Source: Leucocoprinus leucothites
Lineage: Eukaryota; Basidiomycota; Agaricomycetes; Agaricales; Agaricaceae
DNA length: 64,000 bases
Assembly: GCA_013368445.1 (NCBI GenBank)
Contig: JAACJO010000013.1
Location: forward strand, 62,001 to 126,000
Reading direction: 5' to 3'
A program made the translations under genes and the position numbers. Shown piece after piece: positions 1 through 64,000 of the stretch (positions are counted from its first letter, which is position 1; each line of letters starts with the position of its first letter). The notes beneath the pieces are model-generated. The model was not told the DNA's origin. It saw nothing but the letters and a program-made list of their open reading frames with translations, and searched no databases.

Positions 1-665
1 TTGGTAACTTCCAGATTGATAATCTTGGAAGAGGTGGTGCAGGAAAAGTACGGGGAAGCGGAGATGGGGGTCCGTTGCAGATTTCGGTTCGTGACCCCTC
101 CGATATCAATAACGCAGTTTTTCAAACGCTTCCCGAGTGAATGATTGTTATTGCTTTATCTTCAGTGGCGATAATAATTGGCTCTCGTACACAGTGGTAC
201 TCCTCCCGTTACGCAGTCTTTCTCTCGATCTCGGTGGAATGAGTCGCCCTCTTGTGAAGGGTTGATGAGGGTTGCAGTATGCTGATTATCGGTCGCTTGT
301 ATTGCCACAGGACGAGTGCGATTCCGCATTTGCGAATGACGTTTTGATTCATGAGTTTACACACGGAGTAACTGGTCGTATGACCGGTGGTGGCAGTGCA
401 AGGTGGTTACAGAGCCTGGAAGCTGATGGAATGAGTGCAGGTTGGAGCGATATGATGGCCGCATGGGTCGGTCAAACGTCTGAGACCGTGCGGGATTTTC
501 GGATAGGGACTTATTTCTTGAGGGAGGGCATTCGGTGCAATCCATACTCAACTGACGAGTGAGATCTCAATCTTTTCGCCTTTTTCCCGCCACTCATTGA
601 GGTCAGGAGCGTGAATCCACTAAAATTCTCGGACGCAGGGAAATTGCACGAAGCTCATGAAGTGT
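1..665 (+). pseudogene. 3' fragment of a fungalysin (M36) metallopeptidase gene
   Basis: The window opens inside an M36 peptidase gene. Bases 3-134 read GNFQIDNLGRGG..., ending before a GT donor, at the same place where the intact copy at 33,645 has an exon-intron junction. A second exon near 270-560 carries the zinc motif HEFTHG, followed by RMTGGG and GWSDMM, which are M36 hallmarks, and ends at PYSTDE before GTGAGA. A third piece near 610-655 reads NPLKFSDAGKLHEAHE, matching [15 protein letters not shown] of the intact gene. Homology then stops, so about 100 C-terminal residues are missing. The zinc-binding His and Glu are present, but exon continuity between 139 and 270 is unclear. The 5' part lies outside the window. 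Probably a truncated relic; a functional peptidase is unlikely without the C-terminus. Confidence 0.75.
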
Positions 666-769
666 TATTAGAAATATGTATAGCACATTAGATGCGATCG
701 ATTTACATTACTAATACAAGTCTGTGATTGGACTTTTATCAACCATAAGTAGTACTGTCTGTTCTGCTG

Positions 770-1110
770 TCCATAATAGCTTATGAGATTGTTATAGAGA
801 CCGTGATCCTCGTTGATTTGTTGGGTCGATCTCGGCGAGCCCGGTTGTCGTGTTGAGAATGGGCCACAGTGAGCGGGGCCAAAAATACGTGCAAAAAATG
901 AAGGCAGAGCACAATATTAGAAGTCGGGGGAGAGGAGAGAGGTCGGCCCAAGCAATTGGAGGTAGAAAAGGCAAGGGGAAGATGGCGACTGAGGGAAAAA
1001 GGGTGCAAATCTGGTTAGTTGTTCACGTCCGACATCCCAGGCTGGATTTGAGTTGTGATATGTACGAGTGATCGACGGATAAACAGGCCTGAGCAAAGCC
1101 CTGAATGGAA
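770..1110 (-). repeat. Promoter-side block of the duplicon, inverted copy
   Basis: The reverse complement of this stretch matches 5,100-5,455 and 24,755-24,950, which lie directly upstream of small-protein genes B and F. A more diverged copy is at 17,870-18,060. Shared landmarks are CAGTCACTTGTCATTCCATT and the CT-rich tract ending in TTGCTTGGGCCG. Here the block points left and has no gene behind it, so it marks an inversion or rearranged duplicon end. Confidence 0.7.
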
Positions 1111-1119
1111 TGACAAGTG

Positions 1120-1780
1120 ACTGGATAAGGAAAATGAACGGCAAATTCGGACTCGGCAATTTGCCTTGTCAAAAATATGCTGGACTCGTGTTCCATATCA
1201 ATCCTCGTAAGAATGAAAGGTATCTCCATTGGGGTAAACAGTCGATGTTGCTGTTTGGAAGAGATGTGTGACGAGTGTGTTATGATCTGCCCAATCTCCC
1301 AAGGGACTAGGACAGCTTGTCCCGACCTTGGCTCATGATGTATGGCGCGAAATATGGTGAGATGAATCAAATATTACTCTCCTCTTTACACTCCACTGGG
1401 TCGGTTGGTGGGTGTGCAATTCCCGCAAAAAGGTCGTTCCAATCCGCAAAACCGATCCGGTCCCTTTCTTGCCGTTTTGGTTGTTCAATCGAATTGTCGT
1501 CGATTACTATCGTGTGGCCTGACGAATGGGGATGAACCAGCCCGAATCATGATTAACCCATGGCTCTCGTCACTCGGCTCACTCTCCCAAGAGCAGAATC
1601 CCGCCCAACTCCTTCGAGGTGAGCTGAGGTGGCCAGATTCGGGCATGCGAAGCCGTACCTGACATCTGGACTGTTTACGAGGTCTCAGCACACTCTTGGC
1701 GCCTGACATCGATTTGCTTTTCCGGGCATATTTCAGACCGGGCAACGACATGGCATCACGTGTGGATATTTATTCAGAAG
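1120..1780 (+). repeat. Dispersed ~0.65-kb repeat, copy 1
   Basis: Non-coding repeat starting near AACGGCAAATTCGGACTCGG. It recurs in direct orientation at 23,195-23,860 and, shortened, in inverted orientation at 24,379-24,741. No open reading frame shared by the copies is convincing. Together with the inverted block at 770-1,110 this is the mirror image of the arrangement at 24,380-24,960. Confidence 0.7.
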
Positions 1781-1879
1781 CATTTAGTTGGCGCCAACAC
1801 TCACGCCACTGTCACTTCTTTATATTCCCGGCTCGGTTTCAGAAGTATGGGCTAATCTACACTTCTTTATATTCCCGGC

Positions 1880-2310
1880 TCGGTTTCAGAAGTATGGGCT
1901 AATCTACACTTCTTCGTGTTCTTCTTGAGTCAGGACCCAATGGCCTTCTTTTAAACCACATTTGGCCTTCTTACCAGGCATTGGTAACTCTCACAAGCAA
2001 GAGTGGTCTTAGCCTGCCAATGTGACAGTCCAATAATATGACAAAAATAAAATAAGGGAATGGTGGACCATTGGAGATGGCGTATATGTTATCATTTCTG
2101 CTCGTGGACTTAAAACGGAGCACAAGCGCTGAGAAAAGCTGGGACGTTGTATATTCTGTGAGTTGGCTGGCTGTTAATGCTGTCGCTCCCGCGTAATGAT
2201 CCAGGGTGCCTGGCGTGTTCTGGCAAGGAAGTTTGACAGCCTGATTTCATCATCTGTCTTTGTGCACCAACAAGACACACAGCCTTAGCCAACGCCCATA
2301 GCCATTAATT
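1880..2310 (+). repeat. Dispersed repeat preceding small-protein copies
   Basis: The stretch with CCACATTTGGCCTTCTTACC and the later CACAAGCAAGAGTGGTCT is repeated at about 23,960-24,310 and, more diverged, at about 18,820-19,010. A short internal tandem duplication (CTTCTTTATATTCCCGGCTC, twice) lies just before it at about 1,815-1,905. No gene is visible here. Confidence 0.6.
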
Positions 2311-2410
2311 TCTATTTTTGTGCACCGACCAACGTAAGCTCCTCTTTCTATTTTTTGTCAATTTTTCGGTTTTGGTCTCATGGCCCACAATCATCGGCGC
2401 TGTGAACAGC

Positions 2411-2416
2411 TATAAA
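2411..2416 (+). promoter_or_regulatory. TATA box of small-protein copy A
   Basis: TATAAA inside GAACAGCTATAAATCATTCA, 65 bp before the ATG at 2,476. The same motif sits at 65 bp (63 bp in copy C) before every member of the family, as TATAAA or TATAGA. Confidence 0.6.
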
Positions 2417-2475
2417 TCATTCAGTACACTCCAAGTCTGGGCTACCCGTTTTTCAACCCTCCCAACAAAAACATC

Positions 2476-3219
2476 ATGTTACACTCCAGCAGCTTTTCGG
2501 GTGCTAGTAACTTCCAAGTCAACGACTGTCACTTCCACCATTCATCTGGAAATAGTCATAACTATTACTACGTCTTCCAGTGTGAATGTCGTTATCCTCG
2601 TTATCCTTGGATGTGGGCTGTACCTCCAAACTTTGTTGGTGATGAGAGTTATCGGCATTGGGGTGTGGCACCCCATTATTCTGCCCAACCCATGTTTTGC
2701 AATTCTCAAAAATTTGAACAGGTGGGTTCTTGAATTCTCTTAGTGTTCATTGAAATGATTATTGCCCTTATAGGAGTATCTTACTTTTGGGACACATTTT
2801 TTTATTCAGCCTTATATATTTCAAGGACCGATTGTTTCATGGCCAAGCGAGCTCCGACCAATCCCATTATATTCAGTCAGCAACAATATATTCAATTCGC
2901 AACCACCAATTGTACTCGAACCCATCTATTCGGGTCAGGGTAGCCAACAGCAGGTGCCGCATAGAGTATATACATCTACGCCACCGTACAACCTTCATCA
3001 AGCACACGATTTTTGGTATCCACTGCTTCCACTATCATCTCTCGATTATCCCAGAATACCGATGCTCGTGCGTGGCGTATCTTGCGATACGGGTGCGACT
3101 ACCCCCGAAATATACCGCTGAGCATGCCTTCAAGTGGTGATTATGCCCAAACTCCTGATCGGCCACATCTCGACAATTGTTATTCTGTCCCAGCTGGTGG
3201 TGGGGCTCCTTCCGTTTAG
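2476..3219 (+). pseudogene. His/Tyr/Trp/Pro-rich small-protein family, copy A (frameshifted)
   Basis: Exon 1 (2,476-2,721) encodes MLHSSSFSGASNFQVNDCHF and continues through the aromatic stretch YPWMWA to a GT donor after the Gln codon of FEQ. Exon 2 starts at 2,774 with EYLTFG. The frame of the intact paralogues is followed until about 3,050, where one A is missing from an AAA run (AGAATACC against AGAAATAA in copy C). After that the homologous sequence (NTDARAW..., IPLSMP, DYAQTP, YSVPAGG) continues in another frame to a stop at 3,219. Function of the family is unknown. No signal peptide or membrane segment is visible. The break is a homopolymer change and could be an assembly error. Confidence 0.7.
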
Positions 3220-3420
3220 CTTGTCCAACCGGTCCAGTACCTTTGGCGAGAATTAAAATATTTCTATTTCACCTTGTAAAACCGTCAAGAAATTTGTAGA
3301 TTGTTGGAAGTAGCGGGCTGGAACTGGATGTATTGTATCCTTGTGGTTATTTATGGTTGTTATCTAATCTTATCCGAAAATTGATCGGGGCTAGTGAGAA
3401 AAAGGAAGGGGGCAACAGCG

Positions 3421-3907
3421 CCGGAATATTGGAGCTGCAGCCTATCATTCTAGCACGGGACGACAGCAATCCTGGAGCCTTGGCCATCGCTGCCTCCCCC
3501 CATTACTGAGCAGGAGGTCGGCGAGTATCACGAGCAAGATAGGTTTCTTCCTGTACGTACCTCCCTTCTCCTCGTCCAAGCTCCAGCCTGCCCATTACCC
3601 CGGCGCTAACACCGACGTTTGTTTGTCACAGGTCACCAATGTCTCGCAGTACCAGCTGGAGAAGCGTAAGCCAATTGGAGGAGAGGATATTCTGTATGCC
3701 ATGGGCACGCTGGGGTTCGAGAACTATGCAGAGACTTTGAAAATTCATCTAGCTAAGCTCAGACAGGTGCGTGTCTCCTTTTCAGCAGCTTCGCTTGTGC
3801 CCATTGCCTTGTTTGATGGTGATAGTATCAGAACAGAGGCGGAAATCCAGGTGCGGGTGGTTCGGGTAGGGTACAAGATGACTCGAGGGAGGATGAGTAA
3901 CAGCTAA
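3421..3907 (+). pseudogene. HAP3/NF-YB copy 1 (start lost, internal deletions)
   Basis: Clear relic of the CCAAT-binding factor subunit B gene duplicated in this block. Compared with the copy at 26,148, the ATGTCGG start has become ATATTGG, about 20 bp coding for NDPIEP are gone, and exon 2 lacks the segment for the first histone-fold helix ([18 protein letters not shown] and following). What remains reads [20 protein letters not shown] and the [17 protein letters not shown] part. The intron between the two exons is retained, so this is a DNA-level duplicate. It cannot make a working histone-fold subunit. Confidence 0.85.
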
Positions 3908-4019
3908 ATGCAAAACCTTCTGGCAGTGTATTCTCAAAGATGTGTGAATGCCATTGCGACATTGTATTCCGTAACTCCTCTCAAGCCATTGCTTTTGGCT
4001 CTTCTTCGTTCAGATTGAG

Positions 4020-4270
4020 GGTGGTGTGTTCGCTATATCTATATTTAACCTCTGGTTGGAACTGACTTTAAGAGCCACACAAGCATAGTTAAAGCCGCCA
4101 CTGCAAGCTCTCCACAGAAGTGGACCGGGGTTCTGCCAAACATCGAAAAGTCACTTGATTGTATATACACAAGTCGTGGCGCACCGAATATCGAATGCTT
4201 GGTAGATTCAGATCGATCGTTAGCACTCACCTATGTCGTGCAAATTAAGAATGAGACGGAGAGCAATTGT
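4020..4270 (+). pseudogene. Fungalysin (M36) propeptide fragment
   Basis: Plus-strand translation at about 4,092-4,250 gives KWTGVLPNIEKS and, after a short insertion, APNIECLVDSDRSLALTYVV, which aligns with [20 protein letters not shown] in the propeptide of the intact M36 peptidase at 33,645. The same fragment, less decayed, follows HAP3 copy 3 at 21,119. The flank from the HAP3 end to here is also homologous to 20,930-21,119, so fragment and HAP3 were duplicated together. Confidence 0.7.
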
Positions 4271-5095
4271 CGAAATTGTGATCACTTGCTATAGCCAAGC
4301 CAGGATTATCCAGGCTTTTGCGACCGTTGGAATTTGCTGTGGAGATATGTCACCGGCTGCTCGTGAACTTCGCATCCGATGACATCTCCCACTATCAGTC
4401 ACCGGATCAAGTAATCACACCGGAGTGCCCATTACAGTACTCCACCAGTTCCCCTCTACCTTCCAATCCCCGACGCACCGAGCACTCTGACTCATGCAGC
4501 ATCTCGGAAATGACGCCGGTGGGCACTTACTGGGAATCTGATACCTCGGCACTAGACATATTCGGGTATAATCCTCTTTAATATCTCTTCAACCTTTCTC
4601 CTTGGTTTTTTTTTTCGCTTTCATTGAAATTTTGTTCAAAGTTTTGCATTCTAACTAGTTATAGAATCTCTCCTTCTGGTATTGCTTCTGTTTTACGTTT
4701 CATTATGGCTCTCAATATTAAATTACTGAACAAATTTCGACACTAATTTACTAATGTCTTACTTTTCTCCTTCATACAAAATTTTGTGTCATAAATTTTT
4801 TTAGATATCGTTGGTATATAAACTGTACAGCGGTAGTCGATATTTAGTGAATTCTAGACCCCGTTTTCCTCCTGTTCTCGAAGATCCGAAGTCTCTAAGC
4901 AATTTCTTTATCTTTTCTACTCATTTTCTCTCTTTCTTCTCTCATCGCTCTCGTCGCTTAATTTCCATCTCGATCCATCGCTAATCACTTCGTCGACATC
5001 CTGGGTTGGTCTTGAAGCCCAGCGACTGTTGGATTCGGTCGTGCTCACATTTTATTTTGTCTTTAACCCGTTTCTCATCTCTTCATTGCCATTCA
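4271..5095. other. Stretch without a recognised gene
   Basis: AT-rich from about 4,590 to 4,850. A Ser/Pro-rich open frame of 87 codons (4,318-4,581) has no paralogue in the window and no recognisable domain. I cannot support a gene here. Confidence 0.4.
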
Positions 5096-5099
5096 TTTT

Positions 5100-5460
5100 C
5101 CTCTGCCCAGTCACTTGTCATTCCATTCAGGGTTTTGCTCAGGCCTTTCTATCCGTCGATCACTCACATATATCATAACTCAAATCCAACCTGGGCTGTT
5201 GGACGTGAACAACTAACCTGCTTTGCACCCTTTTCCCTCAGTTGCCCTCTTCCCCTTGCCTTTTCTACCCCCAATTGCTTGGGCCGTACCTCGCTCCTCT
5301 CCCTTGACATCCAATATTGTGCTCTGCCTTCATTTTTTGGCACATACTTTTGGCCCCACTCATTGTGGCCCATTCTCAACACGATACCCAAGCTCGCCGA
5401 GACCGACCCAACAAATCGACGAGGATCACGGTCTCTATAACAGTCTCATAAGCTATCATG
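5100..5460 (+). repeat. Promoter-side block of the duplicon (before copy B)
   Basis: Direct-orientation copy of the block also found before copies D and F and inverted at 770-1,110. It ends in the sequence leading to the TATA motif of copy B. An ATG at 5,458 opens a 60-codon frame (MDSRKDNVVSSEPT...) that is not conserved in the copy before gene F, so I do not call it a gene. Confidence 0.65.
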
Positions 5461-5726
5461 GACAGTAGAAAAGACAACGTAGTCTCCTCGGAACCGACAG
5501 CTTTCTCAGCTTCAAGCCCTGAGTTAACCTCCCATCCAGCGCCCTCACAACCTACTAGCGATTGCTACTCGCCTACGCAAGAGTTGGGAAAAACCGGTAC
5601 GGTTGTCTGTTCTGCGACTTGGTTGGCTGGACTCTGAAGCTGGAGGTTAGATATCAGTTCCCGTGAGTGTTCCCTTGCTGTGTGCTCGTCTTTTAAGATC
5701 ACTGATCTATTAACGCAGTGAATAGC

Positions 5727-5732
5727 TATAGA
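5727..5732 (+). promoter_or_regulatory. TATA-like box of small-protein copy B
   Basis: TATAGA in GAATAGCTATAGAGAGTTCA, 65 bp before the ATG at 5,792. Copies B and F share the G variant; copies A, C, D and E have TATAAA. Confidence 0.5.
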
Positions 5733-5791
5733 GAGTTCAGCCCTCTGCAAGCGTGGGCAACCCACTTCCTCAACGCCCCGAACAAAATGTT

Positions 5792-6483
5792 ATGTTGCAC
5801 TCTGGCAGCTTTGCCAGTGCCAGTAATTTCCAAATGAACAACTGCTACTTCCACCAGCCATCTGGAAACAACAATAACTTCTACTACGTCTACCAGTGTG
5901 AATGCCACTGTCCTCGTTACCCTTGGACGTGGGCTGTGCCTTTGGACTTTGCTGTCGATAAGATTTATTGGCATTGGGGTATACCACCCCATCATTTCAC
6001 TCAACCCAGACTTTGGAGTTCTCAGATTGAACAGGTGCGTTCTGGAAGCTCTTAGTATTCATCACACTGATTTTGCCCCTCTAGGAGGGCCTTACTTTTG
6101 GTCCGCGTATTCTCGTTCATCCTTATACATTTCTTGGACCAACTGGTTCATGGCCGCACGAGCTTCAATCAATCCCATTATATTCAGTCAACAACGGCAT
6201 ACCTCATTTACAGCCACCACCTGTACTCGAGCCCGACTATTCGGGCTGGCATACTCAACGGCAGGCGCCGCGTAGAGCATATACTTCGATGCCAGCACTC
6301 AACCTCCAGCAACCACACACTCTTCCCCATCCAGTTCCACTATTATCTGTCGATTACTTCAGCGATATACATGCACACCGTACCTTGCGAGACGGGCACA
6401 ACCACCTCCAAGAAATGCCATTGAGCACGTCTCCAGGTGGTGATTATGGTCGGATTCCTGGCCAGCCCCATTGCGACGATTGA
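5792..6483 (+). CDS. His/Tyr/Trp/Pro-rich small protein, copy B (C-terminally shortened)
   Basis: Two exons: 5,792-6,034 (81 codons, same length as copies C and F) and 6,085-6,483. Exon 1 has the motif ASNFQMNNCYFHQPSG, then YPWTWA, YWHWGIPPHHF and the junction SSQIEQ. Exon 2 is Pro/Gln/Tyr-rich. The frame closes at a TGA (6,481-6,483) where copy F has TTG, so the last 22 residues (LYSAPTGGEAAYVYPSQTV...) are lost, although their codons survive downstream to the ancestral TAG at about 6,549. HAP3 copy 2 follows 275 bp further on. From about 6,490 onward the sequence is almost identical to that after copy F. Function unknown; it may be expressed as a shortened protein or be a young pseudogene. 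Confidence 0.6.
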
Positions 6484-6757
6484 TATTTGGCACCGACTGG
6501 TGGTGAGGCTGCCTACGTTTACCCTAGTCAGACGGTTCATGGCAAATAGTGAAAACTACAACGTCTTCAACTCGTCTTACGGAACAGTCGAATATTTTTG
6601 TAGACTGTTGAATGTACAGTAGCGACTGACATTGTATTTATAGAAGCTGTTATCTTATCTTATCTAAAATTGATCGGAGCTAGTGAGAAAAAGGAAAAGG
6701 GTGACAAAGACGCACTGAGAGGGCGGGCCAAGGATTCGACCAATTCGATTGGTTGGA

Positions 6758-7346
6758 ATGTCGGAGCTGCAGCCTATCATTCCAGCACGGGACGACAGCA
6801 ATCCTGGAGCCTTGGCCGTCGCTGCCTCCAATGATCCCATCGAGCCTCCCCCCATCACTGAGCAGGAGGTCGGCGAATATCGCGAGCAGGACAGGTTTCT
6901 TCCTGTACGTACCTCCCTTCTCCTCGTCCAAGCTCCAGCCTGCTCGTTACCCCGGCGCTAACACCGACATTTGTTTGTCACAGATCGCCAATGTCTCGCG
7001 TATCATGAAGGGCGCCGTTCCACCGACTGCGAAGATTGCAAAGGATGCCAAGGAGTGTGTGCAGGAGTGCGTGTCAGAGTTCATCTCCTTTATAACCTCC
7101 GAGGCGGCAGAGAAGTGCCAGCTGGAGAAACGCAAGACAATTGGAGGGGAGGATATACTGTACGCCATGGGCACGCTGGGGTTCGAGAACTATGCAGAGA
7201 CTTTGAAAATCCATCTAGCCAAGCTCAGACAGGTGCGTGTCTCCTTTTCAGCGGCTTCGCTTGTGCCCATTGCCTTATTGTGTCTCGTAAAGGAGGGGAC
7301 AACATGGAGGCTGGTGAATTTTGCGGGGATGGGGATTTTAGAGTAG
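6758..7346 (+). CDS. HAP3/NF-YB-like CCAAT-binding subunit, copy 2 (partial)
   Basis: Exon 1 is 6,758-6,904 (49 codons, [14 protein letters not shown]...REQDRFLP) and exon 2 is 6,984-7,232 (83 codons, [10 protein letters not shown]...LAKLRQ). Joined across a 79-bp GT...AG intron they give the complete NF-YB histone fold, including the helix with [24 protein letters not shown] pairs with NF-YC and then NF-YA to bind CCAAT boxes in the nucleus. Unlike copies 3 and 4, the intron is not a multiple of three, so it must be spliced. After exon 2 the duplicated sequence breaks off at about 7,285 and continues into unrelated DNA, so the natural C-terminus is missing; reading through gives a stop at 7,346. 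The end overlaps the minus-strand gene at 7,225-7,948. Likely a non-essential duplicate; the parental gene is not in the window. Confidence 0.6.
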
Positions 7347-7948
7347 GAGAAGCGGGGGATTCGGTAGGAGGAGCTTCTCCTAATTTTTGTAACAGCTGCA
7401 ATTGCTTTGGATTAGGAGCCACTGGGAGCGGGGGTGGAGGACCTGGATGTACAAAGGGAACTCTCGGAGTAGAAGGACCTGTTGGGGAGAAAACGTCTTG
7501 AGAGTCTTGGCGGTTGGGAGCGACCTGGCTCTCCATCGTAGAGCGACGAGAGTCGCTCGTAATATGACGGGCAGGAAGGGGCGACGGTGAGCCATTTGTA
7601 TTCATAGTCGAGGTACGAGACTGCCGTTGACGACCATTGATGATTGGGCTAAAGAGAAAAAAAAAAGGATCAGGACTTGGTGAAGAGTACAAGGACGATG
7701 GTGCGCACCTTGCGTCTGCCCGGTGTATCAGGGGCGTCTTCGAGTCTTTGTGCGTTTGAAGATTCAACCGCAGGAGGAACATTTTGAGGAGGTAAACGAT
7801 TTAACCCGGTATTGGCTCCTGTGACTTGCGCTACCGTCTCGAAGTCAGGTTGACCTCGGAAGTTGTAGTTATGCTGACTACTAGCGACATGAGTGAACGA
7901 GCTGTTGTTAATGGAAAAGTTGCTTGAGCGCTCAAAGCTGGCGACCAT
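7225..7948 (-). CDS. Small Pro/Ser-rich protein with N-terminal SNF-INNS motif
   Basis: Two exons on the minus strand: 7,948-7,709 and 7,620-7,225, joined in phase 0 across a GT...AG intron, giving 211 residues. The start [11 protein letters not shown] is the first ATG in frame, 20-60 bp behind a TATA-like ATTATAAAAT at about 7,990-8,000. Residues 6-26 hold the motif [18 protein letters not shown], shared in outline with the gene at 13,505-14,506 and with the duplicon proteins. The rest is low-complexity, rich in Pro and Ser ([14 protein letters not shown]). The last ~20 codons lie antisense to HAP3 copy 2, past the duplicon edge, so the present C-terminus ([15 protein letters not shown]) was acquired from the duplication. 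No enzymatic domain is visible. Function unknown. Confidence 0.65.
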
Positions 7949-8439
7949 TGATGCTTGAGATGAAGAGGAGTCATGATCCTTCGGCACGGATTTTATAATC
8001 TCTGTGTTGTTTGTCCCTTATTGGCTTTGCAAAGAAAACACCGCCTCCGCAGCCCCGGAAATTTGAGAGGAAGTCGGCTGGGACCGATTATGAGCATATA
8101 TGTCAACTTGGACAATGGGTGGATGCATAAGTGCGTTCTCAGGGCTAGTGAGCGCAAGCGCGGGCCGGAGCAGACACCACGTGATCAATGGTCACGTCTT
8201 TAGCAACTCTGTGAAGAAGACGACTCCGACGAGAAAGCGAGCAGCTGGTCACTGCAGTCGAAGACGAGCAAATTCTCTTTCTCATCGTGTACAACAGCGC
8301 CTACGCGCATATACTACTGACGATCAGCCCCCTCGCACGCATCACCTCTCACGACACGCTACGACGTCCAAGGACTCCGTATTTTTCGGTATACTGCGCC
8401 AGTAACACCTCATGGACCCGCCAACACACAAACGGGACG

Positions 8440-11400
8440 ATGAACGGCGATACTGCTGTAGAACCCTCAGCAGTATTTGACCCTCTGATTTTCCGCAAAT
8501 ACCTCCTGGCATTGTTACCGCCAGTGATAGGAGCCGACCCTGTGGACCTCGACACGCTCTTTGACGACGAGTTTGACGAGCGTGTGGGCCGATTTGCAGC
8601 TGAAGCTGGGGAGTGATATATATTGTGAAAACAAAGGACGAGTCCGATGGTGCGTATTTTGGTGTAGGCTTATGTTTTGATATTGACAGTAGTTCTGCAG
8701 AGGAAGGATTGGCACCGACATACACGTACCACCTCACGCTGCATCTGACATACAATTCCTCAAATGTTACAACGCTCGCTCTCATTAAGCGCAGTCCAAC
8801 TCTGGATCCCCTCGTGCCTCTCGCGACGCAGCTCCATTTCCTCAATCTATTTGCAGGGGACGAGACGCCTTATGAGAGTCTTCACGCTGTTGTCAGTCAG
8901 GGTGTCAAGCCCTGGTTCGACGCCTTTGTAGGGTCGCGGGGAGGAAGCAAGGACGGTGGAGATACAAAGATGGGTTCGTCACCGGCGGCGTGCATATAGG
9001 CGTCCGATTGACTTGTTTTTATCAGGCATTCCAATGACGAAGAAAAAGTTTGCCGAGCTCGAGTTGTCGCTGCTGCACCTCCAGCAAAACGTCGAAATCC
9101 CCGAAACAGACCTTGTCATTCACCCCATGATTCAACGAGCGGTCGAACAGGTGAGTCAAAACCTCCCCCTGTCCTTTGGATATTAACCTTGACATGCGTA
9201 GGCACAAGGAGCCGGCGTCCGGCCAAACATCTCTCATATCCCCCCTAAGCTCCTCAACGGTTCTACCTTCCTCAATACCCTCCACGCCCACGTCAACTCA
9301 TGGATCAAATCCATCCAAGCCGTAACCAAGCTCACGCGCGACGTCTCCTCTGGAACCGCATCCCAAGAGATCAACTTTTGGCTTTCCCTCGAACGCGCCC
9401 TCGAAGGGATCGAGAATCAGCTCCGCTCAGAACAGGTCAACGTCGCCATGGACTGTCTACGGAACGCCAAACGCTTCCACGCCACTGTCAGTTTCATGGC
9501 CGACACAGGTCTCAAAGACGCAACAGACCTGGTACACAAATACAACCAACTCATGAAAGACTTTCCCTTGAACGAACTCCTCTCCGCTACAGATCTCGGC
9601 AAGATTCAAGAAAGCTTACACCTCATTTTTGGGCATATCAACCGCAAACTCAAACTCTCACCCTATCCCATCCGTCGCGCTCTCCCACTCGTCGAAGCTA
9701 TCTCCCGAGACTTCAATGATCAACTCCTCCGCATTCTCACATCTCACCGACTCCCCTACACGCCCTATGACACCTTTGAACGTCTGCTCTCCCCAACTAT
9801 GAACATCTTCCGAACATGGGATGATCTAATGAAAGAGTTCACCAATGTCGCTCGTGAAGTCACCCGTCGGCGATCGGAAAAGTTTATTCCGATCAAGATT
9901 TCTCCTGCGCATGCTAAGCTGCAGGAGAGGTGTCGGTATTTGAGAGATTGGAGGAAGCAGCATGAACAGTTGGCTGTGATGACGGGCCCGACGAGGGGGT
10001 TGGGGGGTACGACGATGGTGTTTGCAGGTGCGGGTGTTGCGGCTGGTGTTATTGGGTCTGGTGTTGGGGACGTTGGAGGGATGGATATGGAGGAGGAAGT
10101 GAAGGAGGCTTATGAAGTTGTAAAGAGGATTGATGTGCTGGATGTTTCGGTTGGTAAGTCGTGTTATTTTTCTTAGGGTGCTCGGAAGTTGATGTGGCTT
10201 TTGTTTTCCCTAGAGGGAACGGAGATTTGGGTTGCGGCCGAAAACGCATATAATGAGCGTGTTTCGAGAGTTGAGAACCAGATTATTGCGAGGCTGAGAG
10301 ATCAGCTTGGGACGGCACGAAATGCGAATGAAATGTTTCGCGTATTTTCGAAATTTAATGCGCTATTCGTTCGTCCGAAGGTATTATTTCTTCCGTTTCA
10401 CTCTATACACCATTTCTAACGCATTTTCATCCTAGATCCGTGGTGCCATTCAAGAATACCAAACCCAACTCATCGACAGCGTCAAAGAAGACATTCAACG
10501 CCTCCACCACAAATTCAAAACCCAATACCGCTCCTCTGAAGCGTACCACATGTCACAAATGCGCGACATACCACCTATCGCTGGTGCCATCATCTGGGCT
10601 AAACAGATCGACAGGCAACTGCACACCTATATGAAACGCGTAGAAGACGTGTTGGGTAAAGGTTGGGAGCTGTACGCCGAGGGGCAAAAGTTACAGCAGG
10701 AGTCGCTTGCATTTAGGAAAAAGCTGGATACGAAATTAGTTTTCGATGCGTGGATGCAGGATATCAATAGGCGGAATATGGGTGTTGATTGGGCGATTAT
10801 TCGAGATTGTGCGGATTCGGAATGCAACTGCCCCCGGCTCAAGTGGTACCACTAATGCTACCTCCACTGCTGCCACCTCAGGAAGCGGAATTGGCGTCGG
10901 GTTCGGCTCAGGCGCGTCTGGTACAGCCGGTGGAGCTGGGGGTTGGCAACTGCAACTCGCAGTCAACTTTGATCCTCAAATTATCACGCTCTTCAAAGAA
11001 ATTCGTAACTTGTTGTGGCTGGGATTTTCTGTACCGCATGCAGTAACGAATATGGCGAAAGATGCAAAGAGGGTGTATCCCCATGCTGTGAGTTTGATGG
11101 AGACGGTGAGGACGTATGGGCAGACGCTGGATTTGGTGGAGAGGAATAGGGGGATTGAGTGGTTGGTGGCGGAGTATAGAAATGATGCGCAGAGGATGAT
11201 AAATCGAGGTGGGTATGCTTCGTTGATGTTTCTGTGTTTTTCTGACATGGGGTTTGTCTGTGTGTGTGTTTTGTAGGGATGAATATTCGGTGGGATCATT
11301 TTGTGAATCAGTATGATACCGCGAGATATGTGTCTTCTGCGGATGCGAGGGATAATAGACACATACAGTTTGTGAGAGAGTTTGCGGGTGTGGTTTCGGT

Positions 11401-12922
11401 GCTGCAGGTACTGTCCTTCTTTATTTTACCTCCTTTATAAGCGCTGAGTCTGTTTCTTTTTGGGCGCTAGGATAAAACCAATAATGTGATCGACTTGTAT
11501 AAAGATATCCTACGGAATGTGGATGATCTTGCGACGTGCTCGTATACCACAGAAGCGTTCTCGGATCTACTAGGAAAGATCCAAGCCTCCGTACGTCTCC
11601 CCCTCCCTCTTTCCTCTACACTCCAATGCTCACACCTGCTTCGTCATGCTTTAGATCGACAAACTCAATTCAGAGGGCTACGCCAACCTCGAGAACTGGG
11701 TAGCAGAACTCGACAAACGTATAGAAGACATCCTCCTTCAACGTTTAGTAACAAGTCATAAGATGAAGGAAACTGAAATGGGCTATCGCGGATCTAAGTC
11801 AGGATTTTTTTGCAAAACTAATTCTGTAAAAGAGCAACGAGTAGACGGTAGTTGGTGCATTGCTAAAAAATATATAATGCTCCTAAGGTGTACTCTAATG
11901 GGTTTCGTAGTCTCCATTATTCAAGTTTGGTGCACCGAGTTTGATAAGAATGAAGATGGGGAGATGATATGAGGAGGGAGACTGGAGGGCCTGTTGTGCA
12001 TGGCATGAGAGATGTGGGTGGTGTCGGTGTTGGAGGGGGCATGGGTGCGGGGGGGAAGAGGAGAGGTGGGAAGGGTGTGAAGGAGGAAAAGGTGTGTTTT
12101 CTTTGTTATTCTTTTGAGAGGGTGAGATGTTGACGTGGTTGATGGCCGGTTTATGGAGACACATATGGTGGTTAAGCCCATTGTGCATGAGATTAGGATT
12201 CAGAATCAAGTTATTTTCTTGGATCCGCCGATTGAGTATGCGAGGGCGACGTGGATTAAGCAGCTGCATGATTGGCTTGGTGAGTTTAGCTAAAGGTGTT
12301 ATCTGTGATGAGGAAAGCTGATGTGGTTGGTTAGGTGCTGTTTGTCGGCTAAGAAGAATCCAGAGTTCGCGGTATGAAATTGCGCTGCAGATGCAGAAAG
12401 CGTCTGCGGTTGAAGTCACATATGTGTCTCTTGTGCGTATTATTATCTCGATGCCTATGATCGGCGCTAATGGAATTCTATGAATAGCTCACGAGATTCA
12501 CCGACAACACACTAGAAAAACCCTTCCAGCTCATCGAAACGAAAGTCCAACAACTCAAATACTACGTCGCCAAATGGCTTCAATTTCAATCCTTGTGGGA
12601 CCTCGAAGCCGAATACGTATTCAACCGCCTCGGCGGCTCGCTCCTACACTGGCAACAGCTCCTTATCGAGATTAAGAAAGCGCGATCGACATTTGACACG
12701 AGCGAGACGTCGAAATCGTTTGGGGTGTGTGTGATTGATTATGAGCAAGTGCAGAGTCGGGTGAATGCAAAGTATGATTCGTGGCAGAGGGATATATTGA
12801 GTCGGTTTGGGGTGAAGTTGGGGAATGCGATGAAGGAGATGCATGCGTCGATTTTGAAGGCGAGGAATGATCTCGAGCATCAGAGTATTGAGGGGTTGGT
12901 GGGTGCGTCGAGGAGGTTTTGA
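8440..12922 (+). pseudogene. Cytoplasmic dynein heavy chain, 5' (tail) part only
   Basis: Starts with MNGDTAVEPSAVFDPLIFRK and follows the basidiomycete dynein heavy chain tail (DHC_N1) over most of its length: LAPLATQLHFLNLFAGDETP-like text at 8,810, [19 protein letters not shown] at 9,031, NFWLSLERALEGIE near 9,380, [19 protein letters not shown] at 10,565, GYANLENWVAEL near 11,680, and SFGVCVIDYEQVQSRVNAKY at 12,715. Short GT...AG introns separate the exons. About 1,100 codons are present of the ~4,500 of a full heavy chain. Homology ends at LEHQSIEG (about 12,896) and a stop follows at 12,920. The AAA motor, stalk and C-terminus are absent. Two frame breaks are single-base changes in short runs: one G missing at about 8,609 and one extra T at about 10,797. 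An interruption at about 11,745-11,925 has poor splice signals. The true gene must lie elsewhere; this looks like a partial duplicate. Confidence 0.8.
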
Positions 12923-13500
12923 GGTGGTGTTTTTTTTGGATGGTTTTTTTCTGCTTCTTTTCGGTATAGAGTACTTAGTAACATACCCCCCACACGGTTC
13001 CTTTGCCTCTCTTTTTTTCGTTGTGATGCATTTTCTGGATCTGTCGCTCGTTCTCGTCTTACGTGTATATCCTTTAGCTCGGTTTATTTTATGCAATCAC
13101 CTTCTTTTATCTTCTCTCTTTCTCTCTCTCTCTCTCCTGCTCTCGCTCCCTGTGACGAGCAACAACTGCGCTCCCCAGGTTTGCCCATCGGGCCTTCTCC
13201 GTTGTTATTGGGCCGATAATTATGCCTTTAAATTTATGTGTCGGCTAATTGTGAATTATCCGATGTGGATTGATACGTTAAAGCATATTATATTGTGTAT
13301 AATAAAAGACTGGTTTTTGGCAAAGAAGCCTCGTACGCTCGGGACGAGGACCCTGAAATGAATCAAAAGATAAAGCTACATATGAACGCCACACTATCGC
13401 CTCGTGATTTTCCCAAAATACACGCTACCCCTTTATTCCTCCTCTTCCCCTACATTTCGACATCCTCGCTGCATTGTGCAAGAATAACGTAGGAATGCAA
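12923..13500. other. Intergenic, CT-rich stretch
   Basis: Holds T-rich and CT-rich tracts (TCTCTCTCTCTCTCTC at about 13,115-13,130) and a 3'-UTR-like sequence with AATAAA at 13,301. No recognisable exon of the missing dynein motor is found. Confidence 0.5.
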
Positions 13501-13504
13501 CAGA

Positions 13505-14506
13505 TTATTGGGCACAGCCCGGATCTGTATGTTGGCAACGACAAATATTTATGGAGGCGTTTTTCGAAGCGTTAATAGCAGAATGAGCAGTCTCTTCCTG
13601 GTGGAAGAACAACCGCTGGTCACGCTGTTCGAAATGATTTGGATGATAGAATTCAGAAGCTTGTGAGTGGTACATCTGGCTGTGGAAGTTTCGGGGAGGC
13701 AGTGGTGCAACTGGGCTTGTTTCTCTCCAGTAGGGGTGGTGAGGCATCACCATGTTCCCGTGCTGACGATCACTTAGGTTGCTCCTGTCGTTTGTTGTTG
13801 TTATTCTCGTAGTAGCAGTAGCACCTGGGGTAAATGGCATTTGGGGGGTGGTATGATATTGGGATCCGGTTGAAGGCGATAGTGGGGCCTGTGTGGTGTA
13901 TACGCTACTATCCCAGGGGCACTGGGTTTCAGAGAATGTATCAGGGCAGGATTGCCCGTGTTCATTGGCAATATTCAGTGTAGAGGTCCAGCGGGACGGA
14001 GGAGGAGTGGACTTGGATGCGGTGGCGTCTGGAGCAGCTTGAGAAGCCCTAAATGCGGTCGATGAAGTAGACCGAGTAATAACGAGTGATTGTGCCCCAG
14101 AGGCGACAGGGTGAACGGTGTCTCGCGTGGGCGATCCAGAGGTTCGAGAGACCTGAAGCGGGTTTCGATGCTCCTGAGAGCCCTGAAAAGAAACACATCA
14201 ATATACCATCCACATTCGGGGGGTTTCGAGTGTACTCACCTCGTCATTTTGTTCGCTTTGCTGAATGCGAACTGGAATTACTGATTTCTGAGCATGGGAC
14301 TCTGGTATAAAAGCAGGCCCAGAACTTGTGGGGGTGGTGGGGCCATGTGCGGGGTTGTATTGCTGTTGACGAGGTGCAGTGAAATTCGTCGTACGAGAGG
14401 AGGATTTAACGGAAACGTTATAGTTGACTTGGTTTCCGGAAACATGAGTGATAGTACTATTGTTTATCACGAAAACACTGCTGTTTGTGAAGTTGACTGA
14501 ATGCAT
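13505..14506 (-). CDS. Ser/Thr/Pro-rich protein with N-terminal NF-INNS motif
   Basis: Two minus-strand exons: 14,506-14,240 (89 codons) and 14,182-13,505, joined in phase 0 across a GT...AG intron, giving 314 residues. The N-terminus MHSVNFTNSSVFVINNSTI is followed by THVSGNQVNYNVS, closely resembling the gene at 7,225-7,948 in the order F, NF, INNS, THV, Q, NYN. The remainder is low-complexity (TTPTSSGPAF, TATTRITTTND) with a His/Phe/Tyr-rich stretch near the end (SQASEFYHPNHFEQRDQ). No catalytic domain, signal peptide or membrane helix is visible. From general knowledge, similar Asn-rich N-terminal motifs precede large receptor-type proteins in agaricomycetes; here nothing follows. Function unknown. 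Confidence 0.65.
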
Positions 14507-14569
14507 GGTGAATAGAGATGTTCAATGTGTGCCAATTACAATTGAGCCAGCCTCCAATGGTCTTCTTAT

Positions 14570-16010
14570 GTGGAAATAGGGGCACCTAGAATTTAGCGTG
14601 ACACCGTGCGTGAGCATTTGCAGCCAAGCGTGGTTGAGCGTGATAAGCGTGAAGCTTAGAATGAAGCGTGAATAGGGAGCTGAGTGTTTACCCTGAGCAT
14701 GAGTTGAGCGTAAGCTGATTACAGACTGAGCGTGGATTGGGCGTGAATTGAGCGTGAACTGACCATGGTGAGCGTGGACCTGAGCGTGAGTCAAGCGTGG
14801 TGAGCATGGACCTGAGCGTGAGCCAAGTGCAGTGAGCATGAGTTGAGCGTGGGCTGGGTGTAAACTCTAGGTGTTCGAGCGTGAGTTGGCTGGTGTCATG
14901 ATCAACGCCTTTCAAATCCCGTCCCTCTTGCTTCTTGTGTTTACTTGCTTGTCTATAGCTTCCCTTCATTTGTCTGGACCCTTCCGATGTTTGGTTATGT
15001 CTTAGTATGTCGTCACTGGTATTTAAGCCTGTACCCTACCTTGTCTTTCTCTAGCTTGGTCTTTGTCGTACCAACTCTAATCTACTCTCTCGTTATCCTG
15101 ACAGCTGGGGTCAAGCTTCAAGCTTCAAGGCCCAAGCATGGACCTAGACATCACCAATGCCTTCAATCCCCCTCACCGTACTTTGATACACTCAGACCCT
15201 TTGAGATGCACCGTAGTCCATCCTTTGGTGCAAATATTTTGACATGTCCTGCTGCCTTTAGTGAATGCTTATACAAATTTTATTTGTGTAGCGTTGTCAT
15301 GTTATTATAAGCTGTCATCATGCTCGAGTGTTTATGCATATGTTTGTATAAAAATATTGTTCACATGGTTACAGCAACTAATCTGCCTACATAGACCCGG
15401 AATTCAATCAATCCTTGAGCACCCAATTGACCTGAGCGTGATAAGCGTGAGCCCAAGCGTGGATCTAAGCATGGTCATTGTGGCCTGAGCATGAAGGCGG
15501 GCGTGATGGCAAGTGAGGTGAGCGTGATGGTGAGCGTGGCAAGTGTGACATGTAGCGTGAAATATTCCTACAAGTGTGATGTGGATTTCCCTAAGCACGA
15601 GAATTATGCCATGGCCCTACAACTGAGCGTGAGTCAATATCTGTAAGCGTGAAAGCGCGGTGAAGCGGGATGAGGCGTGATAAAGCGTGAAAAAGGTTAT
15701 GGGAAGCGTGAAGCTGAGCGAGGTTTTCTAAAACGCTTTTACTTCTGTTTAATCTCTTAAATCTACCACTACCTAAATTAACACTTTGAGATTAACATCT
15801 ACAGTTTTTTTACGACAATCCCACTTCGATCACTGGTCTGGTGGGGGATCAGAGAAATGATGGTTTACCTTTCACTAGATGCTGCGATTGAGGGTTCCAG
15901 TTTATAGATAAGATCACCTACCAGCTTATCTGGCTGAGCGTGATATTAAACATAAAGCGTGAGTGGACCCTTCACGCTTCCATGCTTAGCGTGAGCCCCT
16001 CATGCTAAAA
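14570..16010. repeat. Field of AGCGTG(A/G) short repeats
   Basis: Irregularly spaced AGCGTG units, often in TGAGCGTGA context, fill 14,580-14,890 (more than a dozen) and 15,430-15,720, with a few more at 15,940-16,000 including one inverted unit (TTCACGCTT). Spacing is about 8-25 bp and not constant. Between the two fields, 14,900-15,400 is repeat-free and contains a hydrophobic 121-codon frame (14,945-15,310) that I cannot support as a gene. Might be remnants of a minisatellite or an LTR. Confidence 0.55.
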
Positions 16011-16740
16011 ACACGTTGCCCCTTCCTGTAAAATTAGTTTACGGTGATCCGTTAACCGCTGAAAGTAGAGGCGCTCTTCGTAGGCGCGTGTAATGCTCAT
16101 AGCGCCGAGAACAGGCAGTGACCCCACACAAAGCACCAATACCCAGGAGTGTGTCTACGATAAAGCAAGCGAACAGTTGCCTCAGTAATCCCCTTTGGAT
16201 CACATAGTGGGCACGAGCTATGACTACTCTTTTCGAGAATGAAACTGTGGAGGCCTAAAGTCCCCTATCTGAAGACCCGGAGAGTCACATTGACGGCACA
16301 GCGCCTGTCGGTAGGTTTAATCGAGATCGTGTCCTCCGAGTGCTTAACATTTAGTGACGTTTTTTGATTGTTAAGTAGTGAACTTACCTACTACCCAGTG
16401 CCCTGTGCTTCATCATGCCGAGATAGACTAGTGACTGTTAACAATAGTTTGATGGTTACCGCTCAAAGCTGTGTGACCAGTTTTGACAGGATAATTGGCA
16501 TTCGCGAATGCGAGCCTGATAGTTTATACTCTCTAGGAGTGCTGTTAACAATTATTAACCACCATAGTAGCGTACTAGAAGATACACTCGTAAGTTACGA
16601 GTAGGAGTCGAAACAGTCATTCCATGCAGTGAAGGGTAGATAAGGTCAATGACGTCACTAGGCTGCCTCTCGAGACAACCTTCGCCAGCCTTCCTTTCAT
16701 GGAATTCATTTGCAGGGTCTTTGATCCACAACGCAGTTCG
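16011..16740. other. Stretch without a recognised gene
   Basis: Only short open frames without paralogues. The last 60 bp lead into the TATA motif of copy C. Confidence 0.4.
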
Positions 16741-16744
16741 TATC

Positions 16745-16750
16745 TATAAA
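16745..16750 (+). promoter_or_regulatory. TATA box of small-protein copy C
   Basis: TATAAA 63 bp before the ATG at 16,808. Confidence 0.5.
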
Positions 16751-16807
16751 GCCCAGTAACCCTCAAGTTTGGGCAATCCGTTTCCCCAACGTCCCAAACA
16801 AAGCATT

Positions 16808-17507
16808 ATGTCGCACTCCAACAGCTTTGCGGGTGCCAGTAACTTCCAAGTCAACGATTGTCACTTCTACCATTCATCTGGAGACAACAATAACTTTTAC
16901 TACGCCTTCCAGCGTGAATGCTCTTGCCCTCATTATCCTTGGCTGTGGGCTGCACCTCCGAACTTTGTTGTCGATGCGAGTAGTTGGTATTTGGGTGTAC
17001 CACCCCATCATCTCGCCCAACCCATGTTTTGGAGTTCTCATTTCGAACAGGTGAGTTCTTGAATGTTTTTAGTATCTGTTCCACCAATTATTACCCCTCT
17101 AGGAGTACCTTACCTTTGGGACGCGTTTTCTCGCTCAGCCTTACACATTTCATGGAGCGATTGGTTCATGGCCGAGCGAGCTCCGATCGATCCCACTATA
17201 TTCGGTCAGCAACATCACACCACACTGGCAACCACCAAGTGTACTCGAGCCCATCTATTCAGGCCGGGATACTCAACGGCAGACGCCGCGTGGAGTACAT
17301 ACTTCGGCTCTATCATCCGAGCTTGAGCAAGCACACATTGTTTCTCATACAGCTCCACTATTATCTCTCAATTACCCCAGAAATAACGATACTCATGCAC
17401 ACCGTACCTTGCGAGACGGCCTCCAAGGCGGTGATTATGGCCAAATTCCTGGTCAGCCGTGTTATGATGATTCATATTCGGCACCAGCTTGCTTCCGTTT
17501 ATCTTGA
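16808..17507 (+). CDS. His/Tyr/Trp/Pro-rich small protein, copy C
   Basis: Exon 1 16,808-17,050 (81 codons, MSHSNSFAGASNFQVNDCHF...FEQ), exon 2 17,103-17,507, giving 215 residues. Compared with copy E there is an in-frame deletion after LRDGL, and a further deletion after YSAPA that shifts the last few codons, ending CFRLS. Some conserved positions differ: one of the paired Cys of the QCEC motif is Arg (QRECSC), and YWHWG is WYLGV. No HAP3 copy follows. Open throughout but with a changed C-terminus, so either a diverged gene or an early pseudogene. Confidence 0.6.
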
Positions 17508-17689
17508 GCAGACGATTTATGCCCAGTAGTAAATAGTATACTACCTCCAATTTACCCTTTAGACCAGTCGAATATTTTTGTGTGTCGTTCAAAATAGTGG
17601 GCTGGAACTTGATGCATATTGAAATATAAATCGGGGGTGGGCGAGGTTTACCCCGCAACTCCTCTCCCATCTCAACGTCGGTCAATTGA

Positions 17690-17815
17690 GTCAATTGACC
17701 GTAAAAGTTAAAGGGAAGCCGCCGCATCAATGAGCATGAAAAAATACTCAGATCGGTCATGATCATATCATCGCACCATCAGAGAATTCAACTCGTTTGG
17801 GGAATTATTGGGGAT
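17690..17815 (+). repeat. Short dispersed repeat
   Basis: About 125 bp containing CATCGCACCATCAGAGAATT, repeated at 22,855-22,980 with modest divergence. Non-coding. Confidence 0.6.
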
Positions 17816-17869
17816 TGATGTCTTAAGGCAAACCGGATTTGCTGTTCAGTTTCCTTACCCAGTCACTTG

Positions 17870-18060
17870 CTATTCAGCTCAGGCATGTCTATCTGTCGAT
17901 CACTTAGATATATCATAACTCAAATGCAGACTGGGCTGTCGGACGTGAACAACTAACCAGTTTTACGCCTTTTTTTCCGTTGGTCGCCCTCTTGCCCTTT
18001 GCCTTCAATTCTACTTCCTGTGGCTTAGGTCCTACCTCTCCTCCTCTCCCGTGAACAGGA
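17870..18060 (+). repeat. Promoter-side block of the duplicon (before copy D)
   Basis: Diverged copy of the block at 5,100-5,460 and 24,755-24,950, directly upstream of copy D. Confidence 0.6.
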
Positions 18061-18227
18061 CGCAAGAGTTAGGAAAAATTGGGACGGTTAACTGTTCTGT
18101 GACTTGGTTGGCTGGATCCCGAGGCCCGAGGTCAGGTCCTTTTTTAGCCAGGGCAGTTCCCATGAGCGTTCCCTTGCTGTGTCTCAGCATTTTCTAATAT
18201 CACTGATTTCTTAATGCAGTGAATAGC

Positions 18228-18233
18228 TATAAA
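18228..18233 (+). promoter_or_regulatory. TATA box of small-protein copy D
   Basis: TATAAA in GAATAGCTATAAACAGTTCA, 65 bp before the ATG at 18,293. Confidence 0.5.
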
Positions 18234-18292
18234 CAGTTCAGTCCTCTCCAAGTCTGGGCAACCGGTTCCTTCAACACTCCCAGCAAAACATT

Positions 18293-18536
18293 ATGTTGCA
18301 CTCCAGCAGCTTTGCAGGCGCCAGTAATTTCCAAATGAACAACTGCTACTTCCACCAATCATCTGGAAGCGACAATAACTTCTACTATGTCTACCTGTGT
18401 GAATGCAACTGTCCTCGTTATCCTTGGACGTGGGCCGCACCTCCGAACTTTGTTGTCAGTGAGAGTTATTGGCATTAGGGTATGCAACCCCATCATTTCA
18501 CTCAGCCCGTTCTTCGGAGTTCTCAGATTGAACAGG
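18293..18536 (+). pseudogene. His/Tyr/Trp/Pro-rich small protein, copy D (exon 1 only, nonsense)
   Basis: Exon 1 alone survives: MLHSSSFAGASNFQMNNCYF through YPWTWAAPPNF. A TAG replaces the TGG of YWHWG at 18,476-18,478. Beyond it the homologous residues PHHFTQP and SSQIEQ can still be read to about 18,536. The sequence then departs from the family and exon 2 is absent, so copy D was cut at the exon-intron junction. Confidence 0.8.
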
Positions 18537-19270
18537 TTTACGGTCCTGGAATGAGACTATACCTGGGATTATCATATAATCATAATCACGACCTCGAAAT
18601 CCTAAGCGCGATTAAAATAAACACGATTGCCAATTATAGTCATTGTCGGATCCTGGCCTCTGCGACCGATGCACAGACGCCTAGGATATGATTATGTGAT
18701 CCCGGTCGAGTCGCTAGTTGGATTAGTGTTTGATGGGATCCACCCCATTTAGAGTCTACGCTTCTCCTTCTCAAGCCAGGGCCACTCGGCCTTCTTCCGA
18801 TTTGTATGCTTCTAAAGTAGGGGTAGTTGGCCTCCTTTGAAACCGTATTTGGCCTTACGAAGCACTGGTAACTCTCACAAGCAAGACTGATCTCAGCGTA
18901 GCAGTCATATATTATGACAAGAATAGAATCAGGGAGTGGTGAACCATTAGAGCTGGTGTATATCCCACTATCTCCACTCATAAATAGGAACAAGAGCTGG
19001 GAAAAACTGGACCTGTCAGTGTGATTCTGTGAATTTGCTGGACATCAAATTTCGAATTCGAAGCATGCTGACGTGGTGTCACCGTTCTGTCATGACTGTT
19101 CAGCACCGGGCGAATCAGATCTTTTCTTAGTCTGTTTAGGAATATTTTGGGCCAACATTATCCATCGATCGGGGTCAACGAAGGGTCAACGAAGGGGGGC
19201 ATAGCCTCAGACTTGCCATTTTTGTCAATTTAGCGATCGCACATTAACGCACCCAACCCGTCGGCGCTGT
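18537..19270. other. Repeat-derived stretch without a gene
   Basis: Includes a diverged copy (about 18,820-19,010) of the repeat at 1,880-2,310. No supported gene. Confidence 0.45.
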
Positions 19271-19277
19271 GAACAAC

Positions 19278-19283
19278 TATAAA
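19278..19283 (+). promoter_or_regulatory. TATA box of small-protein copy E
   Basis: TATAAA in GAACAACTATAAATCATTCA, 65 bp before the ATG at 19,343. Confidence 0.55.
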
Positions 19284-19342
19284 TCATTCATTTCGCTCTA
19301 AGTCTGGGCAACCTGTGTCTTCAGCACTCCCAACAAAACAAT

Positions 19343-20108
19343 ATGTCGCACTCCAGCAGCTTTGCAGGCGCAAGTAACTTCCAAGTCAACGACTGTCACT
19401 TCCACCATTCATCTGGAAACAGCAATATCTTTTACTACGTCTTTCCGTGTGATCGTCATTGGCCTCGTTATCCTTGGATATGGCCTGCACCTGCGAGCTT
19501 TCTTGTCGATGAGAGTTACTATTGGCATTGGGGTGTACCACCCCATCATTTCGCTCAACCCATATTTTGGAGTTCTCAGATTGAACAGGTTGGTTCTGGA
19601 GTGTTCTTAGTGTTGGCTGCACTAATTATTGCCTGTGTAGGAGTACTTTGCTTTTTGGACGCGTTTTCTCGCTCAACCTTATACATTTCATGGACCAATT
19701 GGTTTATGGCTGCACGAGCTCCGAGTGGTCCCATTATATTCAGTCAACAGCAGCACTTCTCATTTACAGGAGCCAATTCCATTTGAATTCGGCTATTTAA
19801 GCCGGGATACTCAACGGCAGGCGCCGCGTGGAGTACATACTTCGACTCCGTCATCCGACCTTGAGCAAGCACACATTCATTCTCATAATGCTCCACAACT
19901 ATCTCCCTATTACCTCACAGATAACAGTACTCATGCACACCATATCTTGCGAGACGGGCTCAACTACCTCCAAGAAATACCGCTGTGCACGCCTCGAGGT
20001 GGTGATTATGACCTAATTCCTGGTCAGCCACGATACGATGATTCGTATTCCGCACCAGCTGGCGGTAGGGTTGCTTCCGTTTATCCTGAACAGACGATTC
20101 AGGACTAG
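19343..20108 (+). CDS. His/Tyr/Trp/Pro-rich small protein, copy E (intact)
   Basis: Exon 1 19,343-19,588 (82 codons), intron GTTGGT...TGTAG, exon 2 19,641-20,108, giving 237 residues with no break. Exon 1: SFAGASNFQVNDCHFHHSSG at residues 6-25, YPWIWPAP, YYWHWGVPPHHF and SSQIEQ at the junction. Exon 2: a Pro/Gln/His-rich body with QRQAPRGVHTSTP, a run of His near THAHHILRDG, and the C-terminal GDYDLIPGQPRYDD and YSAPAGG. No signal peptide, membrane helix or known catalytic motif. HAP3 copy 3 follows 205 bp downstream on the same strand. Function unknown; conservation of length with copy F despite many substitutions suggests selection at least in the past. Confidence 0.7.
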
Positions 20109-20312
20109 TAGTAAATAGTATACTACCTCCAATTTACCCTGTGGACTAGCCGAATATCTTTGTACGTTGGGCAGGAACTTGATGTACTTTAGTCTTGTAC
20201 TTATTTATAGACATGATCTAATCTTATCTAACGTTGATCAGAACTAGTGAAAAAGCTGACAAAGACGCACTGAGAGGGCGGGCCAAGGATTCGACCAATT
20301 CGATTGGTTGGA

Positions 20313-20933
20313 ATGTCGGAGCTGCAGCCTATCATTCCAGCACGGGACGACAGCAATCCTGGAGCCTTGGCCGTCGCTGCCTCCAATGATCCCATCGAGC
20401 CTCCCCCCATCACCGAGCAGGAGGTCGGCGAATATCGCGAGCAGGACAGGTTTCTTCCTGTACGTACCTCCTTCTCCTCGTCCAAGCTCCAGCCTGCCCG
20501 TTACCCCGGCACTAACACCGACATTTGTTTGTCACGGATCGCCAATGTCTGGCGTATCATGAAGGGCGCCGTTCCGCCGACTGCGAAGATTGCAAAGGAT
20601 GCCGAGGAGCGTGCGCAGGAGTGCGTGTCAGAGTTCATCTCCTTCATAACCTCCGAGGCGGCAGAGAAGTGCCAGCTGGAGAAGCGTAAGACGATTGGAG
20701 GAGAGGATATTCTGTATGCCATGGGCACGCTGGGGTTCGAGAACTATGCAGAGACTTTGAAAATCCATCTAGCCAAGCTCAGACAGGTGCGTGTCTCCTT
20801 TTCAGCGGCTTCGCTTGTGCCCATTGCCTTGTTTGATGGTGATAGTATCAGAACGGAGGCGGAAATCCTGGTGCTGGTGGTTTGGGTAGGGTACAGGACG
20901 ACTCGAGGGAGGACGAGTAATGGTCGTACGTGA
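20313..20933 (+). CDS. HAP3/NF-YB-like subunit, copy 3 (acceptor site lost)
   Basis: Same layout as copies 2 and 4: exon 1 20,313-20,459 and exon 2 20,538-20,786. The 3' splice site of the intron reads CACGG instead of CACAG, so normal splicing should fail. The 78-bp intron is, however, a multiple of three and has no stop, so a read-through frame inserts 26 residues between RFLP and IANV and stays open to 20,933. In the fold, the first helix differs from the other copies ([18 protein letters not shown] against [17 protein letters not shown]). The C-terminal read-through beyond LAKLRQ is not NF-YB-like. A duplicate in decay, or one with a retained insert at the start of the histone fold. Confidence 0.55.
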
Positions 20934-21029
20934 AACCTTCTGGCAGTAATTCTCAAAGATGTGTGAGCGCCGTTGCGAACATTATATGCCGTAGCTCCTC
21001 TCAAGCCATCGCTTTTCGCTCTTCTTTCG

Positions 21030-21605
21030 TTCAGACTGAAGATGGTGCGTTCGCTATGTCTGTATCCAACCTCTGGCCGGAACTGACTTTGAGAGTCACA
21101 TGTCCATAGTTAAAGCCGTCTCCGCATACGCAAGCCCTTCAAAGAAGTGGACCGAAGTCCTACCAAACATCGAAAAGCCCCTTGGTGACGCACCGAATCT
21201 CGAATACTTCGTAAATTCGGATCGATCGTTAGCGCTCACCTACGTCGTGCAAATGAGACAGAGAATGTGGATCGAGGGCTTTCGTGTGTGCGCATTCTGG
21301 GGAGTTGTTAAGAGTGACCGACTTCACAGTTCATATTGCCGTGCGTTATTCCTTCCCTATTACATCTCAACCATGCAATCCTACTAGTACGTCCCTTTTT
21401 TTATATAGTTTGTGTATAATCTGTTTCTGATAGTGGGATTGTTCTGGGTACTCCAGTCCCGTGGTGCTATTTTGGCGGCAGATAGGGCTAGATATAATGG
21501 TGTTCATCAGTGTATTGTGTGGAGGGCATTTGCAGGGTATGGGTGTCGATGCAAATGAGCAGTTCAAAGATGGATTCCATGTACCACCTGAATGTATGGG
21601 ATAGG
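21030..21605 (+). pseudogene. Decayed fungalysin (M36) gene, both ends present
   Basis: The propeptide part reads KWTEVLPNIEKPLGDAPNLE and SDRSLALTYVVQ (21,150-21,255), and after a frameshift AHSGELLRVTDFT (about 21,290-21,330), matching [12 protein letters not shown] of the intact copy. After a short unrelated stretch, 21,485-21,605 reads CIVWRAFAG and, one frame over, GMGVDANEQFKDGFHVPPEC, the C-terminal end of M36 peptidases. The whole catalytic core with the zinc motif is missing. The flank upstream is shared with that of the fragment at 4,020-4,270. Confidence 0.75.
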
Positions 21606-22850
21606 CTGACTTCTGATCAGGCTACATATTTCGGGGTAGTAGAATGGCTTCTTGAGGCAGGATATGGAGGAGGGTGTGTCCGGCAGTGTTGAGACGTAGA
21701 TGGTGGCGGTTGCATATTCCTGTTTCTGCATTTCTCTTTCTGTGCTGCATCCGTGTCGCACGGAGCCCCTCACGGTTACAGTCATTATGATATCCATTCA
21801 TGCCTTGAAGGAGATTTCATGGAGAGTTGCCATGATGAAGCCTAGTTCAAGGATGAACTTTCAAAGGTGCCGGGCGAATATTACGAGATCTGTGTAGTCG
21901 TTCTGTCGAATAAAACTATCCTACTCACGGACTCGAATATAAGTATATTGATGCCGAAAGTTTAAGCTAGTCAGAATATAGAACACGACTCTGGGAAACG
22001 ATGGACATTTTTATCCCCAGCGGGGACCTTGCGAATTGAAAGAGAAGGTTTGGGCGTTGTGAGGCTGGCAGGCTGGCAATGCCTTCGATAGCCGCCTGGA
22101 AGTTGTCTCGTGGATGTGTATACTCTCGGCAGCCGATAAAATATTAGGTGTCCACCCAGAGGCAAAACTCGTACAAGCGAAGGCGAACGTGTTCAAAAAT
22201 ACTTATATGGGCGTTTCGTGGCTCGAGTGATGGTCGGACTAGTTTGCAGTTGCATAGCATTGAGATGGAACAATGTATCACAAGGTCCTGGAGCTTTGCA
22301 ATGAGGTAGCCCGGGCTGTTCAGCACTCTCAGAAAAGGTGAAAATCGACCTCGGATTTAAGGGAAAGGAGGAAGTCTGCTCGTTTGTAGATTGTTCCAAG
22401 AGATGGTAGCACATGCACTTCTGCACGAAGGCGAGGTGCCGAGGCACTCGTCATCCAAAAACAGAACTCGGAGAACACGGCTCACGGCGGCATTGAACTA
22501 CGCCACTCTCCCGGCCTCGTTCCAATGGATGCCAATGAAGGAAGGATAAAACTAGGTGTTGGATCGCAGGGCATACATGGCATGGAAGGCCCTCAAATCA
22601 TTTATTTACACCAGCGGTCATGCTAAAAGAGGGACTTTAAGAAGCATACACGAGGTTATTTTCAGCTGCGAGGGCCGCCACACGTGGAAACATGATCCTT
22701 AAAGTAAGTTCCTATTACACAAGATTAACTTGAAACTGAACGCGGCGAACAGCGCAGCAGAGAACAGCTTACGAAAATGCAAATATAGCACGAGGCAATT
22801 GCAGTCATGCGGCTTCTTCATTCACCGCTGACAGAGCCGAACTCCTCTCC
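21606..22850. other. Stretch without a recognised gene
   Basis: Only short open frames on both strands, none with paralogues or a motif I recognise. Confidence 0.4.
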
Positions 22851-22854
22851 CATC

Positions 22855-22980
22855 TCAATTCACCGTAAAAGCCGTCTAAAGGGAAACTGCTGCCCCAATG
22901 AGCGGGGAGACACAATCAGATCGGTCGTGATCACATCATCGCACCATCAGAGAATTCAACTCGTTTAGGGAATGATCAGC
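22855..22980 (+). repeat. Short dispersed repeat, second copy
   Basis: Second copy of the repeat at 17,690-17,815. Confidence 0.6.
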
Positions 22981-23196
22981 AGGGCCATCAATAAAAATGA
23001 TGGCAGTGAAGGCGTGAAGTCCGGCGAAAAGTGTTAAGGAGGACTCATTTAGTAAGGAGTCAGCAAAGAAAGGTAGAGGAATCGAGATCGGAAAGCTGCG
23101 TTCGAGTAGGTGGAAAGTCTAGGACAATGGTGTATTAATTAATCGGTAGTGATGATCTCTAATTGAGATACGCACTTTAGTTACACTCAGGCAGAG

Positions 23197-24745
23197 GAAA
23201 ATGAACGGCAAATTCGGACTCGGCAATTTGCCTTGCGAAAAAGATGCTGGGCTCGTGTTCCATATCAATCCCCGTAAGGATGAAAGGCACCTCCATTGGG
23301 GTAAATAATCTCTGGACTCGGTGTTGCTATTTTGGAAGGGATGTGTGACGAGTGCGTTATGGTCTGCTCAAGTGACTAGGGCAGCTTGTCCCCACCTCGG
23401 CTCATGCAGTATGACGCGAAGTACTGTATGAGATGAATCAACTATTACTCACCTCTTTACACCCCATCGGGTCGGCTGGTGGGTGTGCAACTCCCACAAA
23501 AAGGTTGATCCAATCCACAAAACCGATCCGGCCCCTTTCTTGCCATTTTGGTTGTTCAGTTGAATTGCCATTGATTGCTATCGCGTGGCCTGACGAGTGA
23601 GGATGAACCAGCCCGAATCATGATTAACTCATAGCTCTCGTCACTCGACCGTACACTCTCCCGAATCCCACCCAACTCCTTTGGAGTGAGCTGAGGTGGT
23701 CACAGATTAGGACACGTGAAGTGGTGCCTGACATCTGGAGTGTTTCCGTGGTCTCAGCACACTATTAGCGCCCGGCATCCAAGATGATACGACGACATCG
23801 ATATGCTTTCCCGGTCATGCGCGGATATTCTAAATATTGTTCAGTAGTATTATGTACATAAGTGGTGCTTGACTAAACACCCTGTTCCAGTGGTTCCACG
23901 GTCCGCCAGGGTCCCAAACTATTCATTCGACAACAAGGTGGTCAGGGCTAGTCCACGCATGTTCGTATTCTTTTTGAGTAAGGGCAAAATGGCCTTCTTA
24001 AACTTCTATTCTTTTTTTTGTTTGTGGAAATTCGTAAACTTCTTGAGTCCGGGCCAAATGGCTTTAAACCACATTTGGCCTTCTTACCGGACATTCGTAA
24101 CTCTCACGAGCAAGAGTGGTCTCAGCCTGCTAATGTGACAGTCAAATAGTATGACAAGAATAAAATCAGGGAATGGTAGACCATTGCAGCTGGCGTATAT
24201 GTTATCATTTCTGCTCATAAATTTAAAACGGGGCATAAGCGCTGAGGAAAGCTGGGACTATTATAAATTTGTGAGTTGGTTGGTTGCTGATGCTACCGCT
24301 TCTACATAAGAATCGTAGCTAGGGTCACTTTCAGGTCAGGACTTTGACCGCTCAATCTCAATATCATCTGTTAACACAGCCCAAAACGGCAAGAAAGGGG
24401 CCGGATCGGTTTTGTGGATTGGATCACCCTTTTTGCGGGAATTGCACACCCACCAGCCAACCCGATGGGGTGTAAAGAGGTGAGTAATAGTTGATTCATC
24501 TCATCATACAGCACTTCGCGTCATACAGCATGAGCCGAGGTAGGGACAAGCTGACTTAGTCCCTTGGGAGATTGAGCAGAGCATAACGCACTCGTCACAC
24601 GTCTATTCCAAACTAGCAACATCGAGTCCAGAGACTGTTTACCCCAATGGAGATACCTTTCATTCTTACGGGGATTGATATAGAACATGAGCCCGGCATC
24701 TTCTTCGCAAGGCAAATTGCCGAGTCCGAATTTGCCGCACTTTTT
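23197..24745. repeat. Inverted repeat, arms of about 350 bp
   Basis: The left arm (about 23,210-23,556) is the reverse complement of the right arm (about 24,379-24,741), with a spacer of about 820 bp. The left arm continues as a full copy of the repeat at 1,120-1,780 to about 23,860. The spacer also holds a copy (23,960-24,310) of the repeat at 1,880-2,310. No transposase frame is visible. A transcript through here could form a long hairpin. Confidence 0.7.
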
Positions 24746-24754
24746 TTCTTACCC

Positions 24755-24960
24755 AGTCACTTGTCATTCCATTCAGGGCTTTGCTCAGGCCTGTCTATCC
24801 GTCGATCACTCGTACATATCATAACTCAAATCCAGCCTGGGCTGTCGGACGTGAACAACTAACCAGATTTTCACCCTTTTTCCCTCAGTCGCCCTCTTCC
24901 CCTTGCCTTTTCTACCCCCAATTGCTTGGGCCGACTTCTCTCCTCTCCCGTGAGCGGGAC
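24755..24960 (+). repeat. Promoter-side block of the duplicon (before copy F)
   Basis: Close copy of 5,100-5,300 and of the inverted block at 770-1,110. Confidence 0.65.
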
Positions 24961-25110
24961 GCAAGAGTTGGGAAAAACTGGTACGGTTGTCTGTTCTGTG
25001 ACTTGGTTGGCTGGACTCTGAAGCTGGAGGTTAGATATCAGTTCCCGTGAGTGTTCCCTTGCTGTGTGCTCGTTTTTTAAGATCACTGATCTTTTAACAC
25101 AGTGAATAGC

Positions 25111-25116
25111 TATAGA
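25111..25116 (+). promoter_or_regulatory. TATA-like box of small-protein copy F
   Basis: TATAGA, 65 bp before the ATG at 25,176, as in copy B. A possible 5'-UTR intron (GTGAGTGTTCC...TTTTAACACAG) ends just upstream, at about 25,102. Confidence 0.5.
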
Positions 25117-25175
25117 GCGTTCAGCCCTCTGCAAGCGTGGGCAACCCACTTCCTCAACGCCCCGAACAAAACGTT

Positions 25176-25939
25176 ATGTTGCACTCTGGCAGCTTTGCCG
25201 GTGCCAGTAATTTCCAAATGAACAACTGCTACTTCCACCAGTCATCTGGAAGCAACACTAACCTCTACTATTTCTTCCGGTGTGAATGCCACTGTCCTCG
25301 TTATCCTTGGACGTGGGCTGTGCCTTCGAACTTTGTTGTCGATGAGATTTATTGGCATTGGGGTATACCACCCCATCATTTTACTCAACCCAGACTTTGG
25401 AGTTCTCAGATTGAACAGGTGCGTTCTGGAAGCTCTTAGTATACATCACACTGATTTTTCCCCTCTAGGAGGGCCTTACTTTTGGTCCACGTAGTCTCGT
25501 TCAGCCTTATACATTTCTTGGACCAACTGGTTCATGGCCGCACGCGCTTCAATCAATCCCATTATATTCAGTCAACAACGGCATACCTCATTTACAGCCA
25601 CCAACTGTACTCGAGCCCGACTATTCAAGCTGGCATACTCAACGGCAGGCGCCGGGTGGAGTATATACTTTGACTCCCCCATTCGACCTTGAGCAAACAC
25701 ACAGTATTCCTCATCCAGCTCCATTATTATCTCTTGACTACGTCAGAAATAACGATAGTCATGCACACTGTGCCTTGCGGGATGGGCACAACTATCTACA
25801 GCAAATACCACTAAGCATGCTTCCGGGGGTCGACTATGGCCGGATTCCTGGCCAGCCGCATTGCGACGATTTGTATTCGGCACCGACTGGTGGTGAGGCT
25901 GCCTACGTTTACCCTAGTCAGACGGTTCATGGCAAATAG
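25176..25939 (+). CDS. His/Tyr/Trp/Pro-rich small protein, copy F (intact)
   Basis: Exon 1 25,176-25,418 (81 codons), exon 2 25,469-25,939, giving 237 residues. N-terminal motif GASNFQMNNCYFHQSSG, then a Cys-containing FRCECHCPRYPWTWA and YWHWGIPPHHF; exon 2 starts EGLTFGPRSLVQP and ends YVYPSQTVHGK. It differs from copy B at scattered positions in the coding region, while everything from about codon 214 through the start of HAP3 copy 4 is almost identical to the equivalent stretch after copy B. Function unknown. Together with copy E it defines the full-length form of the family. Confidence 0.7.
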
Positions 25940-26147
25940 TGAAAACTACAACGTCTTCAACTCGTCTTACGGAACAGTCGAATATTTTTGTAGACTGTTG
26001 AATGTACAGTAGCGACTGACATTGTATTTATAGAAGCTGTTATCTTATCTTATCTAAAATTGATCGGAGCTAGTGAGAAAAAGGAAAAGGGTGACAAAGA
26101 CGCACTGAGAGGGCGGGCCAAGGATTCGACCAATTCGATTGGTTGGA

Positions 26148-26762
26148 ATGTCGGAGCTGCAGCCTATCATTCCAGCACGGGACGACAGCAATCCTGGAGC
26201 CTTGGCCGTCGCTGCCTCCAATGATCCCATCGAGCCTCCCCCCATCACCGAGCAGGAGGTCGGCGAATATCGCGAGCAGGACAGGTTTCTTCCTGTACGT
26301 ACCTCCTTCTCCTCGTCCAAGCTCCAGCCTGCCCGTTACCCCGGCGCTAACACCGACATTTGTTTGTCACAGATCGCCAATGTCTCGCGTATCATGAAGG
26401 GCGCCGTTCCGCCGACTGCGAAGATTGCAAAAGATGCCAAGGAGTGTGTGCAGGAGTGTGTGTCAGAGTTCATCTCCTTCATAACCTCCGAAGCGGCAGA
26501 GAAGTGCCAGCTGGAGAAACGCAAGACGATTGGAGGGGAGGATATACTGTACGCCATGGGCACGCTGGGGTTTGAGAACTATGCAGAGACTTTGAAAATT
26601 CATCTAGCCAAGCTCAGACAGGTGCGTGTCTCCTGTTCAGCGACTTCGCTTTTGCCCATTGCCTTGTTTGATGGTGATAGTATCAGAACGGAGGCGGAAA
26701 TCCAGGTGCGGGTGGTTCGGGTAGGGTACAAGAGGACTCGAGGGAGGATGAGTGACAGCTGA
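26148..26762 (+). CDS. HAP3/NF-YB-like CCAAT-binding subunit, copy 4
   Basis: Best preserved of the four. Exon 1 26,148-26,294 (49 codons, [14 protein letters not shown]...RFLP), a 78-bp intron with GTACGT and TCACAG, exon 2 26,373-26,621 (83 codons) holding the full NF-YB fold: [20 protein letters not shown], then [18 protein letters not shown] and [20 protein letters not shown]. Reading on from exon 2 gives 46 more codons to a stop at 26,762, but these look like intron sequence, so the genuine last exon is probably missing or unrecognised. Expected role: heterodimer with NF-YC and CCAAT-box binding in the nucleus. Because the C-terminus of NF-YB is dispensable in other fungi, a protein ending near LAKLRQ could still dimerise. 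Confidence 0.65.
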
Positions 26763-28794
26763 ACGCGAAACCTCTGGCAGTGTATTCTCAAAGGTATGTG
26801 ACCTCTCTTTCCTAGTGCCTCTTGTGGACTAAAGTTTTTACTTGCTGTCCGCCTCATAGTGTAACTCTATGTATCCTATCTATCATTATCTGCTACGCTT
26901 TCCTGCTACAGTCATGTTGATCTATCGTCTCTGCTATCGTTTCGATATTTCAGCATACCGCCCAGTGCCTTCCAGCTGAAACGGGCGGATAAACCGCTAG
27001 CCAGTTCGACATTTAACCGTGTGGGAGATTTTCTTATCTTGCAACGTGTACAACGTGCCTGTGGGATTCGAACCTTTGCCACATCTCGCTGGGCTGATAT
27101 TCATCGGACTCCGAAGATATTTCCGTTTTCACGCGGTCACTGGCAGTACTAGTACTCGTGGTCTTTTCTGGTGGTAAATCCTCCCGGTCTATTTCTGACC
27201 TGGACTCTGACGCTCACAGGCGCCTAATTCCAGGCGTTGTGTCGTTCTTAGCTGTGACACTACTAGGGGAGCAAACCACCAGAGCATTCTCTTGACCTTT
27301 CTTGCTTGCTATGAAAATATTTGACATATTCCTCTCGCGTTGGCGTCATAATCCTGGAAACGTGCCAGTATTTGAATAGACCGAAAGGGTTTCGACGCGT
27401 CTTCACCTCACCTTCTCCCCCCCTTAAGCAGACTTTACCTTTCGATAGTGCTGGCATCGTACCAGGTCGGGTTGCCGCCCGAATTTCCGGCTGTAAATGC
27501 TTTCCGTGACGACGACTCCCCCGTTGGCCTGTAGTCTCCTACAACTGCCATACAGACCTTTTCTCGAGCGCGTTAATCATATGCACGATGGTGCGGTTGG
27601 GGATGCATGTGCGAAGTTGAGTTGTATGTCTTCGCATGAACAATTTGTTGTACTGATACAGTGATTGATCAAGTAGACGGCTACTTACCTCAGGTTTGCC
27701 TCTCTCCCAATAAGAGAATTACTGGAGTATTAGCGCCCAATACTCCACTGTTGATTTTTCGGCTGTTATCCCCGCATTCATGATTGTCCGGGTAACGGTG
27801 GTCGCATCATCCGTCGAAACCACGAGGACTCTTATTTCGATTTGATAAAATCGATCCCCGAGTGTGTATTCCCGAAATTCGCATTTCTCTTGATATTTTC
27901 CCTCTTCTCGCCTGCTAAGGTCAACAAACAAGCATATATCAATCTGAGGGCTATCCTTTCCTCTTCTAGAAACGGTGCAGGACTAGTAACAGCGACGGCT
28001 ACAAAAAAACTATTTCTGGTAGTGTCGTTCTCGGCTTCAACTGGCGTTAGTGTTCACACTGTCAACTTCACGACTCTGTACTACAATGTTAGCACTTGGA
28101 ATTTTTCCCTCTTTAACAGACCCGCATGTGGACAGAACTACGTGATGCGATCGATCTTAGGTTTACCGCTCGGGGCAATACAGAATGTCGGTCGTGCTTA
28201 TGGTGTGTCCTGTGAAAATCACAAACTTCCGATGCTTGTGATGTACTCATGGAACGAAAGTTATCGTACTACATACTAGAAAGATGTTGGACTAAATGTT
28301 CGGTTTATTGGATGTCATACAATTGATTCGAATCGAGAAGCGGAAAGCGCGAAACTATGCACTAGTAAGAATTCATGAGTTATCTGGAAAGTACTGAGAG
28401 GGTGGAATTTGGAAGCGAAGGTTACGACGATATCACGACTAGTGAGAAGGTCACAAAAGTTAAATGCGATTGTGACCAAAGGGCTCGATCACTGATAGAT
28501 TGAAACGAGCCTTCCTTGTGCGAGTTGAGCCTGTATTGTTCAGCCGTCGCAAGAAAGCACTTGTTCTGTTGTATATATCGCCATGGGGCTATTAGTGAGG
28601 AATAGCCCTTATCCTGGCATGGAGAATTCGGACCCAAATCAATGTAAGTATGACAGTGGTGATGCGATCACTTGGTGTGATCACAAACAAGCCATAACTT
28701 GAGTAACTACGTAGGAGCCTCCTTCCGTTGTCTTCATAACCGTCCTTCTCACCAGTCGCAACTGCTATAATCGAGCCCGCTTCGTATCGCTATC
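26763..28794. other. Stretch without a confidently recognised gene
   Basis: The longest frame is 27,842-28,279 (+), 145 codons, with a hydrophobic segment FAFLLIFSLF near its start and several Cys, but it has no recognisable domain and no paralogue here. A minus-strand 64-codon frame (27,457-27,263) is also unassigned. A perfect tRNA-like B box occurs at about 27,072-27,082 on the minus strand without a complete cloverleaf. Confidence 0.35.
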
Positions 28795-31191
28795 ATGGAT
28801 GATGAAACAGCAGAAATTGAACTGGTATACCCCTTTCACTGTGAAGTGAAGCTCATAGTAACCAATCGATATAGCTTGAGCAGAATCTCCAGAAAACACG
28901 CCAGATTTCAAAACGAATGACCTGTACGAATAACAATACCTACCTGCCAGCTCTACGTTGACCTGATTAGCTCTACTTGACAGCTTCGATACGCGACTGG
29001 CCAAGCTTGAGAAATCCATTTTGCCCCTATATAATGCTGCGCAAATCCTGAATCGCAGATCTCACAGTACGTATAACATATGCGTACCTCGGATATAACT
29101 CATAATCTTGCGCCAGATATCGACCAGGCTCTGTCCAAGATCGATGAGATGGCGAGCACGCAGGAAGACTTGGCTGTGGAGGAAGCTTTCATTCTCAGGG
29201 GGTGAGATGCTTTATGCCAGTCGGACAGAATGTTGTTAACATCGCCCATAGTCCACAAGCAAATAATATCAAGGCCTACAAGGAGGCATTGGACCGCTTA
29301 AACGCGAATATCGCGTTTAAATCTAACGACCCTGATCTTGCTGAGACCGTACGTCTAGTCACAGGCGCTTCGACTCATCCCTGACCATTTCGTCCCCCAG
29401 GCTCGCCTTGTTGAGACTGGGGCCAAGAAGCTCACCCAGCTCTATACCACTATCGTCGCAGAAGGCTCCTCTGGTGTAACCCCCAAAACGCCGGGTACAG
29501 CTCTGGTATCCACGAACTTCCCATCATCTCTTCTCTCAAATCTATCTCCTCTCCTTTCTTACCTTCGTAGCTTACCCGTTCCATCAACACACCCCTCACA
29601 TCCCGCTGCTCCTGTAATCTTGTCGACGCTGACAGAAGCTCAGCGGGGCTACGCAGATATGCGAGGTAACTGGAGCGTCAAGTGTCTCGAGGGCCAGGGG
29701 AAAAGGCTTGTCACACGAGCTGATACCATCGACCCAATCACGACTGGAACCGAATTTGGTCAATGGGTTGAAACTCTTTTGGCTGTGACCGAGGCATGTT
29801 ATTTACTTCAATTTGCGTTCGTGTGGCCTTACTGATATGATCTATCAGGACGAGTATAAGCTCCTGAAAGAGTTATCTCCCTTGACAAATCCGGAAATCA
29901 TCGCCTCGTCGTATGGAGCCCTCCTCGCCCCTATTTTGAGCCTTTTCAATTCGGTACTTGGCCAAATGGCGGCACTCATCAAGAAATCACTACAAAAGTA
30001 CAACTTCCTCGCACTTTCCGCTTACGACGCTCTTCTTCAACAACAGCCAGCATGGGAAGAAGTTCTGTCTAGGCGAGGCTCGGAGTACCTTGACGACAAG
30101 AACGAGTTTCGGGACGGGTTGCAGACCTTACGGCAGATTTGTCTTCGCAGTTTCCCAGAATTTTTGGTGGACTTGAAGCTCGGAGCCAACAATCGCGATT
30201 CGGACACAAGTGTCAAGTTGGTGGATTTGACAACCGAGGTGATTGGCTGTACGCTTGACAGCTGTTTCTCGTGGCACTAACTTTGACTTCCTCAGACTGT
30301 CAAGTATCTGGAGCGAATACCTCAAGTACAAGCCGCGGTATCCTCTGCGCTGGTTGCTTTGGGAGATGGAAACTGGAAGATGGGTGAGGGCGTTCAAGTC
30401 GGGAAGGCCTCACAGGGCGGAGCAGTCGACGCAATTACCATCATGGAACATTTTCTATGTAAATTTTCTTCTCCTTCTCTCCTCCGTTTATCGATACTGA
30501 TTGGGGTTCTACAGATGATGTCGTAACAAATGCTATCAATAGTCTCAATACCATCTCACGCATACGTCGCTCTGCCTTTGGCTCAATATTCCTTCTCAAC
30601 AACATTTCCTACCTACGTCATCACCTGCTATTGCAACCACGTCACCCTGAGCTCCTCTCCCTCTTCTCACAACCTACCATCGACGCTATTAACTCGAACT
30701 GGCGCACGGCCAAAGCAGCATACTTTGACACGAATTTTACGCCGCTGATGCAGACCATCACGGACGACCCCAAGGAAAAGTCAGGAAAATCACAGGCAAA
30801 AGAGAAGTTTACGAGGTTCTTTGATTTACTTGAGGAAGTTGTTGAACGCCACCGGATGGCCAAAGTATTGGATGAGGACAGGGAGGCAAGGGAGGCTGTC
30901 GCTGATGAAATTGTGATGTTGGTAGTGCCGAGTCTGAAGAGGTTTACCCAAAAACAGAAGGAGAAAGAGTTCAGTCGGAGTGAGTATTTTACTGTTTCCT
31001 TTCCGTTCCCTTGTTCCCTGTGCTGACGGTCATCGGTTCCTAATATTTCTAAGATCCGCAGAAGTGTGAGTTTATTTTTATTTTTGTTTGGATTGAGGAA
31101 GTTTGCTCATGCTTATCGTTTATTCTGAATGACAGACATAAAACAAAGCCCAGATGACGTCGAAGCACGACTTCGAAGCTTGTATAATTAG
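28795..31191 (+). CDS. EXO70: Exocyst complex subunit EXO70
   Basis: Eleven exons: 28,795-28,824; 28,875-28,923; 28,971-29,066; 29,117-29,201; 29,252-29,348; 29,401-29,793; 29,849-30,238; 30,296-30,458; 30,515-30,979; 31,054-31,065; 31,136-31,191. They total 1,836 nt, 611 residues, normal for fungal EXO70. The N-terminus MDDETAEIELLEQNLQKTRQ leads into the coiled region (SFDTRLAKLEKSILPLYNAA). Later signatures are LLKELSPLTNPEIIASSYGA, FLLNNISYLRHHLL, and KFTRFFDLLEEVVERH; it ends YIKQSPDDVEARLRSLYN. EXO70 tethers secretory vesicles to the plasma membrane by binding PI(4,5)P2 and Rho GTPases, which supports tip growth. The sixth intron must be GC-AG (GAG|GCATGT...TCAG) to keep frame, and exon 10 is 12 nt. 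Total length divisible by three supports this model. No sign of decay. Confidence 0.93.
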
Positions 31192-33528
31192 TTTTGGCAA
31201 TAAGAACTTTACGCACGTGTTTTTATGGCATATGACATTCAGAGCAAGCTATCACGCTGATCACTTCAGAATATTTGAAGAACCGATGAATTTGATTTGA
31301 GGGTGAATAAATTGAATTCTCGCCCTTATCATTGACTCTTTCGTTTGCTGAACAGTGAATTGTGCCAGGAATGGTCTCCGTCTCGGGAGCTTATATCCTT
31401 CCCATCTGACTCAGTACCATAATCATTAAGCACATGTATTATACCAGGATTGTCCCAGAGCCTTGTGGTTCCATGTTCTCGTGCTGCCGTGGAAGACAGA
31501 ACTTGTGCCGAATGTAACTGTGAGAGAACCTGTGCTGTCTTCTTGCCACATTTGGTATCATCCCGTCTGACCCTTTTGCTATCTTTGTTGCAGCACAGAA
31601 CTGGTCAGCCTGTGGCCAAGCTTATCTTAAGGGCCTTGATCGTGCTTTCAGAGGCTTAACGCCGCCTAATGCCTTGTGCTATTTGTACTACCCGGCGTTT
31701 TTGCCGGCATTGAGGAAGAGGAATATTGGTAAATTCGGGCCATGGAAAGCAAGGCTTGGGCAGTATACTCCGTCCGGGCCGCCCTCGGCATGATACCGCC
31801 TGCCCCCGACGAAGGCATCAAGATTATACATCCGGTAGCTGATGAACCAGGTTTGATCACCCGTCCTGTGTGCTCAATCACAATGAATTGGTGTTCATTG
31901 GGCCAAGCTCAGGAAGTTCGTTGACCATGCGGGTGCGTATCCTTGTACCTTTCCCCATTCTATTTTTCTGAAGGTTGAATGATAATGCTTGGGACGCGGT
32001 TCTCAAATAGAGTCGGTTTCGTCCACAGCGCATCTCTCGTGTCTCAATTCTACTGTTCTACCGACTCTCATGTCAAGGATGGATCATGCAAGTCATGCGC
32101 TGTATCAGTGAATCTCAGGAGGGTATTGGTCAGTGGAATGCGAGATAGCGTGCATTTGTTGATTGTCAGAACAATGTGATAAACCCATACATAAGCAGCG
32201 GTTGCCTGTGGGACTCATGACTAGAGTCTCTTCGCCGGATGCACGAGGCGGCTTTTGGAGTTCCGCTCCTAACTTCCATGTTATGCTTCCCCTGCTCAAG
32301 TTCATCAAGCTCCGCCACACCGGCCCTTTTGGTTGATAGTGGGCCGGATTTGTGTGCTGGAACTTTTAAAGCTTTTTTCAAGTCGTTTTATATATATATA
32401 TATAACGGTGGCACTCCCTAACGCACCACGAGGGAATGTCGGATTTTGGTGAATGATGGTGAAGCGATGTTCTTCCGCCAGACCCGCTTGTCTCGTGGTC
32501 TGTTGGCATCTGGAGTGTGATCGTAAGTCTCTGTTTTCTGTGGGGTTGCGGTCGAGTAACACCTGAGCTTTTGCGTTTCTGTACTGAGTCCGGCAACAGG
32601 CTTGCGTGCCGTATCACACCGTGTTATCACTATATTCAATTGACGTGTTATCGAAAGGACCGATGGTAGATGCCTTCTGTTGCACCATTTCAGGAAATAA
32701 ATAGACGGTATGCTTCCTCATGTGCTCACCTCGACGGCAGGAGCTCTAACTTCTATTTGAAGCAATATGTTCATAGACGATGCTAAGTACGCGGAATGCT
32801 ATCCGTTTAGCTATCTTGTCATGTTGCTTACAATTCCTCGCAGACCATACGAGTGTCCTCAAAGTGCGAAAGTCTTATCAACTGTCTATGTTGCGTCTCC
32901 ACCTTGCTTGATGGTTGCAACCCACTCTGTGTCTTCTCCGATAGCGCAATCGTGACCTCTCCTCAGTCCACTAGGTGAATTGTCTTGGCATTTCCTCCCC
33001 ACGCTATCCTGCTGGCTGTTTCGTGTGGCAACTATCCTCTTTTGGAGGTAATAGACGTCCCAGATTATCGCGCACCTTGTCCTCGCTTGAAGCTTGAATT
33101 CCCTCGTATCTAAAAATAGCCTGCTTGTTGACTGGGCACGGCTCATTATATCTGACTGTCATCAAATATAACTATCGTATGTGCGGTCACGCCTAAATTG
33201 GCTTCTTAACCACCGTCAGACACCATTTACCTCGCTACGTTGCATGCAGTCGATCTCCCATTATGCTATGAGCACCTCATGTTCGTAGTCTCCCAAGAAG
33301 CGTTGCTTCTTCCCTTATCACGATTTCCTGCATCCTAACAGACTCACCGTGTTCCCATGTTGGAATATCCCATCATCGTCATCATATGGTTCCCTTTCTT
33401 CTTCCCTTCCTCATTCTGGCTTTCTCTGACTATATGATTCCAGGAATGCCATGGGATCGGACTGTGCATCTGATGGGGACCACCAGGCGGCATAATCTCG
33501 TGCTATGCAGCAAACAAGGGAGCTGCGA
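31192..33528. other. Stretch without a recognised gene
   Basis: Short open frames only. A small (TA)n tract lies at about 32,390-32,403. I see no domain or paralogue. Confidence 0.4.
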
Positions 33529-33536
33529 ATAAAAGG
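33529..33536 (+). promoter_or_regulatory. TATA-like box of the M36 peptidase gene
   Basis: ATAAAAGG in GCGAATAAAAGGGGAG, 116 bp before the ATG at 33,645, followed by a CT-rich leader (CTTCTCTCCCCTTCGATC). Confidence 0.4.
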
Positions 33537-33644
33537 GGAGACTGTCCTCGGGGAATGACCAAGGTTTTCGTCCAGAGCCTTACTTCTCTCCCCTTCGATC
33601 TTTGAGGCGTACCCTGCATTGTCTATTCGTACAACACGCTAACG

Positions 33645-36216
33645 ATGGTGGCATTCAACAAGTTTTTTACTTCGGTCCTCCTTGCTATCGCTTATGCTGG
33701 TACCGCCTCGGCGGCTCCTTGGCCGGCAAGCTCAAAGCACACTACTCATCGTCTGAGGCAGGTCACTCGCGACTTGGAGATTGAGACTTTCCATCCAGCA
33801 AGCACTTTTGAGGTAAGCTGATCCCTTCTTTTATATATCTTGACATTGACCTTTCTTCGTTATGGTGGTACTGTAGACGTTCGGCTCTGGAGTCGACCAC
33901 CCACTGCAGAAACGTGCTGACGAAGATTTGAAACAATCTGCCATCTCTTTCGTTAGCAAGCGTCTCTCGGTCGACCCTTCGACCGTCAACCTCCGGACTC
34001 AAGCTGTTACTGACACGGTCACTCATGCTTTCTTAACTCAACAGCATGTAAGTAGGACGATTGTCATCTAGACTCTTAAGGCCCTCTATAGGTGCTGACC
34101 TGTCGATGATGGTCATCAGGAAGGAATTCCCTTCGCCAACGCTGTTGCCAACATTGCCTTTAAAGACAACAAGATTGTTTCATTTGGCTCGTCCTTTGTT
34201 AAACCAGGTGCGTCTTTAACCTCCTTTAGAGGTTGCGATGGTTTGGTTGATTCTCGACTTGTCAGCTTCGATTGCGCCATCGACGCCCAGTATCACTGTC
34301 GAACAAGCCATCTCCTCAGCTGAGAAGACCCTCCAAGGCAAATTCAATGACCACCCAGCGACCCTCGAGTTCTTGGTTCGGGAGGACAACTCTGTTGCCC
34401 TCACTCATGTTGTCCAGATTGAGAATGCCGAAACCGGTGCTTGGTTTGAGGCTTTCGTCGACGCTCATTCAGGCGAAGTTCTCTCTGTCACTGATTTCGT
34501 TGCCAAGGCTTCAGTAAGCAACTGTCATTATGGCCCCAGCGACGTGTTAAATCGAAGTCTACTTGCAGTACAGAGTTCTTCCTATTACTTCGGAAATCCT
34601 TACCCAGGGGTTCCAAGTCCTTACAAATCCCCAGGATACAACCGCATCTCCTTCGGGGTGGCATAGTACTGGATCTGGCACGACCACGTAAGTAATTTAT
34701 CGAGCGCATCAAACCCATGCTCAAATCTTTTCCAGTGATACCTCGTTAGTCACCCTGGATTGGTCTTGAAAGTTAAACGAGGCTAAGGATTCGTTTTCAG
34801 AGGCAACAACGTTATCACCTTCAAAGGCTCTCAAACATCCACTACTCAACAGTCAGGTACTGGTGATGTTTTCAATTTTGTGCAAAACCCCAGCCAGGCT
34901 CCCACCGTTCAAGCCAATCTTGATGCTGCGCGCACGAACGCCTTCTACCTTGTCAACACTGTCCACGACTTCACCTACCGGTGAGTGTGGATGATCAAAG
35001 AGTTAAATATTGACCTAACAATCCGCTTGTATAGCTATGGCTTTACCGAGGTATGGCCTCCTGGTGGCTGATATCAGATTGCGAGGCTGATCCCGCATCC
35101 CTAGCGAACATTCAACTTCCAACAAAATAACTTTGGGAACGGTGGCGCACAGAATGATCGTGTGACTGTTTCCGTTCAAGATAGTGCTGGTCTCAACAAC
35201 GCTGATTTCGCCACTCCGGCCGAGTAAGTCGCTGTTATTTATTACTGGTGCTTGAAACAATGGTTGATATGGTCTTAGTGGACAATCCGGTCGTATGAGG
35301 ATGTTCCTTTGGGATGAGACAAACGTCAGTGGGATTTCCGCACCATTGTTCATTCTTGCTCAGCGGATTCATAGCCTGAACGTGATGGTGCACTTGAAAA
35401 TGACATTGTTGTCCATGAGAATACCCACGGTGTCACTAACAGGATGACTGGTGGTGGAACGGGCCGTTGCCTGCAGACACAGGAAGCTGGTGGGATGGGT
35501 GAAGGTGAGAAATCGGACCAGTGATTAAGCATCAATGTACCCAAAACCCTCCCTGCGATTAGGCTGGTCCGACGCGATGGCTGACTGGACAGAGAAAACC
35601 TCTTCTGCTGTTCCTGACTATATCATGGGCCAATATGTTATCAATGATAGTGGCGGTATCCGCTCGCACCCCTACTCCACATCTGCGTAAGCATACAAAT
35701 CTTGATGTTCATGACCAATTCTGTATTGATCTTCCGCCCAGCTCGGTCAACCCGCTGACATATGGCAGCCTTGCGACCTTAAACGAGGTTCACGGTGAGC
35801 TTCTTTCTTATGGTGTAAACCCCCATCTAATTGCGATCGTAATCAGATATCGGCGAGGCGTGGGCAAACACTCTTCACAACGTTTATGCTGCACTTGTTA
35901 GTGCACACGGCTGGTCAGCAACTGCGCGAACCAACCCTAATGGCACAGAAGGAAATGTAGTCCACCTTCATCTCTTCCTTGATGCTCTTCTTCTCCAGCC
36001 TTGCAACCCGACCTGTGCGTTATATTTTAAATGACGGAGAATGTTGACTGACACATGTTCATAGTCCTCACTGCTCGTGATGCTTGGATTCAAGCTGATG
36101 CGAACCGTTACGGAGGTGCTAATCGCTGCACTCTTTGGCGAGCCTTCGCTAGCAAAGGGCTCGGTGTTAATGCCTCCAACCACCGTAATGATGCTACAGT
36201 CCCTTCTGGTTGCTAG
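33645..36216 (+). CDS. Secreted fungalysin-type metallopeptidase (M36), intact
   Basis: Fourteen exons: 33,645-33,812; 33,877-34,047; 34,120-34,207; 34,266-34,513; 34,569-34,687; 34,801-34,980; 35,035-35,050; 35,105-35,223; 35,279-35,324; 35,375-35,504; 35,563-35,686; 35,742-35,794; 35,847-36,014; 36,065-36,216. Total 1,782 nt, 593 residues, the usual size. A signal peptide ([20 protein letters not shown]) is followed by an FTP-type propeptide ([20 protein letters not shown]) that is removed on activation. Zinc motif HENTHG at residues 399-404, with the third ligand expected in EGWSD. N at the third position replaces the usual Tyr but is not a ligand. Ends NDATVPSGC. Exon 7 is 16 nt. Secreted zinc endopeptidase digesting host or environmental protein. 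Three decayed relatives lie upstream in the window. Confidence 0.93.
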
Positions 36217-37071
36217 TCTGTGTTTGGGTTCTCGTGGTCAGTTTATCAGCATTTGTATGTACCAATAAATTTGTTTGTGTGGTTGAAGACCATGAGCATG
36301 GGACGAGATTTTCGACCGTGATCAAAGACACAAAAGCTAGTCATCTCAATAGCAGCGTTACTGAGTCACTAAATGTGAGTAAAGGTGGATCAGATATAGA
36401 ACATAGGATGCGAGGCTCGATATATCATTGGAGCGTGGATGGGCCGTCTCGGTTCAAGATCCTTGAAACATGGGATGTCATTTGTTTTCGTTGCTTTGCC
36501 CAAATCTTGGCGCTATATCTCGTCACCCCCATTTGAATATTCACATCGCTGGCATCCTCCTCGCTACGTGTCTGCAGTGTTTGGAACTTGGGGCCGCAGA
36601 TGTTCTCGTCACCGTGGGATCAAATACTTGAGGTCTGGGGTCTGAGTAATGGGATAACACAGCCCGACACAAGCCTTTCCTACAATACGGGAGCAGTAGA
36701 GGCGTAAATGATACTTAGAGACTTAGTACATCACCTAATCCTCGCTTGTCATAAGGCTACAGAGTCGGTGTATGCATGAGCCGACGACGGCGGCTGTCGA
36801 AGAAATGACCACGATGACTTTAAGGGAGCCGCCATTCTAAACTGATGCTGCCATAGACACAGAGTGCTTCATTACTGCACTGCAAAAGAGTGACTGCACA
36901 CGTTGAATGTTGAGGTTGAGCGTTGGATTATGGAAAATCATTGATCAATGCTGTGAGAACGTTGTTTGTTTGCTTCCCCGTCACGCGCTTCGAAACTACC
37001 TTAGTTCAAATTCAAACTTCAAAGGCATCACGATTGGCTGTTGCTCCTTAACGCCATCTTCCAGTTTATCA
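36217..37071. other. Intergenic stretch
   Basis: Between the M36 gene and the E(z)-like gene. Only short open frames; no supported gene. Confidence 0.45.
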
Positions 37072-40062
37072 ATGGCTTCGCGGCGCGTAGCTCCCTTACC
37101 CTCGCGTGCATCATCTTTTGATTCTCATAGGGACCCAGACGATCCTTCTGGTTCTAGAATCGGTGCTTCTGCAGCTCGAACTTACAAGCAGACATGGGAC
37201 GACTTCTATAAATGGAAGGCGGAAAACGACAAGGTGGAGCTAAATCAACTCTGCGTCAGCTCCCCGGGAGTCTATCTCGGATGGAAAAGGCCGGATGATG
37301 ATGACGCGAGAGGTTCCTCAGTCGCTGACGATGATGACTGGAATTCACAACACTCCTATCCTTCATCTTATTCCCCTTCCGAGCCTGCTACCGATCTTGA
37401 TCATAATGATATGCGTGACCTTGATAACGAGATGTCATTTCTCGCGTTCGAGGACACCACCTTAGCTGCTGACTCTAAAATTCTAATTCAAGTGTATCGT
37501 CATCTTCCCGAAGAACTTATGGACACGCCTGGTGACCTGTGGCATGATCAGTCATATTTCATGGCTGATTCTTATTGGATTTCCTTGAACTCAGGATCTT
37601 CTCAGACATCGGATAGGATTGACGGAGACTTTCTTCCACATCCACGCTATTTTTCTTGTACTGCAACAACCAACAACTCACCTCCTTTGACCCAGAAGTC
37701 GGATGGTCTAGCATTTTCACCGTTTGAGGATGATTTAGTTTTTGATCATCACCGATATCTTATGTCGTCTCCATCTTTTGATTGGCAGGCCGACTTTGTT
37801 GACCCTGATGGTGGGCGTTTATCCACTTCTTGAATGCCTTTGGCACTATTAATCATTCTTGATTTAATCTCAGTGGAAGTAGTACAACATGAAGTGGCAC
37901 GCCGGTTGCACTATGAGCTTGGTCTCTCATTCTCACAGATCAACAAACTCAAGATCCTCACCAATGTGAGAAAAACTCATGAAAGTGGTTTAGTTTGGGA
38001 TACATCTCAACGGGATCTCCTGTTCTGGTCTGGAGCAGGCCTTTCCGAGTTACCCCAGCTTCGCCTTTCCGAGTTGGAAACAATACCACCAGATCACGAT
38101 CTATTTGCACATTTAAAAATTGGGTCAAGAGCTTTCTGCCCGAATCTCAACTGTATACATGCGGCATGTGGAATTCATCGTATGTCGCACGTTTCTCTGG
38201 CTTCGAATTTACTCAATAAAGGCAAGGTGATTTTGGGTATCCGCATTTGCAACCAATCAACCCTACCCTTACCTCGCATCAGCTTCAGCTGTTGAAGGGT
38301 AAACCTTGCAGAAACCACTGTTTCAGGCATCTCGACGTTGCAAATGCCACAGACTGGGTATGTATGATTGTAAACCTCGCATTCGTACTCGTTTGTCATT
38401 ATTCCACTAGCCGCCATCGATTGGGAAAACGAACAGAGCGTTCAGGTTCTCAGAGGAATTTTGAACATCTGCCCTGATGTTCTACCTTGTGATCTCGCCG
38501 TTATGATGCATGCTAAATGTCAAGATGTGAGCGAATGGCCTATCCCACATGTGACAGATACTCAACTAACAGCACCATGAAGGTTTTTATCTATCGTACG
38601 CGATTCTTCGCAGATGATAGTATTGAGGATAACACCATCTTTGAACAAAATTGGATAATGCCGGGCTATATCTTTGGTGTGTTATTGGCGTCTATCAAAT
38701 TTCCTGCGCTGACTTAATAGTCAATTGAAGAGGACGATCCTTCGATGTCTGATTATAAAGATGCGAAAGCTACCTTTACACCGTATGCTGTAATCTCCTA
38801 CTGCATCTAGTCGATCCACGTTGACCACTCCCATTTATGATAAAGCCTACCCCCATGTCAGCATAAAGGTGCCTGTAGCCGTGACTCTGGATGTGAATGT
38901 TTTACCAAGAGACATCATTGTCAACGGAGCTGTAAATGCCAAGCCACATGCGAGTGATATTCAATTCGAACACCTCTGCTCCCTGCTGATTTATGATGAT
39001 CAGGTGCACTTCGCCGGAAAGGGTGCTCTTGTTCATATGAACCTGGCACTAGGAGGAAAACGTGCTCGACGGATGATTGTCCATGTTGGGCAGCCGGTAG
39101 GGAGTGTGATCCTGAATTGTGTAGGTCTTGTGATGCAAGGTGAGGGGATCTCGGTCTCGTTTTGTGCCATTGCTAATCAAATAATTTTTAGAGGTAGGTA
39201 CAACGATGTTCTTCGTAGGTGGTGACTGTAAAGTTGTTTCTACTACCAGGGAAAAAGTTTCACAAACGATTTATTTGCTCTAATGTTAGCGCTCAACGGG
39301 CACAATACCCGGTAGGTCCAATTCAAGGTTTTCATGATAGTGGATAAATATATCTCACGTATCTGAAAAACCAAGCTTCTCTACATTGGTCGAGGATCCT
39401 GGGGTCTTGGAGCATTCACAACACAAAAAATAGTCACCAATCAAGTTATTGGGGGTGAGATTCACGGATCCCGCTGATTGTAAACGTTGAATTCTGACAT
39501 TAATAATAGAATATACTGGCGAACTACTAACCCTTGAGTCGGATGCTGACACCGACAAAGTGTCTCCGTAAGTCGTGCCATAATGTTGACCCGGGTTTAT
39601 CTTTTCCGTAACCACATGTTCAGGATTCCGCACTACACTGGCCTAAACTACAAATTTGATCTCAACAGCACCTATATCATTGACTCGATGTACATGGGCA
39701 ATGAGATGCGCTATCTCAACCATGCAGGCCCTACGACTAAGGAGGAAGTCACGAATCCGACTAACACGAGGTCGACTGCGAATTGCCATGGAAAAGGTGA
39801 ATTATTCAATAGAGAACAGTCAGGATGTGTTCTCACAATAGGCCTCACTTAGTCGTCTACGTCAACAATTGTCATCGAATTCTTTTTATTGCAGGTGAGT
39901 TTTACAAAGCTACATCAAGCCCATGTGAGCTAACGTGTCACTCGTTGACTCAAAGACCGCCGCATTGAGGCAAATTCTGAATTGTTCATCGATTATGGCT
40001 TAAGTTATTGGACGGAAAAGGATGAGTGGCTGGGGGCCAAGGAAATGATTTACTGGCGTTGA
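37072..40062 (+). CDS. E(z)/EZH2-like histone H3K27 methyltransferase
   Basis: Start chosen at [20 protein letters not shown]; the frame is open further upstream but looks non-coding. Exon 1 ends at 37,810, exon 2 is 37,874-38,179, then many short exons. Recognisable parts: [35 protein letters not shown]; a SANT-like [20 protein letters not shown] followed by [11 protein letters not shown]; a CXC region at about 38,856-39,140 ([20 protein letters not shown], then [12 protein letters not shown]); and a SET domain from [14 protein letters not shown] through [28 protein letters not shown] to [11 protein letters not shown]. It is the catalytic subunit type of PRC2, adding methyl groups to H3K27 for gene silencing. 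The CXC region shows two frame discontinuities; one is explained by one C missing in a run at about 38,855, the other, at the intron after CQATC, is unexplained. The SET part is continuous. Confidence 0.8.
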
Positions 40063-42248
40063 TATATCAATAGGATTGAACGGGATTAACCGACATTTAT
40101 GTTAGCGGGTATCTGATGCATAAAGTTAGCCTATGTAGGCAAAACACTGGGATTATACGTTCGACCAACGCACTTGAAGCCTCGGTAGGTATCTCATGCG
40201 TAGGCATATGCCACGCGTCTGTCGTGGTGAGGCCAGGATTGACGATTTGAAAGACTACGGAACTGGGATAGTTGGAAAAAAATAGGAATGAGAGGAATCT
40301 CATGAATCCACTAAACCATGTGCTGTCGACTTAAGGCCATTTCCATTTTCGAAGCCACTGATTCTTCCGCCGAACCCACCGAACCCCGTTTATTGGATTC
40401 CCACGCATCATCTCTCCGTTCCGTCATAACTCCCTCACCCATTTTCATGCCAGCCAACTAATGACTTGATCCGCCCATATTCTTCCTTCCATAAGGCCAA
40501 AAAGCTGCGATGCACCGTAACCGACCCCGAGAATGCCAATATAACCCATCTTTAAGCCTATGGAATATGACTTAATCAGCACCAAACCCTCACAACCCCG
40601 GCAGGCACGCGAATTAACCCACCGCCACTGAGGTAGTCGTCGCTACGCTACCGTGGCTTTCCGCACAGATAGCACTGGAAAAAGGGGTATCGTAACGCAC
40701 GACCCACAGCCGCGTACATGGTGATCAGGAAGCGAGGTAAATGGACCGCCGCCTTGGATTCGTACATTTATTGACATATCTTCCCCGGATTTCAGTCTCC
40801 TGTCCTCATGTGAGATCACCGCCGTGTTCAGTTCGTTCTGCCTACGGAGTCCTCCGCCCGGTTGTTGGCAAAGCTCAGTTCAGTGACCAGCTCGTCCCAC
40901 ATAACCTGATACTGAGGTGAGTGGTCTTCTAAGTCTGCGCTTTCAATGTCCCTTGCTAACGTGGAAATCTCATTCAGAAATCCTCGACGGCACAGGCGAT
41001 GTTCGAATCAGACCTGTATCACAGTTCCCTGGAATAGCAAAGCAATTCATGACCCGCAGGGGAAGTTGAAAATTATCGACCTCTTCGGTTTGTACCCTCA
41101 AAGCGAGTAAGCCACCGTTCCCTCAGTTTGGAATCCCATCACTTACTAGCAGCATACAGGACGCTTGGCTTGGCAATCATCTTCATTAACGTCAAAAAAT
41201 CTTGAGCATCCTTATTCTCGCTCCAGTCAACCGCTTAGACAGATAACTGGATCCTTCCGGTTATCGTCTACCTCCAATTTCACTTCAAACACATCACTAT
41301 CACTAGTAATATCATTAACGTCCCGAGCTACCATAATCGCAATTGCACTACCACTCGACTTAGATGGTTCCATCTCTTTGTACGTAGCCAGAGCATCATC
41401 TGCTGAGTCGTTGTCCCTCTCACTACCTCACGAGTAAGTCTAAGTTTTCTAGTTCCTCCGACTCGTTGCCGACTATGATAACCAACTGTTCTCGATCAAT
41501 CACTCTCGGAATCACTGTCAAGTTGAGCGACTACGAGCTACGTAGATTGAATGCCAAGAACGGATAGCGGTAAGATCGATGAATAAGGCCTCAGTTGTTG
41601 ACTTTGCTGATGGTTAACCTACAGCACTGAGATTGACATAGCGCGCATGGAGATTGACAAGGGAGTTATGGCTGTCTCCGCCCTTCAAAATTCCTGCCGC
41701 ATATAAGTTCATCCAAATATTCCCATGTAAGTCAGCTTCATCGCAGCTTCCGCATCTTCGCGCGGTCTATTAACTATCAGCCACCACCCCAGTTCGACCT
41801 AAATCTGGGTATGCTACTAGCAAAACTTTTCAAATGAAAAAGTAAACTACGAGATAATGGCCAATATCAGCAGTTGTATTGAGGAGCTCGCCTCAGCATT
41901 CTGCGCAAGTACGAGAATAACGGACTCGTTATATCAAGTTCTCTATTGACATAACAAGGTATAATATCCGTGGAACAGAGCTTAGTTGGTATGGCGTAGG
42001 GGAATTGCCTTGGGAACGTGTTGTAGCTTTGAAGTGTGTCCCCGAAGTATGCTTTCTCCCGTTTCGCAACAGATACTAAGATGAATCTTCAGCTAGAGCC
42101 TATTCTCTGGTTCTGCCAGAGCTCGATGCAGTCAATGCGATGTTACGATCATCGGTATTGATGGACATCCCAAGTTGGTTTTTGCACCCACCAAAGCGAG
42201 GGCTTCACGGCGCCCATAGCTATGCTTAGGACAAAAGCGACCGAAACG
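40063..42248. other. Stretch without a recognised gene
   Basis: A Ser/Thr-rich frame (41,165-41,437, +) and scattered exon-like pieces with GT...AG boundaries occur, but no translation gives a motif I recognise. Confidence 0.35.
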
Positions 42249-43463
42249 TCAGACCACGCAGGGGTTCCATGACAGAACTTGGGCTGATCGAGTCAGTCCG
42301 GTGAAAATTTCAACTTCCGAATTTTGGCAGGCCAAATCACGACTCTGATGATCAGTAGAAGCACTTGAGAAACCAGCAGAAGGCGCCACGTACTCTTTTA
42401 AAAAAGCCTTCAAGAGCTTGATCAATCGATCAAGTATCATGAATTGAGATCTTGCTGACTCGTTCAAGTGTGACCCTTCACTAAGCTGCTTCTGTATAAT
42501 AGTGTGTCTTCCAATGCTGATCTCAAATGCTGAATGGCCTGGACCTCCAAAGATTTGATAATCTTCCATCTGACACCTCATTATTGAAAGACTAACCACA
42601 TTGTAGCGCAGGATGTGTACATTCACATAGTCGTATACGGTCAGGCGTTGATATCAGGAGAGGTCAGAGAGGGGCTTGAGTGAGATGAAGGCGAGGTTGT
42701 GACAACTCTCATTCCAGCTCGAGCATCTCGAGCGGTCACCCGAGTTTCCTAGTACTGGACTGTTCGAACTGAGGCCTTGAGGTTCTGGTCGAAGCTTCGA
42801 AATTCGAAAACGTTCACGCTTTCGGTATGACAAAATTGGTAACCACGAGCTAGTGATCGGTGACTAGTTGACTACTGATGCAATTATGTTCCTACAGTCG
42901 CTCGGACTGTTCTTTTTATACTTGATCCCACATCCTTTGTTTTGCCCTTGCTCGGTCACCCTAGGTATCACTTGCGCGACACAAGAGCCTGCAGGCAGAC
43001 CCTCGAAACGATGAAGCAGAATTCCCGAAGTCGGCCCGTACCTGGAAGGTGACGGTCCATAGTGCCCACCCGAGTAACGGCACACTCGTGTTCGTTGATC
43101 TGACACTGTAAGTATAGGTTTGGCAGTTCGAAGACCACTATTGTATGAGAACAAGAACAAACCTCGACTGTAACGGAGCAACCAAAGATCGCAGCTTCGT
43201 CCATCCATTATCAAGGACCAAAATAGCACTCCTATCACACCAGTCAGCTGGCCATGGACTATCAACGACTAGACGATTTGTCGGGATACTAAGTTCGTCA
43301 TTTCTCTCGTATAATTAAGACGAGCTAGAAAGAGGTGCAATCCTGTGCAATCGCCCTGCACTTGGTGGCGCTCGAGTATCCACTCGAGGGAAATAGGAAC
43401 AATCATCCGGACATCGCCATTTTTAGAAGGGGCGATAACCGGTTGAGCAATGAGCATGCTCAT
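42249..43463 (-). other. Unassigned minus-strand open frames
   Basis: Three minus-strand frames (42,626-42,249, 125 codons; 43,265-42,864, 133 codons; 43,463-43,269, 64 codons). The middle one has a hydrophobic start (GVIGVLFWSLIM). They could be exons of one gene, upstream of and divergent from the arrestin-kinase gene at 43,589, but I find no domain and cannot join them with confidence. Confidence 0.25.
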
Positions 43464-43588
43464 AATTAGAATGCACGTTCGTCATAGAGCGGCAAACAAC
43501 CAGTAATAGCTCTATTTGAGCGAACTCCTGTGATGCGCGGATGGCCCTTTTAAGTTGCTGAATACGCTACTTGTGCCATGCCGCTAGT

Positions 43589-46500
43589 ATGTCTGACAAT
43601 CGACACATGTATGCCAAAGTCCCGCTCCACGTTCTTTTACAGCCACTGATAATTGTGTACCAGACAAATTGCTCCCGGAAATGATGGGCTTCTTATACAA
43701 GGTGTGCCGCACCTTCGAGCCGCTATCGTGTGGTATCCGTCTAACAGCGTTGTCCCTAGGCTTCCCTGGTATACCGCCAAACAGCAACTTTCAGCATGGT
43801 GCCAAAATTGAAGGGGTGCGATTATCGGTTATCGACAATACTGACTTATGATTAACGACTTCGAATAGGAAGTCCAAATTTCCCTACCCCTTTTAGGCGT
43901 CGCGGCCTCCAAGATTGAAATAAAATTCTATAAATCTGAGAATGTCAAGGTTAAGGGCCAGCGGACAATCAACACCGTGGATTTATTGGACGCAGCTGTA
44001 CTGTGGGAGTCTAACTTTTACCGCTCGGAAACTACGGATTCTTATGCAGTGAGTCATATCTATCTATCTAGAGTCGCCGAGTGAACCCAGCTATGAACTG
44101 CAGGGAAAATATCCGTTTTCGCTCGATATTCCAGAGGATTTGCCACCCACGCTCTGCCTGGAAAAGCAAGGTAGCGCCCCTTTTCTATATCAACTGATAT
44201 TTTTCCGGCTCTCTAAAAAGGTTTTCAATAGGAATCGATATACAGTATTTACTCGAAGCAACTGTGTACCGCGACAATGAGTGAGTGTTACAGCCGACCA
44301 TCAATATGTGGTGTATACTCGGTGAAGATTAAATAGGAACTTGATAGGATTAAATTCTGGAAAGAGAAGCCTCTTTCCTGTACTCTGCCACTCGAGATTA
44401 CGAAGTACGAACATCATCCGGCTTGGCCGATGTATCATCAGCCAGAAGCCACACATCTTGACTTGGCGAGCATGCGTCTCTCTGTTACGCCTATCCGGAA
44501 ATGCTATAGCCCTGGAGAAACTATAATGCTTACTGCCCGACTATCCTGCGGATCCTACTCTGTCGTTCCAAGGAATGTCAAACTTGAGGTCAAGTTGCTG
44601 CAACAAATTATCACGACGTCTAAGCCCTCCGGGCCAATACGGCAGCTGCTTCGACAATCCGACAAAGCACCGCCTACGATAAATGTCCTTTCAACGCAAG
44701 CCGTTGGTTGTGCAAGAGTAGACCACACTGCAACGTTTACAGCTGAGTTGGTCTGTGAGGTTCCCGAAACAGACGTCATGCCGACCCTTGCCTATCGATC
44801 GCACATTCAAATAACCTATGCGCTGGTAGTCGCTACGGTCGTTCACTCGCAGCACCTCCAGCTTGAAGTGCCGGTTATCATTTCTCCGTTCCCTAGGTAT
44901 GTCCCCAAAGTTTGATCGGCCGACTTGAGGTTGGACTGACGCATCCCGTTCAGCGACATCCCAGATGCAGAGATCCAGTGAGCCGCTCACTTCTTAATTC
45001 CGCTCCAGCTGATGGTTGATTTCGCATCCAGGAAGATAGGAATTGTGCCAAGCTTAGGCGGAATTCCTCATTTCGAACGCCCTTCCTCGAATATGTTGTA
45101 TGCGCAAACTCTGGTTGAGCGCTTCACTCTCGGGACGCCCGCTGAGGCCCCTACTCTAGACACCGTGAGGGAGGATGATGAAAACATAAACTCCAGCGCG
45201 CGTTTTTCACGCTCCACCGAATTATCATCTACGACTCTCGTAGACTCTCCAGACAGCGATATTCGAATTCGGGTCACGGACGTAGATCGCAACAGTTTCT
45301 TGACTTCGAGAACAACGCAAAGAACAGGGTCCATCAGCACGGTGGATTCCGGTTATTTGATTCCAGGAAGCCCGATTAGAAATAGACTCGAGTCCAGTCA
45401 CCTCGTGCAGCTCGATGAGGAGATTTTAGCCAGTTGGTTTAAGTCCTTGAATTCGAAAGTTGCTGATAATGGAGCCTCGAATACGATCAGCTCGGATCCG
45501 GTTGGTTATTTGGGGCTAGTAGGTGATCTTACGGATATCCTCCAATCGCCCGAAAAAAAGAAAGTTCTACTGGGACTTAGAGGCTATCGGGCCCAGGTTA
45601 TTGTTGACTTCCTCGATTCTGTGAGTTTGGATTCAATGTTGATCATAACGTATGCCTCTCCCTCACGCCAGAGTTATTTAGGTTTTGGTAGAGATGGATC
45701 CGAGCAAAATCGAACTTCGGAAACAAGTTCTGATCACGCTATATCGCATTTGCAAGGCATCTCATTGCTATCCCGAGTGCTACACCCTACATAATATTGT
45801 AATTGGGACCCAGGAAGGCGGTGGAGGGTTCTGCGATATCCACAGAGGACGTCATAGGGATCAAGTTCTCTGCTTGAAGGTCGTGCGCATGTTCAAGAAA
45901 AACGAGACTCACAGTATGATAAAGGTAATTATCCTCAGACAAAGGCTTTACCTTGACACACTGACGGAGCTTTGTCAGCTATTTGCCAAGGAAGCCATCC
46001 TTTGGAGTCAACTCAACCACCCCAACATCTTACCGTTTTACGGCATTTATTATCTGGGTGAAGAAAATAAAAGAATATGTTTAGTATCTCCTTGGATGGA
46101 AAACGGTAACCTGGTGAACTATTTACAAGAGAACCCCACTGTAGCCCGCAGACCGTTTGTGAGTGGACAAAGCTTCTTTGCGAAGGCCATAATCTTACCG
46201 ATAGCAAAGATCTGCGACGTAATCACCGGCCTCGAATATTTGCACGAAAGAAACATTATTCATGGTGACCTTAAAGGTGTACGTAGTAACTTGTTCTTAA
46301 TTCGGATTGGAAAGACTGATATTAACCAAAATATTTTGATGAAGGTCAATGTTCTTGTCACCTCCTTTGGCAGGGCATGTATTACGGACTTCGGCCTTTC
46401 GTCCGTACTTGTGGAGAAGTCAATCACGGAAGCAGCCATGACTCCCAGCGTTATCCACGGCGGAAGTTATCGTTGGATTGCCCCAGAATTATTAGAGGCA

Positions 46501-47188
46501 GACTCCCACCCTACTCAGGCGAGCGATATCTGGGCATTTGGATGCCTCTGCTATCAAGTAAGAGGTCTCATTGAATCAACTTGTCGAACTCCTTTGAGTT
46601 AAACCCAACCGTCAGATTCTAACACGACGCGTGCCATTTCATAAAGCCTCCTCTGACCCTGCTGTCATCAAACTGATCCTGAATGGTGAAACGCCAACAC
46701 ATCATCATTCCGACAGCCCAGAAAGCGGACCCGACACCATCAACGACGAAATGGGACCTCTTTTAAAACGTTGTTGGACGTTTCCAAAGGAACGGCCAAC
46801 ATGCCGTCAAATCATGGAGATCCTTGGGATTTGGGGCTTGGCAGGGCGCCACGACACAATAACCAACTCTCAAGTCGCTGAGTTCAGGAGTGCCATGAGG
46901 AACAAGGGAAACTCCCCGGTCGATCTAGCCGGAATTGATAGTATTTTCAGTGAGGTAAGAGATATGCACGTTACAGTGATTCCCACTTTGACGATCCACA
47001 CAAGATCAAACGAACTGGAAGCACCGATCAAAAAAAGTCACCGAACGCCTACAATTAAGTTTACACAAAAGACAGTGGGATGTTGGCGGGTCCGTCTGAT
47101 GTTTCCCTATTTCAAATTCATCCCCTCTCGCCTACTTATGTGCCAGTCCCCCATTATTCGGTTTTTGGTTAAATTACGATTCTCCTAA
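43589..47188 (+). CDS. Arrestin-like domain fused to TKL protein kinase, copy 1
   Basis: Fourteen exons: 43,589-43,608; 43,664-43,701; 43,760-43,815; 43,869-44,048; 44,104-44,170; 44,232-44,280; 44,348-44,896; 44,954-44,977; 45,032-45,620; 45,682-45,924; 45,979-46,158; 46,210-46,278; 46,345-46,557; 46,616-47,188. Total 2,850 nt, 949 residues. Residues ~8-325 form an arrestin N and C fold: GAKIEGEVQISLPLLG, GKYPFSLDIPEDLPPT, CYSPGETIMLTARL, then SHIQITYALVV and LQLEVPVIISP. A linker (~328-524) ends with a helical part (WFKSLNS, GLVGDLTDILQS). The kinase covers ~560-820: Gly loop EGGGGF (569-574), Lys590, Glu610, HGDLKG (683-688), DFG (703-705), APE (734-736); all catalytic residues present. 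The kinase belongs to the TKL family expanded in agaricomycetes. No PPxY ubiquitin-ligase motif is seen. The arrestin part may recruit the kinase to membrane cargo. The 3' end after FSE may contain a further intron. Confidence 0.85.
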
Positions 47189-47593
47189 GTACAGAACAAG
47201 GAAAGCCGACCTGGTGAAGGTATGTATACCTAAAATAGATGCGATTGATGTCGCAACTTAATCAAGCACTATTAACCAACACTTCTTGCGTGCATTATAT
47301 TTCTCTTGCGTTCATCCGTTGTACTTCATAGACATTACTTTTGGAAACTTCTGAGTTCCCATCAAATTCCCTACACGAAAGTACTACAGCACCTAAGCCT
47401 CGTAGACGATAAGTAGTTGGACAGCGGTCCAAGCATGTGTCATCAGTCAACCGCATGGTACTGTCTATCTTTACTCAAGTTCTGTTAACCGAGGCGAGGC
47501 GTTGTGCTCTGAGTGGCGGGTAACGTTCCCTATATTGATTCAAGATGTGTTCCTGATGGGCCTCGATTAGTCGGCATTTAGTCAAAAGAAAAA

Positions 47594-48422
47594 CTATCTT
47601 ACCGGATCGAAGGTCTCTTGGAAGCTCTTCCGGCCTTTGACGGCAACGAAATACTTGCGGAACCTCTCAAACATTGGGTCCGTTTGCAGGGTTTCGTAAA
47701 CTCTTTTGCCATCCCCTTCATCGAAAGCTCCGAGGTCATTCTTGAATGCCAATTCAGCTCTGGCCAAGAACGGCGTCACAGCAGCATCCGCAATTGACCA
47801 TTCTCCTATCGCGTAACCTTCTGCGGGAAGAAGAGCTTGTATAGCCTGAATGCCCTCCAGAAACTTCTCTGGACTTTCACCTCGGTTCGCTGAGGCATAC
47901 CACGCTGGAATGGCCTTGGAGGAGAACGTTTCAATGAAGAATCGGGCTTTCGCGCGGAGCAGAGGGTCTTTCGGAAGGAGAGTTTCTAAGCCAGTGAGAT
48001 CTGCAATAAATTCCAGCAGAACAAGGGATTCCGCGAGCTTTTGGGATTCCGCAGAAGGCTGGTCGGGTGCGACTTTCGGGCCGCCATACGAGATTGCCGG
48101 AACCTATGATCGATGTATATGACGACGTCTTATCTGATAAGAAGAGGCCAACTTACCTTGCTAGCAGGGTTGACTCTTGGTGCATACCACTCAGGCTTGG
48201 CTTTCAGGTCAATCTCAAATCTATCATAAGACAACCCGGATTCTTTGAGGGCGATTTCGACCTGTCTTTATCCCCTGAGCAAATGTGTGAAGAGATGACT
48301 GTCAAGCGGTATCACCCTGTGAGCGTAAGGGCAGACCTGTGTGAGTAGGCTTTCAGCTTTGTCACTGGAACTTACACTCAGAGGCGTACCTTTGCGGAAT
48401 AGAGAGTGAGTTGTTCAGGCAT
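47594..48422 (-). CDS. Glutathione S-transferase, omega-like
   Basis: Four minus-strand exons: 48,422-48,390; 48,336-48,316; 48,261-48,157; 48,103-47,594. Total 669 nt, 222 residues. N-terminal thioredoxin fold: MPEQLTLYSAK, then the active-site motif VCPYAHR in its own 21-nt exon, then VEIALKESG and NPASKVPAISYGG (glutathione-binding cis-Pro region). C-terminal helical domain with FFIETFSSKAIPAWY and EWSIADAAVTPFLAR. The Cys in CPYA places it with omega-type enzymes, which reduce or deglutathionylate rather than conjugate. The frame ends ETFDPVR with a stop at 47,594; a GT donor inside that last codon group (CCG|GTAAGA) means a further small exon is possible. It sits between the two arrestin-kinase genes on the other strand. 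Probably cytosolic, detoxification or redox. Confidence 0.88.
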
Positions 48423-50172
48423 TGTGTATGACAAACTCTTAGATGAGAAAGCAAAGAATTTCCCCAGGCTTCAACATATACTGCTTGGACTCTGGTCATG
48501 CGTGATTTATAATTAGGTATCCCACGACATCTCGCCACCCCATGCCGCCATAACGCACAAAATGGCTAAAGCCGAGCTGTACAAGAATGATGTCACTTCG
48601 GCTGCTGATATATATATATACTGTAATATCCGAAAATTACTAGGTAAAGTCATGAGCTCTATAACCTGGCATGTAAGCTCTCGGTATGCCGGGTATGAAC
48701 CAGAAGCTCTATTATGAAAATCGGCGCTGTGCTTTCGGAAATATTTATGATTGTCACATCCATCTCTTGTATTAATGACACAAGCGCAGAAAGGAGATTA
48801 GCCTGAGGGGTTTTATGATTTATCGCCTTCTGAAGCTTAGTTGTAGTCGAGCTTAGCGAACTTGCGAACGTGACCGTCTATCTTAGATCGAACTTACTCG
48901 AAGGTCATGGCACTCAGGATACGCCTTTCTAACGGTACTAGCTGGTACCAGGCGGTTACGAGTAGCTTCATTGAGTTTACAGCGACCCATTACCGGATCT
49001 GAATGGCCCGAGTAACTATAAGCTAAATTTAGCCTCAAGGCTCAAGCTATATACTGACCAATTGAATTATAAAGGTAGTAAAGCATCTTCAGTTGAACGG
49101 TATCCTCAGCATGACTAAAGGCCAAAAAATTATATTAGCTTCATTCTTGCTGTGTCAATTACAGATGTTTGCAGGACAAGCGGCACATCATCGTCAGATA
49201 CATGAAGAGACCGCGACTGCTAGAGGTGATAGGACGATCAGGTGCCTGAATCATCCAAGTCATTGTCGGGGCACGTGGTTGACTGTTCTACAGCTTATAG
49301 CAGGGGAAGGCTAGAGAGAAGAAAGATGCCAACTTAGAATGAAGAAAAGACAAGCAGTAGAAGGTGGGACAGTGATTGCACCCATAAACTGTGACTTGCA
49401 CCACGAGAAACTGGGACAGAGTGAGAGGAACACCGGGACAACAACAGATCATCGATCTCGATCAGTACTCAGTAAGAGAAAGCTGGTGTCAACATACTGC
49501 ATGACGTCTATGACAGTCTTGCTGACAAATCACTGTCATTCCGTGCCAAGCTGCGGTCGGCCATACCATCCTGCCTGAACCCCGCCAAATTGACATCGCC
49601 GCATTCTGTCTGGGTAGTGACAGCCGCAGAAGCTGTGGCCTTGTACTGCCTGAGACCCGCAACCGGCCCCCTGCCCCTCTTGCTCGCATTGTACGGTCCT
49701 GACTCAAAACCACTGCGGAGTGACAACCCACGGCATCACACTGTTCTCCTTGACTTCGTATACTACCAATATTCGCAGCGTGGCGTAACTTCCTGGCCTG
49801 TTGGTTGCTTCAACCTTGGCTGTCTGGTGCACTGCCCAGTTATTAGATCAGCAAGTCACAAGCCCTCGCGTATACTGTTTCATTGAGCTACCCCACTATC
49901 TACAGGACTGGGAGGCACAAAGGCTGTAAGGTCTTGGCAGTGGTCACCTTTAGACGTATCAAAAGCCAACTATCATCGGAGCAAAAAATTTGCTGTAAAA
50001 GGTAATTTGCTCGGGAATAGGCCCGTTTAGTCATGCACGTTCGTCCCAGTCCTATTTTCGCTCATGTCGTGGTAATTACTGAACACGGACAACTCGAGTC
50101 AGCGCCCAATATATGGAGCGCTTCCAAAAAGCATTTGGTACCCCATCTAACATCTCCCTGTCCCCTACCGCC
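48423..50172. other. Intergenic stretch with one possible small secreted-protein frame
   Basis: A 68-codon frame from an ATG at 49,111 begins MTKGQKIILASFLLCQLQMF and could be a signal peptide, but there is no other support. A (TA)n tract is near 48,606-48,620. Nothing else recognised. Confidence 0.3.
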
Positions 50173-53100
50173 ATGTCTAACGGGCAGCCTCGCATGTATG
50201 CCTTTCACTTCAAAATTGTTTCATACTCATTTATTCATATGGACTAGACAAATCGTTCCCCAAACCAAAGGAGGTTTTATTCTAGGTATGCAGCTCCATT
50301 TTTTGTCGTGTGATGCCCTCCTGATGACGCTGACCATAGGCTTGCCCGGCATTCCGTCGAACGATGCCTTTCCACGGGGCGCCAGAATCGAAGGGGTGCG
50401 GTAGTTTCTAGAGTTTCCTCTGAAGGTCGACTGAATATCTGCTTATGGCCCAGGAAGTCCAAATCTCTTTGCCCCTTCTCGGCGCACCGGCCTCTATAGT
50501 AGAGGTCGAGCTCCAGAAAGCCGAGAATATCACAATAGATGGCCAAGAGACAATCAGCGCGACGGATTTACTAAGAAGGACTGTCCTTTGGCCCCCGAAT
50601 GTACGTCGCCCGGAGACAATTGACATCTATTCGGTGAGCAAGCCACTTTTGACTTGGAACTATTGAGATCGGATAACTTACAGCATTGCAGAGGAACTTT
50701 CCATTCTCGATAATTATCCCAGAGCACGTGCCGCCCAGCGTCTCACGGGGAAATCACGGTATTCCTCTCAAGCCACACAGCAATTTCACCCACGCCTGAC
50801 GTCTTTTCGATAGGTATTGAAATTGAATACTCCTTACGTGCGACCGTGCATCGCGGAAATAGGTGAGTTAGGTCGTAATTTGTTGATGCGTCGTAGTTAC
50901 TGGATATTTACCAAACTATTCATAGAAGCAAGTTCTGGTCTGACAAGCCGCTCTCCTGTTCCGTACCAATCAGGATTACCAAGTACGAACAGCATCCGGC
51001 GTGGCCAATCTACCACCAACCAGAGCTCAAGCAAATGTATCACGGAAGCATACGCTTTTCTGCTCGGCCTCTGCGGACTTGCTATAGCCCAGGAGAAACA
51101 ATAATGCTGACCACCGAACTATCGGTTGGATCTTATAGTGTTATCCCTAGGAGCGTTGAGTTTGCCGTAAAGTTGCAGCAGCTCATTGCGACATTCAAAT
51201 CATCCGAAAAGAATGCACAATCATCGCATGGCCAACAAGGCAAGAAAACTACCATCGATCTTATCTCGAAGCAAGCTACCACCTGCGCCAAAATGGATCG
51301 CTCAACGACATTCACTGCTGAGCTGGCATGTCAGATACCCGGAAGAGACGTCAAACCGTCTCTTCCGTATTCAATATCACATATCCAAGTTTCATACGTT
51401 TTGACAGTGACCACGACCATCCATTCCCAGCACCTTCAGCTTGATGTACCGATCATCGTCTCTCCGTTCTACTGGTATGTCTTCAACCGACTCTAATGGT
51501 TTTCTTGAACTCAATATCTGATTTAGTCGGTCTTCTAAAGCAGAACTGGAGTAAGTCCTTGATGACTAATTCGAAGCACTATGTAACGAATAAATGATCC
51601 CACCACAGAGAAATTGGGAGTGTACCAAGCCTAGGTGGAGCTCCTCAATTCGACTACGTTTCGCCGAAGTTGGAGCACGTGGACACCCATCGATTGTCGG
51701 GAACGACGATCAGCCCGGATCGTACTTCGACAGACTACAAATTTACCTTCATCGATGCAGACGATGATCCCGATCCTATCTTTCGAGCGAGAGCGCGGAG
51801 ATCAGGGTCCATCAGGACAATAGACTATGACTTCTTCCGGCAAGAAAGTCCCACTGGCAAGACCGATATTCACCTTGAAGAATTTAATAACGAAATTCTG
51901 AAGCATTGGTTTACGGATCCAGAAGAATCCTCAATTTCCAATCCAATTGATATTAGGACGTCGGACGCGACCAATTTCCCTTCAGTCAATTATGCAGGCC
52001 TTCTAGGCGATCTCACGTATATTCTCCAATCTCCCAGAAAAAAAGCGACCCTCCTGGATCTTCGAAAAGACCGAGCTCAGGCTGCCGTTGATTTTCTTGA
52101 CTCTGTGGGTTTCAAGCTCAAAACACATATCACAATAGCTCATTGCTGTATGAATGCACGAACCTCCAGGTATTGCTTGCGCTGGATCCAAGCAAAACTC
52201 GGCTTCGGAAGCAAGTCCTAATCACGTTGTATCGCCTTTGCAAGGAGTCACATTGCTATCCAGAGTGCTACACTATCCACAACATCGAGATCGAGTCTCA
52301 TGAAGGCGGCGGAGGATTCTGCGATATACACCGAGGACACCACAAGGATCAGATCCTCTGCTTGAAGGTTGTACGTCAGTTCAGGAAAACCGACACAGAG
52401 GCGATGATCAAGGTATTTCACGTCGGTTTTCTACTATAGCATTCCAACATCCTGATGCACCCTTGACAGTTATTCGCCAAAGAAGCCATCCTTTGGAGTC
52501 AGCTCAGCCACCCCAATATTCTACCGTTCTACGGTATCTACTACCTGGGCGAAGAAAAGAGAATGTGCCTAGTTTCTCCCTGGATGACGAACGGGAACCT
52601 GGTGAATTATCTGCAGGATCATCCTCTGGCCCCTCGTAGACCTTTCGTAAGTGAATTTGAAAATCCCCAAAGACGACCAATACCCAACTGATAATTATAA
52701 AGATCTGTGACGTCGTTACTGGTCTCGAGTATTTGCACGAGAGTAACATTATTCACGGCGACTTAAAAGGGGTGCGTCAACGCTTGTACTTGAATGGTAT
52801 TATAAGGGCGACTCAAAACATACACTCTTATTAGGTTAACGTTCTCGTCACCAGCTCTGGGAGGGCCTGCATTACCGACTTCGGCCTTTCGTCGGTTCTC
52901 GTTGACAAATCTATCACAGAAGCAGCCATGACCACCACCGTCTATGGGGGCACCTACCGCTGGATCGCTCCCGAGTTATTGGAAGATAACGATCCACAGC
53001 CCACGAGAGAGAGTGACATCTGGGCTTTTGGATGCGTTTGCTATCAAGTAAGTGACTGCCCCGAGTAAATATGCTTAAACCCAGCAAATTGAGCTTCACC

Positions 53101-53480
53101 TCTAGATTTTGACGCGACTTGTACCCTTTCACGAAATTTCCTTGGATATCGCTGTAATCAGGAAGATTCAGAATGGGAGAATACCGACACAGCACCCTTC
53201 CGGTGATGCTAGATCTACTATAGATGTCATCGACGACGAAACTTGGTCCCTTATGAAACGCTGCTGGAGCTTTGATCCAGGAGATCGACCAACCTGTCGC
53301 CAAATCATGGAGATCCTGGGAATTATCGCTTCTGCAAGCCACTATGATATAACGTCATACAGTCTTATTGCCGAGTTCAGGAGCGCCATGAGGAACAAAG
53401 ATCACGCTCCGATTGATCTGGCAAAAATGAGTACTATATTTGACGAGGTACGCAAAATGCATCTTGTATTACAATCGTAG
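50173..53480 (+). CDS. Arrestin-like domain fused to TKL protein kinase, copy 2
   Basis: Fourteen exons: 50,173-50,195; 50,248-50,285; 50,340-50,395; 50,454-50,633; 50,692-50,758; 50,814-50,862; 50,926-51,474; 51,527-51,550; 51,609-52,104; 52,170-52,412; 52,470-52,646; 52,703-52,771; 52,835-53,047; 53,106-53,480. Total 2,559 nt, 852 residues. Exons 2-8, 10, 12 and 13 have exactly the lengths of copy 1. Arrestin part: MSNGQPRIQIVPQTKGG, GARIEGEVQISLPLLG, FPFSIIIPEHVPPSV, CYSPGETIMLTTEL, LQLDVPIIVSP. The linker (exon 9) is 31 codons shorter. Kinase: EGGGGF, LCLKVV, AKEAILWSQL, HGDLKGVNVLV, DFGLSSV, WIAPELL all present; it ends VRKMHLVLQS. Tandem paralogue of the gene at 43,589 with clear sequence divergence, so the duplication is not recent and both reading frames were kept. 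Confidence 0.87.
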
Positions 53481-53601
53481 TTGACTGTTCGTGCAAGATC
53501 AAGCAAGTCGACGAGGAACAACAGCCGGGCTGTGAAAATTAACTTCGGGAGTAAGGAAAATGATGACATCAATTACACATATTTTATTTAGTAGCCGTGC
53601 C

Positions 53602-54773
53602 CTACATCTGCTCCAGTTTCGAGAGCCCATCTCTCAGCGCCTCTCCTTCTTTGCGCCACTGGCGCTTCTCATATGCATCATAGGCCTCTTTTTCATCTAT
53701 CCAACGCTCCTGTACATCGCGTACGTCGCTCAGAGGGCCTTTGATTGGTCCGACGGCAGAGGAGAACAGCCCATAAGCATTGGGCCGTAGGTCTGGGGCA
53801 GTGTCCATCTCATCAACGACTTCTGGTGGAGGTTTAGTGTCGGGAGGAGGAACAAACACGTGGCCTGTCGCTCTGTCAATAGCCCTAGTTAGGTTCAGCA
53901 TGGAGTTTTTATCCTGTAGGCATGTTGGTAATATGGTAGACAACGGGCTACAGGGACTTACCTCGACTGCCAACGTTTCAAAGCCGACAAGGCTGAAATC
54001 CTGTACGAGATCGATCATCGCCATGTTGAGTGTCGAGAACTTTGATGGTAGCGACGAAGATAGCGAGTTCTCTAGATAGGATAAATCTTGGACTTCCGTA
54101 TAGAAATCGAGGTTGAACTCTGTGATGTCGGGTCAATTAAGTGAAAGTGCTCTGAGGTTCGCAAACTTGCCAAGGTCTCCATATTGCTTCAGCAGATCAA
54201 TCTTTGACAGAACATTGATATGCGGAAGTTCGAGATGCAGCATTGCCCTGAGCGAAAGGAGCAACACAGAGACATATTTGGCTGCGTCGGTAATGTAATG
54301 GGCATCGCAAAGATGCACAGCCGCTAACTGTCCTAGTTGAACATGAGTAAAGATCGAATAGAGCTTTCTCAGTTACGCACCCTGAAGCCGTTCTTAACCA
54401 GCTTGCTTATAACCCTCTTGATACTGTCGTGATTCGTGCTCAACTCTACCTGCCCAGGTAGATCGAAAAGAATGTAAGCGTCGTCGCCCAACTCCTTCAA
54501 CTTTGCTTCCAGCCAGTCAAAGTTAGCTTCTAGATACTCCATGGCATACAACATCCCGCCGTTTGGGCCGAGGCCGTATTCATTCATCACGTCCTTCAAA
54601 GTGATAAGTTCAAATATGTTGACTGCGCAAGGGTACGGTATCGTGTCATTTGCGGGGTCGAGGTTGACGACAGCTATAGGTCTGTTGATGGCATTAAACA
54701 GCTGATATTTGCCATAGCAGTATGTGGATTTTCCGCTTCCCGGAGAGCCGCAAACAATTTCACCGAAAGGCAT
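53602..54773 (-). CDS. GPN2: GPN-loop GTPase 2
   Basis: Minus strand. Exon 1 54,773-54,381 (131 codons): P-loop GSPGSGKST at residues 9-17, GPN insertion LGPNGG with GPN at 69-71, and the G3-like DLPGQVELST. Exon 2, about 54,317-54,170: LAAVHLCDAHYITDAAKY and VLSKIDLLKQYGDLGKF with the base-specific SKID. Exon 3, about 54,119-53,963: EFNLDFYTEVQDLSYLENSL. Exon 4, about 53,918-53,602: DKNSMLNLTRAIDRATGHVF to the C-terminus LRDGLSKLEQM. GPN2 works with GPN1/GPN3 in assembly and nuclear import of RNA polymerase II. The join between exons 2 and 3 lacks a GT donor: the sequence after GGCAAGTTTG is CGAACC, and the only GT nearby is out of phase. Either a rare splice site, a mutation or an assembly error. 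Otherwise intact. Confidence 0.85.
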
Positions 54774-55153
54774 GGGTTTGGGAGCGAAAGATGGAAGAGA
54801 TGTTTATGTGATAGGTATGATTTAATTATTTGGTGATATCCTTCGAACCAAACATCTGACAATCCCCAAATTCGGTCGTCATTGTCGTGATGGTGTGAAT
54901 CCAAGAATAACCAAAGCTAGAGGTGCTGTATCTCCTGCTCCTGGTGTCCGAGCTTCAAGGTCCCTCCAAGCCTCCGCGTTTACTTGAATCAGGACGTGTT
55001 GGATGTCACAACGATACTGAGAAGCTGATAGCACCCTTTTGAAGGCGTTCAAACGTTTGGTCAAACACACATACAGCTAGAGTGAAGAATTGCAATATAA
55101 TATTGTATGAGCGAGATAAGCTAAGTGACATCACTGGCCAGAAGACCTGCACA
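54774..55153. other. Intergenic stretch between GPN2 and CFT1
   Basis: About 380 bp, serving as the GPN2 promoter and the CFT1 3' region. Open frames here are not convincing. Confidence 0.5.
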
Positions 55154-58100
55154 CTACCAAGACCCTCGAACTTCAATCCAATCCCGCAGCAGACTAACTC
55201 TATCCGTCCCAATCTGCTGCGTCACCTCTACTTGTCCATTGATCGGTAGACCTTCATAATAACTCAACAAATCCCCATCCAATATACCTCTCGTCAGTGG
55301 CTTGGAAACGTAGTCGTTCCTCACAATCCTGCAGTTGGTCAGCTTCAGAGATACGGGTGTCCAAATGAGCGCCTGACGCACCGGAACGCTTTGGGATTGA
55401 GAGCCGCTGTGTGCTGAATGTTTCTGATCAGTTGACCCTGCAACAACGCCAGTTGTTTGTGAGAAGCTTCATCCAGTATGGTGACTGAAGCAAGTGACCC
55501 GTTTGTCGAGCCTAGTTATAACCATCAGTCAGAAGTCGAAACCAGTCTATATCACTGAAAATCTTCTTACCAGTCAATAGCCTCGAATTGGGTATCGGTG
55601 GATCCTCCTTCGTCCGATGAGCAACTGTAGCTGACGTGCGGTATTCACGTTGACCATGAAACTCAGTTAGCAGAAGTAAATGGCGTCCGTCTCGCGAATC
55701 AGGATCTACAAACGGAAATCAGCAAACCAAGTCCGAGATGAATGTACGGTGTCGCTGTGGGGAACAGCGCTGCGACCGGAGAAGGACAAACCTTGTGGGT
55801 TATACTCATAAATACGAACGATGCCTTCCTCGTCGCCTGTCACAATCCGCAGGTCATTGTCAGTAAACAAGAAATCTGCTCTCGTAACGCAGACACGGTG
55901 ATTGTCCTTTGACAACAACACTAGTTTGTACGGGTCCTCCTGCAGTAAACAAAATATCACGCATTCATTAGCCAATCCCCTCGTTTGAGGGCAAACAGCA
56001 CGAACCTGGAACGCTACAAATGATACGCTCTTGACCGCATCTCCAATTAACAGCAGATTCTTGAGCGTCCGCAACGAAGTCACGTAGACTCCAACGTCCA
56101 AAAATGCGACACCCACGAGGCGTTCATCGGAGTCAAATGCACGGACAAAAATCTGGGGTACAGGGTCCATCAGTTACAAGCCACAAACATCAAGGGGGGA
56201 AAGAGGGGCATGAAGCAGTTAAACGAGATGAACAGGAATGGAAGCAAGTAAACGTCAGGGTAGTCATGCTAGTATAGTAGCTACCACTGCAGCACGTTGT
56301 AATGCCTTCTACAGGCTTCGAAATAACGTCTGAAACAGAGAACCCACCTTTTGTCCCATAGACGACACGAGATAGTCGTTCAGTCCACATACAGCAGTAA
56401 CTGGTCCCTTTGCATCATCTCTACACCGTAAACGAAGCTTATACCACCGGCGTTGAGACACAGCCGGATCAGGAACGACCTCCGCGATCTCGAAGATATA
56501 CGTCTATAATATTGAGTTATGAGTATTCATGTTCCGGTTACGTCAAATGTAGTGGTGGGGTAGACGTACTGCGCCTTTGACAGCAAGGTCCTCGCCACGA
56601 TCGATCGAGGTCCCAACAGCTATGAAATCCTTCTTTCCACCTTCCGTCGCGGCCGTTTCGAGAGTGACGATGGTCATGTCGTTGACATACTCGTTTGTCG
56701 CGAACTCAAAGCTGTACACCAGATAAGTTTACTCGTAGGGGTGGCAACAATGATTCAGAGTGCCCAACTTACCCATCCATCGTGACCCAAATGTCGGGCG
56801 CGATCAACTCCAACGCCGAACAATCCACATTCGGCTCAGGGATATTTGGAGCTATATAATCGTTTACATGGCGAGTCAGGAAAGAAGAGAGAAGTCGCAA
56901 CACGCGTCAGCCTCACGTCGAAATCAAACCAAGTATCTCGTTACTGACCATCAGGTTCCCACAATTTATTTCCATCCTCATCAAACGACGTGAACCTTGC
57001 CTGCAATGAAGACGCCGCAACAATCAAACTCGTCGAAGGATCAAACAGAACACTCGAATATGCCCGCCCACGAGGGATCGATCTCGTCGGAAGCGCATTA
57101 TCGAATTGGAAATCGGGTACCCAATCCAAAAGGATAGGGCCCTGAAAACAGTGAGACAATTCCGTCCCGTCAGGATCTCCGAGCACCAAGAGAGTAAAAG
57201 AGAATGCACTAACATCTTCAGTATACATCAAGAAATCCCCCTTCGACTCCCACAACGAACAAGGCGTAAACGCATGCACTACATTATGCCCCGAGGGATA
57301 AACCCTCACACCTCCCCTATCCGTCGCCAAAATCCAATGTGGCTTATCCCCGGTGAAAAACACACCGTGATACGTCACTCCCGGCGCCGGGGACGTCACG
57401 AACGGAATGAACAACCTATTAATCTTCTTCTGCTCAGCCAAAATATGACTTTTTTCATTCTCCTCCGGTCGCTGAATCTCAAACGCCTTGGATGCAATTT
57501 TCGCGAATTTTATTTTGAGAGATGTGGCCCGAGGGGCGGATTGAGTAGTTGAGGGTTCCGCAGCTGCGCCTCCTTGACCTAGGACAGCAGCTTCGTAAAT
57601 GGTCAATTGACCCGACCGTAGAAAAACCTATGTAAAGCGTGTACAAGGGGCATGTCAGTCACATCGTGTTGACCAAATCTCCATCAAGACAAATGCACTT
57701 ACGCAGAGATAGGGTACCAGCGAGTTTTCGCCTACAGGAGCTAACAAGATCTGCTCTATATCCAATTCCTGGGGCTTTCGTGGTGGATCTTGGGGTAACG
57801 ATGTCGCTGGCGGGTCATGTGAATCTATTAATACCGATTGCAGAGAGGCAATAGCGGAGGTGGAGAACGCCAGCCATAGCTTTGGTAAGGTCCAAATCTA
57901 ATAAATGAATCGGCATTGAGAAACAATCCCGACATGATCGTATAGGACGAGTGGTTCACCTCAAGAACGCCCTGTGGCCGAACCAACAGCAACCATTGTG
58001 ATTTGGCTCCCGTGGCAGCCTGTAACGTCGACGTCTGTGACGGGGGTAACTTGTTCTCAAATTGTGCCTCAAACAGCCCTGTAGCATCTGAGAAGAAACA

Positions 58101-60948
58101 CCCAGCAAGGTACCTCGAGGCCTACAATGCCAAAAACACCACGAATCAGCACTCTCATTGCAAGACCTCGCATAGCCAGAACATAAGAAACACATACCTT
58201 ATCACCCATAGGGGACATATCCTTCCTTCTAATCTTCCCCCTCTCCGGCTCTCCAACAAACAACCCAATCGAATCATCTTCCCTCACCACAAGTACAAAT
58301 GGATCAGAGATACTACACGCTCTAATCTTCGGCCTTGGCATATTCCCATCTTTGTCAGGTATGATTTGACGCTCAGTACCGTCTGGATCAAGGACGCGTA
58401 TAGCGTTAGTCATGACGTGTAGTATTGCAGTACGTTGGAAGAAGGACGCAGCGCCAATTGTTAGGCCTGGTGTTCGGGTTTTGATGGAGATGTCGCGGTT
58501 CATTGAGCGGACTGCGATCTATTAGTGAGGTGGAAAGGTGTTGTGTAACATGGTCTTTAACAGTGAGAAAAATGGACACATACGCGAGAGGAGCCTGGAG
58601 AAGGGTTGATATCTGTGCTCAGGATGAGCGTATCATTATCCTGTCCACCATAAGCCGCGCTGTTGTTGCGTAACGGTTGTCGGATTGGTAGAGACCATAT
58701 TCCACGAGACCCACTGATGGCAAGGATCTTGCGCTTCCGACGTACGGGCAGGTCTCTCTGGGTGACGTGGCGTCAGAATGGAGAGAGAAGAACGACAGAA
58801 GGGAATGGTTTTACCTGGAAAAGAGTGAAACCACCGAGATTTCCTGAGCCGGTCGCTGCGACTAATTCTGGTACAGGTTTTTCCTAAAACGATAGTCAGC
58901 CGAAGTTCAAAGGTATATATCCACGTCGAGAACGCACCCCGTTCATAGCGAGGGAGAACGTCATGCTGGAGATCGGTCCATATGCAGGGAGGTAGTCTCG
59001 TAGTGAGAGCTGGATGACAGTCTTTGTCTTCTTCGCATGCAGCACCCCATTAGTCGTTGGCTCGGCTTCCATCTTCGCATCACCATAGATATCTACACCA
59101 AATCGTTCATCAGCACCGGTTAACATTGAAACAGAGGAGGCGACGTACCATCATCATCGTCCATCATTACGTCCTCAGTGACCACAGCAGCAGAAGCCGT
59201 TCCAGCGTCTTCTTCAACCTCCTGTTCAACATGTGCTGTTTTGAGGAGAATGGAGGGACCAACAGTACTCCCGATGAAGAAATGATCTTCATCCACGCGT
59301 CTAACAACTGTTGGTATTGTTGTTTGCGCAAGAGCAGGTGAGATGGATAACTTGGACACGGTCTTCCCATCAGCAATAAGCTCAACGGGGTAGACTGTGC
59401 CGTCCCTCAAGACTAGAAACACGGTCTTGTCACCAACCATGATCGACCGACACCCTTCCAATGTGAGTTTTCGCGACATGTCTTCCTCGCTGAGAGGAGG
59501 ATACGACATGTCGCTCACCCGCGTAGCCCATCCATTGACTTGTAAACCAACGCGTCGAGAGGATTGGTCGACGTAGATGACAGAATTCCCTGTGAGGACG
59601 ACAACGCCACCCAACGCTGTTGAACATGGTAGCAGCGAGAATGCATCGTGTGGAAGACCTTGGACGGAGGTGATAATGGTAGAGTTTTGAGTCATGATGT
59701 CGAGCGTGAAGATAATTAATCTGGCTGTGTCTTTGGATTCGCGTAGTCGACTGGGGAAGTTTAAGACATTGAATAAGGTGGGGTTTGAATAAGATTAGAA
59801 AAACGACCTACCCAGTCCAAGTTTGCTGCGTTTGGAACAGAATAGCGAGGGTGGCTTTATTGAAGCCGGGTAAGAAGACAAAGTCGATGACGTTGCGGAT
59901 ATTCTCTTCGACTTGGATAGGAAGGTCAAGAATGAAACTCGGCGAGTATGGTACATCCCTGTTTCAACTCGCATCGTCAGAGTTTGAAGGTGAAGGTAGA
60001 GATGCGATGGACGTACTTCAGCTGAGACTGATCTTGCTCCATAACATCAAGCTCAGCTTGAGTCTGGTAGAATGGAAGGATCGCAATGGCATGCTTGGGG
60101 AGCGAGAGAGCTGCGCAACGAGAATGAGGGTCGACGCGGAGGTCTGCGCGGAAAAGAGGAGAATCAATGGAAAGCTATGGTAGAGTAAGTGCTATAGACA
60201 AGTGGACTTTGGTCGAGCGTGCGTACTAGCTGAGGTGCTCGTTCATATGTATGAATGGACACGGTGACGAGGTCGTGCGCTGCATCTGACCACTCGAGAA
60301 GAGCGATCTGAAGAAGATTTGAGTCAAGTTTGATTTGTTGGCAAGGAGTACATACCTTGGCGTCTCTGAAAGAAACGAGCAGTCGATCTAATTTATCCTC
60401 AAGGGATGCCATAATTCTGACACCTTCCAGGCCTGTAACGATTCCATGAAGCCTGTACTCGCGAACAAAGTAAAATTTCGTGACGGTATGCTGCTTGACG
60501 CTCTTTTGGGTTGCGGACTGAATCAACGAATGAACCAGTCAGTAAAATTCGTTCTCAAAATTAATTCATGCGCACGGAGAAAATGGATTTATTCGGCTGA
60601 TGCATAAGACAAGTAAATCACCTGTGATATATTGACAAAACCCTCTCCCTGCTCATCCATTTCGACTTCACCCTCAACCGCCTCTGTTCCTCGACGTGTC
60701 TTCCCCTTCCGCTCGCGTTCATCGTCGGTCTGTGTGGGAACTGGAGCAGGCTCCTCGCGGACCTCAAAAATGCGGAGAATATTGGACCTGGCAACTACCA
60801 CGTTGCATAAAACTCGAGCTGCAATTTCGTGTCGGACGCTTGAGCTGGACGAGGTGGACAAGTCGTGTCGTGTTGAGGGTAATAACCTGAGACTTGTAGC
60901 AAATTCCACGCCGCTTGCGGGCAGGATTTCCTGCTGCAAGGCATGCAT
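55154..60948 (-). CDS. CFT1: Cleavage and polyadenylation factor CPSF160/Cft1
   Basis: Large minus-strand gene with many short introns. It starts MHALQQEILPASGVEFATSL at 60,948, followed by RVLCNVVVARSNILRIFEVR and an acidic GTEAVEGEVEMD. Downstream blocks: FVREYRLHGIVTGLEGVRIM (about 60,450), LEWSDAAHDLVTVSIHTYER (60,280), LNVNGWAT-like text near 59,530, SFFQRTAILHVMTNAIRVLD (58,430), ILATDRGGVRVYPSGHNVVH (57,320), VGVAFLDVGVYVTSLRTLKN (56,110) and the CPSF_A end VSKPLTRGILDGDLLSYYEG (55,290), finishing in LLRDWIEVRGSW. Three beta-propellers are expected, about 1,400 residues. With CPSF30 and WDR33-type partners it recognises the AAUAAA signal in pre-mRNA 3'-end formation. The last intron (GTGCGT...CTGCAG, ending at 55,330) restores NPKAFRIVRNDYVSK. 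I did not resolve every exon boundary, but saw no frame break. Confidence 0.9.
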
Positions 60949-61843
60949 CGCGTATGTCTGGGCTCAGTGGTATAGCTGTACAGCGCGTTCACTCTGCCAA
61001 CCAGCGCTGTTCTCAACAACTGCGTGTCGTTAAGAGATCCTAGAATCCAGAGGCTAGGGTACCTCGACGGCGGAAGATTTCCGTCATCCGAATTCCGTTG
61101 CTGACATAAGCGGTCACCACGCAGAGCGCCCATACCGCTTCCCTTCCGACTCAGACGCCAGCACGCCACAAGCAGATTCAATAAGATCGACACCCCATTT
61201 CTGCTGTCGTTCAGGGCTCAAACTATTCATCGACACATATATTCCAGCATAAACCAGGCCCATGTTTCCGCCGAATTCCGGGACCTCTGTGGCGTGACTT
61301 GGCTGCCTGGTATTCAACTACCTGTCGACCAACTTCTAAAGGCTGAGGTGTTCTCAGACAGCTGCTGCTTTCCATATAACATGGTTACTCGTTCCAATTT
61401 TTGAAACAAAAATACTCGCCTCGTTGTCTTTACCATCAACGTCTTAGGAATCCCAGCTCATTTTTTGCTGTTGGGCAGAATGACTCAAACAGATCTGCTG
61501 GTGTTAACTTGTCACGCATCATAGAAGCGCTCGTGAGAAGGGACGTGCAGGCGAAATATTGGACCTGACCCACAACTTCCTCCAGCTCAGTTCCAGAAGC
61601 CGTGAATGAAAAGTCACACCTCCGATTACCTGGAACCTTACCACTTCGGAACCAGCCCCAACAGCGTCATATTATGCACACCTTCCCCCCCGGGACCTAC
61701 TGCTTTACGCTTGATCGAAAGCCGCATGGATCACCTCAAGCCAAACTCGTGTCGGTTGCATGATGTATGTGAAACCAACATACATATATTAGCGGGTCCA
61801 TCTCATAACGAATACCGATGCCAAGTCATCCTATATACCCACC
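60949..61843. other. Divergent promoter region between CFT1 and the Ser/Pro-rich gene
   Basis: Shared upstream region of two divergent genes. A 67-codon minus-strand frame (61,317-61,114, MNTRQPSHATEVPEFGGNMG) has no support. CCTATATACCC lies at about 61,829-61,839, just before the plus-strand ATG, probably too close to be its TATA box. Confidence 0.4.
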
Positions 61844-64000
61844 ATGTACTCGTCCGTTATGTCGTCCCAGCCGCAAAACTCGAGGTTATCGCAGCTTAAT
61901 ACTCCTGTGAGTCAACACACTCATTCACCTCTTGTCTTTTATGTCAACTTTGACAATTGACCTGTGCCTTCATTCTCAGGGATTTCCTGCGCACCCAGGT
62001 CAATTCTCCGTCCGTGTGTTCAAGACACCGACCATTGGCTCGTACTACGGCCAACCATCTAAATACGACCCAGGCTTTCAACGTTCGGCTGCGCCGACCG
62101 ACTATTATTCCTCCTCTAGATACGAGGACCCTCCTTCCCGCTTTCCGCCCAGTTCGGACTCTCAACGACCATCACAATACCTTCCACCTTCTATTAGAAC
62201 CTCTAACTTAACCGCGCGAGACTATCCGTCCCGTCCACCTACTCAATCTAACTATATCATCACTCGGGGAAACATTAACGATACGTACATCTACGAACAA
62301 TCTGACCGTTTCTCCCAGTCAGAATACGACGATACCGCAACAAATGACTCATACACACCTTCCTTATCCCCCACCTCGCCCGCGATGTCGACCGATAGTA
62401 TGATCGCGATGAAAAGTCCGCTTCCAAGTCCATTGACTGAACGAGAGCCAGAGAGAGGGCAAGGTGGCAGCACGGCTACAACGAGGCGTAACTCGATCAC
62501 TGGCAATAGTGGTGTTCCTGCTATACCGGTGCCACCCCTGCCTGGAGCGTCAGGGTCGACGATGAGTAGATCTTATCCGGGACCATCGAGCGGCAGCCAC
62601 GAGGATGTAACTGGACCACTCCGATCAGGTGACGAAATTAATTTCCGACCATTTGTGACTGAATTCCAATTCTGATCCAATCTGAAGGCCACCACGCTGC
62701 TAGCACACCGAGTTCTACATCTATCCCGATCCCTATTCCTCTGTCTACGTCTACCACCGACACTCGCCCAACCAGCTCGTCAACTTCAAGTGGAAGTTAC
62801 ACTACCGCACCACCTTCTGTTCCTCCACCTCCACCATCGGCGTCAGTTGTATCGATACCACAGAACTCGTCAGGTGGATACATATGGCCTCATGCTATTC
62901 CGAGTATTCCGCCCTCGGAAACGGAATCAGAAGATGTCTCCCTTGAGGCGCGCATGAACGCAGAACGCAATGCTGTCGCCACTGGCACTCTATACTCCTC
63001 CCCAGGTGCCACAACCCCTCGCGATAACAACACCACAACCATCCGTTTATCCAACCCGGTTCCACCAGCTGCACGTGCTCAGGCTGGAAATGAGAGGAAC
63101 AGTTCTCCCCCTGGAACCACCAGACCAGACGGTACACGTTTACATGTTTCGATTCCTGCTATTGCTGGCTCGGATACGGACTCAGACGGAACGATCACGG
63201 AGCAGGTACCGATTGTTGCAAGAAGTCCTGCGAGTTCGCTCCTTGTCGAATCGTTAGAGGAGGGAAGAGCATCAGGTTACATGAGCAAGAGAAACTCAAC
63301 AGTCATTGTTGGCGATCAACAAATGTTCTTGCCACCTTTCGCTGATAATCGGTGGGTGGACGATCAAGCTCAAGCTGAGAGGGAGAGGCGAGCAGCAGCA
63401 CCTGTTTCATATTCACGAATTTCTGTTCCACCTCCTGCACCAGAGCTTCGCAGGGAATACTCAACCTCGCGATCTCATGTGTCAAGTACGAATGCCACGT
63501 ACAACTCGTCTCCGCCACGTGCTACTGTAACAGTTCAATTCGCCCCTCCTGTTGCCGAAGAACCCCAACGTCAAGCCCATCCTCAAGCTCCCCCTGCAGC
63601 TACTCCTGCGCCTGGCACATCTCGTCCTCGTCGTGGTTCACAAGCTGGCTACCCTGCTCCTCCTCCATCCAGGCCTCAGCTTACGAGAAGACCATCGCTT
63701 TCAAGGGATAATGGCCCTCTACCCAGATCTGAGTTAACAAGGAGACCATCAGATGCGAGAGACCATGCTCCTCCCACTCGTTCGTCCCCTCCTCGCCAAT
63801 CCGAGCCGAGATTGGATACGAGTCCGCGACGTCAAGCAGAGAATGGTCTTGGGTTGCATCCTCCCGAATCTATGCCACCACCGTCTAGTCGCGCTCCAGA
63901 TGGATACCCCCCTCCTGCCAATCGTCCTGAAGCCCCGCAACCTCCATCGCACTCCGACCCCTATAGCTCCTCTTCTCGAGCTGAAAGAAGAGCTAGTCCT
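61844..64000 (+). CDS. Ser/Pro-rich, probably disordered protein (3' end outside window)
   Basis: Exon 1 61,844-61,906 (21 codons, MYSSVMSSQPQNSRLSQLNT), with a CCACCATG start context; exon 2 61,980-62,628; exon 3 from 62,688 open to the window end. The intron 62,629-62,687 (GTGACG...CTGAAG) restores frame as RSGHHAASTPSS. More than 670 residues are visible, dominated by Ser, Pro, Thr and Arg, with many SP/TP sites, blocks such as PPPSSRAPDGYPPPANRP near the end, RRPSLS/RRPSD-type basic-Ser motifs (63,690-63,760), and an acidic SDTDSDGTITEQV. No folded domain is seen. It resembles scaffold or cell-polarity proteins in composition only; the rest of the gene is needed for a call. Confidence 0.75.

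Follow-up and report, generated by a model that had tools for sequence, protein, structure and literature searches.

Tandem genes of Leucocoprinus leucothites predicted to encode an arrestin-like fold joined to a TKL-like protein kinase

Introduction

In animals, a GRK and a beta-arrestin act on the same receptor as separate proteins, and the GRK belongs to the AGC kinases and carries an RGS domain. Single chains that combine a receptor-pathway module with a TKL kinase have been described for oomycetes (GPCR-TKL bigrams) and choanoflagellates (GPCR-TKL/K), as set out in the available portions of two reports (PMC6033456, PMC12716839). Among the agaric kinases, the available part of the FslK study gives extra domains in 16 of 241 members (PMC3937382).

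The initial annotation of the locus considered here knew of no described family in which an arrestin precedes a kinase, and no such family was found in the open-licence literature. The portions available of that literature on arrestins and on fungal or TKL kinases likewise yielded no description of an arrestin-kinase fusion. The word "arrestin" is absent from the main text of the FslK and Laccaria kinase papers (PMC3937382, PMC2838846) and from that of the Dictyostelium and Phytophthora kinome papers.

Gene structure of the tandem copies

The window, which is the whole stretch of 64,000 nucleotides that was analysed, corresponds to C13:62001-126000 of the 47.0-Mb assembly of Leucocoprinus leucothites, a white mushroom in the family Agaricaceae. 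Two of its genes are given the working labels ARK1 (gene 1) and ARK2 (gene 2). Their deposited counterparts are D9756_008182 (P0003) and D9756_008184 (P0001), respectively, and the database names of the deposited proteins are either hypothetical or protein kinase domain-containing. Exon models were derived from splice signals and from comparison of ARK1 with ARK2, with the coding lengths given in the initial annotation known beforehand. Each model has 14 exons, GT-AG introns and no internal stops, intron phases are equal in the two genes, and every length difference in exons 1-13 is a multiple of three. The matching models and shared phases agree with the earlier view that the fusion gene was duplicated in tandem.

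The models reproduce the coding lengths reported previously (2,850 nt for ARK1 and 2,559 nt for ARK2), but the 3' ends on which those lengths depend are probably wrong. The deposited proteins P0001 and P0003, as well as all four proteins from L. birnbaumii, have Asn as their C-terminal residue, and a 15th exon matching this end lies behind a 50-nt intron in both ARK1 (47005-47058) and ARK2 (53498-53542). Because of these Asn-ending proteins and the matching exon, the last exon of the 14-exon models probably enters an intron, and the limit of 53480 originally placed on the finding should therefore be moved to 53542, where ARK2 ends. With exon 15, ARK1 has 889 residues and ARK2 has 856. The deposited model of ARK1 retains a 51-nt in-frame intron that is missing from the other proteins of the same type (type A, below), and that of ARK2 starts 20 codons further upstream than the exon model. 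The features of the two genes, all on the forward strand, are as follows.

43589..44896, +: ARK1 exons 1-7, arrestin N and C lobes (exon model; Arrestin_C 61.5 bits; P0003)
43589-43608, 43664-43701, 43760-43815, 43869-44048, 44104-44170, 44232-44280, 44348-44896, +: limits of ARK1 exons 1-7 (exon model)
44954..45506, +: ARK1 linker with the PSLGG motif, encoded by exon 8 (44954-44977) and the beginning of exon 9 (from 45032) (exon model, protein alignment)
45507..45813, +: ARK1 N-cap, spanning the border of exons 9 and 10 and interrupted there by the phase-0 intron 45621-45681, approximate limits (exon model, N-cap pattern)
45814..46825, +: ARK1 kinase domain, exons 10-14 (exon model, Pfam, catalytic motifs)
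45925-45978, 46159-46209, 46279-46344, 46558-46615, +: ARK1 kinase introns (exon model)
46826..47058, +: ARK1 C-terminal extension, encoded by exon 14 (to 46954) and, behind the intron 46955-47004, by exon 15 (47005-47058, including the stop) (deposited proteins, alignment)
50173..51474, +: ARK2 exons 1-7, arrestin N and C lobes (exon model, Pfam, deposited protein, fold model)
50173-50195, 50248-50285, 50340-50395, 50454-50633, 50692-50758, 50814-50862, 50926-51474, +: limits of ARK2 exons 1-7 (exon model)
51527..51990, +: ARK2 linker with the PSLGG motif, encoded by exon 8 (51527-51550) and the beginning of exon 9 (from 51609) (exon model, protein alignment)
51991..52289, +: ARK2 N-cap, spanning the border of exons 9 and 10 and interrupted there by the phase-0 intron 52105-52169, modelled as helical, approximate limits
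52290..53318, +: ARK2 kinase domain, exons 10-14 (exon model, Pfam, catalytic motifs)
53319..53542, +: ARK2 C-terminal extension, encoded by exon 14 (to 53447) and, behind the intron 53448-53497, by exon 15 (53498-53542, including the stop) (deposited proteins, alignment)

Each gene is predicted from these models to encode one arrestin-kinase protein chain. The fusion, claimed for both genes at the outset, is borne out by the open exon models, the deposited proteins and three homologues from L. birnbaumii, such that the whole arrestin-linker-kinase architecture occurs in five proteins from two species. It could be argued that an arrestin gene and a kinase gene merely adjoin and were joined artificially, since the deposited models may have been predicted with no support from RNA. 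This is very improbable, however, as a single open frame in exon 9 spans PSLGG, the linker and much of the N-cap in both ARK1 and ARK2, and the five proteins of the two species agree; on these two grounds adjoining genes were rejected as an explanation. Exon 9 is open for 196 codons in ARK1 and 165 codons in ARK2, for which the chance at the base composition of the window is ~5e-5 and ~2.5e-4, respectively, both being rough estimates for a frame picked after the fact.

The arrestin half

The Pfam profile Arrestin_C scores 61.5 bits in ARK1 and 55.0 bits in ARK2 against a cut-off of 27.7, and it matches two stretches in each protein, the better of which is the N lobe in ARK1 and the C lobe in ARK2. 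Both proteins fall below the cut-offs of the Arrestin_N and LDB19 profiles, neither is among the matches listed in a genome scan with Arrestin_N, and NCBIfam profiles gave matches only far below their cut-offs. Among the homologues, P0005 scores 25.0 with Arrestin_N (cut-off 24.9) and P0004 scores 27.4 with Arrestin_C, just below the cut-off of 27.7. In the predicted structure, residues 22-352 match arrestins and Vps26 and have moderate confidence; the model as a whole has a mean pLDDT of 47, and its kinase part (residues 542-849, below 50) was set aside. Fold comparison of the N-terminal region, one of the checks proposed initially, returned only arrestins or Vps26 among all the matches listed (best 50 per search). 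A sequence search of the PDB gave 52 matches up to E 1, all 52 arrestin-named and weak (best E 9.5e-4). A chance beta sandwich was ruled out by these fold and PDB matches. The N-terminal half is thus assigned a two-lobed arrestin fold on the strength of profile and model, as had been proposed.

The reported absence of PPxY from ARK1 and ARK2 holds. Neither PPxY nor LPxY occurs outside the kinase in either protein, and the sole LPFY sits inside the kinase. Looser PxY sequences, under a definition applied to Cryptococcus arrestins in the available part of PMC6867901, are found at 185 (PIYH) and 338 (PFYC) in P0001 and at 164 (PMYH) in P0003. The PFYC of ARK2 lies directly behind the arrestin lobes, and the linker of P0005 contains LPHY, so these two sequences leave room for a ubiquitin ligase role. 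No membrane span was predicted in a hydropathy scan of 6 proteins, in which the one window above 1.6 lies inside the retained intron of P0003; the seven-span membrane domain of the GPCR-TKL bigrams is absent by the same scan. Behind the lobes, PSLGG is invariant in all six aligned fusion proteins, and Ser and Thr make up 24% of the linker in ARK1 and 20% in ARK2.

The kinase half and its N-cap

Both kinases score far above the Pfam cut-offs (ARK1/ARK2: Pkinase 137.9/149.7, PK_Tyr_Ser-Thr 133.3/140.4), with PF00069 outscoring PF07714 in both genes. The Gly loop (GGGGFCD), Lys, HGD, DFG and APE are in place in both, in keeping with the original description, and the catalytic residues are invariant across the aligned type A proteins. 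Deposited P0002 is missing part of its kinase. Where tyrosine kinases have the motif DL(R/A)A(A/R)N, the ARK kinases have DLKGVN. Among solved sequences, EGFR and a JAK-type kinase match best, with RIPK1, MAP3K12 and ABL next (best 60 of 1,793). We tentatively take the kinase half of ARK1 and ARK2 to be TKL-like, an assignment that draws on the agaric kinase literature. The family is large in this genome, with 142 matches listed in L. leucothites.

The region before the kinase, referred to here as the N-cap, is helical in the model and is split by a phase-0 intron in ARK1 and ARK2. At 7 of the 14 loci examined (L043, L046, L047, L049, L051 twice, L053 and L055), 8 further kinase genes show the N-cap pattern with GT at the corresponding position; it was not found at the other seven (L042, L044, L045, L048, L050, L052 and L054). 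The letters at L054 show a variant of the pattern.

Relatives and a second joining

Fusions were found only in Leucocoprinus, as five type A proteins and one type B protein, in searches of 5.8 billion proteins, two of which scored only the ~8,000 candidates with most shared words, so that fusions may also exist elsewhere. Of the 60 matches listed, 54 are kinases with no arrestin among their listed Pfam domains. The search with the arrestin half gave 8 matches, namely five fusions (four type A and P0006) and three metagenome frames, and found no stand-alone close relative of that half. The metagenome frames (P0061-P0063; 208-212 aa, 46-53% identity over about a third of the query) hint at possible relatives elsewhere, for which a kinase is not implied. 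P0004 is missing from this search, perhaps owing to its length.

The closest pairs are ARK1 with g6603 and ARK2 with g6605 in both the arrestin half (63 and 62% identity) and the linker (47 and 41%), which suggests that the duplication predates the split of the two species. In the kinase, ARK1 is 85% identical to g6603, and ARK2 is 76% identical to ARK1 and 74% to g6605, while the kinase tree joins g6605 to the ARK1 group (91/78). Since the kinase halves pair incompletely, gene conversion or a later exchange between the tandem copies is possible. Conservation among the five type A proteins is lowest in the linker (23-47% identity), and the arrestin half has diverged more than the kinase half. 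Over 842 codons the type A genes have a dN of 0.30 and a dS of 2.5, the latter not being computable in 3 of 6 segments. The tree covers 25 kinases, drawn only from the L. leucothites genome and L. birnbaumii. With 11 of its 22 inner branches open, rows g6603 and g6609 longer than the kinase, and a long-branch warning between type B and C6_1980, only two results were taken from it: the five type A kinases unite (100/99), and five type B rows split from the other 20 (100/100).

Type B is represented by P0006 (L. birnbaumii g504), whose arrestin half is 43-49% identical to that of type A and keeps PSLGG. Its kinase differs, with 32-37% identity to type A and no N-cap, which indicates from sequence comparison that the same arrestin half is joined to a second clade of kinases. 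The L. leucothites counterpart at C30:380 kb has six introns at corresponding borders; its intron 2 has no GT donor and its kinase appears by eye to switch frame, so this gene may be a pseudogene or contain sequencing errors. Three kinases of the type B clade lie at C30:321-328 kb, and no arrestin match was found near them.

Origin of the arrestin half and other kinases with front modules

The nearest stand-alone arrestin in the genome lies at C5:145 kb and shares 90 of 282 residues with ARK2. In the exon model chosen for it, all five introns compared are shared with ARK2 in place and phase, two of them being off by 1 and 6 columns next to gaps. These shared introns suggest that the front half of an arrestin gene was copied at the DNA level. 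Long open frames follow the lobes of the C5:145 kb arrestin, where no kinase is found among the matches listed.

To place the ARK genes among other kinases of the genome, 14 loci (L042-L055) of the 142 matches listed were surveyed through 40 chosen open frames. At 5 of the 14, another module lies above cut-off, in sense and shortly upstream of the kinase; these and the remaining matches are given below.

L042: NPHP3_N and NACHT, upstream of the kinase, above cut-off
L043: CNH, upstream of the kinase, above cut-off
L051: EH in both genes, upstream of the kinase, above cut-off
L053: CCCH, upstream of the kinase, above cut-off
L054: CRIB/PBD, upstream of the kinase, above cut-off
L046: Ubiq_cyt_C_chap, nearly 3 kb off and read as another gene
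L052: a second kinase domain
Below cut-off: Gti1_Pac2 at L047, SDA1 at L048, a HMG_box frame at L042 and PH_5 at L043
L044, L045, L049, L050, L055: no extra module in the frames examined

Module and N-cap share a single open frame only in the CNH gene and the two EH genes. The CRIB, NACHT and CCCH modules are adjacent to their kinases, and for CRIB the frame changes in between. The CRIB front half, behind which lies a kinase of the N-cap type, is identical at 138 of 318 residues to the head-to-head neighbouring gene, which we take to be a PAK from its CRIB. The initial annotation had noted neither the second joining nor these other front modules. A wider pattern is conceivable, if somewhat doubtful, in which an N-cap kinase cassette with a fixed exon border has repeatedly acquired a front half from duplicates of resident cell-cortex and endocytosis regulators (alpha-arrestin, an EH scaffold, a CNH Rho-GEF, the CRIB region of PAK, and NACHT). 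Such joinings would give lineage-specific aimed kinases, possibly decoys, and the arrestin kinases would be one product, with the same arrestin half given a second kinase.

Proposed function

The reading that we favour, by a little over even chance, is that the front half of a duplicated alpha-arrestin became fused to a kinase cassette and that the arrestin addresses the kinase to membrane cargo. The two lobes, introns included, would have been joined to the N-cap and TKL-like kinase. The arrestin half would then serve as an address by binding a membrane transporter or receptor in its activated or modified state, or the endocytic coat of such cargo, and the kinase, tethered by a flexible linker, would phosphorylate the cargo or adjacent proteins. 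As PPxY is missing, phosphorylation rather than recruitment of a ubiquitin ligase is proposed as the main output. We infer cargo binding, kinase activity and the directing of the kinase by the arrestin; the anatomy of the predicted proteins would suit a putative adaptor that brings a kinase rather than a ligase. A core role is disfavoured because the fusions are restricted to one genus.

Alpha-arrestins are controlled by phosphorylation, and the kinase could instead act in cis on its own linker or arrestin half, switching the adaptor with no separate substrate. The Ser/Thr-rich linkers are consistent with this, and PFYC in ARK2 and LPHY in P0005 could still recruit a ligase; the linker, however, is the part that varies most among the type A proteins, and ARK1 and ARK2 have no PPxY, so that action in cis seems unlikely. 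By analogy with plant kinase fusion proteins, wheat included, for which the same has been proposed in the portions of that literature available, the arrestin half could be a bait copied from a resident regulator, with interference by a rival, virus or parasite firing the kinase. A resident arrestin with shared introns does exist, other kinases lie behind modules that belong to resident regulators (NACHT, and CRIB next to a resident PAK), and the arrestin half is conserved less than the kinase. Yet both lobes are kept as in a working adaptor and no immune setting or effector is known, which makes an integrated decoy rather improbable. The confinement of the fusions to one genus and the damaged look of type B in L. 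leucothites (intron 2 donor and kinase frame) would also suit drift, in which lineage-specific fusions have little function of their own. Against this are the open type A genes of both species, the low dN relative to dS and the invariant catalytic residues, and drift is judged as improbable as the decoy.

Should the arrestin address the kinase as favoured here, a natural single-chain arrestin-kinase would test what proximity alone achieves, and such proteins would give a way into what the large kinase families of mushrooms phosphorylate. More surprising is the wider cassette pattern; if true, it means that kinases are re-aimed by taking over front halves of genes already resident in the genome.

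Comparison with known systems

Like GRK and beta-arrestin, the ARKs pair a kinase with an arrestin, but they do so in a single chain rather than as separate proteins. They resemble fungal alpha-arrestins (for example Ali1-4 of Cryptococcus, as described in the available part of PMC6867901) in their two lobes, pass the Arrestin_C cut-off and share introns with the resident arrestin at C5:145 kb; they differ in having no PPxY or LPxY outside the kinase, which takes the place of the usual tail. With FslK and the TKL expansion of Laccaria, as far as the available portions of those papers describe them (PMC3937382, PMC2838846), they have in common that the kinase family is large in Agaricomycetes and that DL(R/A)A(A/R)N is absent, in place of which the ARKs have DLKGVN. 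Nearest in idea are the GPCR-TKL bigrams of oomycetes and the GPCR-TKL/K proteins of choanoflagellates, in which a receptor-pathway module is likewise linked to a kinase, there a TKL kinase, within a single chain according to the available text (PMC6033456, PMC12716839). Those proteins fuse the receptor itself, whereas the ARKs fuse an adaptor and have no predicted membrane span. The arrestin-kinase chain is a new combination of two known families, present in two species of one genus.

Gene 1 model, neighbouring genes and a second gene type

The deposited model of gene 1 (ARK1, D9756_008182) retains a 51-nt in-frame intron, and protein comparison found this stretch (window 46159-46209) to be absent from the other four type A arrestin-kinase proteins. 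An open frame on the minus strand (window 47594-48103) sits between both fusion genes; it had no match in the Pfam search, and its sequence resembles a glutathione transferase. Other neighbours in the window are as follows.

54369-54803, minus strand: ATP_bind_1 (Pfam; GPN-type GTPase), adjoining the fusion pair
30463, further upstream: Exo70_C
26109, further upstream: CBF/NF-Y histone-fold protein
9202, further upstream: dynein heavy chain N-terminus

The second type of arrestin-kinase gene in L. leucothites lies on another contig.

L021 7027-4170 (G000:C30 ~378.7-381.5 kb), minus strand: second arrestin-kinase gene type

Judged from its sequence, this gene looks damaged; intron 2 is without a GT donor, and the kinase part carries an apparent frame change.

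Modules ahead of other kinases

Four further loci of the same assembly are listed here.

L042 646-4115 (G000:C6 ~2021.1-2024.6 kb), minus strand: NPHP3_N/NACHT open frame and kinase
L043 2270-3634 (G000:C2 ~940.8-942.1 kb): CNH and kinase
L051 872-2337 and 4754-6123 (G000:C10 ~1326.9-1332.1 kb): two tandem kinases with EH sequence
L054 2966-7435 (G000:C2 ~1297.0-1302.4 kb): CRIB-bearing gene and CRIB front half with kinase, head to head

At L042, a 618-codon NPHP3_N/NACHT open frame lies immediately upstream of the kinase, and the two could possibly form an NLR-kinase gene. At L043, CNH (33.0 and 26.6 bits) lies ahead of the kinase together with a sub-threshold PH_5 match, and one open frame spans the end of CNH and the N-cap, the segment in front of the kinase domain. 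In both tandem kinases of L051, which holds two of the seven EH matches among those listed for the genome, EH sequence runs into the N-cap within a single frame.

At L054 a CRIB front half, with an N-cap-type kinase behind it, is identical at 138 of 318 residues to its head-to-head CRIB-bearing neighbour. That neighbour resembles a PAK, a name given from its CRIB, and the arrangement reads as if the kinase had been swapped within a duplicate.
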